The translations under genes were made by a program, and so were the position numbers. DNA of 45,615 bases, taken from positions 76,419 to 122,033 of the forward strand of contig JACOXH010000003.1 of assembly GCA_016176415.1 (NCBI GenBank), in the 5' to 3' direction. The notes under the pieces were generated by a model. That model made no database searches and was not told the origin of the DNA. It was given only the letters and a program-made list of their open reading frames with translations. This document shows positions 1-45,615 of this stretch, in pieces. This DNA comes from Candidatus Daviesbacteria bacterium. GTDB taxonomy: Bacteria > Patescibacteriota > Microgenomatia > Daviesbacterales > UBA10151. Numbering within the stretch: position 1 is the stretch's first letter; each line of letters begins with the position of its first letter.

Positions 1-1
1 G

Positions 2-1780
2 CTTGGTCAAAATAGCGCTATCGGGTTTTTAATTGGCGCGGTACTGTCTGCTTTGGCTGGTTTTATTGGCATGAGCGTAGCTGTAAGAGCTAATGTAAGA
101 GTAGCACAGGAGGCTAAAAATGGGTTATCTCAAGCTTTTGATCTGGCTTACAAAGGTGGAGCAGTCACAGGCTTTTTGGTGGTAGGTTTGGCTCTGGCTT
201 CTGTCTGGGGTTTTTATCAGTTTACAGGAGGGGATTTAAAATCTTTGGTAAGTTTGGGTTTTGGAGGCTCTTTGATTTCTGTGTTTGCCAGACTTGGAGG
301 AGGAATCTTTACCAAAGGGGCAGATGTGGGGGCAGACTTGGTAGGGAAGCTGGAGATGAGTATTCCTGAAGATGATCCCAGAAATCCTGCTGTGATTGCT
401 GATAATGTTGGTGACAATGTGGGTGATGATGCAGGTATGGCAGCTGATATTTTTGAAACTTATATTGTGACTGCTATTGCTTCCATGATTTTAGGACAAC
501 TGCTGTTCCCGGGATTTGAAGCTGCAGTCACTTTCCCCCTTTTGATTTTGGCTGTGGGAATTTTTGCTTCGGTGATCGGATCATTTTTTGTCAGACTTTC
601 AAACAAAAATATCATGGGTGCTTTATATAAAGGCATGATAGCAACAGCTATACTGTGCGCGATTCTCTTTTACCCTGTAACTTCTGCAGTGATGGGAGAC
701 AACGGAATTTTTGGTACTTTTAACCTTTATATTGCAGCTTTGATCGGAGTATTGGTGACTGCAGGAATGGTGATTGTTACTGAATATTACACCGGTACCC
801 AATATTCTCCGGTGCAAAATCTGGCTACTGCTTCAAAAACAGGGCATGCTACCAATATCATTGCAGGGCTGGCTTTATCCATGCGTTCTACTTTTTGGCC
901 TATTATTTTGATTTCTGCAGCAGTGATAGCAAGCTTTGCTTTGGCCGGGCTTTACGGAGTGGCTTTGGCTGTCACAACGATGTTATCGCTGGCAGGAATT
1001 GTGGTGGCTATCGATGCATTCGGACCTATCACTGACAATGCAGGTGGCATTGCTGAAATGTCAGAACTGCCTTCAAAGGTAAGAGCTGTAACAGATCCTC
1101 TGGATGCTGTGGGTAACACTACCAAGGCAGTAACCAAGGGTTATGCCATAGGTTCTGCAGCTTTGGCAGCCTTGGTTTTATTTGCAGCCTTTGCTCAGGA
1201 ATTCAGCGCTCAGGGCAGGGAGCTGACATTTTCTCTTTCTGACCCCAAAGTTTTAGTGGGTCTTTTTATTGGAGGAGCACTGCCATATCTGTTTGCTTCA
1301 TTTGCTATGGAGGCGGTAGGCAGGGCAGGAGGGGCAGTTGTAGAAGAGGTGAGGCGTCAGTTTAGGACTATTAAAGGAATTATGGAAGGTAAAGCCAAAC
1401 CTGATTATGCCAGGTGCGTAGCTATTGTGACTGCGTCTGCTCAAAAAGAAATGCTTATTCCGGCTTTGATTCCTGTTCTTTCACCTATTATTGTAGGATT
1501 TACTCTGGGACCGGTGGCTCTGGGAGGAATGCTGGTGGGCTCTATTGTGACAGGGATTTTTGTGGCAGTGTCTATGACAACTGGAGGGGCTGCCTGGGAC
1601 AATGCTAAAAAATATATTGAATCAGGCAAATTTGGCGGCAAAGGTTCAGATGCTCACAAAGCAGCAGTTACAGGAGATACAGTAGGAGATCCTTATAAGG
1701 ATACGGCGGGCCCAGCAATAAACCCGATGATAAAGGTAGTAAACATCGTGGCATTGTTACTGGTGCCATTTCTCCGATAG
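2..1780 (+). CDS. hppA: Proton-translocating pyrophosphatase, 5' end outside window
   Basis: This is a membrane-bound inorganic pyrophosphatase that couples PPi hydrolysis to H+ export. The reading frame is open from base 2 ([20 protein letters not shown] precedes the first in-window TTG), so the gene starts upstream. Family motifs are clear: the PPi/Mg site [11 protein letters not shown], the run [15 protein letters not shown], a second acidic motif at [12 protein letters not shown], and the C-terminal [17 protein letters not shown]. The [10 protein letters not shown] segment has Lys where potassium-dependent enzymes have Ala, so a K+-independent proton pump is inferred. Multiple hydrophobic helices fit the 14-16 TM family. 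The last 28 codons (1697-1780) recur downstream with only synonymous changes, and the present tail seems to have replaced the original one. Confidence 0.96.
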
Positions 1781-1845
1781 ACGTATCCTTGCGATAACTA
1801 CACTTCATATTGAAATCCTTGTTTCAATATTCGTTCCGTTATCTA
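1781..1845. other. Structured spacer between two copies of the hppA tail
   Basis: The 65 bases between the live hppA stop codon and the second copy of its tail form nested inverted repeats. The inner arms are ATATTGAAA (1807-1815) and TTTCAATAT (1822-1830) around a 6-nt loop. The outer arms are GATAAC (1793-1798) and GTTATC (1838-1843). CGTATCCTT (1782-1790) is the reverse complement of AAGGATACG (1697-1705), the exact first bases of the live tail, so a 9-bp inverted pair brackets that tail. No ORF fits here. It may be a small mobile element or the scar of a larger one; it could also serve as a transcript-end hairpin. Confidence 0.6.
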
Positions 1846-1929
1846 AAAGATACTGCAGGCCCGGCTATTAACCCAATGATTAAGGTAGTTAACATTGTGG
1901 CATTATTACTAGTTCCATTCCTTCGATAA
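1846..1929 (+). pseudogene. Detached second copy of the hppA 3' end (28 codons)
   Basis: This segment reads K-D-T-A-G-P...F-L-R-stop, the same 27 residues as the end of hppA at 1697-1780. The two 84-base copies differ at 16 positions by direct count. All 16 are third codon positions (the stop changes TAG to TAA), so the peptides are identical. The copy has no start and is cut off from the rest of the gene by 65 bp containing stops. It is probably the original gene end, displaced when an element carrying a replacement tail inserted at the lysine codon. A chimeric assembly of two strains is the main alternative. Confidence 0.8.
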
Positions 1930-1951
1930 ATTTTAAATTTCAAATTAAAAA

Positions 1952-2371
1952 TTATTGTGCTGTGGGGACTGGTGGAGGTGTGGGTTGGCCGCCACCGAAA
2001 AGGGCATTTTTGACTTCAATAACTACCTGATCAGGAGTATAAGAGGCTTTAATTAAATAGGCTTGTGCTCCCAATTCAAACCCTTCCTTAATTACTGCTT
2101 CCTGACCCAAATTGGTTAACAAAATAGTAATCATTGGAGAGGTGGGGTAGTTGGTTTTAAACTCGCGCAGCAATTGCAGTCCGTTCATTCCGGGTAACAT
2201 GATATCCAGAAGGAGCAAATCAAACTGTTCTGACTTTAACATATTCAGTCCTGTTTGTCCGTCAGGGGCGCTTTTAACAAAAAAGTCTGCTTTGGTTAAC
2301 TGTCTGACATAAAGTTCCCTGATAAAATCCTCGTCCTCAACCAATAGTATTTTTTTAGCAGTCGGATTCAT
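1952..2371 (-). CDS. Single-domain response regulator (CheY-like)
   Basis: A 139-residue receiver domain without an output domain. The acidic pocket (E12, D13), the phosphoacceptor D56 in LLLLDIMLPGMNG, the switch T86 and K108 in AYLIKAS are all present. The short Pro-rich tail (GGGQPTPPPVPTAQ) is not part of the fold. The gene lies 23 bp downstream of a PAS histidine kinase on the same strand and is probably its partner. As it has no DNA-binding domain, it likely acts by protein contact or as a relay. A -10-like TACAAT ends 7 nt before the ATG, so it may also be transcribed on its own. Confidence 0.93.
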   Translation of the reverse strand: MNPTAKKILLVEDEDFIRELYVRQLTKADFFVKSAPDGQTGLNMLKSEQFDLLLLDIMLPGMNGLQLLREFKTNYPTSPMITILLTNLGQEAVIKEGFELGAQAYLIKASYTPDQVVIEVKNALFGGGQPTPPPVPTAQ

Positions 2372-2394
2372 GTAAGTTATTGTATATTAGCAAA

Positions 2395-3624
2395 TTAATA
2401 ATTTAAAGTACCAGATTGGATGGCAGAAGAGACATACTGATCCTGATTCAGCGCTTGTGAACTTTGGGTAACGATCGGTAGAGTAAAGGAGAACCTGCTT
2501 CCTTTTCCTTCTTCTGATTCAACCCAGATTTTACCGTGCAGTTTTTCAATAATGGATTTGGAGATATAAAGACCTAAGCCTGTCCCCTTGCCGCTACTTT
2601 GTTGTGTTTGATTTGCCACCCTGTAAAATTTATTAAAAAGATGTCCGATTGCTTCTTTTGGAATACCTATTCCCGAATCTGCTATAGTTGTTTGAATTTC
2701 AATGGGAGAAACTTGGGCGGAAACCTGTACTTTTCCTCCAGCATTGGTGTAGTTGATGGCGTTGGCTACCAAATTTGTAATAACTTCTCCTAATCTGAGC
2801 GGGTCCCCCATTATTTTTGGTAAGCTTTGCGGAAGTATAAGTTCCAGTATAATATTTTTTTGATTTGCCTGGTTTCTTAAATCTTCTACCCCTTTTTGTA
2901 AAATTGGCAGGTAATCAAGGGGCTGGGGAGCTACAGATAGTTGCTCTCTTTCAATCTTATTTACGTTTAGTAGATTTTGAATTAAAGTCTGAAGCTGCTG
3001 AGCCGCTACAAAGGCTTTGTGCACCAGGCCTAAACTTTCATCAGGCACCTTGCCTTTACTTTCATCCAAAAACACTGACAAATAGCCTACAATGCTGGTT
3101 AAAGGAGTTTTTAGTTCATGCGATGCCATAGAGACAAAGTCCAGCTTCATCTGTTCCAATTCTTCTTCTTTGCTTAAGTCATGCAGAATTAAAATACAGC
3201 TTAAACCCATCCCCGCTGTACCCGTAATTTGGGCAGTCATTATATTTACTCTGGTTTGCCTGCCTTCTTTTCCTATCAATCTTGCGCTTTGGTTAAAAGA
3301 ACCCTGACAGTAAGTTTTTGACAAAATTTCATCAGTATCTGAAAAAAAATGAATAATTTGATCTAGCGGTTTGCCTGTAATTTCTGCCTGGGAATAGCCC
3401 GTGATTTCTTCGGAAGACTTGTTTGCAAAAATTATATTTTTATTAAAGTCTAAAACAATAATGCCGTCAATGATTGAGGATAATATTTCATTGAATTTAT
3501 TGCTTTGGGTGGTTAATGTCGCATTTTCTGTTTGAAGGGAGTGAATTTTTTCAATTAACTGCTGAACTAACTGATCGGAGGATTGATTGCTGCTATTCTT
3601 TTTCAGAAAGGAAAAAATGCCCAT
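2395..3624 (-). CDS. Soluble PAS-domain sensor histidine kinase
   Basis: A 409-residue kinase with an N-terminal coiled coil (about 15-45), a PAS domain (about 45-155, with GIIVLDFNKNIIFANKS), a HisKA dimerisation domain with the phospho-acceptor H169 in SMASHELKTPLTS, and a HATPase domain. The ATPase has an N box around N284-N288, G1 DSGIG at 316-320 and G2 GKGTGLGL near 345-352. There is no hydrophobic segment, so it is cytoplasmic and probably senses an internal cue or binds a partner. It is transcribed with the downstream receiver gene. The ATG is supported by an extended -10 box (TGA-TACGCT) that ends exactly 6 nt before it. Confidence 0.94.
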   Translation of the reverse strand: MGIFSFLKKNSSNQSSDQLVQQLIEKIHSLQTENATLTTQSNKFNEILSSIIDGIIVLDFNKNIIFANKSSEEITGYSQAEITGKPLDQIIHFFSDTDEILSKTYCQGSFNQSARLIGKEGRQTRVNIMTAQITGTAGMGLSCILILHDLSKEEELEQMKLDFVSMASHELKTPLTSIVGYLSVFLDESKGKVPDESLGLVHKAFVAAQQLQTLIQNLLNVNKIEREQLSVAPQPLDYLPILQKGVEDLRNQANQKNIILELILPQSLPKIMGDPLRLGEVITNLVANAINYTNAGGKVQVSAQVSPIEIQTTIADSGIGIPKEAIGHLFNKFYRVANQTQQSSGKGTGLGLYISKSIIEKLHGKIWVESEEGKGSRFSFTLPIVTQSSQALNQDQYVSSAIQSGTLNY

Positions 3625-3630
3625 AAATTT

Positions 3631-3639
3631 AGCGTATCA
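3631..3639 (-). promoter_or_regulatory. Extended -10 promoter for the PAS kinase, leaderless layout
   Basis: On the minus strand the sequence reads TGA-TACGCT, then six bases AAATTT, then the ATG at 3624. The predicted transcript would begin at or next to the start codon. No Shine-Dalgarno sequence is visible. Confidence 0.5.
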
Positions 3640-3657
3640 GAAGGCCAAGTTGCGGTC

Positions 3658-3693
3658 AACTACAACTATGGAAACTAGTTGTAGTTAACTACA
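3658..3693. promoter_or_regulatory. Overlapping palindromes, probable operator between divergent kinases
   Basis: AACTACAACTA (3658-3668) and TAGTTGTAGTT (3676-3686) form a perfect 11-bp inverted repeat around 7 nt. The right arm then joins a second perfect palindrome, TGTAGTTAACTACA (3680-3693). The half-site GTAGTT/AACTAC therefore appears three times in 36 bp, between two divergently transcribed histidine kinase genes. There is no T run, so a terminator is unlikely, and a dimeric regulator site fits best. Which regulator binds is unknown. Confidence 0.6.
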
Positions 3694-3761
3694 TTTGTGG
3701 GAAATATTATTGAAATTAATCTAAATCTGTAGTAATGTAGCAGCGCCCAAAGCAGATAAAA

Positions 3762-4910
3762 GTGGATAAAGTTTATAAATTAGGATTTAAATTTCTGACC
3801 CAATTAACAATAGAACAAACTTACCAACTGATTGCGACTGAAGCAATGAAGCTGGTAAAGGCAGATTATGGTTCACTACTGCTTTTAAATGAAAATCAGC
3901 TGCAAAGGGTGTATGCTTCTGATCCTGTATTTTATAAAATCCAACCCCGTAAAAGAGATTTTATGTACAGGGTATTAAAATCGCAAAAACCTGTGATATT
4001 GTCAGTTAAGCAAATCGCTAAAAGTCATCCTGCTATTGGCCAGACTAAAATAAAGTCAGATTTAATTTTGCCTTTGATAAACCTCCAAAAATCTACAGGA
4101 ATTTTATCTGTTATGTCCTTAAAAGATAAATATTTTACAGAAAAAGAGGTTGATGCATTAAAACTGTTTTTGCCGATAGCCGTGATGGCCATCCGTAAGG
4201 CAGAACTTTATGAAGAAGCGGAAGAGTCGGTGAAAGCAAAAGACTTATTTATATCCATGGCCGGTCATGAACTGCGTACACCGTTAACTACCATTAATGG
4301 TTATGCTCAACTGTTAAAATCAAAACTTTCCAAATCGGAAACCCCGGAAGCCAGGTGGGCTCAACAGCTGGCCTGGGAAAGCAACAGAATGACCCAACTT
4401 GTTAATGAACTTTTAGAGATAGACAGAATCAGGACAGGGAAGTTAAAGTATATGTGGAAAGAGTGCTTTTTAAAAGAACTTATCAGTAAAGCACTGGTGG
4501 ATTTTCGTTTTACTCATCCTGAAAACAGGGTAATATTTAAAAATAAATTGTCCGGTCAGCTGGACAGAATTATTGGTGATGACAGTAAATTGCTGCAGGT
4601 GATTATTAATCTTTTGGATAATGCTGCCAAATTTTCTCCTTTGGATAAAGAAATAAGTATATCTTTGGATAATAAATCAGGATATGTTGTTTTGGAGATA
4701 ACAGATTGCGGCAGGGGAATTGCAAAAAAAGATTTACAAAAAATATATGAAATGTTTTACAGGGGAGGAAATCATACCAGAGAGGGGATGGGGTTGGGGT
4801 TGTTTTTGGCAAAAAATATTATTGTTCATCATCGCGGCACCCTCAGCGTTAAATCAAAGGAAAATAAAGGAACTACTGTAGAAGTCAGGCTGCCCGGGCC
4901 AAAAAATTAA
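3762..4910 (+). CDS. Soluble GAF-domain sensor histidine kinase
   Basis: A 382-residue kinase with an N-terminal GAF-like domain (about 15-150), HisKA with phospho-acceptor H169 in SMAGHELRTPLTT, and HATPase with N287 (INLLDNAAKFS), D315 in TDCGRGI and the G2 motif GMGLGL. There is no transmembrane segment. The start is GTG at 3762, because an in-frame TAG at 3738-3740 closes the frame just upstream and no ATG lies between. It ends 2 bp before the convergent OmpR-type regulator gene, which is its likely partner. Both kinases here carry their histidine at residue 169, suggesting a shared architecture with swapped sensor domains. Confidence 0.93.
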   Translation: MDKVYKLGFKFLTQLTIEQTYQLIATEAMKLVKADYGSLLLLNENQLQRVYASDPVFYKIQPRKRDFMYRVLKSQKPVILSVKQIAKSHPAIGQTKIKSDLILPLINLQKSTGILSVMSLKDKYFTEKEVDALKLFLPIAVMAIRKAELYEEAEESVKAKDLFISMAGHELRTPLTTINGYAQLLKSKLSKSETPEARWAQQLAWESNRMTQLVNELLEIDRIRTGKLKYMWKECFLKELISKALVDFRFTHPENRVIFKNKLSGQLDRIIGDDSKLLQVIINLLDNAAKFSPLDKEISISLDNKSGYVVLEITDCGRGIAKKDLQKIYEMFYRGGNHTREGMGLGLFLAKNIIVHHRGTLSVKSKENKGTTVEVRLPGPKN

Positions 4911-4912
4911 AG

Positions 4913-5581
4913 TTATTCTTTGATCATGTAGCCAAAACCCCGGACAGAGTGAAGCAGTTTTTTAGGGTTTTTGCCGTCGATTTTTTTACGTAAATATCCC
5001 ATATACACATCAACTACTCTTGTTTCGATATCCTGTGAATAAAGCCAGACTCTGTTTAAAATCATATCGCGGGTTAACACTCTGCCTTTGTTGTACATTA
5101 AATACTCAAGCAGTTTAAACTCCTGAGGAGTTAGTTGGATATTTTTGTCCCCCCTTTTAACCTCAAAGGTTTTACTGTCCAGTTCCAAATCACTAATATG
5201 GAGTTTTGTGTCTGCCTCGTTACGGCGAAGTCTGGCCTTAACTCTTGCTAAAAGCTCGTCAGCAACAAAAGGTTTGGTCATATAATCGTCTGCGCCTAAA
5301 TTAAGACCCACGACAATATCAGAAATGCTGTCTTTAGCAGTTAAAATCAAGATTGGCAGGTCAGGGTATTTCTTTTTGATTTCCTGACAAACGGACTCAC
5401 CGCTCATATTTGGTAACCCTAAATCTAAAATCACCAAATCCGGCGGAATTTTAGAAATAGCGTTTAAAGCCTGAATGCCGTCGGATGCTGTTTGAGGAGA
5501 ATAACCATTATCTAAAAGAAGTTCTTTTAAATATTTTTGTAAACCAATATCGTCTTCAACAATCAGTATTTTACTAACCAT
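4913..5581 (-). CDS. OmpR/PhoB-family response regulator
   Basis: A 222-residue transcription factor. The receiver domain has D10/D11 in IVEDD, the phosphoacceptor D53 in VILDLGLPNMSGE, and K103 in DDYMTKPF. A winged-helix domain (about 128-222) has the family pattern LTPQEFKLLEYLMYNKGRVLTRDMIL...VVDVYMGYLRKKI. The gene converges on the GAF kinase and is probably its output. The 238-bp upstream region carries repeats that might be autoregulatory sites. The ATG at 5581 is the natural domain start; no clear promoter sits directly in front. Confidence 0.95.
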   Translation of the reverse strand: MVSKILIVEDDIGLQKYLKELLLDNGYSPQTASDGIQALNAISKIPPDLVILDLGLPNMSGESVCQEIKKKYPDLPILILTAKDSISDIVVGLNLGADDYMTKPFVADELLARVKARLRRNEADTKLHISDLELDSKTFEVKRGDKNIQLTPQEFKLLEYLMYNKGRVLTRDMILNRVWLYSQDIETRVVDVYMGYLRKKIDGKNPKKLLHSVRGFGYMIKE

Positions 5582-5612
5582 GGTTTAGTGTTCTTTAGGG
5601 CGATTAGCCCGC

Positions 5613-5712
5613 AAGAATTCTGATTAGGAATTCTTACAAACTACGAAAATTATAAACGAATTTTTCCAAAAATTCAATACAAAAATACTCTTTATTACAC
5701 AATTCTTACAAA
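5613..5712. promoter_or_regulatory. Repeat-rich control region upstream of the OmpR-type regulator
   Basis: An inverted repeat AAGAATTC (5613-5620) / GAATTCTT (5628-5635) overlaps a 12-bp sequence, AATTCTTACAAA (5629-5640), that recurs exactly at 5701-5712. The copies are 72 bp apart, close to seven helical turns, so they face the same side of the DNA. OmpR-family proteins bind direct repeats, so autoregulation is plausible. The rest of 5582-5819 is AT-rich with no ORF that I can support. Confidence 0.45.
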
Positions 5713-5819
5713 AAAAGCACTATTTCATTAAGTCATAGAAGTACACTCCAAAATTTCTGACTTAACTCTTACCTCTTTTTATATTTTTTTTTATCTTCAG
5801 ACAGTATCATAAGCCTAAT

Positions 5820-6071
5820 ATGAATATAATATCCTGGATAGTGTTTGGGCTGGTTGTCGGCATAATTGCCAACCTTATTGATCCCTATCCTTCCAAAGGG
5901 GGAATGTTAGGGTCAATCATTTTGGGAATACTGGGCGCAATATTGGGAGGGATTTTAGGCAATATTATTTTTGGGATAGGCATCACTGGTTTTAATCTGC
6001 CCTCACTGGCTTTGGCTGTGTTAGGCGCGCTCCTTTTGATGTTTGTAGAAAGGGCGTTTGGCAGGACATGA
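5820..6071 (+). CDS. GlsB/YeaQ/YmgE-type small membrane protein
   Basis: An 83-residue, very hydrophobic, glycine-rich protein with about three membrane helices (IISWIVFGLVVGIIANLI, GSIILGILGAILGGILGNIIFG, LALAVLGALLLMFV). The pattern matches the transglycosylase-associated (GlsB/YeaQ/YmgE) family, which is stress-linked but biochemically undefined. The size is normal for the family. A TATCAT hexamer (5805-5810) ends 9 nt before the ATG. The next small gene overlaps its stop by 4 nt. Confidence 0.85.
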   Translation: MNIISWIVFGLVVGIIANLIDPYPSKGGMLGSIILGILGAILGGILGNIIFGIGITGFNLPSLALAVLGALLLMFVERAFGRT

Positions 6072-6268
6072 ATGTTTTACTAAACACCCCCTTCCTTACC
6101 TCATCTCACTTAAAAAAGAATTTTGATGATAAAATACTGGCTATATTTTTACTGCTGATTGCTGTTTTGGTGTTATTTGGAGCACTGTTTATTGATACAG
6201 CCAAATCTTCTGCGCCAAGTTTTGAAGAAGAACCCTCAGCTCCTTCAAGGGCTTCTGTATATGTCTGA
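6068..6268 (+). CDS. Small single-pass membrane protein, unknown function
   Basis: A 66-residue protein whose ATG overlaps the preceding stop (ATGA), which suggests translational coupling. It has one hydrophobic helix (ILAIFLLLIAVLVLFGALFI, about 24-43) and a short acidic/Ser/Pro-rich tail. I do not recognise a family. The coupling and the clean TM segment support a real gene. Confidence 0.55.
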   Translation: MNVLLNTPFLTSSHLKKNFDDKILAIFLLLIAVLVLFGALFIDTAKSSAPSFEEEPSAPSRASVYV

Positions 6269-6303
6269 TCAAAAACAGCTTTTTTAGGCTCAGCTTTGTG
6301 AGG

Positions 6304-6332
6304 TTGACAACACTTTTTTCCTCTGTTATACT
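6304..6332 (+). promoter_or_regulatory. Strong sigma70-type promoter for the wall-hydrolase cassette
   Basis: TTGACA (6304-6309), a 17-bp spacer and TATACT (6327-6332) form a near-consensus promoter. It leaves a leader of about 50 nt before the ATG at 6389, unlike the leaderless layout of many genes here. Confidence 0.75.
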
Positions 6333-6388
6333 TCGCACTTCAGATCCGAGTTAAGATTTTGCTACTTAATTAAAACTGGATCTGATTT

Positions 6389-7897
6389 ATGTATTCACTG
6401 CCGAGACTCAAAACAGTAGCGTCCTATTGGTATTCCCATCTTTCCCAAAAGGCAGAGAGCCTTTTTAGATCAAGAAGGGTTAAATACAAACTCGCCGCTG
6501 TTTTGGATTTGTTACTAATCATTTTAATAATCATTTACGGAAGACAGCCTGCCCAAAGGCTAATAAGTCCCGTGTTTTCCTCTGTACAAAGCGTGGTGGC
6601 TGAAAATGCCAAAATAACCACCAGTGAGAGTTTCGCTTTTGTGCCTGATTTGGCCCGCAATAAATTTCCTCACATTGATGCAGAGGGCTTAACTTATTTA
6701 TCCTTTTTTGATGTGCCTTTAACAGAAGAGGGAGGAATGAATTTTGATTCCCGTGGCTATGCATCTTTTACTTCTGATGAGGCTGCAGAGCTTTTTGAAA
6801 GAGCCCGTTATGAAAATACCAAAATTTTCCTTACCATTACTGCCATGGATGAAAATATTATCCGCCGTGTTTTAGGTAATGAAGATATAGCTCAAAGATT
6901 GGCAGATCAGGTTGTGCAGGAAGTTATTGATTCAGGCATTGAAGGGGTGACTGTAGATTTCGAGCTTCCCGGTGCAGAGGAATATCAGCAGAAGTTTACA
7001 AATTTTATAGCTTTCTTTACCCAAAGCATTCACAACAGTGTGCCGGAAGCTAAAGTAGCTGTGGCTGTGCCCAGCACTTTAAGCCAAAGCAGCTCTCTTT
7101 ATGACGTTGAAGCTTTATCAAAAGTTGCAGATAAAATATTTTTGGTTGCTTCAGACTTTATTGTTCCGGAGGCCAAAAATTCAGACTTTCATAACCCGGT
7201 GTACGGTTACGGCGCCCGTGAGTATTGGGTGGCGGTATCAAACCGTATCGGCAGCTTATTGGAAAAAATGCCTGCCGGAAAGTTAGTGATGGAAAGAGCA
7301 TGGTATGGCAATGGCAATAAATACCCTCTTTATGTTCCTGACAAAAAAGAGCCTGTGGAAGAAAACAATTCTCAGGGCGACGGCGTAGATCTGGATAATG
7401 AATCTCTGGACAAGCTGGTAGCAGATGTACCTGCTAAAGGAAAAAGCGGCGCCAGAAAAAACATCCCTTTAATCGTAAAGGCTTTAGACAGAGAAGGTAT
7501 TTTAGACACTAACGTGTTGGCTTATGCGCTGGCTACCATTGAACACGAAACTGATGAAACCTTTGAACCTATTGAAGAAATAGGGGGTCGGATTAACGCC
7601 AGAAGATTGGGGTACGAGGGAGGAGAAAACTATTTCGGCAGAGGATTTATTCAACTGACTCACCTTCGTAACTACCGTATGATTGGTGAAAGAATTGGTA
7701 TGGGAGACCGGTTGGCTAAAAATCCCGAACTCGCTTCCAACCCTGAAGTATCTGCAAAAATTTTGGCAGCATTCTTCAAAGATAACAATGTGGCTAATTT
7801 AGCAAGTAACGGTAACTTTATCGCTGCCAGACAACCAATTAATCCGGATTACAACGGAAGGGAGATTGCTGATAAGGCAATGAAATACGATCTATGA
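6389..7897 (+). CDS. Membrane-anchored GH18-like / GH19-like fusion glycosidase
   Basis: A 502-residue protein with one N-terminal membrane helix (about 35-51) and two glycosidase-like domains outside the cell. The first (about 95-315) is GH18/YaaH-like, with a barrel strand GIEGVTVDFE where D190 and E192 match the D-x-E end of the GH18 active-site motif. After an acidic linker (about 318-350), the second domain (355-502) is GH19-like, with H386-E387-T388 (the conserved HET with the acid Glu) and YFGRGFIQLTHLRNY matching the family GRGxIQLxxxxNY. The likely substrate is peptidoglycan or another N-acetylhexosamine polymer. It overlaps the downstream carboxypeptidase gene by 4 nt, so the two are probably co-translated. 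Confidence 0.8.
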   Translation: MYSLPRLKTVASYWYSHLSQKAESLFRSRRVKYKLAAVLDLLLIILIIIYGRQPAQRLISPVFSSVQSVVAENAKITTSESFAFVPDLARNKFPHIDAEGLTYLSFFDVPLTEEGGMNFDSRGYASFTSDEAAELFERARYENTKIFLTITAMDENIIRRVLGNEDIAQRLADQVVQEVIDSGIEGVTVDFELPGAEEYQQKFTNFIAFFTQSIHNSVPEAKVAVAVPSTLSQSSSLYDVEALSKVADKIFLVASDFIVPEAKNSDFHNPVYGYGAREYWVAVSNRIGSLLEKMPAGKLVMERAWYGNGNKYPLYVPDKKEPVEENNSQGDGVDLDNESLDKLVADVPAKGKSGARKNIPLIVKALDREGILDTNVLAYALATIEHETDETFEPIEEIGGRINARRLGYEGGENYFGRGFIQLTHLRNYRMIGERIGMGDRLAKNPELASNPEVSAKILAAFFKDNNVANLASNGNFIAARQPINPDYNGREIADKAMKYDL

Positions 7898-8928
7898 TTA
7901 CTACCAGGTCTGTGAGAATTTTTCTAATAGGTTTGACCTTAACCTTTTTAATGACGGTTATACCTCATTTGGGTTTTAAACAAAACAAAACCATTGTTTC
8001 TCCCTTATCAAAAACTACAGATATTTGGGATAAAATCACACCCAAGCTGGAACTGAAACAAAATAGCTTTCAGGTAAAAAGACAATTAATCTCAAACGTG
8101 TCCGCAGGCGGAGATTATGATAAGGCTTCAGCCTATGCCGTGGTTGATTTTGATAGTGGCGAGGTGCTGGCTTCAAAAAACTTATCTGCTAAAATGCCGA
8201 TGGCCTCTTTGACTAAAGTTATGACTGCAGTGGTGGCTTTAGATCTGGCAGAGCCTGATGAATATTTTACAGTGACCCGTCAGGCTGCCTCTCAAATTCC
8301 TACTAAAGTAATGCTTAAAGCAGGAGAACAGTATAGACTTGAGGATCTTTTGCAGCATGCGCTGATCTCCTCGGCCAATGACAGTTCTTACGCAATTAAA
8401 GATGGTATAGATGCAAAGTACAGATCAGGAACATTTATTGCTGCCATGAATAAAAAAGCCAAATTTATAGGACTTAAAAACACTCAGTTTTCCAACCCTG
8501 CAGGACTGGACAGCGCAAACCATTACAGCAGCGTGGAAGATTTGGCAGTTTTGTCTGCTTATGCTTTAAAAAATTATCCTTTAATTTCTGAAATTGTGGC
8601 ACTCGAAATCAGTGATTTAACAAACAATGGTGAAGATATGAGATTTTACCTGCAAAACTGGAATGGCCTGATGGGTGTTTATCCTAATATATCCGGAGTT
8701 AAAATAGGTAATACCGGTAAGGCAGGCAATTGTACAATAGTTTTATCTGAGCGGAATGGTAAAAAAATAATTGCAGTAGTATTGGGAGCACCCGGTGTTT
8801 TGGAGCGCGATCTTTGGGCCTCTCAACTTTTGGATTTGGGTTTTAGCAAAGCTGCAGGTCTTGAGCCAATTTATATTACAGAAGACGAACTTCAGGATAA
8901 ATACGCCTCATGGCAGTATTTTGAGTAA
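7894..8928 (+). CDS. D-alanyl-D-alanine carboxypeptidase, S11 family
   Basis: A 344-residue PBP5-type serine peptidase that trims the terminal D-Ala of peptidoglycan stems. It has an N-terminal signal/anchor (about 8-26), S105-x-x-K108 in MASLTKVM, S160-A161-N162, and the family run NPAGLDSANHYSSVEDLA. The third motif, normally K-T-G, reads K270-I271-G272 in SGVKIGNTGKAGNC, so the Thr is lost while Lys and Gly remain. The enzyme may be active with altered specificity or weakened. It overlaps the upstream GH18-GH19 gene (ATGA), and a class A PBP gene follows 85 bp later. Confidence 0.9.
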   Translation: MITTRSVRIFLIGLTLTFLMTVIPHLGFKQNKTIVSPLSKTTDIWDKITPKLELKQNSFQVKRQLISNVSAGGDYDKASAYAVVDFDSGEVLASKNLSAKMPMASLTKVMTAVVALDLAEPDEYFTVTRQAASQIPTKVMLKAGEQYRLEDLLQHALISSANDSSYAIKDGIDAKYRSGTFIAAMNKKAKFIGLKNTQFSNPAGLDSANHYSSVEDLAVLSAYALKNYPLISEIVALEISDLTNNGEDMRFYLQNWNGLMGVYPNISGVKIGNTGKAGNCTIVLSERNGKKIIAVVLGAPGVLERDLWASQLLDLGFSKAAGLEPIYITEDELQDKYASWQYFE

Positions 8929-9013
8929 AAAAATACTTTCCTCTTACAATTTTAAGCAGTGTTTTTGACAATTCCTGTACAAATTCCGGTTAAACTTACA
9001 CTGCATTGGTATT

Positions 9014-11149
9014 ATGAAAACATTCAGACGCGATCTTTTGGTGGCTTTTTTTGCCATTACAGCTTTTTTAAGCATTATACCCGTTATTACCTATGCGTAT
9101 TTTGCTGCTGATTTGTCACCCAAAGAACGTTTGGTTAATCATAACGATACAGGGATAGAGCTTTTAGACAGAAATGATAAAACTTTTTTTACTTTCTATC
9201 AGGCAAAAACAGGTAAAGAAGTTCCTTTGTCAGGGATCCCTTTATACACCCGGCAGGCTATAATTGCAGCAGAAGATAAGGATTTTTATTTGCATCCGGG
9301 ATTTTCACCTAAAGCAATTTTAAGAGCTCTTTTTAGTAACGCAGAAGAAGAAAATCTTTCATATGGAGCTTCAACTATTACTCAACAGCTCGTTAAAAAC
9401 TCTCTTCTTCACCCCCGGAAGGATTTTTTAAGAAAATATCAGGAAATTGTATTGTCTTCTGAGGTAGAAAGAAGGTATTCCAAGGAAGAGATTTTAGAGA
9501 TGTATTTGAATACCGTGTACTTTGGAGAAGGGGCTTTCGGGGTGGAAGAGGCAGCAAGGGTTTATTTTAATAAGCCGGCACAAGAGCTAACGTTGGCTGA
9601 AAGCGCGGCTTTGGCAGCTATTTTACCTGCCCCCTCCAGGTATTCACTTTTTAACAATTTGGGTGAGGCCAAATCCCGGCAAAGATTGGTTTTGGACAGC
9701 ATGGTAAAGCAAAAATATATTACGCAGGAGGAAAAAGATCAGGCACTAAATGAGGATTTGCAGACAGTCCGTCATGTTTCTGATATTAATAACATTGCTC
9801 CTCACTTTGCTCTAATGGTCAGAGATGAGCTAATCAGACAGTACGGGGAGGATGTGGTGGTGCGCTCAGGTTTTAAGGTTAAAACTACCATTGACGTAGA
9901 ATGGCAAAAGTTTGCCCAAGGATCTGTTGCAAAGCAGGTGGAGAACTTAAAAGGCAACAGGGTTACAAACGGCGCGGCAGTGGTTTTGGATCCTAAAACC
10001 TCAGAAATCAGAGTTTTGGTAGGCAGTAAGGATTGGTATGATGATAAGTTCGGCAAGGTTAATATTGCCTTATCCCCAAGGCCTCCGGGATCTTCTTTTA
10101 AGCCGGTTGTTTATATAAAAGCTTTTGAGAAAAATATTCTTACTCCGGCCACTATACTACAGGATCAGCCAACGTCTTTTGCCAATTTTGATGAAAACAA
10201 ATATTATGCCTCATTTCCCAGCCGTGCTGCGGCTCAAGCTGCGCTGGCCTCAGATCCTAACGCTTTTTACAGGCCGGTAAATTATGACCGGAAATTCAGG
10301 GGTCCGGTGACGGTCAGAAGGGCTTTGGCAAACTCTTTAAACGTTCCTGCTGTGGCAGTGATGAAAAAAATAGGGGTGGATGAGGCGATTTTTTCTGCTC
10401 AAAATTTAGGCATTACAACTTTGAAAGATCCGTCAAATTATGGTTTGGCTTTAGTGCTGGGAGCAGGGGAAGTGAAGTTGTTGGAGTTAACTAATGTATA
10501 TGCTGTTTTTGCCAGTGGCGGCTACAAAAATACTCCTGTTTCAATTTTGGAAGTAAGAGATCGGACAGGAGCTTTAATTTCTCAATATCAACCAAATCCC
10601 CAACGCGTGGTGGAGGAAAAATATGCCTTTTTAATATCTTCAATACTTTCTGACAATAAAACAAGGGCAGAGGTTTTTGGTACAGCTTTAAATATTTCCA
10701 GGCCTGCTGCAGTCAAAACAGGCACGACTGAAGATTTTAAAGATGCCTGGACAATTGGTTACACCCCCTCCCTGGTGGTGGGGGTGTGGGTGGGCAATAA
10801 TTACAACGAGCCTATGGACGGGATTGCAGGATCTTTAGGAGCAGCTCCGATTTGGAAAGATTTGATGGAGAGGTTTTCTTCAGGTGCCCCTGTAGAGCAG
10901 TTTGAGCCTCCGGAGGGGGTTGTTAAACTTGCGCCATGTACCATAGATAAAGCGCAGGTAGCCACAGCTTCAGCAGGAGTGGAATATTTTGTAAAAGGGA
11001 CAGAACCTTTAAAGCCTTGTTTAAACCCAACAGCCACCCCTTCTGCGGCAATATCCCCGCGTCCCCGGCCTTCTTCTGCTGCAACTCCCGCTCCAACTTC
11101 CACTCCTTCTCCGACAGTTGTTCCGACTTCCTCTTCTTCCCCCAATTAG
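9014..11149 (+). CDS. Bifunctional class A penicillin-binding protein (PBP1A type)
   Basis: A 711-residue peptidoglycan synthase with an N-terminal TM helix (about 8-31). The GT51 glycosyltransferase domain has the catalytic E87 in AEDKDFYLHPGF, GASTITQQLVKN and RRYSKEEILEMYLNTVYFG. The transpeptidase domain has S360-x-x-K363 in PPGSSFKP, S441-L-N443 and K568-T-G570. A C-terminal Pro/Ser/Thr-rich tail (about 665-711) is probably a wall-spanning or flexible extension. It follows the carboxypeptidase gene, forming a wall cassette. A TTGACA lies at 8965-8970, but no -10 sits at normal spacing, so the promoter is unclear. Confidence 0.96.
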   Translation: MKTFRRDLLVAFFAITAFLSIIPVITYAYFAADLSPKERLVNHNDTGIELLDRNDKTFFTFYQAKTGKEVPLSGIPLYTRQAIIAAEDKDFYLHPGFSPKAILRALFSNAEEENLSYGASTITQQLVKNSLLHPRKDFLRKYQEIVLSSEVERRYSKEEILEMYLNTVYFGEGAFGVEEAARVYFNKPAQELTLAESAALAAILPAPSRYSLFNNLGEAKSRQRLVLDSMVKQKYITQEEKDQALNEDLQTVRHVSDINNIAPHFALMVRDELIRQYGEDVVVRSGFKVKTTIDVEWQKFAQGSVAKQVENLKGNRVTNGAAVVLDPKTSEIRVLVGSKDWYDDKFGKVNIALSPRPPGSSFKPVVYIKAFEKNILTPATILQDQPTSFANFDENKYYASFPSRAAAQAALASDPNAFYRPVNYDRKFRGPVTVRRALANSLNVPAVAVMKKIGVDEAIFSAQNLGITTLKDPSNYGLALVLGAGEVKLLELTNVYAVFASGGYKNTPVSILEVRDRTGALISQYQPNPQRVVEEKYAFLISSILSDNKTRAEVFGTALNISRPAAVKTGTTEDFKDAWTIGYTPSLVVGVWVGNNYNEPMDGIAGSLGAAPIWKDLMERFSSGAPVEQFEPPEGVVKLAPCTIDKAQVATASAGVEYFVKGTEPLKPCLNPTATPSAAISPRPRPSSAATPAPTSTPSPTVVPTSSSSPN

Positions 11150-11178
11150 TACCGCCAACGGGAGGTTAATAAATAATT

Positions 11179-11195
11179 GATAACTTCGTTATCAG
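11179..11195 (-). terminator. Hairpin 3' of tRNA-Glu, weak terminator candidate
   Basis: On the minus strand TGATAAC-GAA-GTTATCA forms a perfect 7-bp stem with a 3-nt loop, 16 nt after the tRNA 3' end, followed by the AT-rich ATTATTTATT. The stem is AT-rich and the T run is interrupted, so it is a weak intrinsic terminator at best. Confidence 0.4.
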
Positions 11196-11211
11196 CAAAC
11201 CCGTGAATGAG

Positions 11212-11285
11212 TACCGCGTAGGGAATTCGAATCCCTGATTTCTTGGATGAGAACCAAGTGTCCTGGACCACTAGACGAACGCGGC
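11212..11285 (-). tRNA. tRNA-Glu (anticodon CTC)
   Basis: The minus strand folds as a 74-nt cloverleaf: acceptor GCCGCGT/ACGCGGT, D arm GTCTAGTGGTCCAGGAC, anticodon stem CTTGG/CCAAG with loop TTCTCAT (anticodon CTC), variable loop AAATC and T arm AGGGA-TTCGAAT-TCCCT. The TTCGTCTAG after position 7 is typical of bacterial tRNA-Glu. CCA is not encoded (CTC follows the discriminator A). The first acceptor pair is G1-U72 rather than G-C, which is unusual. The first 14 nt are repeated upstream in the transcript leader (11322-11335). Confidence 0.93.
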
Positions 11286-11335
11286 GTCTTGCGTTTCTCA
11301 ATTGCCGCTTCGCGTCAATTGTAGACGAACGCGGC
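11286..11335. repeat. 14-bp copy of the tRNA-Glu 5' end with a hairpin spacer
   Basis: The 14-mer TAGACGAACGCGGC occurs at 11272-11285 (start of the tRNA gene, read on the minus strand) and again at 11322-11335, 50 bp apart. The bases between them hold an imperfect hairpin (11299-11321) with 10-bp arms CAATTGACGC / GCGGCAATTG, one mismatch and a 3-nt loop. The layout looks like a small insertion that duplicated its target, or a slipped duplication. The second copy would lie in the 5' leader of the tRNA precursor. Confidence 0.7.
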
Positions 11336-11357
11336 ATTTGTGACAATGAGCCTACAA

Positions 11358-11366
11358 ATTATACCA
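11358..11366 (-). promoter_or_regulatory. Extended -10 promoter for tRNA-Glu
   Basis: Minus-strand TGG-TATAAT gives a predicted start near 11351 and a leader of about 65 nt that includes the duplicated 14-mer. No good -35 is visible. It is divergent to the greA promoter. Confidence 0.5.
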
Positions 11367-11402
11367 TCCCTTTTGTCTGTGAGCTACCTTACTGAATAAA
11401 GT

Positions 11403-11431
11403 TTGACATTCAGGCAAACTTCATTTAAAAT
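11403..11431 (+). promoter_or_regulatory. Sigma70-type promoter for greA
   Basis: TTGACA (11403-11408), a 17-bp spacer and TAAAAT (11426-11431). The predicted leader is about 17 nt with no evident Shine-Dalgarno sequence. Confidence 0.75.
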
Positions 11432-11454
11432 TTCCACAATTTACCAGTCCATAC

Positions 11455-11946
11455 ATGAATAAGATAAACGAGTTACAAAGCATTAATACCAAACACACAT
11501 ATCTGACAGAAAAAGGCCTTATCGAAGTGAAGGCAGAACTAGAATTCCTTAAAAAGACCAGAAGAATACAAATTGCAGAAACTATCCATCAGGCCCGTGA
11601 GTACGGTGATCTGGCAGAAAATTCGGAATATGATGCAGCTTTGGAAGAACAGGCTATGGTGGAAAGCCGTATTTCTGAATTGGAAAATATCTTCAAAAAC
11701 GCCAAAGTTATAGAGAGTCAGCCAAGTCAGGATTTTGTGGTGATAGGATCCACAGTCAAAATAGAAATGGATGATGGTATTGATGAATTTACTATAGTAG
11801 GTCGGGTTGAAGCAGACCCCTCCAAAAAAAGAATCTCCAATGAGTCTCCTCTGGGACAGGCCCTGGTAGGAGCCAAAAAAGGTGAAGAGGTAGAAGTTAC
11901 AACCCCTATTATCAGATATAAGTGTAAAGTATTGGAAATTAAATAA
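11455..11946 (+). CDS. greA: Transcription elongation factor GreA
   Basis: A 163-residue GreA that rescues backtracked RNA polymerase by stimulating transcript cleavage. The N-terminal coiled-coil hairpin carries the acidic tip in REYGDLAENSEYDAA. The C-terminal domain (about 85-163) has the family runs VVIGSTVKI and SPLGQALVGAKKGEEVEV. About 12 extra residues precede the usual start (YLTEKGLIEVKAEL). The stop codon overlaps the ATG of the next gene by one base (TAATG), so the two are co-transcribed and perhaps coupled. Confidence 0.97.
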   Translation: MNKINELQSINTKHTYLTEKGLIEVKAELEFLKKTRRIQIAETIHQAREYGDLAENSEYDAALEEQAMVESRISELENIFKNAKVIESQPSQDFVVIGSTVKIEMDDGIDEFTIVGRVEADPSKKRISNESPLGQALVGAKKGEEVEVTTPIIRYKCKVLEIK

Positions 11947-13298
11947 TGTATTACCATAAGTTTGCCTTAGACAAAAAGGTCGCTCAAGACTTATCAAAAG
12001 AAGAAAAAGAATTACTCGTAATTCTTGAAGGGATTGTTAAAGATGCATCTTTAATCTATAAAATACAGCTGGAGAAAGGCTTTTACCCTAAAGGTGTTAC
12101 TGTAGAACAGCTCGAAAAAGCTGCAGAAAATGATAAAAGCATCGCTTCCCCCTATACAAATGTTGAAATGAAAAATGATCAACTGGAAGCAGTCAGTTAT
12201 CATAAATATTTTGCCGAACATCTTGAACCTATTGCTAAAAAAATAGAGAAAGCTGCCGGTATTTGCACAAATAAATCCCTGAAAGTTTCTTTGCAGGCAC
12301 AGGCCCGTTCTCTAATTGATGGTAGTTATGAAGAAGCGTATAACCAGTGGTTAAATGTAAAAAATTCCAATGTGGATTTTTATATTGGTTTTCTGGAAAG
12401 ACATTTAGATAAAGCTTTCTTTATTAAAAAAACACTGCAAGCACATGTTGGGATTGTAGATAAAAAATACTCCAAACTGATGGAGGATAATAAAGAAACT
12501 CTTTACAGCTCTGCTAAAATCAGTTTTAGTAAGTATCACTCTACAGGAATTCCCAAAAGAGGGGTCAGTGTTTTTGTAGAACACATTACAGCAATTGCCG
12601 GATATCCGGCCTATGTTTTAACTTCAGGTCAGTACTTTCCTTCTGATTTTGACATGGCTTTAAAATATGGTTCTAAAACAATTATTTATTATTCAATTGT
12701 TAAGTTTAAATTTAACAAATGGTACTATCCCATTTTCCATAAAATTTTTGAAAAAACTTTTGCTTCAAAGTATTCAAAAGACTTACTTTTTGAGGCAGCT
12801 CTTTGGTGCATATTCTTATATGAGTTAGGAAAGCAATTACATCGATACAATGGTGCCAGAAAAAGGTTACAAGACGCATTTGGTCCATTAGACGAGGCAA
12901 ATGGTTTTGTTTCGGGTATTGAGCATAGTAAGCATTTGGTAGTTAAGGGATTGCTTTCTCAAGACACGCTGGAGGCAATTATGATTATTCACATAATATG
13001 GATGCAGACAGATTGGTTGTTATTTAAAAACAACATTGCCAAACATGATCATATTATCGGGAGTTCTATTCTTTTTAATTCTTATTTATCACACGGAGCT
13101 TTACGGGAACAGGCAGGTATTTCCTGGCCTAATTTTTCAAGAATTTTCTTTGAGATTGAAGCGCTTTCTTATAAATTTGTTTATCTATTGCAGGAAGGTA
13201 CCTACGCGGAGGCCCGGGAGTTTATTGAGAAAATGGGCGATTTGAAAGTTTTAGAAAAGCTTTCCGTTAATTTGAAGAAAATAAGCACCAAAGTTTAA
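11946..13298 (+). CDS. M49 (dipeptidyl peptidase III)-like protein lacking the zinc motif
   Basis: A 450-residue, mostly helical soluble protein with no signal peptide. Several segments resemble the bacterial branch of peptidase family M49: VDFYIGFLERHLDKAFF (family IGPxExYxDxLF), LQAHVGIVD, YFPSDFDMALKYGSKTI (family N-x-P-N-D...GSK), and the pair LYELGKQL (290-297) / GPLDEANGFVSGI (313-325), which fall where HELxH and EExKAD should be. Here the zinc-binding histidines would be Y292 and K296, and the final Asp is F321, so it is probably catalytically dead. The start overlaps greA. A pseudo-peptidase with a binding role is inferred; the family call comes from remembered patterns only. Confidence 0.5.
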   Translation: MYYHKFALDKKVAQDLSKEEKELLVILEGIVKDASLIYKIQLEKGFYPKGVTVEQLEKAAENDKSIASPYTNVEMKNDQLEAVSYHKYFAEHLEPIAKKIEKAAGICTNKSLKVSLQAQARSLIDGSYEEAYNQWLNVKNSNVDFYIGFLERHLDKAFFIKKTLQAHVGIVDKKYSKLMEDNKETLYSSAKISFSKYHSTGIPKRGVSVFVEHITAIAGYPAYVLTSGQYFPSDFDMALKYGSKTIIYYSIVKFKFNKWYYPIFHKIFEKTFASKYSKDLLFEAALWCIFLYELGKQLHRYNGARKRLQDAFGPLDEANGFVSGIEHSKHLVVKGLLSQDTLEAIMIIHIIWMQTDWLLFKNNIAKHDHIIGSSILFNSYLSHGALREQAGISWPNFSRIFFEIEALSYKFVYLLQEGTYAEAREFIEKMGDLKVLEKLSVNLKKISTKV

Positions 13299-13303
13299 AT
13301 TTT

Positions 13304-13873
13304 CTATATTTCCTTTCCTACTTCAGCAGGGGAAATTTGATGAGCTTCCCAAAATCTGTTTAAACCAATAATTGCTTCAGTGCTGCGTCGTAAAATTAAC
13401 TGCTGATTCCCTGTTACCCCTGCAAGGGCTACTCTTGAAACAGCGGCAGCAGCAGATTCGCCAAGTTTATTAACAGGCACTACAGCATCTTTTTGTTCCG
13501 CGTAAACTTCATCAATTGCTTTAAATAATACAGCAGGGGTAATATCAGCTATAACACAGCCTACCATCAGGTGATAAAGTGCCTGGGCAGACTCTTCAAT
13601 AATATTCTCTTTATTTTTAAATGGTGATTGGGCAATCTCAACAGCCTCTTCCAGTAATTTGTCACTAATGCCTGCAGGTTTTGTTAAATTACCTTTGGTT
13701 AGAATTTTTTCAGGTATAATATTGGGGTCTAGGATTTGAGGGGTTTTAGATACCCAGCCGGTATTTAATAATTTAACCGTGGTTGAATTCGGATCTTGAG
13801 GAGTTTGATCCCTTCTTTGAATAATAGTTTCGTGTATACGGAGTAAATCTGGTTCGAGTTCTCTTAATCTCAT
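13304..13873 (-). CDS. HisE/MazG-like pyrophosphohydrolase-fold protein
   Basis: A 189-residue protein whose centre (about 73-125) matches phosphoribosyl-ATP pyrophosphohydrolase: KLLEEAVEIAQSP, then ENIIEESAQALYHLMVGCVIADITPAVL, like HisE EExxEV...EEAADLLYHLLVLL. The usual Asp after EEAA is Gln (ESAQALYHL), which could weaken metal binding. The protein is longer than normal HisE (about 100 residues), with extra N- and C-terminal parts, the latter Ala-rich. It is divergent to a HisG-like gene, the enzyme preceding HisE in histidine synthesis, and that pairing supports the call. A nucleotide-cleaning MazG-type role is the alternative. Confidence 0.6.
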   Translation of the reverse strand: MRLRELEPDLLRIHETIIQRRDQTPQDPNSTTVKLLNTGWVSKTPQILDPNIIPEKILTKGNLTKPAGISDKLLEEAVEIAQSPFKNKENIIEESAQALYHLMVGCVIADITPAVLFKAIDEVYAEQKDAVVPVNKLGESAAAAVSRVALAGVTGNQQLILRRSTEAIIGLNRFWEAHQISPAEVGKEI

Positions 13874-13881
13874 AATTGGAA

Positions 13882-13911
13882 ACTATAATATATTTAAGTA
13901 AGAAAAGTCAA
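13882..13911 (-). promoter_or_regulatory. Promoter for the HisE-like gene
   Basis: On the minus strand TTGACT (13906-13911), an 18-bp spacer and TATAGT (13882-13887). The -10 ends 8 nt before the ATG at 13873, so the transcript should be leaderless or nearly so. Confidence 0.65.
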
Positions 13912-13949
13912 AAATTCCCTTTTGATATCTTTTCAAAACTATATTTTTG

Positions 13950-13997
13950 TGGTATATTACCAGCGTTTAAAATTCCCCTACTTTGATAGGGGTTTTT
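13950..13997 (+). promoter_or_regulatory. hisG-like leader: extended -10 plus terminator-like hairpin
   Basis: TGG-TATATT (13950-13958) is an extended -10 box. Directly downstream, CCCCTA (13975-13980) and TAGGGG (13987-13992) form a perfect 6-bp stem with loop CTTTGA, followed by TTTTT (13993-13997). The coding start lies only 11 nt further on, with AGG as a possible ribosome site. A terminator inside a 5' leader suggests attenuation. It faces the gene, and the neighbour on the other side is divergent, so it cannot be that gene's terminator. Confidence 0.5.
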
Positions 13998-14007
13998 AGG
14001 TATAAAG

Positions 14008-14856
14008 ATGAGTCTCGATTTAGAAAGAGCAGGAAAATTAAGAATACTGATACCGGATGGAAAGCATGCCGGAGATAAAGTTGCCGGATTATTGAGCAGC
14101 GTAGGAGTTCCTATTGAGTGGCGAACAAATGGTAACCTGCATATTAAGTTTAACGGCAACGAAGGTGATTTAAGTCTTACAGTTGTTAAAAATCGCGCTA
14201 TTTCCCCGTATATTGCTGAAGGCAGATATCCGGTAGCATTTACTACGAGCGATAGAGTGCTTGATTATATGGCACTTGCCACAATGATTGATGGCAATCT
14301 TCCTACAGATATTATTGAGGTTGCAAGATTTAATGAGTTTAATTCAAGACTTCGGGTAAGCTTACTAACCAGAGATAATCCTGAAGATGATGAAAGATAT
14401 AAAACCCCGCAAGACTTAAGAGGTAAAAGAGTGCTGACTTCTTACATGGGGTTAGGTACCCGATTCTTCAGAGCTTGTTTCCCTGACGATTCGGTGATAC
14501 CTGTTGAATTTGACGGAAGGATTGATGGTAAAGAAGAAGGGTTGGTAGCAGAAGGGGATGCTGAAGCGGCAATAGTGTCGGTAGATACCGGTAGCGCCAT
14601 GAAAACAAATAGTTTAAGAGAGCTTGCAGTGGTTTTGCCACCAGGCGAGTCTCAAATAGTACTTATATGTAATTCTATTTTTTATAAAGATAATAAACCT
14701 CTTGTAGATCAGTTTGTATTAAGACTTCAAGAAAATAATAAATCAAATGGAGTTGATAAAATAATTAAAGAAGTTGCGAAAGAAACAGCAACTGCAAACC
14801 GTTTTAATCTATCAGGCAAGTTTGGGTTTGTTAGCCAGATTATTGGTGGTAGATAA
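14008..14856 (+). CDS. ATP phosphoribosyltransferase (HisG)-like protein
   Basis: A 282-residue protein following the HisG pattern from end to end: LRILIPDGKHAGDKVAGLL (family LRIALPKGRL), VKNRAISPYIAEGRYPVAFTTSDRVLDY (family vRxxDIPxYVxxGxxDLGITGxDxL), DLRGKRVLTSYMGLGTRFF, and the phosphoribosyl-binding segment EAAIVSVDTGSAMKTNSL (family DAIVDIVSTGxTLRANGL). HisG joins PRPP to ATP as the first step of histidine synthesis. No other his genes lie in the window except the divergent HisE-like gene. Several motif residues differ from the canonical set, so the substrate could differ. Its leader carries a terminator-like hairpin. Confidence 0.78.
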   Translation: MSLDLERAGKLRILIPDGKHAGDKVAGLLSSVGVPIEWRTNGNLHIKFNGNEGDLSLTVVKNRAISPYIAEGRYPVAFTTSDRVLDYMALATMIDGNLPTDIIEVARFNEFNSRLRVSLLTRDNPEDDERYKTPQDLRGKRVLTSYMGLGTRFFRACFPDDSVIPVEFDGRIDGKEEGLVAEGDAEAAIVSVDTGSAMKTNSLRELAVVLPPGESQIVLICNSIFYKDNKPLVDQFVLRLQENNKSNGVDKIIKEVAKETATANRFNLSGKFGFVSQIIGGR

Positions 14857-14878
14857 TTTTTTTAGTAATTTCCCTTCA

Positions 14879-14907
14879 TTGTCAAAATTTTAGCTTCAGG
14901 GTATACT
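14879..14907 (+). promoter_or_regulatory. Promoter for lysyl-tRNA synthetase, near-leaderless
   Basis: TTGTCA (14879-14884), a 17-bp spacer and TATACT (14902-14907). The -10 ends 9 nt before the ATG at 14917, leaving a leader of 0-3 nt. No Shine-Dalgarno sequence is visible. Confidence 0.7.
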
Positions 14908-14916
14908 CTATCCAGT

Positions 14917-16482
14917 ATGTATTGGGCTGACAGGGTAGCAAAAGAAATAATAGATTCAGGAAAATTCAAACCATATTGGGTGGATGATATGTTCACCCCT
15001 TCAGGTTTTGCGCATATTGGTTCTTTAAGAGGGCCTTTGGTACATGATTTAATCTACAAAGCTTTGAAGCATGCAGGTGTAGAGGCAACTTTTAGTTTTG
15101 TGATCAATGATTTTGATCCTATTGATGGTTTGCCTGAAGACCTACAGAAAGATTTTTCCAAATATTTAGGTTTTCCTTTAAGACAAGCTCCTTCTCCAAA
15201 AGAAGGTTTTGAATCCTTTGCTGCATATTTTGCAGATGATTTTAAAAATGTGCTTGCCAGTTTGGGAGTAAAGCCTGTTTTTTATTCTTCATATGATATG
15301 TATCATGAGGGTAAGTTTGATGTGGCAGTAAGGATTGCTTTGGATGATGCAGATAAAATTCAGGATATTTATCAGAAAGTCAGTGGTAGTAAAAAGAAAG
15401 AAGCAGGTTGGTTGCCTCTGCAGGTGATTTGCGAAAACTGTGGTAAGTTAGGCACGACAAGAGTACATAATTGGGATGGCAAAACTGTGGCATACACTTG
15501 TGAGATAAATATGGTTAAGTGGGCTCAAGGGTGTGGGCATTCAGGTAGAATCTCACCATTTGGTGGAAATGGAAAGCTGCCATGGAAAGTTGATTGGCCT
15601 GCACACTGGATGGTTTTGGGGATTACTATTGAAGGGGCAGGAAAAGACCATGCATCAGCGGGCGGATCGATGGATATTGCCAGACAACTTGTTAAGGAAG
15701 TTTTCCATATTGATCAACCATATAACTTCCCGTATGAACATTTCTTAATTGGTGGTAAGAAAATGTCTTCGTCAAAAGGTTTGGGATTTAAAGCAAGGGA
15801 TGCGCAAGCCCTTCTTCCTGTAGAAGTTGCAAGGTTTCTTTTTACAAGGACTGATTACAGACAGGCTTTGGAATTTGATCCAATGGGGACAATGGCTATA
15901 CCGGATTTATTTGATGAATATGACAGGTGTTATGAGTCATGGATAGAAGGTTCTAATGAGGATTTTGCCAGAGTTTTTGAGATGTCTCTAATAGGTGATC
16001 CTCCTCCTAAAGAAAAAACCTTGTTACCAAGATTCAGAGATGTTGTTAACTACATTCAAATGCCCAATATTGATATTCTGAAAAAATATGCGGAAATAAA
16101 TGGTAAAGAGTTAACAAAAACAGAAACAGATATTATTAATGAACGGGTCAAATATGCCAGGATTTGGCTGGAAAAATATGCACCTGATGAGTTTAAGTTA
16201 CAAATAAGTGAAACCTTGCCTGAAAAAGCAAAAGATTTAACAGAGGAGCAAAAAGAGTTTCTTGTAAAAGCTGTTAATTTAATTGAACAAAATGATGATC
16301 CTGAAAAGCTGCAACTTGCTTTATATAATTTAACAAAAGAATTAAAAGCTGATGCCAAAAAATCTTTCTCTGCTCTCTATATTGCTTTAATTGGTAAAGA
16401 ATTTGGTCCAAAAGCTGCATGGTTTTTACTGCAATATCCTAAGGAAAAAGTGATTAACAGATTAAAAGAGGCTGCAAAATGA
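14917..16482 (+). CDS. lysS: Class I lysyl-tRNA synthetase
   Basis: A 521-residue class I (archaeal-type) LysRS. The Rossmann catalytic core has the HIGH motif as H33-I-G-S36 in FTPSGFAHIGSLRG and the KMSKS motif as K282-M-S-S-S286 in IGGKKMSSSKG. A zinc-knuckle-like insertion has C172-x2-C175 and C195...C206. The C-terminal part (about 330-521) is helical, as in the family. Class I LysRS is typical of archaea and scattered bacteria and replaces the class II enzyme. The 3' end overlaps the HD-domain gene by 4 nt. Confidence 0.96.
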   Translation: MYWADRVAKEIIDSGKFKPYWVDDMFTPSGFAHIGSLRGPLVHDLIYKALKHAGVEATFSFVINDFDPIDGLPEDLQKDFSKYLGFPLRQAPSPKEGFESFAAYFADDFKNVLASLGVKPVFYSSYDMYHEGKFDVAVRIALDDADKIQDIYQKVSGSKKKEAGWLPLQVICENCGKLGTTRVHNWDGKTVAYTCEINMVKWAQGCGHSGRISPFGGNGKLPWKVDWPAHWMVLGITIEGAGKDHASAGGSMDIARQLVKEVFHIDQPYNFPYEHFLIGGKKMSSSKGLGFKARDAQALLPVEVARFLFTRTDYRQALEFDPMGTMAIPDLFDEYDRCYESWIEGSNEDFARVFEMSLIGDPPPKEKTLLPRFRDVVNYIQMPNIDILKKYAEINGKELTKTETDIINERVKYARIWLEKYAPDEFKLQISETLPEKAKDLTEEQKEFLVKAVNLIEQNDDPEKLQLALYNLTKELKADAKKSFSALYIALIGKEFGPKAAWFLLQYPKEKVINRLKEAAK

Positions 16483-17069
16483 ATATCAAAGAATTAAAAA
16501 AAATACTAAAAGTTTTTTTAACGCTGCAGTGGGCTAAGGAATTGCCAAGGCAGGGATTTATTGCCTTAGGGTTTAAAAGGAATGAAGCAGATTCTGTAGC
16601 TGCTCACTCGTATGTCACAGGATTGTTGGCTTATTTTTTGGCAAAAAGATTGCAAAAAGAAGGGGTAAAAATAGATCCTGAAAAAGTTCTGAAAATGGGT
16701 CTTTTTCATGATGTTGGTGAGACAATAGTGGGAGATGTAGGAACTTTTGTTAAAGGGATGGCAGGAGGAGTTTTTAAGGATATAGAGGAAGAAGGGGTTA
16801 AAGCTTTGGTGGATGGTTTGGATTCTAAAGAAGAAATAATAGATCTGATAGAGGAATATAATCAAAGAGAGTCTTTAGAAGCGAGGGTAGTGAAAGCTGC
16901 AGATAATTTAGATGCTTTGGCTCAAGCCAAAGGTGTACCTGGAGCCAAAGATGCGTTAAAATATTTTAAGCAGGTTTATCACATCACTAAATTTGACTGG
17001 CATAAAAGGGCAGTTGATTTGATATTATCAGGTGAGATAGAGCCAGGGAGGGAATGGCAGAAACACTAG
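16479..17069 (+). CDS. HD-domain phosphohydrolase (YfbR/HDDC2-like)
   Basis: A 196-residue HD-superfamily protein. The metal ligands follow the family order: H43 (SVAAHSY), H77-D78 (LFHDVGE, with E81) and D142 (KAADNLDAL). The segment around H43 resembles the 5'-deoxynucleotidase YfbR/HDDC2 group, so dNMP dephosphorylation in nucleotide turnover is the best guess. The ATG overlaps the lysS stop, implying coupled translation. Confidence 0.88.
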   Translation: MNIKELKKILKVFLTLQWAKELPRQGFIALGFKRNEADSVAAHSYVTGLLAYFLAKRLQKEGVKIDPEKVLKMGLFHDVGETIVGDVGTFVKGMAGGVFKDIEEEGVKALVDGLDSKEEIIDLIEEYNQRESLEARVVKAADNLDALAQAKGVPGAKDALKYFKQVYHITKFDWHKRAVDLILSGEIEPGREWQKH

Positions 17070-17072
17070 TGT

Positions 17073-17159
17073 TGTCATCCTGAACAAAGTGAAGGATCTC
17101 TGACTTTATGTCAGTCTCAAATGAATTGAGAGATTCTTCGTCTTTGCCTCAGAATGACA
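17073..17159. repeat. Dispersed palindromic repeat (GTCATcCTGAa...CAGAATGAC type)
   Basis: An 87-bp element with imperfect inverted ends (TGTCATCCTGAA... and ...CAGAATGACA). Smaller hairpins lie inside it: CTGAC/GTCAG and TCTCA/TGAGA. It sits between the HD gene and serS. The outer arms resemble two other sites in the window, at 35148-35217 and inside secA (21977-22005). The ends match a repeat type, GTCATTCTGAGC-like, that is widespread in bacterial genomes. Confidence 0.8.
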
Positions 17160-17169
17160 GAGGGGGATT

Positions 17170-18402
17170 ATGTTAGACATAAATTTTATCAGAGACAATT
17201 TAGAAAAAGTGAAAAAAAGTATAGAAGCCAGAAAGGCTGATGTTGATGTAGATAATCTTTTAAAGCTGGACGAACAAAGAAGAGGGTTAATCGCTAAAGT
17301 TGATGGACTGCGTGCTAAAAGAAATGAAGCAGCAAGAGCAAGGGATAAGAATCAAGGAATAAGAATTAAGGGAGAACTGCAAGAATTAGAAAAAGAATTA
17401 TCAGAAACAGAAAAGCAATATCAGGATTTAATGTTGCAGGTGCCTAATATTTTACTTGATGAAGTGCCAATTGGTCCTGCAACTGAAAATAAAATAATCA
17501 GAAAAAGCGGAGAACCTACTAAATTTAACTTTAAACCAAAAGACCACATAGAGCTAGGGAAGTTACTGGACATTATTGATTTTGACAGGGGAGTAAAGGT
17601 GGGAGGATTCAGAGGATATTACTTAAAAAATGAAGGAGCAAGATTACATTGGGCAGTATTACAGTTTGCTTTTGATCATTTAATACAAAAAGGATTTTCT
17701 CCTGTATTGCCTCCAGTGATTAACAGAAGATTTGCTTTAGTGGGAGGAGGACAATTCCCCTGGGGAGAAGAGGACACGTACAAAGTAGGAGATGAAGATT
17801 TTCTGGTAGGGACTGCAGAGATTCCTTTGATGGCCATGCACTCTGATGAAACGTTTAATTTAAAAGATTTACCTAAAAAATTTGTAGGGCTGTCTTCATG
17901 TTTCAGAACAGAAATAGGTTCTTATGGCAAAGATACCAAAGGGTTGTACAGAGTGCATGAGTTTTATAAAGTAGAACAGGTAGTATTGTGTGAGGCAGAT
18001 GAAAAAGAATCTTTAGGATTTTTTGAAGATTTACAAGATAACAGTGAGGAGATTTTGCAGGAGCTGGATTTGTCCTATCAGGTAGTAGTTTTATCCTCCC
18101 AGGATATGGGCAAAAAAGCGAGCTTAACTTATGATATAGAAACCTGGATGCCGGGTAGGGAAGGTTATGGGGAAACTCACTCTAATTCCATAGTTTTGGA
18201 TTTTCAGACCAGAAGACTGAAAATTAAATACCGTGATAAAGACGGACAAGTTAAATACTGCCATGCTTTAAATAATACTGCACTTGCTTCCCCCAGAATT
18301 TTGATTGCTCTTTTGGAGAATTTTCAAATTGAAGATGGAACAGTAAAGATTCCTGAAGTGTTACGCAAATATACTGGTTTTTCTGAAATTAAACCTAAGT
18401 AG
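17170..18402 (+). CDS. serS: Seryl-tRNA synthetase
   Basis: A 410-residue class II SerRS. The N-terminal tRNA-binding coiled coil spans about 28-100 (LLKLDEQRRGLIAKVDGLRAKR...). The catalytic domain has motif 2 in LSSCFRTEIGSYGKDTKGLYRVHEFYKVEQ and motif 3 in LNNTALASPRILIALLENFQ, plus the GYGETHSNS serine-pocket region. The start is supported by a purine-rich GAGGGGG just upstream, one of the few clear ribosome sites in the window. It lies 10 bp after the palindromic repeat and just before a small membrane protein gene. Confidence 0.97.
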   Translation: MLDINFIRDNLEKVKKSIEARKADVDVDNLLKLDEQRRGLIAKVDGLRAKRNEAARARDKNQGIRIKGELQELEKELSETEKQYQDLMLQVPNILLDEVPIGPATENKIIRKSGEPTKFNFKPKDHIELGKLLDIIDFDRGVKVGGFRGYYLKNEGARLHWAVLQFAFDHLIQKGFSPVLPPVINRRFALVGGGQFPWGEEDTYKVGDEDFLVGTAEIPLMAMHSDETFNLKDLPKKFVGLSSCFRTEIGSYGKDTKGLYRVHEFYKVEQVVLCEADEKESLGFFEDLQDNSEEILQELDLSYQVVVLSSQDMGKKASLTYDIETWMPGREGYGETHSNSIVLDFQTRRLKIKYRDKDGQVKYCHALNNTALASPRILIALLENFQIEDGTVKIPEVLRKYTGFSEIKPK

Positions 18403-18412
18403 TATAGCAAGT

Positions 18413-18673
18413 ATGAGCGATTTAGAGGCAGAGATTGAACAGATAAAACAAAGAAATAAAAAGGTAGAGTCTGATAAAGCTTGGGAAACGAGCTGGAGCA
18501 GGAAAATCCTTGTGTCAGTATTCACCTATCTGGTTATTTCACTTTTTTTCTTATTTGCCGGAATAACAAATCCTTTTGTTAATGCGATAGTGCCGGCTCT
18601 GGCTTTTATTCTGTCAACAGCTTCACTTTCATATTTTAAGAACTTTTGGTTGAAATATATCTACAAGAAGTAA
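18413..18673 (+). CDS. Small two-TM membrane protein with N-terminal coiled coil
   Basis: An 86-residue protein with a charged helical N-terminus (SDLEAEIEQIKQRNKKVESDKAWE) and two hydrophobic helices (VSVFTYLVISLFFLFAGI and FVNAIVPALAFILSTASL), ending in KYIYKK. The ATG is 10 bp after serS, so it is in the same transcript. The family is not recognised. A positively charged end and coiled coil suggest a cytoplasmic partner, but the function is unknown. Confidence 0.65.
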   Translation: MSDLEAEIEQIKQRNKKVESDKAWETSWSRKILVSVFTYLVISLFFLFAGITNPFVNAIVPALAFILSTASLSYFKNFWLKYIYKK

Positions 18674-18683
18674 CCAAAGAAGT

Positions 18684-19928
18684 TTAGTTTCCCTGTTGTC
18701 TTTGACGGGCCAGCTCCATTGAAGATGATCCTGTGGCTGGTTGACTTTCCCCTCCCTGTAGTGCTCCAAAGCTGGCAGAACCTGTAGCATTAGGTTCAGT
18801 GCTTGGTTGAACAGCAGGAACTGTTGAGGCAGGTTTAGTTTCAGTTACTCTTTCCGCAGGAGTGGCAGGCAGGCTTGTAGTGGTTTTGGAAGGCTGGCCT
18901 ACCCCCAAAATAAAGTAAGCAGAAGCTCCGATAACCAAAAGTAATAATCCAGCTCCCACCCCAATCAGCCAGAAAGGAATGCTTTTATGATTTTGAGCGG
19001 GCAGATTAGGTACTTCCGGATTTGCAGCAGGAACGACCAGGGTTTCGGCAGAAGCAGGGACAGGCTGGGGAGCGTTATTAGTTATCAAATGCGATAGATC
19101 TGTAGGAACAGAATCAGCAGCCGGAGGAGTATTCGTATCTGGGGGAGCTGAAGGCACATTAGCTGCTACACTCCAGCTGGGTTGACCGACAGCCTGTTCG
19201 GAGCCGGTAGGTTGAGCAGGCGTATTCCAGGGGTTATCTGTAGGCGTGAATGAGGTTGAAGTAGCATTATCCGGTGTGGCGGCCGGTTCAGCCGAAGCAG
19301 GCGGAGAAGGAGTAAAGGTGGGAGCAGGATCGGGAGCGGGTTGGATATTTTCAGCCATGGTAGCAGTAGAAGGCTGTACAGAAGAAAGTATTGGGTCTGC
19401 AGCTTGAGGTTCGGGTGAGGGGGTAGGCTGTATTGTGGGAGCCCAAACGGATGCGGTGTCAGCAGGGGCTGTGTTATCAGGTGTCCCTTGAGGAGTTGGA
19501 TTATCATCTGAAGCCAGGGTTTGTGTCCATGGATTTATAGGTGCAGCAGGAGCAGGTTCTGCATTGGGTTGGGGAGCAGGAAATGGTGCAGCCGGCCAAG
19601 AGGGAACGGCAGCAGAAGATGAATCCGGCTGGACCGGAGCAGGTTCAGTTGGCGTGGCAGGATAAGCAGTCTGCGGATCTGTTTGAGGAGGAGTCCACAG
19701 TGAAGATGGTTCAGCAGGAGGGGGGGTTGTTTGAGCAGGATCTGCCCATGGATTGGAGGAAAAAGCTGTTGACGGAGACTGACTTGCATCAAAGGGCGAA
19801 ACAGGATCAGGCATTGGGGCAGCTGGTTGTGGTTGACCGGCATCTGTAGGAGGCCAGGTAGCAGGCGGAGTGCCATTTGAAGCATCAGGCGCAGAAGGTG
19901 GAATATTTGGATTGTTTTGATTGTCCAT
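18684..19928 (-). CDS. Proline/alanine-rich protein with a single TM helix
   Basis: A 414-residue low-complexity protein. Residues 1-315 are rich in Pro, Ala, Ser, Thr and Gln, with tryptophans at intervals in short motifs (N-P-W at 59-61, 132-134 and 232-234; also SLW, SVW, PSW). A basic HKS precedes a TM helix at about 318-342, followed by a Ser/Thr-rich tail. There is no signal peptide, so the Pro-rich part is probably cytoplasmic and the tail outside, though the reverse is possible. The regular NPW spacing may mark binding sites. Antisense frames here stay open because of the biased composition. No function can be assigned. Confidence 0.8.
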   Translation of the reverse strand: MDNQNNPNIPPSAPDASNGTPPATWPPTDAGQPQPAAPMPDPVSPFDASQSPSTAFSSNPWADPAQTTPPPAEPSSLWTPPQTDPQTAYPATPTEPAPVQPDSSSAAVPSWPAAPFPAPQPNAEPAPAAPINPWTQTLASDDNPTPQGTPDNTAPADTASVWAPTIQPTPSPEPQAADPILSSVQPSTATMAENIQPAPDPAPTFTPSPPASAEPAATPDNATSTSFTPTDNPWNTPAQPTGSEQAVGQPSWSVAANVPSAPPDTNTPPAADSVPTDLSHLITNNAPQPVPASAETLVVPAANPEVPNLPAQNHKSIPFWLIGVGAGLLLLVIGASAYFILGVGQPSKTTTSLPATPAERVTETKPASTVPAVQPSTEPNATGSASFGALQGGESQPATGSSSMELARQRQQGN

Positions 19929-19953
19929 TTGGGCAGAATATTAAAGTGATTTT

Positions 19954-19982
19954 AGTATAAAAAGAGGATGTCTAATTGTCAA
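19954..19982 (-). promoter_or_regulatory. Consensus promoter for the proline-rich protein
   Basis: Minus-strand TTGACA (19977-19982), a 17-bp spacer and TATACT (19954-19959). The predicted leader is about 20 nt before the ATG at 19928. The strong promoter suggests the protein is abundant. Confidence 0.75.
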
Positions 19983-20012
19983 TGATGAATCCGCAGAAGC
20001 TGTACTACGCCG

Positions 20013-20041
20013 TTCACTTATTGCCCTGGGAAGGTTATAAT
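20013..20041 (+). promoter_or_regulatory. Promoter for secA, leaderless layout
   Basis: TTCACT (20013-20018), a 17-bp spacer and a perfect TATAAT (20036-20041). The -10 ends 7 nt before the ATG at 20049, so transcription should start at or next to the A of the start codon. Confidence 0.6.
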
Positions 20042-20048
20042 ATGCACT

Positions 20049-22811
20049 ATGCTTGGATTTTTAGGAAAACTACTGGATTCAAATGAGAGAGAAATAAATA
20101 AGCTTAAATTAGTGGTGGAGTCTGTTAATGCTCTGGAGAAAAGGTATGCCAGGTTGTCTGATAAAGAGCTTAAAGGGTTATTTGCCAAATTTAAGTCAGA
20201 ACATGGGCGTGGCAAAAGTTTAGATGATCTCTTGCCTGAAGCTTTTGCTGCTGTAAGAGAAGCAGCCAAAAGAACAATAAAACAACGCCACTTTGATGTC
20301 CAGATGATGGCAGCTGTCACTTTGCATCAGGGTAAGATTGCTGAACAAAAAACCGGTGAAGGTAAAACTCTTTCTGCAACTCTTGCCCTTTTCCTGAATG
20401 CTGTAGCAGGTAAAGGTGCACACCTTGTAACAGTAAACGATTATTTGGCTCAGCGTGACTGTGGTTGGATGGGGCCAGTTTTCTATGCTTTAGGCGTAAG
20501 TTGCGCTGCCATTGTTCATGATACAGCCTTTATATATGACCCAAAGCACAAAAATACTACTCATGAAGACAAGCGCCTGCAGCATCTCCGTCCAATCTCC
20601 CGGAAAGAAGCTTATGATGCAGATATAACTTATGGCACCAACAACGAGTTTGGTTTTGATTATCTTCGCGATAATATGGTGACTACTTTGGCTGAACAAA
20701 GACAGCGCGGTCATTTTTTTGCAGTGGTTGATGAAGTTGATTCGATTTTGATTGATGAGGCGAGAACTCCTTTAATTATTTCTCAACCTGCGCAAGAGGC
20801 TACGGATAAGTACTATCAATTTACCAAAATCATAGATTCTTTAGCCGCTTCTGATTATGTAGTTGATGAGAAAGCTCACACGGCACACTTAACAGAAAAC
20901 GGTATTCTAAAAATAGAAAAAATATTAAAAGTTGACAACCTTTATGAAAAAGATTTTTCCGCACTTCATCATCTGGAAGAAGCTTTGAAAGCCAGGACTT
21001 TATTCCAAAAAGATAAAAATTATATTGTTAAAGACGGAGAGGTAATTATTGTTGATGAGTTTACCGGCAGACTGATGCCGGGCAGGAGATATTCTGAAGG
21101 TTTACATCAGGCTATTGAGGCCAAAGAAGGGGTTGCTATTCAACAGGAATCTCAAACTCTGGCCACTATTTCTTTTCAAAACTACTTCAGGATGTATCAA
21201 AAACTGGCAGGTATGACCGGTACCGCTGCTACAGAAGCAGAAGAGTTTAATAAAATATACAAACTGGAAGTAGTAGTAATTCCTACCAATAATCCAATGA
21301 TCAGGGAAGACAGGGCAGATGTTATTTATAAAACACAATCTGCAAAATATACGGCTGTTGCCAATTTAGTTGAAGAACTATATAAAAAAGGCCAGCCTGT
21401 TTTAGTTGGTACTACCTCAATTGAAAAGAATGAATTTCTTTCAGAGTTATTGAAAAGAAAAGGCGTTTCTCATGCGTTGCTTAATGCCAAAAATCACGAA
21501 AGAGAAGCGGAGATTATTTCGCATGCCGGTGAAAAAGGCGCAGTGACTGTGGCTACCAATATGGCGGGAAGAGGAGTAGATATTACTTTGGGTAAAGGTA
21601 CGGCAGACTTGGGAGGTTTGTATGTAATAGGCACAGAAAGACATGAATCAAGAAGAATAGATAACCAGTTAAGAGGCCGTTCAGGTAGACAGGGTGACCC
21701 GGGGGAAACCAGGTTTTTTGTCTCTTTGGAAGATGATCTGATGAGAATTTTTGGTGGAGAACAAGTTTCCAAAGTAATGGGTTTTTTGAAGATGCCTGAA
21801 GATGTGCCGATTGAACACGGGCTTATTTCCCGCGCTATTGAAGGAGCGCAGAAAAAAGTAGAAGGTCACAATTTTGATGCCAGAAAACACACCGTGGAAT
21901 ATGACGATGTGATGAATCAGCAAAGACAGATTATTTATGAAGTCAGGAAGAAGGTTTTGGAAACGGCTTCTTCCTCTGTCATTCCGAGCGGAGCGAGGAA
22001 TCTCTCATTAAAGGATGAAATACTGGAAAAAATCTCTGCAGAGATAAGTAATATTGTTACTATTTATTCAGAGGAAGGAATTGATGCCAAAAAGATTGTG
22101 GAAGAATTTAAAACAGTAGTGCCAATTGATGAAAACAGTCAAAAGGAGCTGGAAAAGAAGATAGCAGGTTTTTCCAATAGAGAAGAGATAATAAGCTTTT
22201 TGAGTCAATTAACTGTTGATTTCTATCACCAACGGGAACAGCAAGTGGGTGAGGAAGTTGCCAGACAAATGGAAGTGTTTGTGTATCTTAATACCATTGA
22301 TACTTTGTGGATTGAACATTTGGATACTATGGACGATCTCCGTTCCGGTATTGGGTTAAGAGGCTATGCTCAAAGAGATCCTTTAATTGAGTACAAAAGA
22401 GAAGGTTTTGATTTATTTGAGAAACTCATAGTGGAAATAGATTATGAAATAGTTCACAGAATTTTTAAAGTTGCTGTACAGGGGAATGTACCAAGCCCTC
22501 AACCTGTAACAGTAGAAGCAAGATATCCTGAAATTGAAGTAGGAGTAGAAACTGAAGGCAGTGAAATAGGTGCCAAAGTCAGAGTAGAAAGACCTCAGGG
22601 AATAGAAGTTGAAAAAGAAACAGTTCCTTTGATTGCGTCTCAAGATTCCGGGGGTACCAAGGTTACTATTGAAAGAGGGGGGCAGGTAATAGCTCAGGAA
22701 ACTTATGGTGATCAGGGGCAGCTAACTAAAGCTCATGGTAAAGTAGGCAGAAATGATCCCTGCTGGTGCGGAAGCGGAAAAAAATACAAGCGCTGTCACT
22801 ACCCCAACTAA
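20049..22811 (+). CDS. secA: Preprotein translocase ATPase SecA
   Basis: A 920-residue SecA, the motor that drives proteins through SecYEG. Walker A is in KTGEGKTLSATLALF, Walker B in VVDEVDSILIDEARTPLIIS, and the second motor domain has TNMAGRGVDITLG and RHESRRIDNQLRGRSGRQGDPG. The helical scaffold region is near FYHQREQQVGEEVARQMEVFVYLNTIDTLWIEHLDTMD. The C-terminal zinc SEC-C motif, GRNDPCWCGSGKKYKRCH, is intact. Near residues 643-653 it contains SVIPSGARNLS, the translation of a palindromic repeat arm inserted in frame. The HAD gene starts directly after its stop. Confidence 0.98.
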   Translation: MLGFLGKLLDSNEREINKLKLVVESVNALEKRYARLSDKELKGLFAKFKSEHGRGKSLDDLLPEAFAAVREAAKRTIKQRHFDVQMMAAVTLHQGKIAEQKTGEGKTLSATLALFLNAVAGKGAHLVTVNDYLAQRDCGWMGPVFYALGVSCAAIVHDTAFIYDPKHKNTTHEDKRLQHLRPISRKEAYDADITYGTNNEFGFDYLRDNMVTTLAEQRQRGHFFAVVDEVDSILIDEARTPLIISQPAQEATDKYYQFTKIIDSLAASDYVVDEKAHTAHLTENGILKIEKILKVDNLYEKDFSALHHLEEALKARTLFQKDKNYIVKDGEVIIVDEFTGRLMPGRRYSEGLHQAIEAKEGVAIQQESQTLATISFQNYFRMYQKLAGMTGTAATEAEEFNKIYKLEVVVIPTNNPMIREDRADVIYKTQSAKYTAVANLVEELYKKGQPVLVGTTSIEKNEFLSELLKRKGVSHALLNAKNHEREAEIISHAGEKGAVTVATNMAGRGVDITLGKGTADLGGLYVIGTERHESRRIDNQLRGRSGRQGDPGETRFFVSLEDDLMRIFGGEQVSKVMGFLKMPEDVPIEHGLISRAIEGAQKKVEGHNFDARKHTVEYDDVMNQQRQIIYEVRKKVLETASSSVIPSGARNLSLKDEILEKISAEISNIVTIYSEEGIDAKKIVEEFKTVVPIDENSQKELEKKIAGFSNREEIISFLSQLTVDFYHQREQQVGEEVARQMEVFVYLNTIDTLWIEHLDTMDDLRSGIGLRGYAQRDPLIEYKREGFDLFEKLIVEIDYEIVHRIFKVAVQGNVPSPQPVTVEARYPEIEVGVETEGSEIGAKVRVERPQGIEVEKETVPLIASQDSGGTKVTIERGGQVIAQETYGDQGQLTKAHGKVGRNDPCWCGSGKKYKRCHYPN
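21977..22005 (+). repeat. Repeat arm inserted in frame within secA
   Basis: TGTCATTCCGAGCGGAGCG and the following bases to 22005 are one arm of the GTCATTC-type palindromic repeat, read in frame as VIPSGARNLS. The insert sits in the variable segment between the second motor domain and the scaffold region, where SecA proteins tolerate length change. The other arm is absent here. Confidence 0.8.
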
Positions 22812-23474
22812 ATGATTAAACTGGTGGCTTTTGATTGGAACGGAACTGTCTTTTCTGATACATATGCTGTTTTAGATAGTGTCAATCAGCTATTAAAATC
22901 ATTAGAACTAAAGAGAATTACTTTAGCAAAATTCCAAAAATATTTTGATGTACCGGTAGAAAAAGCCTATTTTGAATTTGGGATTTCCAAGGAAGTTTTG
23001 CGAAAGCAAAAATACTTTATCACTCACAATTTTCATATAAATTATGAACCAAGGGCTGCCAAGGTAAGAACTAGGGCTTTTGCCAGATTCTTACTAAGAT
23101 GGCTTGTAGACAACAATGTTAAATCAATAATTTTTAGTAACCACTTGGATGAGCCAATCAGGAAACAACTTAAAAGGCTAAAGATAGATAAATATTTTTC
23201 TGCAGTTTTAGCAAACTTAAATGAAGAAACTGTTTTTGAAAGTAGGGCAAAAGAGAAAAGATTAAAAAGATACATCAAAGATAATCATTTATCAGGCAAT
23301 CAGATTATTGTTATTGGTGACACTGTAGAAGAAGTAGAAATTGGCAAAACAGTTGGGGCTGTAACTTTGGGACTCACTCATGGATTTTGTTCTATTGCCA
23401 GGTTAAAAGCTGCAAGGCCTGATTATTTGATTAGCAGTTTAAAAGAGGTGATTAATATTATTAAAAAGAGTTAA
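22812..23474 (+). CDS. HAD-superfamily hydrolase
   Basis: A 220-residue haloacid dehalogenase-fold phosphatase. Motif I is F7-D8-W-N-G-T12 (nucleophile D8), motif II is in IIFSNH, and motif IV is VIGDTVEEVEIG. The Asn at the usual DxD second Asp is common in the DWNGT group. A helical cap lies between motifs I and II. The substrate is unknown; phosphoglycolate-type or nucleotide phosphatases are closest in pattern. The ATG follows the secA TAA without a gap, so it is co-transcribed. Confidence 0.85.
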   Translation: MIKLVAFDWNGTVFSDTYAVLDSVNQLLKSLELKRITLAKFQKYFDVPVEKAYFEFGISKEVLRKQKYFITHNFHINYEPRAAKVRTRAFARFLLRWLVDNNVKSIIFSNHLDEPIRKQLKRLKIDKYFSAVLANLNEETVFESRAKEKRLKRYIKDNHLSGNQIIVIGDTVEEVEIGKTVGAVTLGLTHGFCSIARLKAARPDYLISSLKEVINIIKKS

Positions 23475-23487
23475 AATCTTAAATAGG

Positions 23488-25476
23488 ATGCTGAAACAAG
23501 TTCTTTTTTTATCTCTGCTACTTTGTATTTTTTTGCTGCCTCCTAAAATTTATGCCCAGACCATTAATAACCAATTTATTACCATAGTTAATCCTGTCAG
23601 GATTTCTGCTTATACCAAAGATCCTGCTGAAAGTATCAGTGCTCAATATTTTGAAGTAAAAAGCAGAGGGTTACCTGCCAGCTGGCTTTTTACCTATGAT
23701 GTTTTACAAAACCCTAAGGTTGCAGAAATAGTTAAACAAATGGACTTAAGGCAGGACCTGGGTATTTTTTTGGAAGTCACGCCTGAATTTGCCAAAAACT
23801 CCAAAGTTGTATACAACAAGACTGATTCGTGGCACAGGTCTAATTCAATATTTTTAAGCGGCTATACTCAGGAGGACAGAAAAAAATTAATAGATACTGT
23901 ATTTGAAAAATTTAAATTAAACTTCGGTTATTTTCCAAAATCAGTAGGCGCCTGGTGGGTAGACAGTTTTTCGCTGGAGTATATGAAAACTAAATATGGG
24001 GTTACTGCTACCCTTGGTTGTTCTGATCAGTTCCATACGGATGGGTATTCTTTATGGGGACAATATTGGTCTATACCGTTTTATCCTTCTAAACTTCACG
24101 CGGGCATGCCGGCAAGAAATCTGCAAAACAAATTAGATATTGTTTCATTTCAGTGGGCCTCAAGGGATCCTTTAAATGGTTACAGCGGAGAAAGAGCGAG
24201 CTCGTTTAGCACACAAGATTATTTCACCAGAGGTTTATCTGAAGATTACTTTGAGAAGTTAATAGGACTTTATGCTTTAAAGCATAATAATCAATTTGGA
24301 CAAATAACGTTAGGTTTGGAAGGGGATTTTCCTGCAGAGAATTATAAAAGTTTATATGCTAGTTGGATGAATATTATTGTAAAGTTGAGCAAAGAAAACA
24401 ATATTACCGTATCGAATATGCAGGACTTCAGTTTATGGTACAGAAAAACTTTTCCTGATCTTTCACCTGCTCATCTAATAGAAACAGATGATTTACTGGG
24501 GAGTAGTACAAAAGTCATTTGGTATCAGTCTCCCGCGTACAGGATGGGTCTTATTTACAATAAGGATAATCAGGAGGTAAAAATTATCGACTGGAGAGTT
24601 TATCAGGATAATTTTGAAGAGCCCTTTTATCTTGTTCCCAATACTCAACTTAACTTGTATATAAATACGCCTTCCTTAATTGATACGATAAGTGATCCTG
24701 AAACTATTTGGCAGATTCCTTCTGTTCCTAAGTTTGAGGAGAATAAAATAATCTTTCCTCCTTCAGTTGCGCTTCCACTAAGAATTGAAAGATCCACTCT
24801 TTTAAAAATTAATAAAACTTCTGCGACTACAGAGGTAGAAATAACGGAACACTGGCCATATCCGGAAGATGGTTTGACTTTCCGCTCTCTGCCTCCGGAA
24901 ATTTTTTATTTATTAAATAGTTACAATTTATCCAAATCAAATAATATAAAAAGATTATCAGCTATTTTTGGAGTTTTAATTATTGCTGCTTTAATTGTTT
25001 TTAAGTCGAAACTTTACCGTACAAAACAATTTAAAATAATCAGTATTGGAATATTGTTAACAGGTCTTTTAATAGTTGGTTTAAAATCTCAAATTTATTC
25101 AGTGAGTCAGGCTGAAACTGAAGCGCTTTTGTATTTAAAAAGTCTTGATGACGGTAAAGTGGTGGTTTTTGATGAGACTTGTCTGAAGTGTATCTGGCAT
25201 AATAAATTTATGCCGGCAGCTTTAGCTAATAACCGCGGGTATGTAAGCCAAGTAAGCGGAAAACCAATTATTCACAACCGCTCTATTTTTGTAGCTAAAG
25301 ACAGACCCACAGGGAAAAAGATTTTAGATTCATTAAAGGCAAAATATATCTATATAGTAAAGCATGAAAATTACACTGAAAGTCTGCCTTTTTCCCCGGG
25401 TGATTATAATGTGGAGTTAATTTATGAAAATGCAAATGCACAAATCTGGCGGTTAAAAGATGAAAAAGTTTCCTGA
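23488..25476 (+). CDS. Exported deacetylase-like membrane protein
   Basis: A 662-residue protein with a signal peptide (MLKQVLFLSLLLCIFLLPP, cleavage probably after IYA). The N-terminal half (about 30-330) looks like a NodB/GH57-type polysaccharide-processing barrel (GYFPKSVGAWWVDSFSLEYMKTKYGVTATLGCSDQFHTDGYS), but I cannot place it in a named family. Two TM helices follow (about 487-503 and 515-531), then a C-terminal soluble domain of the kind seen after GT-C enzymes (LDSLKAKYIYIVKHENY...IYENANAQIWRLK). The stop overlaps the start of the next membrane gene (TGATGA). A role in envelope glycan processing is inferred from context. Confidence 0.6.
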   Translation: MLKQVLFLSLLLCIFLLPPKIYAQTINNQFITIVNPVRISAYTKDPAESISAQYFEVKSRGLPASWLFTYDVLQNPKVAEIVKQMDLRQDLGIFLEVTPEFAKNSKVVYNKTDSWHRSNSIFLSGYTQEDRKKLIDTVFEKFKLNFGYFPKSVGAWWVDSFSLEYMKTKYGVTATLGCSDQFHTDGYSLWGQYWSIPFYPSKLHAGMPARNLQNKLDIVSFQWASRDPLNGYSGERASSFSTQDYFTRGLSEDYFEKLIGLYALKHNNQFGQITLGLEGDFPAENYKSLYASWMNIIVKLSKENNITVSNMQDFSLWYRKTFPDLSPAHLIETDDLLGSSTKVIWYQSPAYRMGLIYNKDNQEVKIIDWRVYQDNFEEPFYLVPNTQLNLYINTPSLIDTISDPETIWQIPSVPKFEENKIIFPPSVALPLRIERSTLLKINKTSATTEVEITEHWPYPEDGLTFRSLPPEIFYLLNSYNLSKSNNIKRLSAIFGVLIIAALIVFKSKLYRTKQFKIISIGILLTGLLIVGLKSQIYSVSQAETEALLYLKSLDDGKVVVFDETCLKCIWHNKFMPAALANNRGYVSQVSGKPIIHNRSIFVAKDRPTGKKILDSLKAKYIYIVKHENYTESLPFSPGDYNVELIYENANAQIWRLKDEKVS

Positions 25477-26990
25477 TGAAAAAGATTCACTTGATTTTTG
25501 TAACAATAATCTTCTTTGTTATTATCGGTTATTTTCAAAAGATACAGGCTTTGTCTTTCCCTTTTGTTGATGAACAATATAATTTTGCTATCGGCAAATA
25601 CTTACTAAACAAAGAAATTCTTTATGATGATATTATTACAAACCATCAACCTATAACTCATATTTTCAGCGCCTTAGTTCAGGATATAAGAAAACCAAAT
25701 ACAACTTTTTCCTCAGTTAAAACTCACAGAGAAGCGGTAGTTATCTGGTCAGCAATTTGGGGATTGATTATGGTTATATATTTTGGGTTAGCAGGACTGG
25801 TTTTTGTGATTGTATATGAGCTGACTAAAGGTTATATGCTGGGAAATTTATTTTTGGCAGAAGGGTTTGCAGTTTATCCTTTAATATTTGCGGCAGGAAT
25901 GGCTGTTTATAAAAAAAATCCTGATAAGCTGACACTAATTATCCTAGGGGTCTCTTTAACTTTAGTATTTTTTACATTGGGTCCTGTATGGCCTGCTTTA
26001 GCCTTTTTAATTTTATTACTGGGATTTAATTTAAAGAATTTAAAAGTAAAAATACCACTTATCCTTTTAGGTTTTTTAATAGTTTTTATTTTGGTTGCAA
26101 AATATACCTCAATTACAGGTTATATCAAAGATTATCTTTATCTAAATTCTGTATACACAGTTCCTCAATACCATAGCACCCACTATCAGGAGTCATGGTT
26201 AATGACAATATTAAAATCCTTTGTCTCTCCGCTGATTTCTTTTGTCAGTAAAGATGTAACGGATATCCTTTTGATCGTTAGGTGGTTAACAATACTTTTA
26301 ATAATAAATATGATTTTTTTGGTTAAAAAAGGACAATTTAAAAAAGTACTCATAATTTTTATTTTATTGGGTTTGACTAATATCCGTTTTGTGTCTCCCG
26401 GGATTGGTTCTTACCAGGGGTTCCATATATTGCCATGGTATGCAACTTTAATTTTTCTTTCCATAGTATTAATTACCCAACATCTTAAAAAAAATACAAG
26501 CTATCTTTTAAAAGGTGTAAATTTGGGGATAGTTATTGTTTTGCTTTTTTTAAGTTTTACATACCAAAAAAATTCTTTTTCAAAAAAAGATATTCAGTTG
26601 GAATATACTATCAATTATTCAACACACACTGACATTGGGCAAATTATTGGAATTATGAAATCTAATCAAGATACACTTTTTGTTTCACCGGATGCCTGGT
26701 TGGTTTATTGGCAGAGTGATGCAAATCATCTGCCAAAATTGTATGGTTATTATGCATGGATGAGCGGGATACCGGATTTTCGTAACAGAATTATTGAATC
26801 ATTTGAAAAAGATCCACCAACGTTCTTCTTTTGCGAAGACTGTAAAGGTTTAGATCTTGGTAAATACCTTATAAAATATGACAGAATTAAAAGAAATGGT
26901 GCAGAAACTAATTTGTATGTATTAAGTAAAAAGATTAAAAGCTTAACTGATATTCAAAAGGAGAAGTTAAAATTTTATGGAGTTGACTGA
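25476..26990 (+). CDS. GT-C family membrane glycosyltransferase
   Basis: A 504-residue polytopic protein with about 10-11 hydrophobic helices and a C-terminal soluble domain. The first external loop has FPFVDEQYNFAIGKYLLNKEILYDDIITNHQP, the acidic pattern typical of PMT/ArnT-like transferases that use polyprenyl-phosphate sugars. The acceptor is unknown. It overlaps genes at both ends (1 nt upstream, 14 nt downstream), so it is part of an operon starting at 23488. Confidence 0.72.
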   Translation: MKKIHLIFVTIIFFVIIGYFQKIQALSFPFVDEQYNFAIGKYLLNKEILYDDIITNHQPITHIFSALVQDIRKPNTTFSSVKTHREAVVIWSAIWGLIMVIYFGLAGLVFVIVYELTKGYMLGNLFLAEGFAVYPLIFAAGMAVYKKNPDKLTLIILGVSLTLVFFTLGPVWPALAFLILLLGFNLKNLKVKIPLILLGFLIVFILVAKYTSITGYIKDYLYLNSVYTVPQYHSTHYQESWLMTILKSFVSPLISFVSKDVTDILLIVRWLTILLIINMIFLVKKGQFKKVLIIFILLGLTNIRFVSPGIGSYQGFHILPWYATLIFLSIVLITQHLKKNTSYLLKGVNLGIVIVLLFLSFTYQKNSFSKKDIQLEYTINYSTHTDIGQIIGIMKSNQDTLFVSPDAWLVYWQSDANHLPKLYGYYAWMSGIPDFRNRIIESFEKDPPTFFFCEDCKGLDLGKYLIKYDRIKRNGAETNLYVLSKKIKSLTDIQKEKLKFYGVD

Positions 26991-27807
26991 AGAGTGGGTA
27001 AAAGAAAAATTACCAAAAAGACCAAAAGATGCCAATAAAGGGACTTTTGGAAAAGTGTTAATGGTAGCAGGCTCTGAAAAATATCCCGGAGCAGCATATC
27101 TTGTTTCTGCAGCTTGCTACAGAGTGGGAGTAGGATTAGTCACTTTGGCAACAGACAAAGAAACAAAAATTATAGTTTCCAGAAAACTTCCTGAAGTAAC
27201 TTTTCTGGAAAGGGGTCAGATATTAGATGAATTGAACAGTTATGATGTGTTATTGGTTGGTTCTGGTTTAGGACAAAGCGATGATGTGGTTGGATTGATC
27301 AATCAGCTGATCGGTAAGCAATTGCCTCCAACATTAATAGATGGCGACGGGTTAAACATTTTATCTAAAATTGATGAGTGGTGGAAAAAAATTCATGCAA
27401 AGGTGGTGCTTACTCCTCACCCGGGAGAAATGGCCAGATTAACTGGTTTATCTGTAGGAGGTATTCAGAAGGACAGGATAAATATTACTCAAAGTTTTGC
27501 TGATAAATGGGGGCAAGTAATAGTTTTAAAAGGTGCAAATACTGTAATTGCCAAATCTATGGGTGAGGAGGTTTTGGTCAGTCCTTTTGCAAATCCGCTT
27601 CTTGCCACTGCCGGTACAGGAGATGTTTTATCCGGGATTATTGCAGGGCTCATGGCTCAGGGATTGGATCCATTTGATGCAGCTGGTGCAGGGGTATATG
27701 TCCATGGGTTGGCCGGGGAGATGATGAGAAGAAAAATAGGTGAAGCAGGGCTTCTGGCAAGCGATTTATTGCTCCAAACGCCTTTAGTATTAAGGAAGTT
27801 AAGTTAA
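26977..27807 (+). CDS. nnrD: ADP-dependent NAD(P)H-hydrate dehydratase
   Basis: A 276-residue ribokinase-fold repair enzyme that returns hydrated NAD(P)H to NAD(P)H. Motifs: KGTFGKVLMVAGSEKYPGAAYLVSAACYRVGVGL, the HPGEMARLTG segment, VLKGANTVIA and the catalytic NPLLATAGTGDVLSGIIAGLMAQG. It is the C-terminal YjeF half only; no epimerase domain is attached or nearby. The ATG overlaps the preceding gene by 14 nt. Confidence 0.94.
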   Translation: MELTEEWVKEKLPKRPKDANKGTFGKVLMVAGSEKYPGAAYLVSAACYRVGVGLVTLATDKETKIIVSRKLPEVTFLERGQILDELNSYDVLLVGSGLGQSDDVVGLINQLIGKQLPPTLIDGDGLNILSKIDEWWKKIHAKVVLTPHPGEMARLTGLSVGGIQKDRINITQSFADKWGQVIVLKGANTVIAKSMGEEVLVSPFANPLLATAGTGDVLSGIIAGLMAQGLDPFDAAGAGVYVHGLAGEMMRRKIGEAGLLASDLLLQTPLVLRKLS

Positions 27808-27815
27808 AAATATAT

Positions 27816-29342
27816 TCAATTTACATATCCGAACATTGAATCTGTGAGGTTGGTATCAGGGGTTTGACAGGATTTTTCTATAATTTCTTTTGAAGGAATT
27901 TTAACAGGCGGGATAACGCCAATGTGACCGAATTTTTGTCTGACTTCTCTCAAAGATAACTCATCAGGAATAACGATATTGTAAACAGGTATGTCTACAG
28001 AAGGATGAACCAAGTGCTGGTTTTTAAGATAAAAGAAATATCTGAAACCCACATTTTCTCCCGGGGTTGTAATGTAACTTATCCCAATGCAAGGATAACC
28101 TTTTTCCTTTGCATCTTTAACAATAAAATCAACTGTTTCTTTTCTGGCAACATAACCCTTGGAGTAATAATATTGATTAATCATGAAGTTAGTGTTTTTA
28201 ATTAACACTATTCCCAAAATAGCAATCACAATTACCTTGCCCAGCTTTGAGTTTTTGAATAGAAAATAAAGAAGAAGTGAGACAATAGTTAAAAATATTA
28301 TTTCAATATTGGCAAAATAATATTCAGAAATAGGAGAAGAAGAAAGCGAGAAAAAGCCAATTACTCCTAAAACCCAAGCATAAAATACAATTACTTCCTT
28401 AAAAGATAAGAGCTTCTTTTTTACTAAAAACAGCGCTGATAAAAGTATTAATAAAATAAAAATAAAGTTTTGAGTTGTCTCAAATGATTGGGGTGAAAAA
28501 AACAGATTATTAATATTTTTGGTTATCATTTCTAAAACCTGCTGAAACTTATAAAGCCCTGTAGCTCCTTCACTTTTTATAAGCGGAGCTTGCAACAACT
28601 TTGTTGTTATAAAAAAGTTTTGGAAGATGCTAATAGTTTGCTGAAAACCGTGTCTTGTTTCAAAAAGGATTAAAGGTATAGAAGTAATAAAAAATGCGGC
28701 TAAAGATGTAATAAGTTGTTTTCTATTTGGTAATTTCTTTGCAACAATCATAGCCACAGGTATAGCAATAAGAGCAGGAAGAAGAGCGATGTGAATATGC
28801 CAAATTAAGGCAATCAACACTCCCAGCAGAGGCAGCACTTTGTAGTTACCCCGGGCTAAACTTACAACACTATAAAAATACCAAACATGCCAAAGCACAG
28901 TAGGGGTAGAAGGGACTACTCTTCTGTCGAGTTGAACAGCATTTAAAAGAATTGCATATAAAAATGAAATTATCAATCCTACTTTAGTATTAAAAAGTTT
29001 AGAAAAAACAAAGTAATAGCTGAAAACTGTCAGTACCCCAATAATTACAGTGGGAATAATTGCTCCGATTGGGTCCATGTTGGTCAGCATCATAAAAGGG
29101 GTAATCAGGTAATACCAAAAGGGGCCAATGAAGATTCCGGGAGCAGTCGTGAGTTGTCCGATCAGGCGGAAATGGCCGTTTACAACAATATCTTTAACTA
29201 TCCAGGAAAATAAATCACCGTCAGCTGCAAAATCAAACCTTTCAATAACTTTGTAAGTTCTGAAAAACAGTCCTGTCAGCAAAATAAATCCTAATATTAA
29301 AAGATGAGGACGTTTACGAAAGTAAGAAAAAATTGAACTCAT
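27816..29342 (-). CDS. GT-C family membrane glycosyltransferase (PMT_2-like)
   Basis: A 508-residue polytopic protein with about 10 helices and a C-terminal extracellular domain. The first loop carries RTYKVIERFDFAADGDLFSWIVKDIVVNG, like the Asp-containing loop of ArnT/PMT_2 transferases. Further features are APGIFIGPFWYYLITPFM and WHIHIALLPAL. The donor is probably a polyprenyl-phosphate sugar. Its 5' end overlaps the promoter of the divergent cofE-like gene; the start codons are about 30 bp apart. Confidence 0.8.
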   Translation of the reverse strand: MSSIFSYFRKRPHLLILGFILLTGLFFRTYKVIERFDFAADGDLFSWIVKDIVVNGHFRLIGQLTTAPGIFIGPFWYYLITPFMMLTNMDPIGAIIPTVIIGVLTVFSYYFVFSKLFNTKVGLIISFLYAILLNAVQLDRRVVPSTPTVLWHVWYFYSVVSLARGNYKVLPLLGVLIALIWHIHIALLPALIAIPVAMIVAKKLPNRKQLITSLAAFFITSIPLILFETRHGFQQTISIFQNFFITTKLLQAPLIKSEGATGLYKFQQVLEMITKNINNLFFSPQSFETTQNFIFILLILLSALFLVKKKLLSFKEVIVFYAWVLGVIGFFSLSSSPISEYYFANIEIIFLTIVSLLLYFLFKNSKLGKVIVIAILGIVLIKNTNFMINQYYYSKGYVARKETVDFIVKDAKEKGYPCIGISYITTPGENVGFRYFFYLKNQHLVHPSVDIPVYNIVIPDELSLREVRQKFGHIGVIPPVKIPSKEIIEKSCQTPDTNLTDSMFGYVN

Positions 29343-29361
29343 GTATGATAGATGTTACACT
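29333..29361 (+). promoter_or_regulatory. Promoter for the cofE-like gene, near-leaderless
   Basis: TTGAAC (29333-29338), a 17-bp spacer and TGT-extended TACACT (29356-29361). It ends 9 nt before the ATG at 29371 and supports that start over an in-frame ATG at 29341, which lies upstream of the -10. Confidence 0.6.
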
Positions 29362-29370
29362 ACAAAACCT

Positions 29371-30129
29371 ATGATAGTCAAAGCAATCAAGACAAGAAAA
29401 TTTCTGCCGCCTAAAGATAATCTTGAAGAATTGCTTTCTGCAATTAAAAATTTAAAAGAAAATTCTATAGTGGCGATAGCATCCAAAGTGGTGTCAATCG
29501 GTGAAGGCAGGTGTATTCCTGCAAACGAAACAGAAAAAGATGACTTAATTATAAAAGAAGCGGAATTATATTTAGAACGCAAGTATGTCCCTCAACAAAG
29601 TGTAATTTTTACTGTTAAAAATAATGTTATGGTGGCTTCTGCAGGAGTAGATGAAAGCAATGCAGATGGTTATTATATTTTGTGGCCAAAAGACCCTGAA
29701 GTTTCTGCTAAAAAAATTTGGCAATCTTTAAAAGAAAAATTCAAAATAAAAAATCTGGGAGTGATTATTACTGATTCAAGAGTTACTCCTTTAAGAAGGG
29801 GAGTTGTGGGGGTGGCTGTGGCTTATTTTGGGTTTAAGCCGTTAAAAGATTACAGAGGAAAAGAGGATTTGTTTGGCAGGAAGTTTGAAATGGAAACTTC
29901 AGACATTCCGGACTCATTGGCAACTGCTGCAGTTTTGGAAATGGGGGAAGGGGCGGAAAGCCAGCCAATTGCAATCATTACAGATGTTTCTTATATAGAA
30001 TTTATACAAAAAAAGTACAGTCCTAAAAATCCTGATCTTGCTTTTAAAATACCGGAAAAAGAAGATGTATTTTATCCCTTTCTAACTTCAGTTAAGTGGA
30101 AGAAGGGCGGGAGCGGAAAAAATCAATAG
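29371..30129 (+). CDS. CofE-like F420-0:glutamate ligase family protein
   Basis: A protein of about 252 residues (start at the second ATG) from the CofE/FbiB-N ligase family. Key runs: IVAIASKVVSIGEGR, VASAGVDESNADGYYI, VIITDSRVTPLRRGVVGVAVAYFGF and DSLATAAVLEMGEGAESQPIAII. CofE adds glutamate to coenzyme F420-0 in a GTP-dependent reaction. No F420 synthesis or F420-using gene is visible here, so this homolog may glutamylate something else. Its 3' end overlaps the convergent galE-like gene by 38 bp. Confidence 0.88.
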   Translation: MIVKAIKTRKFLPPKDNLEELLSAIKNLKENSIVAIASKVVSIGEGRCIPANETEKDDLIIKEAELYLERKYVPQQSVIFTVKNNVMVASAGVDESNADGYYILWPKDPEVSAKKIWQSLKEKFKIKNLGVIITDSRVTPLRRGVVGVAVAYFGFKPLKDYRGKEDLFGRKFEMETSDIPDSLATAAVLEMGEGAESQPIAIITDVSYIEFIQKKYSPKNPDLAFKIPEKEDVFYPFLTSVKWKKGGSGKNQ

Positions 30130-31018
30130 TTTTTCTCAAGCCCTCATCTAAGTTTACTTTTGCCTTCCAACCTAATTCTTTTTGAATTTTTTCAGAAGAG
30201 GCAACAAGAGAGGGAACATCTCCTTTTCTTTCTCCCAAATCTTGAATAGGTACCTCATATCCCAAAAGAGTAAAAATCTTATTTACTACATCAATAACTT
30301 TTACTCCTGTTTGAGTCCCTACATTATATATATGGAGTCCTGATAATGGCAGGGCCAGGACATGAGCCTCTGCTAAATCTTCGATATAAATAAAATCTCT
30401 AACTTGTTCTCCTTTCCAATAAAGAGGGATGGGAGTTTTATTTAATGCAGATTTTATAAAATTGGGGATAGCATGAGTTTCAGGGTTGTGTAGCTCTCCC
30501 GGACCATAAGGATTAAAGTAGCGAAGCAGTGTGACATCAAAATTATGAAGGTTGTGGTAGAGTTTGCAAAATTGTTCCATTGCCACTTTGGTAAGACCGT
30601 ATGGGTTTTCCTGTTCTCCCAAAGGATCTTCTTCTGTGATAGGAACTTGAGTGGGTTTGCCATAAACTGTGGCAGAAGAGGAGAAAATCATTTTTTTAAC
30701 TCCGGCAACTTTCATTGCCTCCAATAATTTTACAGTGCCCACGATATTATTTTGAGCGTACTCCACCGGTTGCTCAATTGAACCGGCAACTTCAATAAAA
30801 GAGGCCATATGGATAACAGCATCATGACCTGGTAGGATTTTTTCTAAAGTGTTTTGATCATCAAGAGAAACTTTTTGAAAATCTGCCCTTGGATCTACAA
30901 AACTTTGGTCACCCTTTGATAAATCATCAACAACTGTAACTTGGTGTCCCTGATCCAAAAGGAGTTTATTAACTGCAGAACCAATAAAACCTGCTCCACC
31001 TGTAACTAGAACTTTCAT
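30092..31018 (-). CDS. galE: NAD-dependent sugar epimerase (UDP-glucose 4-epimerase-like)
   Basis: A 308-residue extended SDR enzyme. The NAD site is VTGGAGFIGSAVNKLL, D32-D33 would bind the ribose, and the active site has S124/S125 in MIFSSSATVYG and Y149-x3-K153 in NPYGLTKVAMEQ. LRYFNPYGPG and the C-terminal GWKAKVNLDEGLRKT are typical. The substrate is probably UDP-Glc/Gal or the GlcNAc forms. It is the last gene of a minus-strand run but has its own extended -10 promoter. Confidence 0.88.
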   Translation of the reverse strand: MKVLVTGGAGFIGSAVNKLLLDQGHQVTVVDDLSKGDQSFVDPRADFQKVSLDDQNTLEKILPGHDAVIHMASFIEVAGSIEQPVEYAQNNIVGTVKLLEAMKVAGVKKMIFSSSATVYGKPTQVPITEEDPLGEQENPYGLTKVAMEQFCKLYHNLHNFDVTLLRYFNPYGPGELHNPETHAIPNFIKSALNKTPIPLYWKGEQVRDFIYIEDLAEAHVLALPLSGLHIYNVGTQTGVKVIDVVNKIFTLLGYEVPIQDLGERKGDVPSLVASSEKIQKELGWKAKVNLDEGLRKTIDFFRSRPSST

Positions 31019-31024
31019 TGAATA

Positions 31025-31033
31025 ATTTTAACA
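31025..31033 (-). promoter_or_regulatory. Extended -10 promoter for galE-like gene, leaderless layout
   Basis: Minus-strand TGT-TAAAAT followed by six bases (TATTCA) and then the ATG at 31018. It lies in the 19-bp gap after tsaE. Confidence 0.55.
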
Positions 31034-31037
31034 TAAA

Positions 31038-31469
31038 TCATAGATCGGTTTGACTGGAGACAGTAATTTGTCTGGCGTTCTCATCCAGTTTAGTTATGCT
31101 AATTTTTACTGTATTATCCGGTAAGTTTGGGTATTTTTCTGCCCATTCAATTAAAATAATGTTGTTTGAATCAGACCATAGATCTTCAAGCCCTAAATGT
31201 TTAATGTTTTCAGCATCTTCCAATCTATAAAGATCAATATGGTAAAGGGCATTTTGGGTATGGGGGATTTGGTGTTGTCTGATTAAAACAAAAGTAGGGG
31301 AGATAATTTTTTCCTCAATACCCAAAGCTTTGGCAAAGCCTTGCACAAATATAGTTTTTCCTGCACCAAGCTCTCCTGTTAAAGCAAAAGTGTTACTTTT
31401 TGATTCTTTTGCAATATTTTGGGCAATATCTTTGGTTTCTTTTTCTGAATGAGAAATATATTTTTTCAT
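31038..31469 (-). CDS. tsaE: tRNA t6A synthesis ATPase TsaE
   Basis: A 143-residue P-loop ATPase of the TsaB-TsaD-TsaE complex that makes threonylcarbamoyl-A37 on ANN-decoding tRNAs. Walker A is GELGAGKT, SPTFVLIRQH follows, and HIDLYRLEDAENIKHLGLEDL and IILIEWAEKYP are family signatures. I start it at the ATG at 31469, which overlaps the upstream TGA by 4 nt, not at the longer frame beginning at 31535, whose extra 22 residues overlap the upstream gene and are not family-like. Confidence 0.93.
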   Translation of the reverse strand: MKKYISHSEKETKDIAQNIAKESKSNTFALTGELGAGKTIFVQGFAKALGIEEKIISPTFVLIRQHQIPHTQNALYHIDLYRLEDAENIKHLGLEDLWSDSNNIILIEWAEKYPNLPDNTVKISITKLDENARQITVSSQTDL

Positions 31470-32356
31470 TTTCTCTTTTTGTAAATATACCCTATTGATC
31501 CTGCTCCCAGCAAGATTAAAGTAATCCCCAGCCAAATTAAGGGATTTGTCTGTTTTTGATCTTTAACTTCTACTATTGGTGAAGATGAAGCTGATGGGCT
31601 GGCTGTTACAGTTGCAGCTGCAACAGAAGCAGTGCGGGTGGTTTTCTTCAATTTGGGAATAGGCGTAGATGTGGGACGGGGAGTTAGAGTGGGTGAGATG
31701 GTGGGGGATGAGGTAGGATTGGAAGTCTTTTTAGGAGAAGGTGAGGGAGTTTTAATAGGAGTTAGCGTAGGGGTGGGTACAGGAGTAGGTATAGGAGCTG
31801 GCGTTGGGGTAGGAGAGGGAGCTGGAGTACTATTTGTATTTTGATAACCTGGTGTTGGTGTGCTTGCGATCCACTCTCCGTCTGGTTTTCTTTGTAATGA
31901 ATTGCCGTCTCCGGTAGCTCCCAATGCATTTTGATAACTAAATTCGTTAAAAAAAGATCCATTAGTTCCAATTCGCAAACCAATAGCATCTTCTGTATTG
32001 CCGAGAGAAATGGAGCTTTGGATAATCGTACCGGAAAAATTAGGGTAATCTAAAAGAAACCCAGATGCATTTTTAGCAATAATAACAAATCCTCCAGATA
32101 AAATTGTCATACTGCCTTGGGCAGGTGTGGCATTCAAAAGATGGTTTGCTCCATCATAAATACGCCACGCCTCACCTGCAGATCCTCCTATGATAGTAAC
32201 CGGATCTGGACTGTCATTATAAAGTTCAATCCATTCACGATCTGTATCGCTACCGGGTAAATCATACATCACCTCATTGATGATCACAGCTGCAGAAACA
32301 GGTTTAATTGCAAAAAGAAGAAATGAAATAGTAAGAACAAATAATTTAATCCCCAC
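31466..32356 (-). CDS. Surface protein with a lamin-tail domain and C-terminal anchor
   Basis: About 296 residues from a GTG start: signal peptide (GIKLFVLTISFLLFAIKPVSA), then a lamin-tail domain (about 22-175) with VIINEVMYDLPGSDTDREWIELYN, ISLGNTEDAIGLRI and NSLQRKPDGEW. A Pro/Thr/Ser repeat linker of about 75 residues follows, then a C-terminal TM helix ending YKKRK. The tail resembles a cell-surface sorting signal, but no LPxTG motif is present. Starting at GTG 32356 gives a clean signal peptide and fits the -10 box 7 nt upstream; the longer TTG start at 32401 would overlap the M23 gene. Confidence 0.82.
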   Translation of the reverse strand: MGIKLFVLTISFLLFAIKPVSAAVIINEVMYDLPGSDTDREWIELYNDSPDPVTIIGGSAGEAWRIYDGANHLLNATPAQGSMTILSGGFVIIAKNASGFLLDYPNFSGTIIQSSISLGNTEDAIGLRIGTNGSFFNEFSYQNALGATGDGNSLQRKPDGEWIASTPTPGYQNTNSTPAPSPTPTPAPIPTPVPTPTLTPIKTPSPSPKKTSNPTSSPTISPTLTPRPTSTPIPKLKKTTRTASVAAATVTASPSASSSPIVEVKDQKQTNPLIWLGITLILLGAGSIGYIYKKRK

Positions 32357-32363
32357 TATCCTA

Positions 32364-32372
32364 ATAGTATCA
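32364..32372 (-). promoter_or_regulatory. Extended -10 box before the lamin-tail gene
   Basis: Minus-strand TGA-TACTAT ends 7 nt before the GTG at 32356. It lies in the 29-bp gap after the M23 gene and supports the shorter start. Confidence 0.45.
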
Positions 32373-32385
32373 CTAGAGGGTAACT

Positions 32386-33582
32386 TTACTGCAAATGCCA
32401 ATAAATAGTCATCTTGCCATTGGGATGGAAGATGAATGCACCGTTTCCGCCATCACCCAGACAATTCCTGCAAAAATAAGCTTGTCCTTCTTCAACAGCC
32501 TTCACAAGGATATCGCTGTTATTATACATATCTAAAGCAGGGTGAGGTTTTCCGCCGTATAATTTTCCTGAAAAACAGGTATCTCCAAAACCCTGAGAAA
32601 TAAATAGATTGTCGACAGACATTGGCCAAGAAAAACTTCCTGAACCGGTCCCCCGCTGGTCAGTATATGCTTTGTTTTCGTCACAGTTTGGGTATTCCCA
32701 CCATTTAATATTCTGGTTCTGTAAGACATTAACAGGATTGTCGTAATTTGAATAGTAATTATATTGGGCTAGAGATGTAATGTTGTAAACGCCAAAATGT
32801 AAATGCGGACCTGTGGAATAGCCAGTATTACCCATTAACCCAATGACTTCTCCTTTGGAAACATGGCGGGGCGTTTGAGAAATAAGTAAACTGGCAGCCC
32901 GCTGGATTTGCGCAATTTCTCTGGCAATTTCATTAATTCTGGCTTGATATCTGGCAGCATCATTTTGAGTAGCATTTAAAAAATCTTGTTTTTGTTTTTT
33001 TTGCTGGCTCAACTGATTTTGGTAAATTCCCAAATCTTTATTTAATTTTTCAGCTTCTGTCTGTCTGGTTTGTTTATCTTGTTTTTGGTCGTTGTATGCT
33101 AATTTTGTAGCCTGAAGTTCGTATAATTTTTTCTTATCATAGCTTTGGGCAACTTGGATATATTTCAACCGTTCAATTAAATCTGCAAACCCGTGTGATG
33201 AAAAAAGTAAATCTATAGTTGAGACAGCATTGGAGTATTTATAAGTTTGAATAATTCTTGAAAGTAAAATTTCTGATAAAGAATCCAAAGTAGCACCGAT
33301 ACGTTCAATGCGGGTTGATAGGTCGTTAATCTCCCTTTTTAATTTTTCAATCTTAAGTTGAGTTTCTTCAATTTTGAGTTCCGTTACTTTTGTCTGTCCG
33401 TCAATTAAAGTAAGTTGAGATTTTAATGTTTTTTCCTGTTTTTTGGTTTCAACGAGTCGCCCTTCCAGTTCGGCAATTTCAGCTTGTTTTTGACATAACT
33501 CATCGCAATCTGCACGAACAGGGTATAGTAAAAGAAAGGCTGAAAAACTAAATACAAAAAGGAATAGTAATAACTTTCTCAT
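32386..33582 (-). CDS. Coiled-coil murein hydrolase with circularly permuted M23 domain
   Basis: A 398-residue exported protein: signal peptide (1-24), a long coiled coil (about 28-235) like EnvC/PcsB, then M23/LytM motifs in rotated order. First come GEVIGLMGNTGYSTGPHLHFG (244-264, with H260-L-H262), normally the end of the domain. Then follow FSWPMSVDNLFISQGFG (317-333), H347-P-A-L-D351 and GNGAFIFHPNGKMTIYWHLQ, normally the beginning and middle, and the protein stops at H396-L-Q398. All usual zinc and catalytic residues are present. It is encoded 10 bp after ftsX, matching the FtsEX-EnvC partnership in daughter-cell separation. Confidence 0.88.
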   Translation of the reverse strand: MRKLLLFLFVFSFSAFLLLYPVRADCDELCQKQAEIAELEGRLVETKKQEKTLKSQLTLIDGQTKVTELKIEETQLKIEKLKREINDLSTRIERIGATLDSLSEILLSRIIQTYKYSNAVSTIDLLFSSHGFADLIERLKYIQVAQSYDKKKLYELQATKLAYNDQKQDKQTRQTEAEKLNKDLGIYQNQLSQQKKQKQDFLNATQNDAARYQARINEIAREIAQIQRAASLLISQTPRHVSKGEVIGLMGNTGYSTGPHLHFGVYNITSLAQYNYYSNYDNPVNVLQNQNIKWWEYPNCDENKAYTDQRGTGSGSFSWPMSVDNLFISQGFGDTCFSGKLYGGKPHPALDMYNNSDILVKAVEEGQAYFCRNCLGDGGNGAFIFHPNGKMTIYWHLQ

Positions 33583-33592
33583 CAGTGAACAT

Positions 33593-34465
33593 TTAAGTTT
33601 TAAGATATCGTCTGACTGCGGCGAGCGACCCCAACCCTCCTACCACAAAAGCCAAAAACAGGCCAAATCCCAGTAAAGCTAACATATATAAAGGATTTAC
33701 AGGCAGCAGCTTTACTTCTCCCAAATATCCCTGTAAAAACGGAGTGAAATACCAAAGGGTAGCATAGCTTAGAAGCCAGGAAACAAGTGCTCCTGCAGCC
33801 CCGTAAAACATGCCCTCTAAAATAAAGGGGGTTCTGATAAAAGAAGAAGAAGCTCCAAGCAGTCTCATAATTTCTATCTCATTTCTTTTAAGTCTTATTT
33901 TAAACCCGATAATCATAACTATCACTAAAGTGGCAAAGATCATCAAAAAGCCTACAGTAATTCCTCCCACTACTCTGATAATTTTGGTAACGGATGTCAA
34001 AGTTTGAACTACATCTTCAGGGACAATCACTTCTGATACCACTGGCTCCCTTTTTAAAATTTCAGCAATTGGTCCCAAATCCTGAGGTGTTTGGGTGGAA
34101 ATTTCCAGTGAAGCAGGGAGTATGCTGGCTGTAACCAGCTCCAAAAGGGTTGGATCGTTTTTGTTTCTGTCACGGTAGATTTGCAAGGCTTCTTCTTTAG
34201 AGATAAATTTAGTTTTAGTAACTCTTGTTTCCTGTTCTAAGGCGTTATCTATGGCAGAGATGTCCTCACTGGAAGTGCCTTCTTTAAAGAAAGCTATTAC
34301 TTGAGGTTTGCTTTCAAAATAACGCAAAGATGCTTGAGAGCCTGCAGCCAAAATGATAAAAATCATCAAAGCCAAAAATGTCAAAAACATTACCATTGAA
34401 GCAGCCAGCGCCTGAAAAGGTGTGCGCCTGATATTTCTTTTGGCAAATTCTATTGCTCTACTCAT
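33593..34465 (-). CDS. ftsX: Cell division protein FtsX
   Basis: A 290-residue FtsX with an N-terminal TM helix (about 20-42), an extracellular domain (about 45-165, YFESKPQVIAFFKEGTSSEDI...), and three more TM helices, including TLVIVMIIGFKIRLKRNEIEIMRLLGASSSFIRTPFILEG, the family hallmark before TM3. With FtsE it forms an ABC-type complex that relays ATP use to a periplasmic coiled-coil hydrolase. The gene overlaps ftsE by 8 nt and lies directly before the M23 protein gene. Confidence 0.96.
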   Translation of the reverse strand: MSRAIEFAKRNIRRTPFQALAASMVMFLTFLALMIFIILAAGSQASLRYFESKPQVIAFFKEGTSSEDISAIDNALEQETRVTKTKFISKEEALQIYRDRNKNDPTLLELVTASILPASLEISTQTPQDLGPIAEILKREPVVSEVIVPEDVVQTLTSVTKIIRVVGGITVGFLMIFATLVIVMIIGFKIRLKRNEIEIMRLLGASSSFIRTPFILEGMFYGAAGALVSWLLSYATLWYFTPFLQGYLGEVKLLPVNPLYMLALLGFGLFLAFVVGGLGSLAAVRRYLKT

Positions 34466-35132
34466 ATTTCCCTTCTTTGCGGTCGCTGGTAATTTTGCCT
34501 TTTTTCAAAGTTACCACTCTTCTTTTTAATGTGTTAACAATTTCCTGGTTATGAGTAGCCATAAGTACTGTAGTTCCCCATGAGTTTATTTCATTTAAAA
34601 GCTGTATTACCCCCCAGGCAGTTTTTGGATCTAAATCTCCTGTTGGTTCATCAGCCAAAACCACATCAGGCTTGCCAACAATGGCTCTGGCAATAGCTGT
34701 GCGTTGTGCTTCTCCTCCTGAGAGTTGCCTTGGGAAAAGATTTCTTTTGTCCCAAATTTCCACCAGTTTCAAAGTGTGTTCAACTTGTTTTGCTATCTCT
34801 TCATCAGATTTACCCTGTACTTCCAAGGTTAAAGCCACATTTTCAAAAACAGTCCGGTCGTCCAGTAATTTAAAATCCTGAAAAATAACCCCTACTTTTC
34901 TTCTGAATTTCGGGATATCAGAGTCTTTTATTTTGGTAATATCTATTTGACCCACCATTATCTTGCCTCCGGTAGGCAGCGCTTCACGGGTCAGCATACG
35001 GAGCATGGTAGATTTGCCTGCGCCTGAAGGGCCGACAATAAAGACAAAATCTCCCTGTTTGACCTGCAAGGAAACATCATCTAAAGCAAAGGAGGATCCA
35101 AATTTTTTTGAAACATTTTCAAATTGAATCAT
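34458..35132 (-). CDS. ftsE: Cell division ATP-binding protein FtsE
   Basis: A 224-residue ABC ATPase. Walker A is VGPSGAGKSTMLRML, the signature is QLSGGEAQRTAIARAI, Walker B is VVLADEPTGDLDP, and the H-loop is in MATHNQEIV. I start at the ATG at 35132 (MIQFENVSKKFG), the usual ABC start. A longer frame to 35153 would begin inside a palindromic repeat and add seven residues (TEENFIM), so it is unlikely. Confidence 0.96.
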   Translation of the reverse strand: MIQFENVSKKFGSSFALDDVSLQVKQGDFVFIVGPSGAGKSTMLRMLTREALPTGGKIMVGQIDITKIKDSDIPKFRRKVGVIFQDFKLLDDRTVFENVALTLEVQGKSDEEIAKQVEHTLKLVEIWDKRNLFPRQLSGGEAQRTAIARAIVGKPDVVLADEPTGDLDPKTAWGVIQLLNEINSWGTTVLMATHNQEIVNTLKRRVVTLKKGKITSDRKEGKYE

Positions 35133-35147
35133 AATGAAGTTTTCTTC

Positions 35148-35217
35148 TGTCATCCTGAACTTGATTCAGGATCCATATTGTCGTTTGTATGGATTCCGGA
35201 TCAAGTCCGGAATGACA
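35148..35217. repeat. Dispersed palindromic repeat, full hairpin
   Basis: About 70 bp with long imperfect inverted arms of roughly 30 bp (TGTCATCCTGAACTTGATTC... and ...CAAGTCCGGAATGACA) around a short loop. Its ends match the repeats at 17073 and 21977. It occupies most of the space between ftsE and the gene ending at 35227, so it should be transcribed in the operon as a stable hairpin. Confidence 0.85.
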
Positions 35218-35226
35218 AGAAAGTGG

Positions 35227-35691
35227 TTATTTAACTTCTTCTACCTTACCTACATCCATCAGCCAGCCTTCTTTTAAGGCTTTTTGAGTTTCACCGTAAA
35301 CTTTGACCTTCTTGCCTTCATATTTAGATAAATCTATAACAGAAGAAGTCAGGGCTACAGGCACAGCTCCTTCACGGATTAAATTGTGGGTTCCTTCAAC
35401 ATATTCACCAGGGTCAGACGGTTCAGGTTTGGCTTTGAGGGTGCCCTGGGCAAAGTCTTTAAAGGTGCGGGTATCGCTTTGAGCGCTTTTGGCCGTTCCT
35501 CCTGCTGCAAGCGGGGAAACTTTGGAACCGCTGTTTTTGGTGGAAAGAACGTATCCTGTTAAAGTTCCCAAAATTACTGCCACAATTACTACACTTAAAA
35601 GCAGGCGTCCCGGGTTTTCAACAGTTGAAAGGGGCTTAGCGATTCTATCGCCCCCGGTAATCTTTTCGTTAATTTGAGTTATATCGGGCAT
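35227..35691 (-). CDS. Membrane-anchored OB-fold-like protein, unknown function
   Basis: A 154-residue protein with a short cytoplasmic N-terminus, one TM helix (about 29-50, LLLSVVIVAVILGTLTGYVL), a flexible Ser/Gly-rich linker and a compact C-terminal domain (about 75-154). The C-terminal pattern VIDLSKYEGKKVKVYGETQKALKEGWLMDVGKVEEV looks like a small OB-type barrel facing outside. The family is not recognised. It lies between prfB and ftsE and has its own extended -10 box. Confidence 0.7.
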   Translation of the reverse strand: MPDITQINEKITGGDRIAKPLSTVENPGRLLLSVVIVAVILGTLTGYVLSTKNSGSKVSPLAAGGTAKSAQSDTRTFKDFAQGTLKAKPEPSDPGEYVEGTHNLIREGAVPVALTSSVIDLSKYEGKKVKVYGETQKALKEGWLMDVGKVEEVK

Positions 35692-35697
35692 AGGTCA

Positions 35698-35706
35698 ATA
35701 TTATCA
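35698..35706 (-). promoter_or_regulatory. Extended -10 promoter, leaderless layout (OB-like gene)
   Basis: Minus-strand TGA-TAATAT, six bases (TGACCT), then the ATG at 35691. It lies in the 25-bp gap after prfB. Confidence 0.5.
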
Positions 35707-35716
35707 AGAATCCCTA

Positions 35717-36787
35717 TTATTTGGCAATACGCAGTTGGGCTTCAATGAATTCATTTAAATCTCCGTCTAAAACTGCATCAGTGTTGGAAGTTTCTACATT
35801 GGTTCTTAAATCCTTAACCATGTGATAAGGGTGCAGGACATAGGAGCGGATTTGGGTGCCCCATGAGGCTTGAGTTTTTCCGGCTTTAAGTTCCGCCTCT
35901 GTTTTTCTGCTTTCTTCTTCCTTCTGCTGCCAGAGTTTAGCCAAAAGCAGTTTCATGGCATTTTCCCTGTTTTGTAACTGTGATCTTTCTGTCTGGGCAG
36001 TTACTGTCAAACCTGTAGGAATGTGTCTTACTCTTACAGCCGTAGAGACTTTATTTACATTTTGACCTCCTGCACCACCGCTTCTAAAGGCTTCAAATTC
36101 TATATCTGCCTCATTAATTTCTACCTCATCAGGGTTAATAACAGGCAAAACTTCCACCAAAGCAAAGGAGGTTTGACGGAGTTTATCAGCATTAAAAGGG
36201 GATTGTCTTACTAATCTGTGTGTTCCTGCTTCACCTTTTAAGTAGCCATAAGCGAAAGAAGCATGAACAATCATGGATACAGTCTTAATTCCTGCTTCCT
36301 CACCCTGATCTTCATCTGTAATTTCATACTTCCAGCCCATTTTTTCAAAATATCTTTGATACATCCTGACCAGCATGGCTGCCCAGTCCATAGCTTCAAC
36401 CCCCCCTGCACCTGAGTGTACAGATAAAATAGCCTCTGATTCATCATGGGGATTTGAGAGGAAAAGCTTAAGTTCCAGCTTATCCAAAGTGTTTTCAATC
36501 TCTTTTATTTCTGTTTTCAAGTCTTCTTCCATAGAAGCCTCTTCAGAAATCTCCAAAGCATTGTTGATTCTTTCTTCAAGCTCATTTAATGTGTTTAATG
36601 TTTTCTGTTTATCACTAAGCTTCCGACTGATAACTGATGACTCTTGAGGATTATTCCAAAACCCTTCTTTCATAGTTTGAGCCTCAAGCTCCCTTATTTC
36701 CCTCTGTAAATCGTCCCTGTTTATCGCCAGGGCAACCTTTTCAAATCTCTCTTTTAGTTCTTTTAATTTATCCCTGATTTCATCCAT
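35717..36787 (-). CDS. prfB: Peptide chain release factor 2
   Basis: A 356-residue RF2 that reads UAA and UGA stops. The catalytic GGQ is in [17 protein letters not shown], and the stop-reading SPF is in [20 protein letters not shown]. The N-terminal helical domain spans about 1-110. The frame is continuous, so the autoregulatory frameshift at a UGA near codon 26 of many prfB genes is absent. An RF2 gene and TGA-terminated neighbours indicate that UGA is a stop codon in this organism. Confidence 0.97.
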
Positions 36788-36793
36788 GGGGAA

Positions 36794-36802
36794 ATTATAT
36801 CA
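36794..36802 (-). promoter_or_regulatory. Extended -10 promoter for prfB, leaderless layout
   Basis: Minus-strand TGA-TATAAT, six bases (TTCCCC), then the ATG at 36787. This perfect -10 has no clear -35. Confidence 0.6.
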
Positions 36803-36808
36803 GTTTAA

Positions 36809-36817
36809 TGGTAAAAT
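36809..36817 (+). promoter_or_regulatory. Extended -10 promoter for tsaB, leaderless layout
   Basis: TGG-TAAAAT followed by six bases (TTGGGC) and ATG 36824. It is divergent to the prfB promoter only 6 bp away and favours ATG 36824 over the TTG at 36818. Confidence 0.55.
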
Positions 36818-36823
36818 TTGGGC

Positions 36824-37150
36824 ATGATATTGCATATTGATACGAAAGATCAGAAAACTATTAAAGTTGCTTTGAAAAAGGGTGGGAAAGTAGTAAAAGA
36901 AATGAGTGAAGAGAATGAATTTGGATCGCAGGTGCTATTGCCTTTGATTATTAAGTTATTGCAAATTGACACACCCGGTGTGTCAAATCATGTGTCAAAT
37001 CACTGGAGGGATTTGGAAGGGATTGAGGTGGAAACTGGGCCTGGGTCTTTTACGGGTTTGAGAGTAGGGGTATCTGTGGCTAATGCTTTGGGTTTTGCTT
37101 TAGGCATTCCTGTAAACGGTAAAAAATTAGAATCAGATTTGATATACTGA
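36824..37150 (+). CDS. tsaB: Short TsaB-like t6A synthesis protein
   Basis: About 108 residues corresponding to the N-terminal half of TsaB: ILHIDTKDQKTIKVAL, then the diagnostic ETGPGSFTGLRVGVSVANALGFALGIPV. Full TsaB is about 220 residues; the C-terminal lobe is missing, and TGA follows with no sign of a frameshifted remainder downstream. It may be a reduced form that still scaffolds TsaD. A palindromic and tandem-repeat segment (36966-37002) encodes TPGVSNHVSNH just before the core motif. The last codons contain the promoter of the next gene. Confidence 0.8.
   Translation: MILHIDTKDQKTIKVALKKGGKVVKEMSEENEFGSQVLLPLIIKLLQIDTPGVSNHVSNHWRDLEGIEVETGPGSFTGLRVGVSVANALGFALGIPVNGKKLESDLIY
36966..37002 (+). 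repeat. Palindrome plus 12-bp tandem repeat inside tsaB
   Basis: TTGACACACC (36966-36975) and GGTGTGTCAA (36977-36986) form a perfect 10-bp inverted repeat with a 1-nt centre. The overlapping TGTGTCAAATCA is repeated in tandem (36979-36990, 36991-37002). It stays in frame and probably arose by a small duplication. Confidence 0.8.
37140..37148 (+). promoter_or_regulatory. Extended -10 promoter for the CAP gene, leaderless layout
   Basis: TGA-TATACT, six bases (GATTTC), then ATG 37155. The box is encoded in the last codons of tsaB and overlaps its stop. Confidence 0.6.
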
Positions 37151-37154
37151 TTTC

Positions 37155-38030
37155 ATGGCTTTGCACAACTGGTTCCTGCCTCACCCTGATACTCACAAAA
37201 AAGCTCACCTTTTATCCTGGGAAGGATTGGTAATTTATATCCTTATTTTTATCCTCCTTCAGGTTTCCTTTTCCATTGTTGGATTTTCCAAACCCGGAGT
37301 TTTGGGAATCAGTGCTAATATTGATCAGAAAAAATTGATTGAGTTAACAAATATTGAAAGAGAAAAAATGGGCCTTTCGAGGGTAGTAGAAAATGAAGCA
37401 TTGGACAAAGCAGCAGTACTAAAGGCTCAAAATATGCTTTCAGAAAACTATTGGGCTCATTTTGCGCCTTCAGGAAAATCCCCCTGGGATTTTATTTTGG
37501 GTTCTGGTTATAAGTTTACCTATGCCGGAGAAAATTTAGCTAAAAATTTTTATAACTCTGATGATATTGTAAAAGCCTGGATGAATTCCCCTACCCACAG
37601 GGATAATTTGCTTAATGGTAAATACAAAGATATAGGAATAGCTGTGGTAGAAGGAACGCTTAACGGTCAGCAGACAACTTTGATTGTGCAGATGTTTGGT
37701 ACTACAGATATGTTAGCTGCCAAACCTGCCATGGAGGTTCAGGGAAAACAAATTGCTGTGCCTGAACAGGCTTTAGATAATCAACCAAGGCTGGGAACTG
37801 CAGTAATAGCCCAAAAACCCGTAGTTAAACCTTTGCTTGATCCTTATGCTGTGAGTAAAACTGCAGGAATTTCTGTACTTGTTTTAATTACATTTTTACT
37901 GATAGTTGATGTTTGGGTTTTGAAAAAAAGAGGAGTATTCAGGTTTTCTTCACATCACGTTGCTCATATGGCATTGTTATCTTTGGCTGCCGGGAGTTTG
38001 ATAATGTCAGGTCCCGGACAAGTATTATAA
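37155..38030 (+). CDS. Membrane-anchored CAP-domain (SCP/PR1) protein
   Basis: A 291-residue protein with an N-terminal TM helix (about 26-46), a CAP domain (about 60-185) and two C-terminal TM helices (about 238-256 and 268-285). CAP signatures are LIELTNIEREKMGL, AVLKAQNMLSENYWAHFAPSGKSPWDFI, YAGENLAKNF and VKAWMNSPTHRDNLLNGKYKDIGIAVV, with the His and Glu residues of the CAP cavity conserved. The domain should face outside. Its function in bacteria is poorly defined; wall or lipid binding is suggested for some members. Confidence 0.92.
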   Translation: MALHNWFLPHPDTHKKAHLLSWEGLVIYILIFILLQVSFSIVGFSKPGVLGISANIDQKKLIELTNIEREKMGLSRVVENEALDKAAVLKAQNMLSENYWAHFAPSGKSPWDFILGSGYKFTYAGENLAKNFYNSDDIVKAWMNSPTHRDNLLNGKYKDIGIAVVEGTLNGQQTTLIVQMFGTTDMLAAKPAMEVQGKQIAVPEQALDNQPRLGTAVIAQKPVVKPLLDPYAVSKTAGISVLVLITFLLIVDVWVLKKRGVFRFSSHHVAHMALLSLAAGSLIMSGPGQVL

Positions 38031-38053
38031 TCGATTAGATTACAAATTTATTT

Positions 38054-38209
38054 ATGATTTTTAAAATACTAATTTTAGGAATAATAATCTATTTAATTTG
38101 GGCTGTGACTTATCACAAAAAGAGTAAAAGTTTGACTTTAACGGTATTGCTGGAGTATCTTTTAACTGCTGTGTTGGTTGTAATATTATTATTAGGAGTA
38201 ATCACATAA
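38054..38209 (+). CDS. Small membrane protein, 51 residues
   Basis: An ORF starting MIFKILILGIIIYLIWAVTY, followed by a basic loop HKKSKS, a second hydrophobic helix (TVLLEYLLTAVLVVILLLGVI) and a TAA stop. It lies 23 bp after the CAP gene, and its stop is 2 bp before rmlA, filling the gap exactly. Two clean TM segments and the tight spacing support a real gene. The family is unknown. Confidence 0.55.
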   Translation: MIFKILILGIIIYLIWAVTYHKKSKSLTLTVLLEYLLTAVLVVILLLGVIT

Positions 38210-38211
38210 AA

Positions 38212-38937
38212 ATGAAAGGCGTAATTTTAGCAGGAGGTTTGGGGACAAGGCTTTATCCTTTAACCCGTGTGACTAATAAGCATTTATTGCCTGTTTACAA
38301 CAAACCAATGATTTTTTACCCAATTGAAACATTGGTAAAAGCCGGTATTGATGAAATTATGGTGGTAACAGGCGGCCCTCATTGCGGTCACTTTATGTCC
38401 ATTTTAAAAAATGGTCACGAATTAGGGATTAAACATTTAGAATATGCTTATCAGGAAAACGAGGGAGGAATTGCTGATGCGCTGTCACTGGCTAAAGATT
38501 TTGCAGACGGGGATAGTGTCACTGTAATTTTGGGAGATAATACTTCAGATGCTGATATTGTTCAATCTGTAAAAGATTTTACCGAAGGGGCTTTGATTTT
38601 TTTGAAAGAAGTATCAGATCCGGAGCGTTTTGGCATTGCGACTTTCGATCCAAAAGATTCTTCAAAGATAATTAACATTACAGAAAAACCTAAAACTCCG
38701 GATACTAATTGGGCAGTAACAGGTGTTTATATTTACGATAACCAGGTATTTGATTTTATTTCTCAAATAAAACCTTCTGCCAGAGGAGAATTAGAAATAA
38801 CGGATGTTAACAATAAATATGTAGAAAAAGGTCAGTTAGTATGGAGCGAGTTAAAAGGATATTGGTGGGATGCAGGAACTTTTGATACACTCCTTGAAGC
38901 AAACAACTACTGGGCAAAAAAGGCAAACGGATCATGA
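38212..38937 (+). CDS. rmlA: Glucose-1-phosphate thymidylyltransferase
   Basis: A 241-residue nucleotidyltransferase making dTDP-glucose, step one of dTDP-rhamnose synthesis. The signature is ILAGGLGTRLYPLTRVTNKHLLPVYNKPMIFYPIETL, with the metal Asp in VILGDN and the sugar-binding ITEKPKTPDTNWAVTGVYIYD. It is about 50 residues shorter than typical RmlA (about 290), lacking the C-terminal part that carries the allosteric site, so feedback control may differ. It overlaps rmlB by 4 nt. Confidence 0.93.
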   Translation: MKGVILAGGLGTRLYPLTRVTNKHLLPVYNKPMIFYPIETLVKAGIDEIMVVTGGPHCGHFMSILKNGHELGIKHLEYAYQENEGGIADALSLAKDFADGDSVTVILGDNTSDADIVQSVKDFTEGALIFLKEVSDPERFGIATFDPKDSSKIINITEKPKTPDTNWAVTGVYIYDNQVFDFISQIKPSARGELEITDVNNKYVEKGQLVWSELKGYWWDAGTFDTLLEANNYWAKKANGS

Positions 38938-39935
38938 GAGTTTTAGTTACAGGAGGGGCAGGATTCATTGGCTCAAACTTTATCCGCTATTGGTTGCAAA
39001 ATCATCCTGAAGATAAAATTGTAAATTTAGATGCTTTAACTTATGCAGGGCATATTGAAAGCCTAAAAGATGTTGAAGAAAACCCAAGCTATGCATTTAC
39101 CAAAGGAGATATTACTGATCCTGAGGTTGTATCTTCTGCTATGGAGGGAGTAGATATAGTAGTCCATTATGCCGCAGAATCACATGTTGACCGTTCTATT
39201 GTCGACCCTTTGCAGTTTGTTAAAACTAATGTTTTAGGTACGGCAGTTTTACTGAATGCTGCTTTGGAGAAAAAAGTAAAAAGATTTCATCATATTTCCA
39301 CAGACGAAGTTTATGGTGAGTTGGGCCCAAATGATCCCTCATTTACTGAAAATACTTCATACTCTCCCCGCACCCCTTATTCTGCTTCAAAAGCAGGGTC
39401 TGATCATTTAGTGAGGGCTTATTTTGAAACTTACGGTCTGCCTGTAACTATTACAAATTGTGCCAACAACTATGGCCCATATCATGACCCTGAAAAACTA
39501 ATCCCCAGATTTATCACCAATCTTTTGCAGGGACAAAAAGTGCCTTTGATGGGAAAAGGAGAAAATATCAGGGAGTGGCTGCATGTTGAGGATCATGCTT
39601 CTGCCATAGACTTTGTACTGCAAAAGGGGAAAATAGGACAGACTTACTTAATACAGGGTGAGGAAAAAACTAATCTGGAAATTACCAAAATGATCCTGAA
39701 GATTTTAGGCATGGATGAGAACATGATTGAGTTTGTTGGACACAGATTAGGTCACGATTTCCGTTATGCTATCAATGGTGAAAAATTAAAAGAGTTAGGG
39801 TGGGAAAGAAAACATAATTTAGAGGAGGATTTACCAAAAGTAGTTGAGTGGTACAAACAAAATGAGTGGTGGTGGAAGCCTTTGAAGGAAGGCAGGCCGA
39901 ATATTGATAGATCAGCTCAAAAATCTTATGGATGA
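38934..39935 (+). CDS. rmlB: dTDP-glucose 4,6-dehydratase
   Basis: A 333-residue extended SDR enzyme for step two of dTDP-rhamnose synthesis. The NAD site is VTGGAGFIGSNFIRY, the active-site T-D-E is in HHISTDEVYGELG, and Y-x3-K is in TPYSASKAGSDHLVRAY. NCANNYGPYHDPEKLIPRFI and NIREWLHVEDH are specific to RmlB. The overlaps with rmlA and rmlC indicate one operon. Confidence 0.97.
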   Translation: MRVLVTGGAGFIGSNFIRYWLQNHPEDKIVNLDALTYAGHIESLKDVEENPSYAFTKGDITDPEVVSSAMEGVDIVVHYAAESHVDRSIVDPLQFVKTNVLGTAVLLNAALEKKVKRFHHISTDEVYGELGPNDPSFTENTSYSPRTPYSASKAGSDHLVRAYFETYGLPVTITNCANNYGPYHDPEKLIPRFITNLLQGQKVPLMGKGENIREWLHVEDHASAIDFVLQKGKIGQTYLIQGEEKTNLEITKMILKILGMDENMIEFVGHRLGHDFRYAINGEKLKELGWERKHNLEEDLPKVVEWYKQNEWWWKPLKEGRPNIDRSAQKSYG

Positions 39936-40476
39936 ATATATAAAAACAACTTCAATAAAAGGCCTTTATAAAATAGAACGAATGACTCGCTCTGATGACA
40001 GAGGTTTTTTCAGGGAAGTTTTCCATATGGATGAACTTGAAAAAATGTTGGGATTTGAATTTAAACCTGTCCAAATGAATCATTCTTTTTCCAAACCAAA
40101 AGTGATCAGGGCTTTGCATGCAGAGAATTGGAATAAGTTAGTTTATCCTGTAACAGGGATTTGTTTTGCAGCTATTGTAGATATTAGGCCTGATTCCCAA
40201 ACTTTTGGTAAAGTGGAAACATTTACTTTTTCAGATGATGACAGATTTGCCCTTTTTATTCCAAAAGGATTGGCCAATTCTATTTGCGTAGCAGGGGAAC
40301 AAAGTGTGAACTATATGTATCTGGTAGATTCCTATTATGATGGTTCAGACACCAGAGCAATAGCCTGGGATGATTCTGATTTGGGGATTGAGTGGCCTGT
40401 CAAAGATCCCATTATTTCAGAGCGGGATAAGAATAATCCCAAGTTACGTGAGATGTTTCCGGAGAAGTTTAGATGA
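39928..40476 (+). CDS. rmlC: dTDP-4-dehydrorhamnose 3,5-epimerase
   Basis: A 182-residue cupin epimerase, step three of dTDP-rhamnose synthesis. Signatures: DDRGFFREVFH, VQMNHSFSKPKVIRALHAEN (with the catalytic His), a core strand around IVDIRPDSQTFGK, and FIPKGLANSICV. I start at ATG 39928, 8 nt inside rmlB; a TTG at 39904 would add eight residues without family support. Confidence 0.95.
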   Translation: MDEYIKTTSIKGLYKIERMTRSDDRGFFREVFHMDELEKMLGFEFKPVQMNHSFSKPKVIRALHAENWNKLVYPVTGICFAAIVDIRPDSQTFGKVETFTFSDDDRFALFIPKGLANSICVAGEQSVNYMYLVDSYYDGSDTRAIAWDDSDLGIEWPVKDPIISERDKNNPKLREMFPEKFR

Positions 40477-41369
40477 AGGTTTTAATCTTTGGCGGTAGTG
40501 GTTTAGTAGGATCAAAGTTTATTGACCTCTATAGAGATAGTTTTGAAATTGAATCTCCTGATGCAACTGAAGTAGATATTTTAAACAAAGACGCGGTGGA
40601 AAAAGCAGTTGAGGAATTTGCTCCTGATACAGTGATTAATTTTGCAGCATATACGCAAGTTGAAGAAGCAGAAAATCAAAAAGATGACAAAGAGGGGATT
40701 TGTTACCAAATCAATGCCATTGGGGCCAAAAATGTAGCTGAAGCTTGCAGCAGTTTAAAGAAAAAACTGGTTCATATCTCCACAGATTATGTTTTTGATG
40801 GTTCAAAAGACACCAGTCCTTATACAGAAGAAGATAAACCCAATCCCATTAATTGGTACGGGAAAACTAAATATTTTGCAGAACAGTTAGCTTTGGAAAG
40901 CGGTTGCCCTTTGCTGATAGCGAGGATTTGTATGCCGTTTTCTCCAAATTATGAACTTAAAAAAGATATTGCCAGATTCTTCCTGGAGCAATTAAGGGCT
41001 AAAAAAGAAATAAAAGCAGTAGAGGACCAAAAGATCACACCAACTTTAGTTTCTGATATTGCAGCAGGGTTGAAAACTTTAATAGATGCAGACAAAGAAG
41101 GTTTATATCATGTTTCCAGTACAGACAGTATGACCCCTTTGGAGTTTGCCAAAACTATTGCTGAACTGTTTGGATTGGAGTATTCACTTATTGGTGGAGT
41201 GAGTTTGGATGAATATAATAAAAATAAAAAAGCCAAAATGTTAAAGTATTCCTGGTTAAATCCTGCTAAATTTGAGGAGGAGTTTGGAGAAGGAATTTTG
41301 CATACAATTGAAGAAGGACTAGTTTCTTTCAAAGAAGAGATTGACGCAAAGGCTAATAATCCGATATAG
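40473..41369 (+). CDS. rmlD: dTDP-4-dehydrorhamnose reductase
   Basis: A 298-residue SDR enzyme that completes dTDP-L-rhamnose. The cofactor site is IFGGSGLVGSKFIDLY, with VINFAAYTQVEEAE, HISTDYVFDGS and Y-x3-K in NWYGKTKYFAEQLAL. ISTDYVFDG and the PLEFAKTIAELFGL tail are typical. It overlaps rmlC by 4 nt. The closing DNA contains the -35 of the gmd promoter. Confidence 0.95.
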   Translation: MKVLIFGGSGLVGSKFIDLYRDSFEIESPDATEVDILNKDAVEKAVEEFAPDTVINFAAYTQVEEAENQKDDKEGICYQINAIGAKNVAEACSSLKKKLVHISTDYVFDGSKDTSPYTEEDKPNPINWYGKTKYFAEQLALESGCPLLIARICMPFSPNYELKKDIARFFLEQLRAKKEIKAVEDQKITPTLVSDIAAGLKTLIDADKEGLYHVSSTDSMTPLEFAKTIAELFGLEYSLIGGVSLDEYNKNKKAKMLKYSWLNPAKFEEEFGEGILHTIEEGLVSFKEEIDAKANNPI

Positions 41370-41370
41370 T
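41341..41370 (+). promoter_or_regulatory. Promoter for gmd, leaderless layout
   Basis: TTGACG (41341-41346), an 18-bp spacer and TATAGT (41365-41370). The -10 ends 7 nt before the ATG at 41378. The promoter overlaps the end of rmlD. Confidence 0.6.
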
Positions 41371-41377
41371 TACATAT

Positions 41378-42388
41378 ATGGTAAAAAGAGCTTTAATTAC
41401 AGGCATTTCCGGGCAGGATGGTTCGTATCTGTCAGAACTGCTTTTGGACAAAGGCTATGAAGTGGCCGGGTTTGTCCGGAGGAATGCAACTTTGGATTTG
41501 GGTAATGCCAACGATATTAAAGAAGAGGTGAAAATCTATTATGGCGACTTGCACTCTCCGGAGACTATAGCTTTGGCGCTACTGGATTTTAAACCTGATG
41601 AAATTTATAATCTGGCAGCTTTATCTTCTCCCTTTGCTTCTTTTAGAGACAAAGTTGGGACAATTGTGGTAACCGGTATTGGAGCTCTTCAGGTTTTCGA
41701 AAGAGCAAAGCAAATAGTGCCTGACACCAGAATTTATCAGGCTTCTACCTCTGAAATGTTTGGAGCGCCAAAGCAGATGCCTCAAAATGAAGATACCCCT
41801 CTTGCTCCGGCCAACCCTTATGCTGCAGCCAAGGAGCTTGCCCACAGAATGGCAGTAATGGCCAGACATGATAAAAATCAACCTCAATTTATTTCCTGCG
41901 GGATTTTATTTAACCATGAAAGCCCCAGGAGAGGGTTAAATTTTGTCACCAGAAAAATCAGCGCGGCAGTAGCTTGTATCAAAAATGGAAAGAAATTTGA
42001 TGTGCCTTTAAATGAATTGGGTGAGCCAATTGTAAAGGATGGAAAAATAAAACTGGGAGATCTAAATGCTAAAAGGGACTGGGGTTACGCTCCTGATTAT
42101 GTAGAGGCTATGTGGATGATGCTTCAGCACGAAAAGGCTGATGATTTTGTAGTTGCTACAGGAGAACTTCATACTGTAGGGGAATTTGCTAAAGAGGCTT
42201 TCGCAGTTGTAGGTTTAAACTGGGAAGATTATGTAGAAACTGATCCAAGTTTTGTTCCTCCGGTCCAAACAGGTCCTCTTTGCGGGGATGCTTCAAAAGT
42301 AAAAAAGATTTTAGGCTGGGAGCCTAAAACTAAATTTAAGGACTTAGTAAAAATTATGGTCCACGCCGATCTTGCCAAATTCTCCTGA
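41378..42388 (+). CDS. gmd: GDP-mannose 4,6-dehydratase
   Basis: A 336-residue extended SDR enzyme making GDP-4-keto-6-deoxymannose, precursor of GDP-fucose, rhamnose or perosamine. The cofactor site is ITGISGQDGSYLSELLLDKGYEV, the T-S-E triad residues are in YQASTSEMFG, Y-x3-K is in NPYAAAKELAH, and FNHESPRRGLNFVTRKI is diagnostic. The usual NLAAQSHV reads NLAALSSP, a small departure near the active site. No reductase for the next step is visible in the window. Confidence 0.92.
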   Translation: MVKRALITGISGQDGSYLSELLLDKGYEVAGFVRRNATLDLGNANDIKEEVKIYYGDLHSPETIALALLDFKPDEIYNLAALSSPFASFRDKVGTIVVTGIGALQVFERAKQIVPDTRIYQASTSEMFGAPKQMPQNEDTPLAPANPYAAAKELAHRMAVMARHDKNQPQFISCGILFNHESPRRGLNFVTRKISAAVACIKNGKKFDVPLNELGEPIVKDGKIKLGDLNAKRDWGYAPDYVEAMWMMLQHEKADDFVVATGELHTVGEFAKEAFAVVGLNWEDYVETDPSFVPPVQTGPLCGDASKVKKILGWEPKTKFKDLVKIMVHADLAKFS

Positions 42389-42400
42389 CACCTCTATTAT
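42372..42400 (+). promoter_or_regulatory. Promoter for the GT2-GtrA gene, leaderless layout
   Basis: TTGCCA (42372-42377), a 17-bp spacer and TATTAT (42395-42400). The -10 ends 6 nt before the ATG at 42407. Confidence 0.6.
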
Positions 42401-42406
42401 AAAACA

Positions 42407-43591
42407 ATGAAAGTAGTTAGTGTGGTTTTGCCCACATATAATGAAAAAGCAAATATCGAAAAAACTATTAAAAAAGTTTTAGAACAGGAAAAAAGCCTTC
42501 CTGGTTATCAAATAAACGTCATAGTTGCTGATGATGTCCGTTCTTCTGACGGGACAGAACAAATCGTCAGGCAAATTATTAAAAAAAACAAAAAAGTACA
42601 CCTGATAAAAGTTCAACCAGGGTTAGGAGTTGGTTTAATAGAAGGACATCAGTATTCACTAAAACACCTGCACCCTGATATTTTGACTCAACTGGATGCT
42701 GACGGACAGGTAGTGGCTGATGTTTTAGTGAGGCTGGTTGAAGGGATCGAGCAGGGTTATAATTTAGTTTTGGGCTCAAGATTTGTTGAAGGTGGGAGAA
42801 ATCAACTTTCTTTTATGAGAAGAATGTTTTCCCTGGGAGCCTCGCTTTTTAGCAGAATAATGGTGGGTCCACTTGATATAGGAGAGGTGACAAATTCCGC
42901 AAGAGCTTTTACCCCTGAACTTTTCAAAAAAATTAATCTTGAAAGACTGCCATGGAGAGAAAAGACCTTTATTGTTCAACCTGCCTTTTTGCATGAAGCC
43001 ATATTGGTCGGAGCTAAATACAAAGAAGTGCCGCTAATTTTCAAAAACCGGCTGGAAGGTTATTCAAAAAATAAAGTGTTTAATTATACTTATGATGTAA
43101 TTTCTTATGGTTTGGACTCCAGACTGCATGCGTGGGGAGTAAATGTGCCTTTTTATAAAATGTCCAGACGGGCAAAGACTTTGGTTAAATTTGGTTTAGT
43201 AGGAGTGGTGGGAACTTTAGTAGACTTTTTCTTTTATAAAGTATTTATTAACTACATTCATTTAAATCCTGCATCTTCAAAAGGAGTGTCTACAGAAATA
43301 GCAATTATTAATAATTTTATTTTAAATAATTACTGGACTTTCCGGTATAGAAAAACAAAAACAAATGTCTGGCAAAAGTTGGGGATATTTAATCTTGTCA
43401 GTCTGGGAGGGCTGGTGATTGGTGTTTTAATAGTTAAGTTTTTACATATGACTTATGGAGATGGAGCCATCTATTTATTTGGGAGGCCAATTGCTTATAA
43501 CAATTTTTACTTTTTTGCCACCATTCCACCGGTGATGCTTTGGAACTTTATCATCAATCATTTGGTTACCTGGAGACATAGTGAGGATTAG
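42407..43591 (+). CDS. GT2 polyprenyl-phosphate sugar synthase fused to GtrA
   Basis: A 394-residue fusion. The GT2 domain (about 1-235) has VVLPTYNEKANIEKTIKKVL, the DxD-like LDADGQ and VLGSRFVEGG, as in DPM1/ArnC-type enzymes that load a sugar onto polyprenyl phosphate. The GtrA domain (about 260-394) has four TM helices with VKFGLVGVVGTLVDFFFYKVF, NFILNNYWTFR and NFIINHLVTWRH; GtrA proteins are thought to help flip the lipid-linked sugar. It would supply donor for GT-C transferases. Its stop overlaps the convergent GT-C gene. Confidence 0.9.
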   Translation: MKVVSVVLPTYNEKANIEKTIKKVLEQEKSLPGYQINVIVADDVRSSDGTEQIVRQIIKKNKKVHLIKVQPGLGVGLIEGHQYSLKHLHPDILTQLDADGQVVADVLVRLVEGIEQGYNLVLGSRFVEGGRNQLSFMRRMFSLGASLFSRIMVGPLDIGEVTNSARAFTPELFKKINLERLPWREKTFIVQPAFLHEAILVGAKYKEVPLIFKNRLEGYSKNKVFNYTYDVISYGLDSRLHAWGVNVPFYKMSRRAKTLVKFGLVGVVGTLVDFFFYKVFINYIHLNPASSKGVSTEIAIINNFILNNYWTFRYRKTKTNVWQKLGIFNLVSLGGLVIGVLIVKFLHMTYGDGAIYLFGRPIAYNNFYFFATIPPVMLWNFIINHLVTWRHSED

Positions 43592-44733
43592 TTAAAAAGG
43601 TGTACGTTGGGGAACGGGGAAGTATTGGCCAGAATAAAATTTTGAGAATACAGATAAATTGCCAAAAGTATAATCGGTAAAATTATTTTAAATTCGCGGC
43701 TTGTTAACACTTTTTCAAAAGCAATTAAGACAAAGGGACTAATCGGCAGCAAGTATCTGCTGATATCGCGGTGCACCACCATAGAAGAGGCTGCAAGATA
43801 AGTCAGTACAAAAAAAGCCAGAGGATAAATTTTTTGTTTGAGTAATACTACTCCTGCTAAAAACCCCAGTAAGAATATATAAACTATATCTTCAAGCCAG
43901 ATATCCCCTACCCAAAATTGAGCTTTGTTAAAAACCTGGAATGGAGGAAAAGTTAAATGAATATTGTCTCCTGAATGAAAATAGGCCCAAAAATCTCCTA
44001 AGTTTTGAGAGAATAAGAAAAATATTCCCAATAATCCTGCGGGTATCAAAAGCAGGGGCAGGGTTCTTTTGATGACTGAAGTGACAGAAGATCTGTAGCG
44101 CCAAAGAATATATAAAACTAAAGCAATAAAAAGCAATATCCCGGGGGGTCTTGTGATTTGAGCAAGTAAACCAAAAAGTGAGGCAATTAAAATATCATGA
44201 AAATATTGAGATTTTTCAAACTTTAAGAAAAAGTAAAGAGAAGAAATAATAAAGAACATAAAGGTTGGTTCTGATGAGCCGACGCTGTGGACTATAACCC
44301 ATCTGGCAGGAAGTATTAAAAATAGTAAAGATAAAAATAATGGGTGATCAGTTAGTCTGAAATCCCTGACCAGGAAATAAAATGCAATAGCAGCTGCAAT
44401 AGTTGAAATTAAAGAAACAAAAAGCATTGATTGCAGGTATCCTAAAAGCGGGGCAAAGATACTGATTAAAACAGCATAACCGGGGAAATGAGATGCAAAA
44501 TAGCCTGCCGGTAAAGATTGCGGCAAAGCTGCAATTAATAGAGGACTGTAAAATGTTTTGGCAATGATGACATACTCTAAACCGTCAAAGTTTCTGTAGA
44601 TTGTGGAAAATCCTTCGTTAAAGACAAGTCCCCAGAAGTTCGGTAATGCCAAAATATGCGGCAGCCAGATTAAAAAAGTTATCAGTAGCGTAAAAATAAT
44701 AAGTAAGCTGATATCCTTTAAGGTTTTACTCAC
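43588..44733 (-). CDS. GT-C membrane glycosyltransferase (PIG-V-like)
   Basis: A 381-residue polytopic protein with about 9-10 TM helices. The first loop has NFDGLEYVIIAKTFY and then AGYFASHFPGYAVLISIF, with SVGSSEPTFMFF later, resembling the GPI-mannosyltransferase PIG-V branch of GT-C enzymes. It has no C-terminal soluble domain. The start is GTG at 44733; a TGC-TAGAAT -10 box ends exactly 6 nt before it, while the ATG two bases upstream is out of frame. Confidence 0.75.
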   Translation of the reverse strand: MSKTLKDISLLIIFTLLITFLIWLPHILALPNFWGLVFNEGFSTIYRNFDGLEYVIIAKTFYSPLLIAALPQSLPAGYFASHFPGYAVLISIFAPLLGYLQSMLFVSLISTIAAAIAFYFLVRDFRLTDHPLFLSLLFLILPARWVIVHSVGSSEPTFMFFIISSLYFFLKFEKSQYFHDILIASLFGLLAQITRPPGILLFIALVLYILWRYRSSVTSVIKRTLPLLLIPAGLLGIFFLFSQNLGDFWAYFHSGDNIHLTFPPFQVFNKAQFWVGDIWLEDIVYIFLLGFLAGVVLLKQKIYPLAFFVLTYLAASSMVVHRDISRYLLPISPFVLIAFEKVLTSREFKIILPIILLAIYLYSQNFILANTSPFPNVHLFN

Positions 44734-44739
44734 ATAATT

Positions 44740-44748
44740 ATTCTAGCA
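44740..44748 (-). promoter_or_regulatory. Extended -10 promoter for the PIG-V-like gene
   Basis: Minus-strand TGC-TAGAAT, six bases (AATTAT), then the GTG at 44733. Confidence 0.5.
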
Positions 44749-44764
44749 TGTCAGGCACAGGCTA

Positions 44765-44773
44765 TGCTACACT
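44765..44773 (+). promoter_or_regulatory. Extended -10 promoter for the GT2-GT-C fusion
   Basis: TGC-TACACT, six bases (TTAGAA), then ATG 44780. It is divergent to the TGC-TAGAAT box 16 bp away. Confidence 0.5.
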
Positions 44774-44779
44774 TTAGAA

Positions 44780-45615
44780 ATGAAAACTACTGGTCTTTCG
44801 GTCTTCTTCCCCTGTATTAACGAAGAGGGTAATGTAGAAACTACAGTTAAGAGGGCAGTTGAAGTTTTAGAAAAATTAAAACTGAAATATGAAATTATCG
44901 TTGTAAACGATGGCTCTTCTGATAAAACAAGTGAAGTTGCTCACAGGTTGTCTCATAAAAATCCTAACGTCAGAGTGATAGATCATCCTAAAAATTTAGG
45001 ATATGGTGAGGCTTTAAAATCAGGCTTTTACAATGCCCGTTTTGATACCATTGTTTACACGGACGGAGACGGACAGTTTGATTTTTCAGAAGTTACAAAA
45101 TTCCTTGAGAGTATTAAAGAAAATGATGTAGTGATAGGTTACAGAATAAAGAGGCAGGATTCTTTTATCAGACGGTTATTTGGAAAAGGATGGAAACTCA
45201 CGCTTTTAACTTTTTTCAGAGTAACTTTAAAAGATGTGGATTGCGGTTTTAAGATGGTTAAAAGAGAAGTGCTGGAAAAGATTCCTCATCTTGAATCATC
45301 AAGAGGAGCAATGATTAATGCAGAGTTAGTAATTAAGGGAAAGAAAGCAGGTTTTAAAATAGGACAGGTGGGGGTTACTCATTATCCGCGCATTTCAGGA
45401 AAACCCACAGGAGCAAACATAAAAGTTATTATTAAATCTTATCTTGATTTAATCAGGCTTTGGTGGAAGCTTAAAACAAATAAAGCTTTGTTTTTGGCTA
45501 TTTTGGCAGTATTACTTCTTGCAACCATTCTTCGTTTTTACAAAATTTCTCAATATATGACCTTTTTAGGTGATGAAGGTAGGGACGCTTTAGTGATAAA
45601 AGATTTACTGGTAAA
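44780..45615 (+). CDS. GT2 glycosyltransferase fused to GT-C domain, 3' end outside window
   Basis: The frame is open from ATG 44780 to the window edge (278 codons). The GT2 domain (about 1-230) has VFFPCINEEGNVETTVKRAV, VVNDGSSDKT, YTDGDGQFDFSEV and DCGFKMVKREVL, as in dolichol/polyprenyl-phosphate sugar synthases. It continues without a stop into a TM helix (about 235-250) and then RFYKISQYMTFLGDEGRDALVIKDLL, the start of an ArnT/PMT-type GT-C enzyme with its Asp/Glu loop. One polypeptide would thus make a lipid-linked sugar and use it. The rest of the GT-C part lies beyond 45615. Confidence 0.85.
   Translation, partial: MKTTGLSVFFPCINEEGNVETTVKRAVEVLEKLKLKYEIIVVNDGSSDKTSEVAHRLSHKNPNVRVIDHPKNLGYGEALKSGFYNARFDTIVYTDGDGQFDFSEVTKFLESIKENDVVIGYRIKRQDSFIRRLFGKGWKLTLLTFFRVTLKDVDCGFKMVKREVLEKIPHLESSRGAMINAELVIKGKKAGFKIGQVGVTHYPRISGKPTGANIKVIIKSYLDLIRLWWKLKTNKALFLAILAVLLLATILRFYKISQYMTFLGDEGRDALVIKDLLV

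Follow-up and report, generated by a model that had tools for sequence, protein, structure and literature searches.

What would keep a protein of the dipeptidyl peptidase III (DPP III, family M49) type directly behind the gene for the transcription factor GreA, once the histidines that hold the catalytic zinc have been replaced? This question is raised by the window, i.e. the whole 45,615-nucleotide stretch of a Candidatus Daviesbacteria genome that was analysed, whose named close relatives are Daviesbacteria and Curtissbacteria, ultra-small candidate-phylum bacteria of the Microgenomates type. The gene pair and the residues of interest lie at the following positions.

11455-11946, plus strand: greA, 163 amino acids, with a canonical acidic tip (REYGDLAENSEY) according to the tip alignment
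11944-11948, plus strand: TAATG, greA stop and M49 start, overlapping by 1 nt, as read in the sequence
11946-13298, plus strand: M49 protein with DPP III fold that lacks the zinc histidines ("dead" M49), 450 amino acids, ATG start
12537-12545, plus strand: H198-S-T200, conserved loop of the dead clade with invariant H198; a low-confidence loop in the AlphaFold model
12819-12833, plus strand: destroyed HExxH motif, Y292-E-L-G-K296, aligned to H379-E-I-S-H383 of Caldithrix DPP III
12819-12821, plus strand: Y292 codon
12831-12833, plus strand: K296 codon
12840-12842, plus strand: H299, invariant in the dead clade, mostly L, V or I in intact relatives
12894-12896, plus strand: E317, the third zinc ligand (Glu412 of Caldithrix DPP III), kept
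12906-12908, plus strand: F321, where the second motif would end in Asp
12924-12932, plus strand: H327 and K329, invariant in the dead clade

The start of the M49 frame within the greA stop codon, remarked upon in the preliminary description of this DNA, is visible in the sequence itself, as the final letter of the TAA stop doubles as the first letter of the M49 ATG. The translated frame likewise carries Y292, K296 and F321 where that description had placed them. The window GreA matches GreA_GreB_N (4.6e-24) and the C-terminal domain (3.4e-22) in Pfam and scores above the cut-off of the NCBIfam GreA model.

Searches of Pfam and NCBIfam did not detect the window M49 protein itself; L013, a sister protein from the same slot with an intact zinc motif, passes Pfam Peptidase_M49 with 24.8 bits (cut-off 21). 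By phmmer, the window protein is related to the DPP III enzymes of Caldithrix abyssi (6eom, 9.3e-21) and Corallococcus (5zum, 5.6e-13), and a family profile built from 42 relatives reaches 4e-75 and 3e-61, respectively, with the HE and E motifs aligned column for column. The AlphaFold model (pLDDT 92.6, pTM 0.91) finds DPP III as its best match in the PDB with Foldseek (E 1e-22, TM 0.81). An unrelated fold is rejected, because ranks 1 to 17 are all DPP III. The M49-like nature proposed in the preliminary description is thus confirmed by both the profile comparison and the structure search: the window protein is a remote M49 homologue with the two-lobed DPP III fold. Its fold agrees with that of the Caldithrix and Corallococcus enzymes (TM 0.81-0.84 on the query), the sequences are related over residues 45-440, and the third zinc Glu is common to them, but the window protein is only about 20% identical to these enzymes, has a shorter N-terminal part (450 versus about 550 amino acids), has replaced both zinc His and both substrate Asn, and is encoded behind greA.

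In Caldithrix DPP III, His379, His383 and Glu412 are the zinc ligands, Glu380 is the base, and Asn321 and Asn324 hold the substrate backbone (PMC5805324). In the profile alignment, Y292 and K296 fall on His379 and His383, E293 on Glu380 and E317 on Glu412, so that two of the three zinc ligands are gone; Y230 and S233 stand for Asn321 and Asn324, both of which are lost. Accordingly, the HExxH/HExxGH motif for zinc binding and catalysis is absent, and the second motif (EExxAD) reads DEANGF, with the zinc-binding Glu kept and its neighbours changed. E317 is invariant in the 42-sequence alignment (A3), and Y292 and E293 are invariant in 8/8 sister genomes. Among all dead members, the two zinc histidines are replaced by Y and K/R/L in the eight from the GTDB family of the window (family 1) and by T/Y and K/Q/R in the four from family 6, in which E293 has also become S, G or A. 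The Glu412 position is kept in 11 of the 12 (H in one family-6 member), and Asn321 is lost in all 12. The clade has invariant residues of its own: H198, H299, S323, H327, K329 and F402.

The preliminary description had called the zinc motif destroyed, a claim that stands for Y292 and K296. It had also cited F321 in place of an Asp, but this residue is weak evidence and was dropped as a sign of destruction, because relatives with intact zinc motifs likewise lack the Asp and have T, S, N or Y there. From the alignment we infer that the window protein has lost peptidase activity. The suggestion that it binds peptides is possible but weakened, since both residues that would hold the substrate backbone have been lost.

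Scanning genome contigs with the window protein alone returned no relative; with the alignment as query, nine named relatives were found. An M49 gene is present in 24 of the 45 family-1 genomes. Its dead type, with the pattern Y-E-x-x-x-x-L-H, occurs in eight species of seven genera, and four genera of family 6 carry a dead type in which HE is wholly absent. In the M49 tree, these 12 genomes from two families form one clade (SH-aLRT 99), separate from the intact types, an HExxR type, the HExxE type of other classes and a second M49 copy (M49b) discussed below. Thus, the dead type is old and arose once. Apart from copies truncated where a contig stops, the gene is full-length in every member. 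Between the window and G044, codon positions 1, 2 and 3 are 68, 80 and 41% identical, and the sister pair G014 and G044 shows a dN of 0.23 against a dS of 2.4 (dN/dS about 0.1). The conservation supposed in the preliminary description is therefore real, as a single clade of 12 genomes has lost its catalytic residues and is under purifying selection. We consider it very probable that the window gene encodes a conserved pseudoenzyme that is not a peptidase. Decay towards loss, in line with the missing catalytic residues and the patchy presence of the gene, is contradicted by the full-length members, the low dN/dS, the codon pattern and the age of a clade that spans two families, and we give it next to no credence.

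Daviesbacteria-like and Curtissbacteria-like sisters of the dead-type genomes encode, in the same slot behind greA, an M49 protein of the same length and about 30% identity that differs in its intact HExxH and Glu (exceptions are one NExxH and one HDxxH) and in its partner gene, which encodes a GNAT-like protein or a DUF885/M32-like zincin. In the seven intact proteins of family 6, H383 is present in all and H379 in six, with N in one. Dead and intact types take each other's place behind near-identical greA genes. In one genus, G042 and G043 share 89% identity in GreA, 91% in an HD protein and 83% in LysS but 31% in M49, because one copy is intact and the other dead; window and G033 likewise share 82% in GreA and 84% in SerS but 31% in M49. 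M49 pairs of the same type are 56-71% identical, and GreA is 71-89% identical across the pairs that swap types. SerS served as the reference tree instead of GreA, whose tree has too few supported branches. The dead state requires one change on the M49 tree versus seven changes for seven dead rows on the SerS tree, and a constraint holding the dead rows together on the SerS tree was rejected (AU p 1e-57). Although SerS itself may have been transferred between lineages, the comparison within one genus stands without it. This switching indicates that alternative forms of M49 are exchanged at the greA slot.

In all 46 loci whose upstream sequence could be read, the gene directly before M49 encodes a Gre factor, and the junctions are commonly overlaps of 1 or 4 nt or small gaps. 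The cases that are not linked to Gre belong to other M49 lineages: in G452 it is the canonical M49, in G659 a longer homologue. The tie to a transcription factor gene seen in the preliminary description is thus real, but it is not unique to the dead form; many relatives have an intact HExxH, and all readable ones are linked to Gre. In families 64, 191 and 193 the Gre-M49 pair lies beside trmD (named from sequence), in a neighbourhood unlike that of the window; the gene order in families 48, 128 and 160 is canonical Gre, second Gre, M49. The pairing of M49 with Gre paralogues in unrelated neighbourhoods is the strongest sign that the linkage goes beyond synteny with lysS. By tip alignment, the GDLxEN tip is gone from the Gre next to M49 in families 64, 191, 193 and 128; that Gre has a near-canonical tip in family 48 and a tip with a changed Asp in family 160. 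Pfam still recognises both Gre domains in the tip-altered paralogues, although one of these scores below the cut-off for the N-domain. In other candidate-phylum classes, paralogues with a lost or altered tip lie directly before HExxE-type M49 genes in L148 (2802-3269), L149 (2909-3376), L145 (3915-4370), L146 (4578-5042) and L152 (3160-3633). Gfh1 and Rv3788, Gre-like inhibitors of RNA polymerase, set a precedent for a change of function among Gre paralogues; the likeness concerns the Gre partner and not M49, and we know of no M49 link for either of them. A limited literature search, with most subscription journals outside it, found neither an M49-Gre link nor a dead M49 clade.

Within family 1, greA is present in 24 of 24 genomes with M49 versus 9 of 21 without it (Fisher 1e-5, uncorrected for kinship). 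As greA had no match in 12 of the 45 genomes and is dispensable in this family, loss of the operon as a whole could mimic such co-occurrence. The acidic tip of GreA is altered in several genomes of the family that lack M49 (L127, L128, L129, L130 and L131), and GreA looks to be decaying in the M49-less lineages, with kinship uncontrolled. In M49-less genomes, lysS comes directly after greA wherever the downstream sequence can be read (nine contigs; one ends at greA).

The content of the slot between greA and lysS varies. In the window, M49 is followed by these genes.

13304-13873, minus strand: PRA-PH gene
14008-14856, plus strand: divergent HisG-like gene
14917-16482: lysS, class I (archaeal type, TIGR00467)

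No HisD was found in the 84%-complete window genome despite the PRA-PH and HisG-like genes; related HisG-like genes occupy the same slot in G044, G014 and G043. Several sister genomes have a class II lysS at the same place, so that the interval swaps the LysRS class too. M49b stands behind a degenerate first copy (dead or HExxR) in 9 of 14 genomes versus 1 of 21 behind an intact one (Fisher 2e-4, with only three or four informative independent pairs and a sign test that is not significant). It belongs to M49 by profile comparison (hhalign 5e-53), and eight of the nine copies behind a degenerate M49 have HExxH. Behind intact M49, a DUF885/M32-like HExxH zincin is found in family 6 (7/7) and in two family-1 genomes (G016 and G008); the idea that it is a divergent M49 copy was rejected on a profile comparison probability of 1% and a differing predicted fold. 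The other 12 intact family-1 genomes encode in this place a weakly GNAT-like, very fast-evolving protein of about 300 amino acids (L187, 2408-3346; L188, 2525-3415; and relatives). The HExxH zincin behind intact greA-M49 pairs, with its DUF885/M32-like predicted fold, forms an unannotated family of about 460 amino acids with an EGxAQT-type motif and without a Pfam match (L068, 4055-5446; L070, 2077-3576; L184, 2315-3688; and relatives).

These neighbours bear on two alternative explanations. The dead M49 might be the non-catalytic subunit of a two-component peptidase with M49b, its catalytic partner having been lost from lineages such as that of the window; the mitochondrial processing peptidase, an alpha/beta pair, provides the model. 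The preference of M49b for degenerate copies, its own M49 nature and the other HExxH zincin behind intact copies would fit such a division of labour, but the few independent pairs leave the sign test short of significance, and no other M49 was found at E<=10 in the 84%-complete window genome, nor a second one in G044, G014 and G004 (each at least 92% complete). The known DPP III enzymes, to our knowledge, act without a partner subunit. We regard this explanation as unlikely. Of similarly low, slightly smaller probability is that the protein does unrelated work in the cytosol and merely hitch-hikes behind greA, where it would benefit from steady expression at a recombination-prone site flanked by greA and lysS. 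The plasticity of the interval, in which M49 type, M49b, zincin, GNAT-like and HisG-like proteins and lysS class all vary among sisters, and the direct succession of greA and lysS where M49 is missing agree with this. The trmD-Gre-M49 arrangement nonetheless shows the pair being kept in another neighbourhood, and in other classes M49 follows the duplicated Gre and not the canonical one.

A third possibility, which we consider quite improbable, is that the fold has been re-used for other chemistry, with a new site built from H198, H299, H327 and K329 together with E293 and E317. The invariant His and Lys residues of the clade invite this idea, and Foldseek also matches the model to PolE structures (E 3e-6). 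PolE/DUF6421 is a DPP III-like fold turned into an iron- and pterin-dependent oxidase with an HE/DxxHxnE metal motif, and thus a precedent for changed active-site chemistry (PMC12614342). PolE is an actinobacterial amino-acid oxidase which retains its metal motif, and it is not known to us to have a Gre link; the window protein lacks both His of this motif. Moreover, judged from helix numbering, H299 and H327 would lie towards opposite ends of a helix pair and are unlikely to share one site, and E293 is S, G or A in family-6 members, one of which has H in place of E317. The role of tail binder that the preliminary description had entertained found no support, and a phage role was rejected: one scan of viral contigs with the dead-clade alignment as query found no relative, and the neighbourhood (greA, lysS, HD, serS) is one of housekeeping genes. 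A known anti-phage defence protein was rejected as well, as no PADLOC model matched the window M49 protein.

In the explanation that we prefer, a single loss of the zinc site preceded the divergence of the two Microgenomates-type families (Daviesbacteria-like and Curtissbacteria-like), and the dead M49 has been retained ever since for a task other than hydrolysis. It would be translated together with GreA from overlapping codons, and its two-lobed cleft would most likely not cut but bind or regulate a partner. GreA, or RNA polymerase with GreA bound, is the candidate partner, because a Gre gene precedes M49 even where greA lies in unrelated neighbourhoods or has been duplicated; we propose this identity tentatively, as something that falls below an even chance. 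The explanation as a whole, from the single loss of the zinc site through the conserved pseudo-peptidase to the module acting on GreA or RNA polymerase, comes close to an even chance without reaching it. Since the M49 types swap behind a conserved GreA, any specific interface with GreA must be common to both types or absent, and binding as well as physical contact with GreA are suggested here by gene order and fold. In a broader and rather doubtful reading, a DPP III-fold protein would be the dedicated partner of the RNA-polymerase-tuning Gre factor, with alternative forms exchanged between species at the greA slot; such a Gre-M49 module would take in both the ancient dead branch and the odd HExxE-motif branches.

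M49 has so far been studied as a peptidase family, and a dead DPP III beside greA offers a concrete candidate for a new protein with a link to transcription. The Gre-M49 pair persists across several classes of bacteria that for the most part resist cultivation, and the swap of dead and intact forms in sister genomes amounts to a natural experiment on the purpose of the zinc site.

Follow-up and report, generated by a model that had tools for sequence, protein, structure and literature searches.

The window analysed here is a stretch of 45,615 nucleotides whose last base is also the end of its contig (position 122033). It closes inside a gene that begins as a family GT2 glycosyltransferase and continues into the first part of a GT-C membrane domain. 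This arrangement raises the question of whether the gene joins an enzyme that makes a lipid-linked sugar to the enzyme that spends it, and of how the sugar would pass from one to the other. In our judgement the locus probably encodes a three-component glycosylation system carried on two proteins, in which the synthase (GT2) is covalently joined to the GT-C user of its lipid-linked sugar.

The junction and its two domains

The open reading frame starts with ATG and remains open at its 3′ end, and the missing part of the gene lies beyond the contig (Table 1). A search for its continuation elsewhere in the assembly (17 contigs, 84% complete) found none. GT2 occupies the first ~210 residues of the protein and contains the sequence DGDGQ, which by role we take to be the metal and nucleotide-sugar motif. 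A basic stretch, LWWKLKTNK, then precedes a hydrophobic helix with no stop between them, and the helix is followed by the loop GDEGRDALVIKDLLV. Residues ~236–278, comprising the helix and the GDEGRD loop, are 68% identical over 44 residues to the GT-C domain of a full-length relative. Asp265 of this loop, a candidate catalytic Asp by analogy with ArnT, PglB and Pmt, is conserved even in some GT-C sequences that are just 18–24% identical to the first. The window therefore contains the GT2-to-GT-C junction, and GT-C past its first external loop lies outside it.

Table 1. Positions in the window of the fusion gene, its parts and the neighbouring genes.
Feature	Coordinates	Strand	Remarks
Nucleotide-sugar genes upstream	38212..42388	+	NTP_transferase, dehydratase, dTDP_sugar_isom, RmlD, GDP_Man_Dehyd family member
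GT2-GtrA fusion, 394 aa	42407..43591	+	PF00535 + PF04138; GtrA domain residues 261-389
Separate GT-C-like membrane protein, 381 aa	43588..44733	-	PMT_2 below curated cut-off
GT2::GT-C fusion gene, 3′ end cut	44780..45613	+	278 of expected ~710-745 aa
GT2 catalytic domain, PF00535, residues 7-168	44798..45283	+	Pfam Glycos_transf_2, 6e-28
DGDGQ	45062..45076	+	Aligned with DADLQ of DPMS/GtrB
Helix and basic linker between domains, residues ~212-235	45413..45484	+	Model of relative L039: helix 214-231
First transmembrane helix (TM1) of GT-C, residues ~236-254	45485..45541	+	Helix 235-253 in L039 model
Asp265 of GDEGRD, first external loop	45572..45574	+	Invariant in 29 aligned GT-C domains

Structural comparisons were made with a model of the relative L039 (724 aa), which shares 74% identity with the window protein across 278 aa; the model has a mean pLDDT of 93.7 and a pTM of 0.88. 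Its GT2 part matches dolichyl-phosphate mannose synthase (DPMS; 9ep0; Z 26.0, 1.9 Å, 212 residues) and ArnC (9bhe; Z 26.6, 2.1 Å, 222 residues), and the window protein itself was aligned to DPMS (5mlz; 5.7e-17) and also to GtrB and ArnC. Judged by its closest solved relatives in sequence and in predicted fold, the GT2 part is DPMS/ArnC/GtrB-like. It has no hydrophobic 19-mer above 0.83, and the first transmembrane helix of the protein is that of GT-C. Because the GT2 is without C-terminal transmembrane helices of its own, we do not file it as the GtrB/ArnC type; the Dpm1 type likewise is without its own transmembrane helices, according to the accessible part of one report (PMC4973528).

The GT-C part of the L039 model matches Pmt4 (9i5l; Z 27.3, 3.6 Å, 349 residues), STT3 (6s7o; Z 26.2, 4.6 Å, 428 residues) and ArnT (5f15; Z 26.1, 4.4 Å, 426 residues), and it can be assigned to no single one of these families because rows within 1 Z are ties. 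The Pfam family PMT_2 scores above its curated cut-off (26.1 bits) in the fused relatives L039 (50.1), L034 (41.9) and L044 (42.7), a test made on relatives because the window copy is too short. NCBIfam gave no family above cut-off, with an Agl23-like profile appearing only below threshold. The first-pass annotation had described a DPM1/ArnC-like GT2 running directly into a PMT/ArnT-like GT-C. Both identities agree with these matches, the GT2 with polyprenyl-phosphate sugar synthases and the GT-C by way of the L039 model, and the direct join is borne out by a single frame without a stop in the window and by full-length relatives.

Fused and split forms among relatives

A GT2 like that of the window protein (P0001-like) is present in 54 of the 56 genomes searched, and in 14 of those 54 one open frame of 708–747 aa runs through both domains. 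The search of named genomes gave 80 loci, including full fusions of 708–743 aa (L032–L046, with 11 of the 15 under the name Candidatus Daviesbacteria) and one fusion cut at its 5′ end (L047). Across the class, a GT2 match at E ≤ 1e-60 was found in 156 of 373 genomes, and at least 23 full open fusions occur under three family codes (f1, f12 and f39). Full-length relatives have no stop at the position corresponding to just beyond 45615. The hosts of the fusion are tiny groundwater bacteria; none of the 257 matching records in a plasmid collection spans both domains.

The search for the architecture across genomes, which the first-pass annotation had put forward as a check, yielded 63 non-redundant pairs of GT2 and GT-C, made up of 24 relatives with the fusion (23 full length, and L047 cut) and 39 pairs of adjacent genes. 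These split pairs lie on one strand with junctions of -49 to +36 nt, most commonly -19 (14 cases) or -4 (6 cases). Six of them (L017, L053, L127, L128, L129 and L130) share one frame, with only a stop and 0–36 nt between the two genes, and are one step from fusion or fission. We make no claim that split GT2s are without a membrane helix, their highest 19-mer hydrophobicity ranging from 0.75 to 2.08.

When all 90 non-redundant loci of the group are counted, 24 have the GT2 fused to GT-C, 39 have it directly followed by GT-C, and 19 others have it directly followed by a Wzx-like protein, which is a flippase type. The Wzx-like call was checked by profile for L061 (PF13440, 1.3e-48) and made by similarity to L061 for the other loci. 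In Levybacteria-type genomes (L058, L061, L064, L074–L076 and others), a GT2 of the same family is followed by the Wzx-like polysaccharide flippase, with no GT-C.

On trees of concatenated sequences, built with FastTree and with IQ-TREE, the fused or split label changes five times, compared with four changes on the GT2 tree and six on the GT-C tree; the sets were chosen non-randomly from search listings, and groups were named after the first tree was inspected. A single origin of all fusions was rejected by the AU test (24 fused versus 39 split rows, p-AU 6.45e-78), and so was one clade uniting the 19 fused rows that come from the family of the window (p-AU 0.000847). The fused state is recurrent, with at least five state changes. 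We claim recurrence and not direction, because counting labels does not distinguish a fusion event from a fission event. Among 15 fused relatives, the median pN/pS is ~0.21 for the GT2 core, 0.26 for the linker, 0.25 for TM1 plus loop, ~0.40 for the rest of GT-C and 0.21 for the C-terminal domain, values that are ratios of medians and rough, with pS near saturation. The fusion gene is under selection over its whole length, linker included.

Neighbouring genes and a proposed route for the sugar

The second fusion of the locus, GT2-GtrA, ends 1,188 bases before the GT2::GT-C gene and carries the sole GtrA domain detected in the window's genome assembly. Between the two fusions, on the opposite strand, lies the separate GT-C-like membrane protein; 21 of the 22 named loci compared have a homologue, and this conserved place suggests that it is part of the system as well. 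The locus encodes a synthase, a GtrA-type flippase domain and a GT-C together. Among the upstream genes, we take the NTP_transferase to be RmlA-like, the dehydratase RmlB-like and the dTDP_sugar_isom RmlC. As read from sequence, these genes point to sugars of the dTDP-rhamnose and GDP-mannose-dehydratase types, and the specificity of the GT2 is not readable in this way. Most named loci that reach far enough have a common order around the fusion: RmlC, RmlD, GDP_Man_Dehyd, GT2-GtrA, the reverse GT-C, the fusion, a second GT2 and often a second GT-C.

The last two of these genes would lie beyond the window end. In relatives the fusion is followed by a second GT2 (~245 aa), often then by a PMT_2 GT-C (~507 aa), as at L032:7142-7876 and L034:7193-9525, an unfused pair of the same kind beside the fused one. 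Elsewhere in the window there are a further PMT_2 GT-C of 508 aa, barely over the cut-off (27816-29342, - strand), and two + strand proteins of 662 and 504 aa (23488-25476 and 25476-26990) with no Pfam match at E ≤ 0.001.

Of the 41 genomes of the class for which both positions are listed, 39 have GtrA no more than 5 kb from the GT2/GT-C module (22 of 23 fused genomes and 17 of 18 split-GT-C genomes), and in both exceptions the two are on different contigs. The same proximity was found in neither of two genomes with a Wzx-like partner, in neither of two with another neighbour, and in 6 of 18 with a P0001-like GT2 not assigned to any of these classes. Exactly one GtrA domain occurs in 18 of the 19 fused genomes tested, with two in G191. 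One GtrA per genome was dropped as a special link, being the class norm (121 of 137 genomes). The link of GtrA to the module is shown by position, not by number. The first-pass annotation was correct that a GT2-GtrA fusion lies close by and that two fusions occur together, and their proximity is conserved. Its further statement that they serve the same pathway does not stand as more than a reading of gene order, and different sugars are possible because each fusion has its own GT2.

In pathways of this kind the GT2 acts on the cytoplasmic side of the membrane and the GT-C on the outside, and the stretch rich in Lys and Arg that precedes TM1 is consistent with a cytoplasmic GT2. Known systems likewise have the synthase inside, the GT-C outside and a flippase between, in the available portions of two reports (PMC11127046, PMC7389260). 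The fusion alone cannot pass the sugar on unless it also flips it. For this reason the first-pass proposal that the sugar is channelled from synthesis to transfer lacks support as worded: with active sites expected on opposite faces, a flippase is required. We propose instead that the GT2, to judge from its fold and motif, would load polyprenyl phosphate with a sugar taken from a nucleotide sugar, on the inner side of the membrane. A flippase would then turn the lipid-sugar over, for which the conserved position of the neighbouring GT2-GtrA makes its GtrA domain the best candidate. Finally, the fold and invariant Asp of GT-C suggest that this domain would hand the sugar to a surface acceptor. 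The fusion would anchor the synthase to the membrane next to the enzyme that uses its product, in a 1:1 ratio. The locus looks like a fusion of components 1 (synthase) and 3 (GT-C) beside a fusion of components 1 and 2 (GT2-GtrA). As a counterpoint, the second GT2 and GT-C found downstream in relatives could share or divert the donor.

The partners of the GT2 also bear on a different reading, which we regard as unlikely, in which the fused GT2 builds chains like many glycosyltransferases, adding a sugar to a lipid-linked glycan inside the cell, the GT-C is polymerase- or ligase-like and acts on a polyprenyl-diphosphate glycan, and the fusion couples assembly to transfer instead of producing a monophosphate donor. 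Related GT2s elsewhere precede a Wzx-like protein, as is typical of diphosphate-linked repeat units, and the GT-C part is structurally close to STT3, which is an oligosaccharyl transferase. However, the monophosphate-sugar users ArnT and Pmt4 match it no worse than STT3 does, the solved GT2s nearest in both sequence and fold are polyprenyl-monophosphate sugar synthases, and a GtrA domain adjoins the module. It is somewhat more doubtful still that the fusion chiefly serves as a membrane anchor and to set stoichiometry, with domains that act on different sugars and share no lipid intermediate. Repeated fusion and overlap show linkage rather than a shared substrate, and the fused membrane domain of Mt-ppm1 is described as dispensable for DPM synthase activity in the accessible text of PMC3485146. 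Yet the pairing of GT2 and GT-C is kept across many families, whether split or fused.

Two further possibilities appear very improbable. The fusion might be self-sufficient, its own GT-C helices flipping the donor such that one polypeptide makes, flips and spends it, and the adjoining GtrA would then serve a different sugar. We give slightly less credence again to the idea that the gene in the window's genome is broken or split just past the contig end, with no fusion protein made there. The contig does end within the gene, and split forms with an in-frame junction stop exist in other genera (L017, L053 and L127–L129, for example). Against this, the usual end of the GT2 in split forms (~232–247 aa) has been passed with 278 aa open and with TM1 and its loop in frame, and of the 11 other genomes examined from the same genus, 8 carry the full fusion.

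If a synthase joined to the user of its product is indeed what the fusion represents, it names the synthase-to-GT-C pairing for a lineage without genetics. Pairing in three-component systems is usually guessed from gene order, and here it has been tied several times by evolution. The same GT2 family has a GT-C partner in some lineages and a Wzx-like partner in others, with GtrA near when the partner is GT-C; therefore, two or three proteins would suffice for a direct test of what flips the polyprenyl-phosphate sugar.

Comparison with known systems

In the open-licence literature we recognised no description of a GT2::GT-C fusion, which is weak evidence of absence as most subscription papers fall outside that scope. 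The theme is wider than the window family. An unrelated GT2::PMT fusion of 1033 aa is found in another family of the phylum (L167:332-3430, - strand), and other Patescibacteria have an independent GT2::PTPS_related fusion of 816 aa whose match is just below cut-off (L169:1543-3990, + strand). A protein of 1531 aa combines two GT2-type domains in frame with a GT1/GT4-type domain at its C terminus (L170:3346-7938, + strand).

The precedents for a GT2, a flippase and a GT-C acting together are the three-component systems (PMC7389260, PMC11127046, as far as their accessible text extends). The domain types of GtrA/GtrB/Gtr*, CsbB/GtcA/YfhO and Citrobacter GT136 are the same as those that lie side by side at this locus. 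Their components are separate proteins in the accessible parts of the reports (PMC11127046, PMC7389260, PMC5836110), whereas here a single polypeptide holds both synthase and GT-C, and a different GT2 carries the flippase domain.

With DPMS, ArnC and GtrB the window-family fusion has in common the GT2 fold, the DxD-type motif and the helix that follows. The solved members, of the GtrB/ArnC and PfDPMS types, carry C-terminal transmembrane helices of their own, whereas the membrane part of the fusion is supplied by the GT-C domain. Residues ~232–718 resemble ArnT, Pmt4 and STT3 in fold, in the acidic first-loop motif and in the small C-terminal domain, but identity is 10–16% and the GT-C of the fusion is preceded by a GT2 domain.

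Mycobacterial Ppm1 (D1-D2) differs in its fused partner, which is another kind of membrane domain (Lnt-like) and not the enzyme that spends the product. Its DPM synthase and membrane domain are fused or encoded by adjacent genes depending on the species, M. tuberculosis having a single protein and M. smegmatis two genes, according to the available portion of the report (PMC3485146). Mycobacterial ppm1 is the closest precedent for the alternation between fused and split forms.
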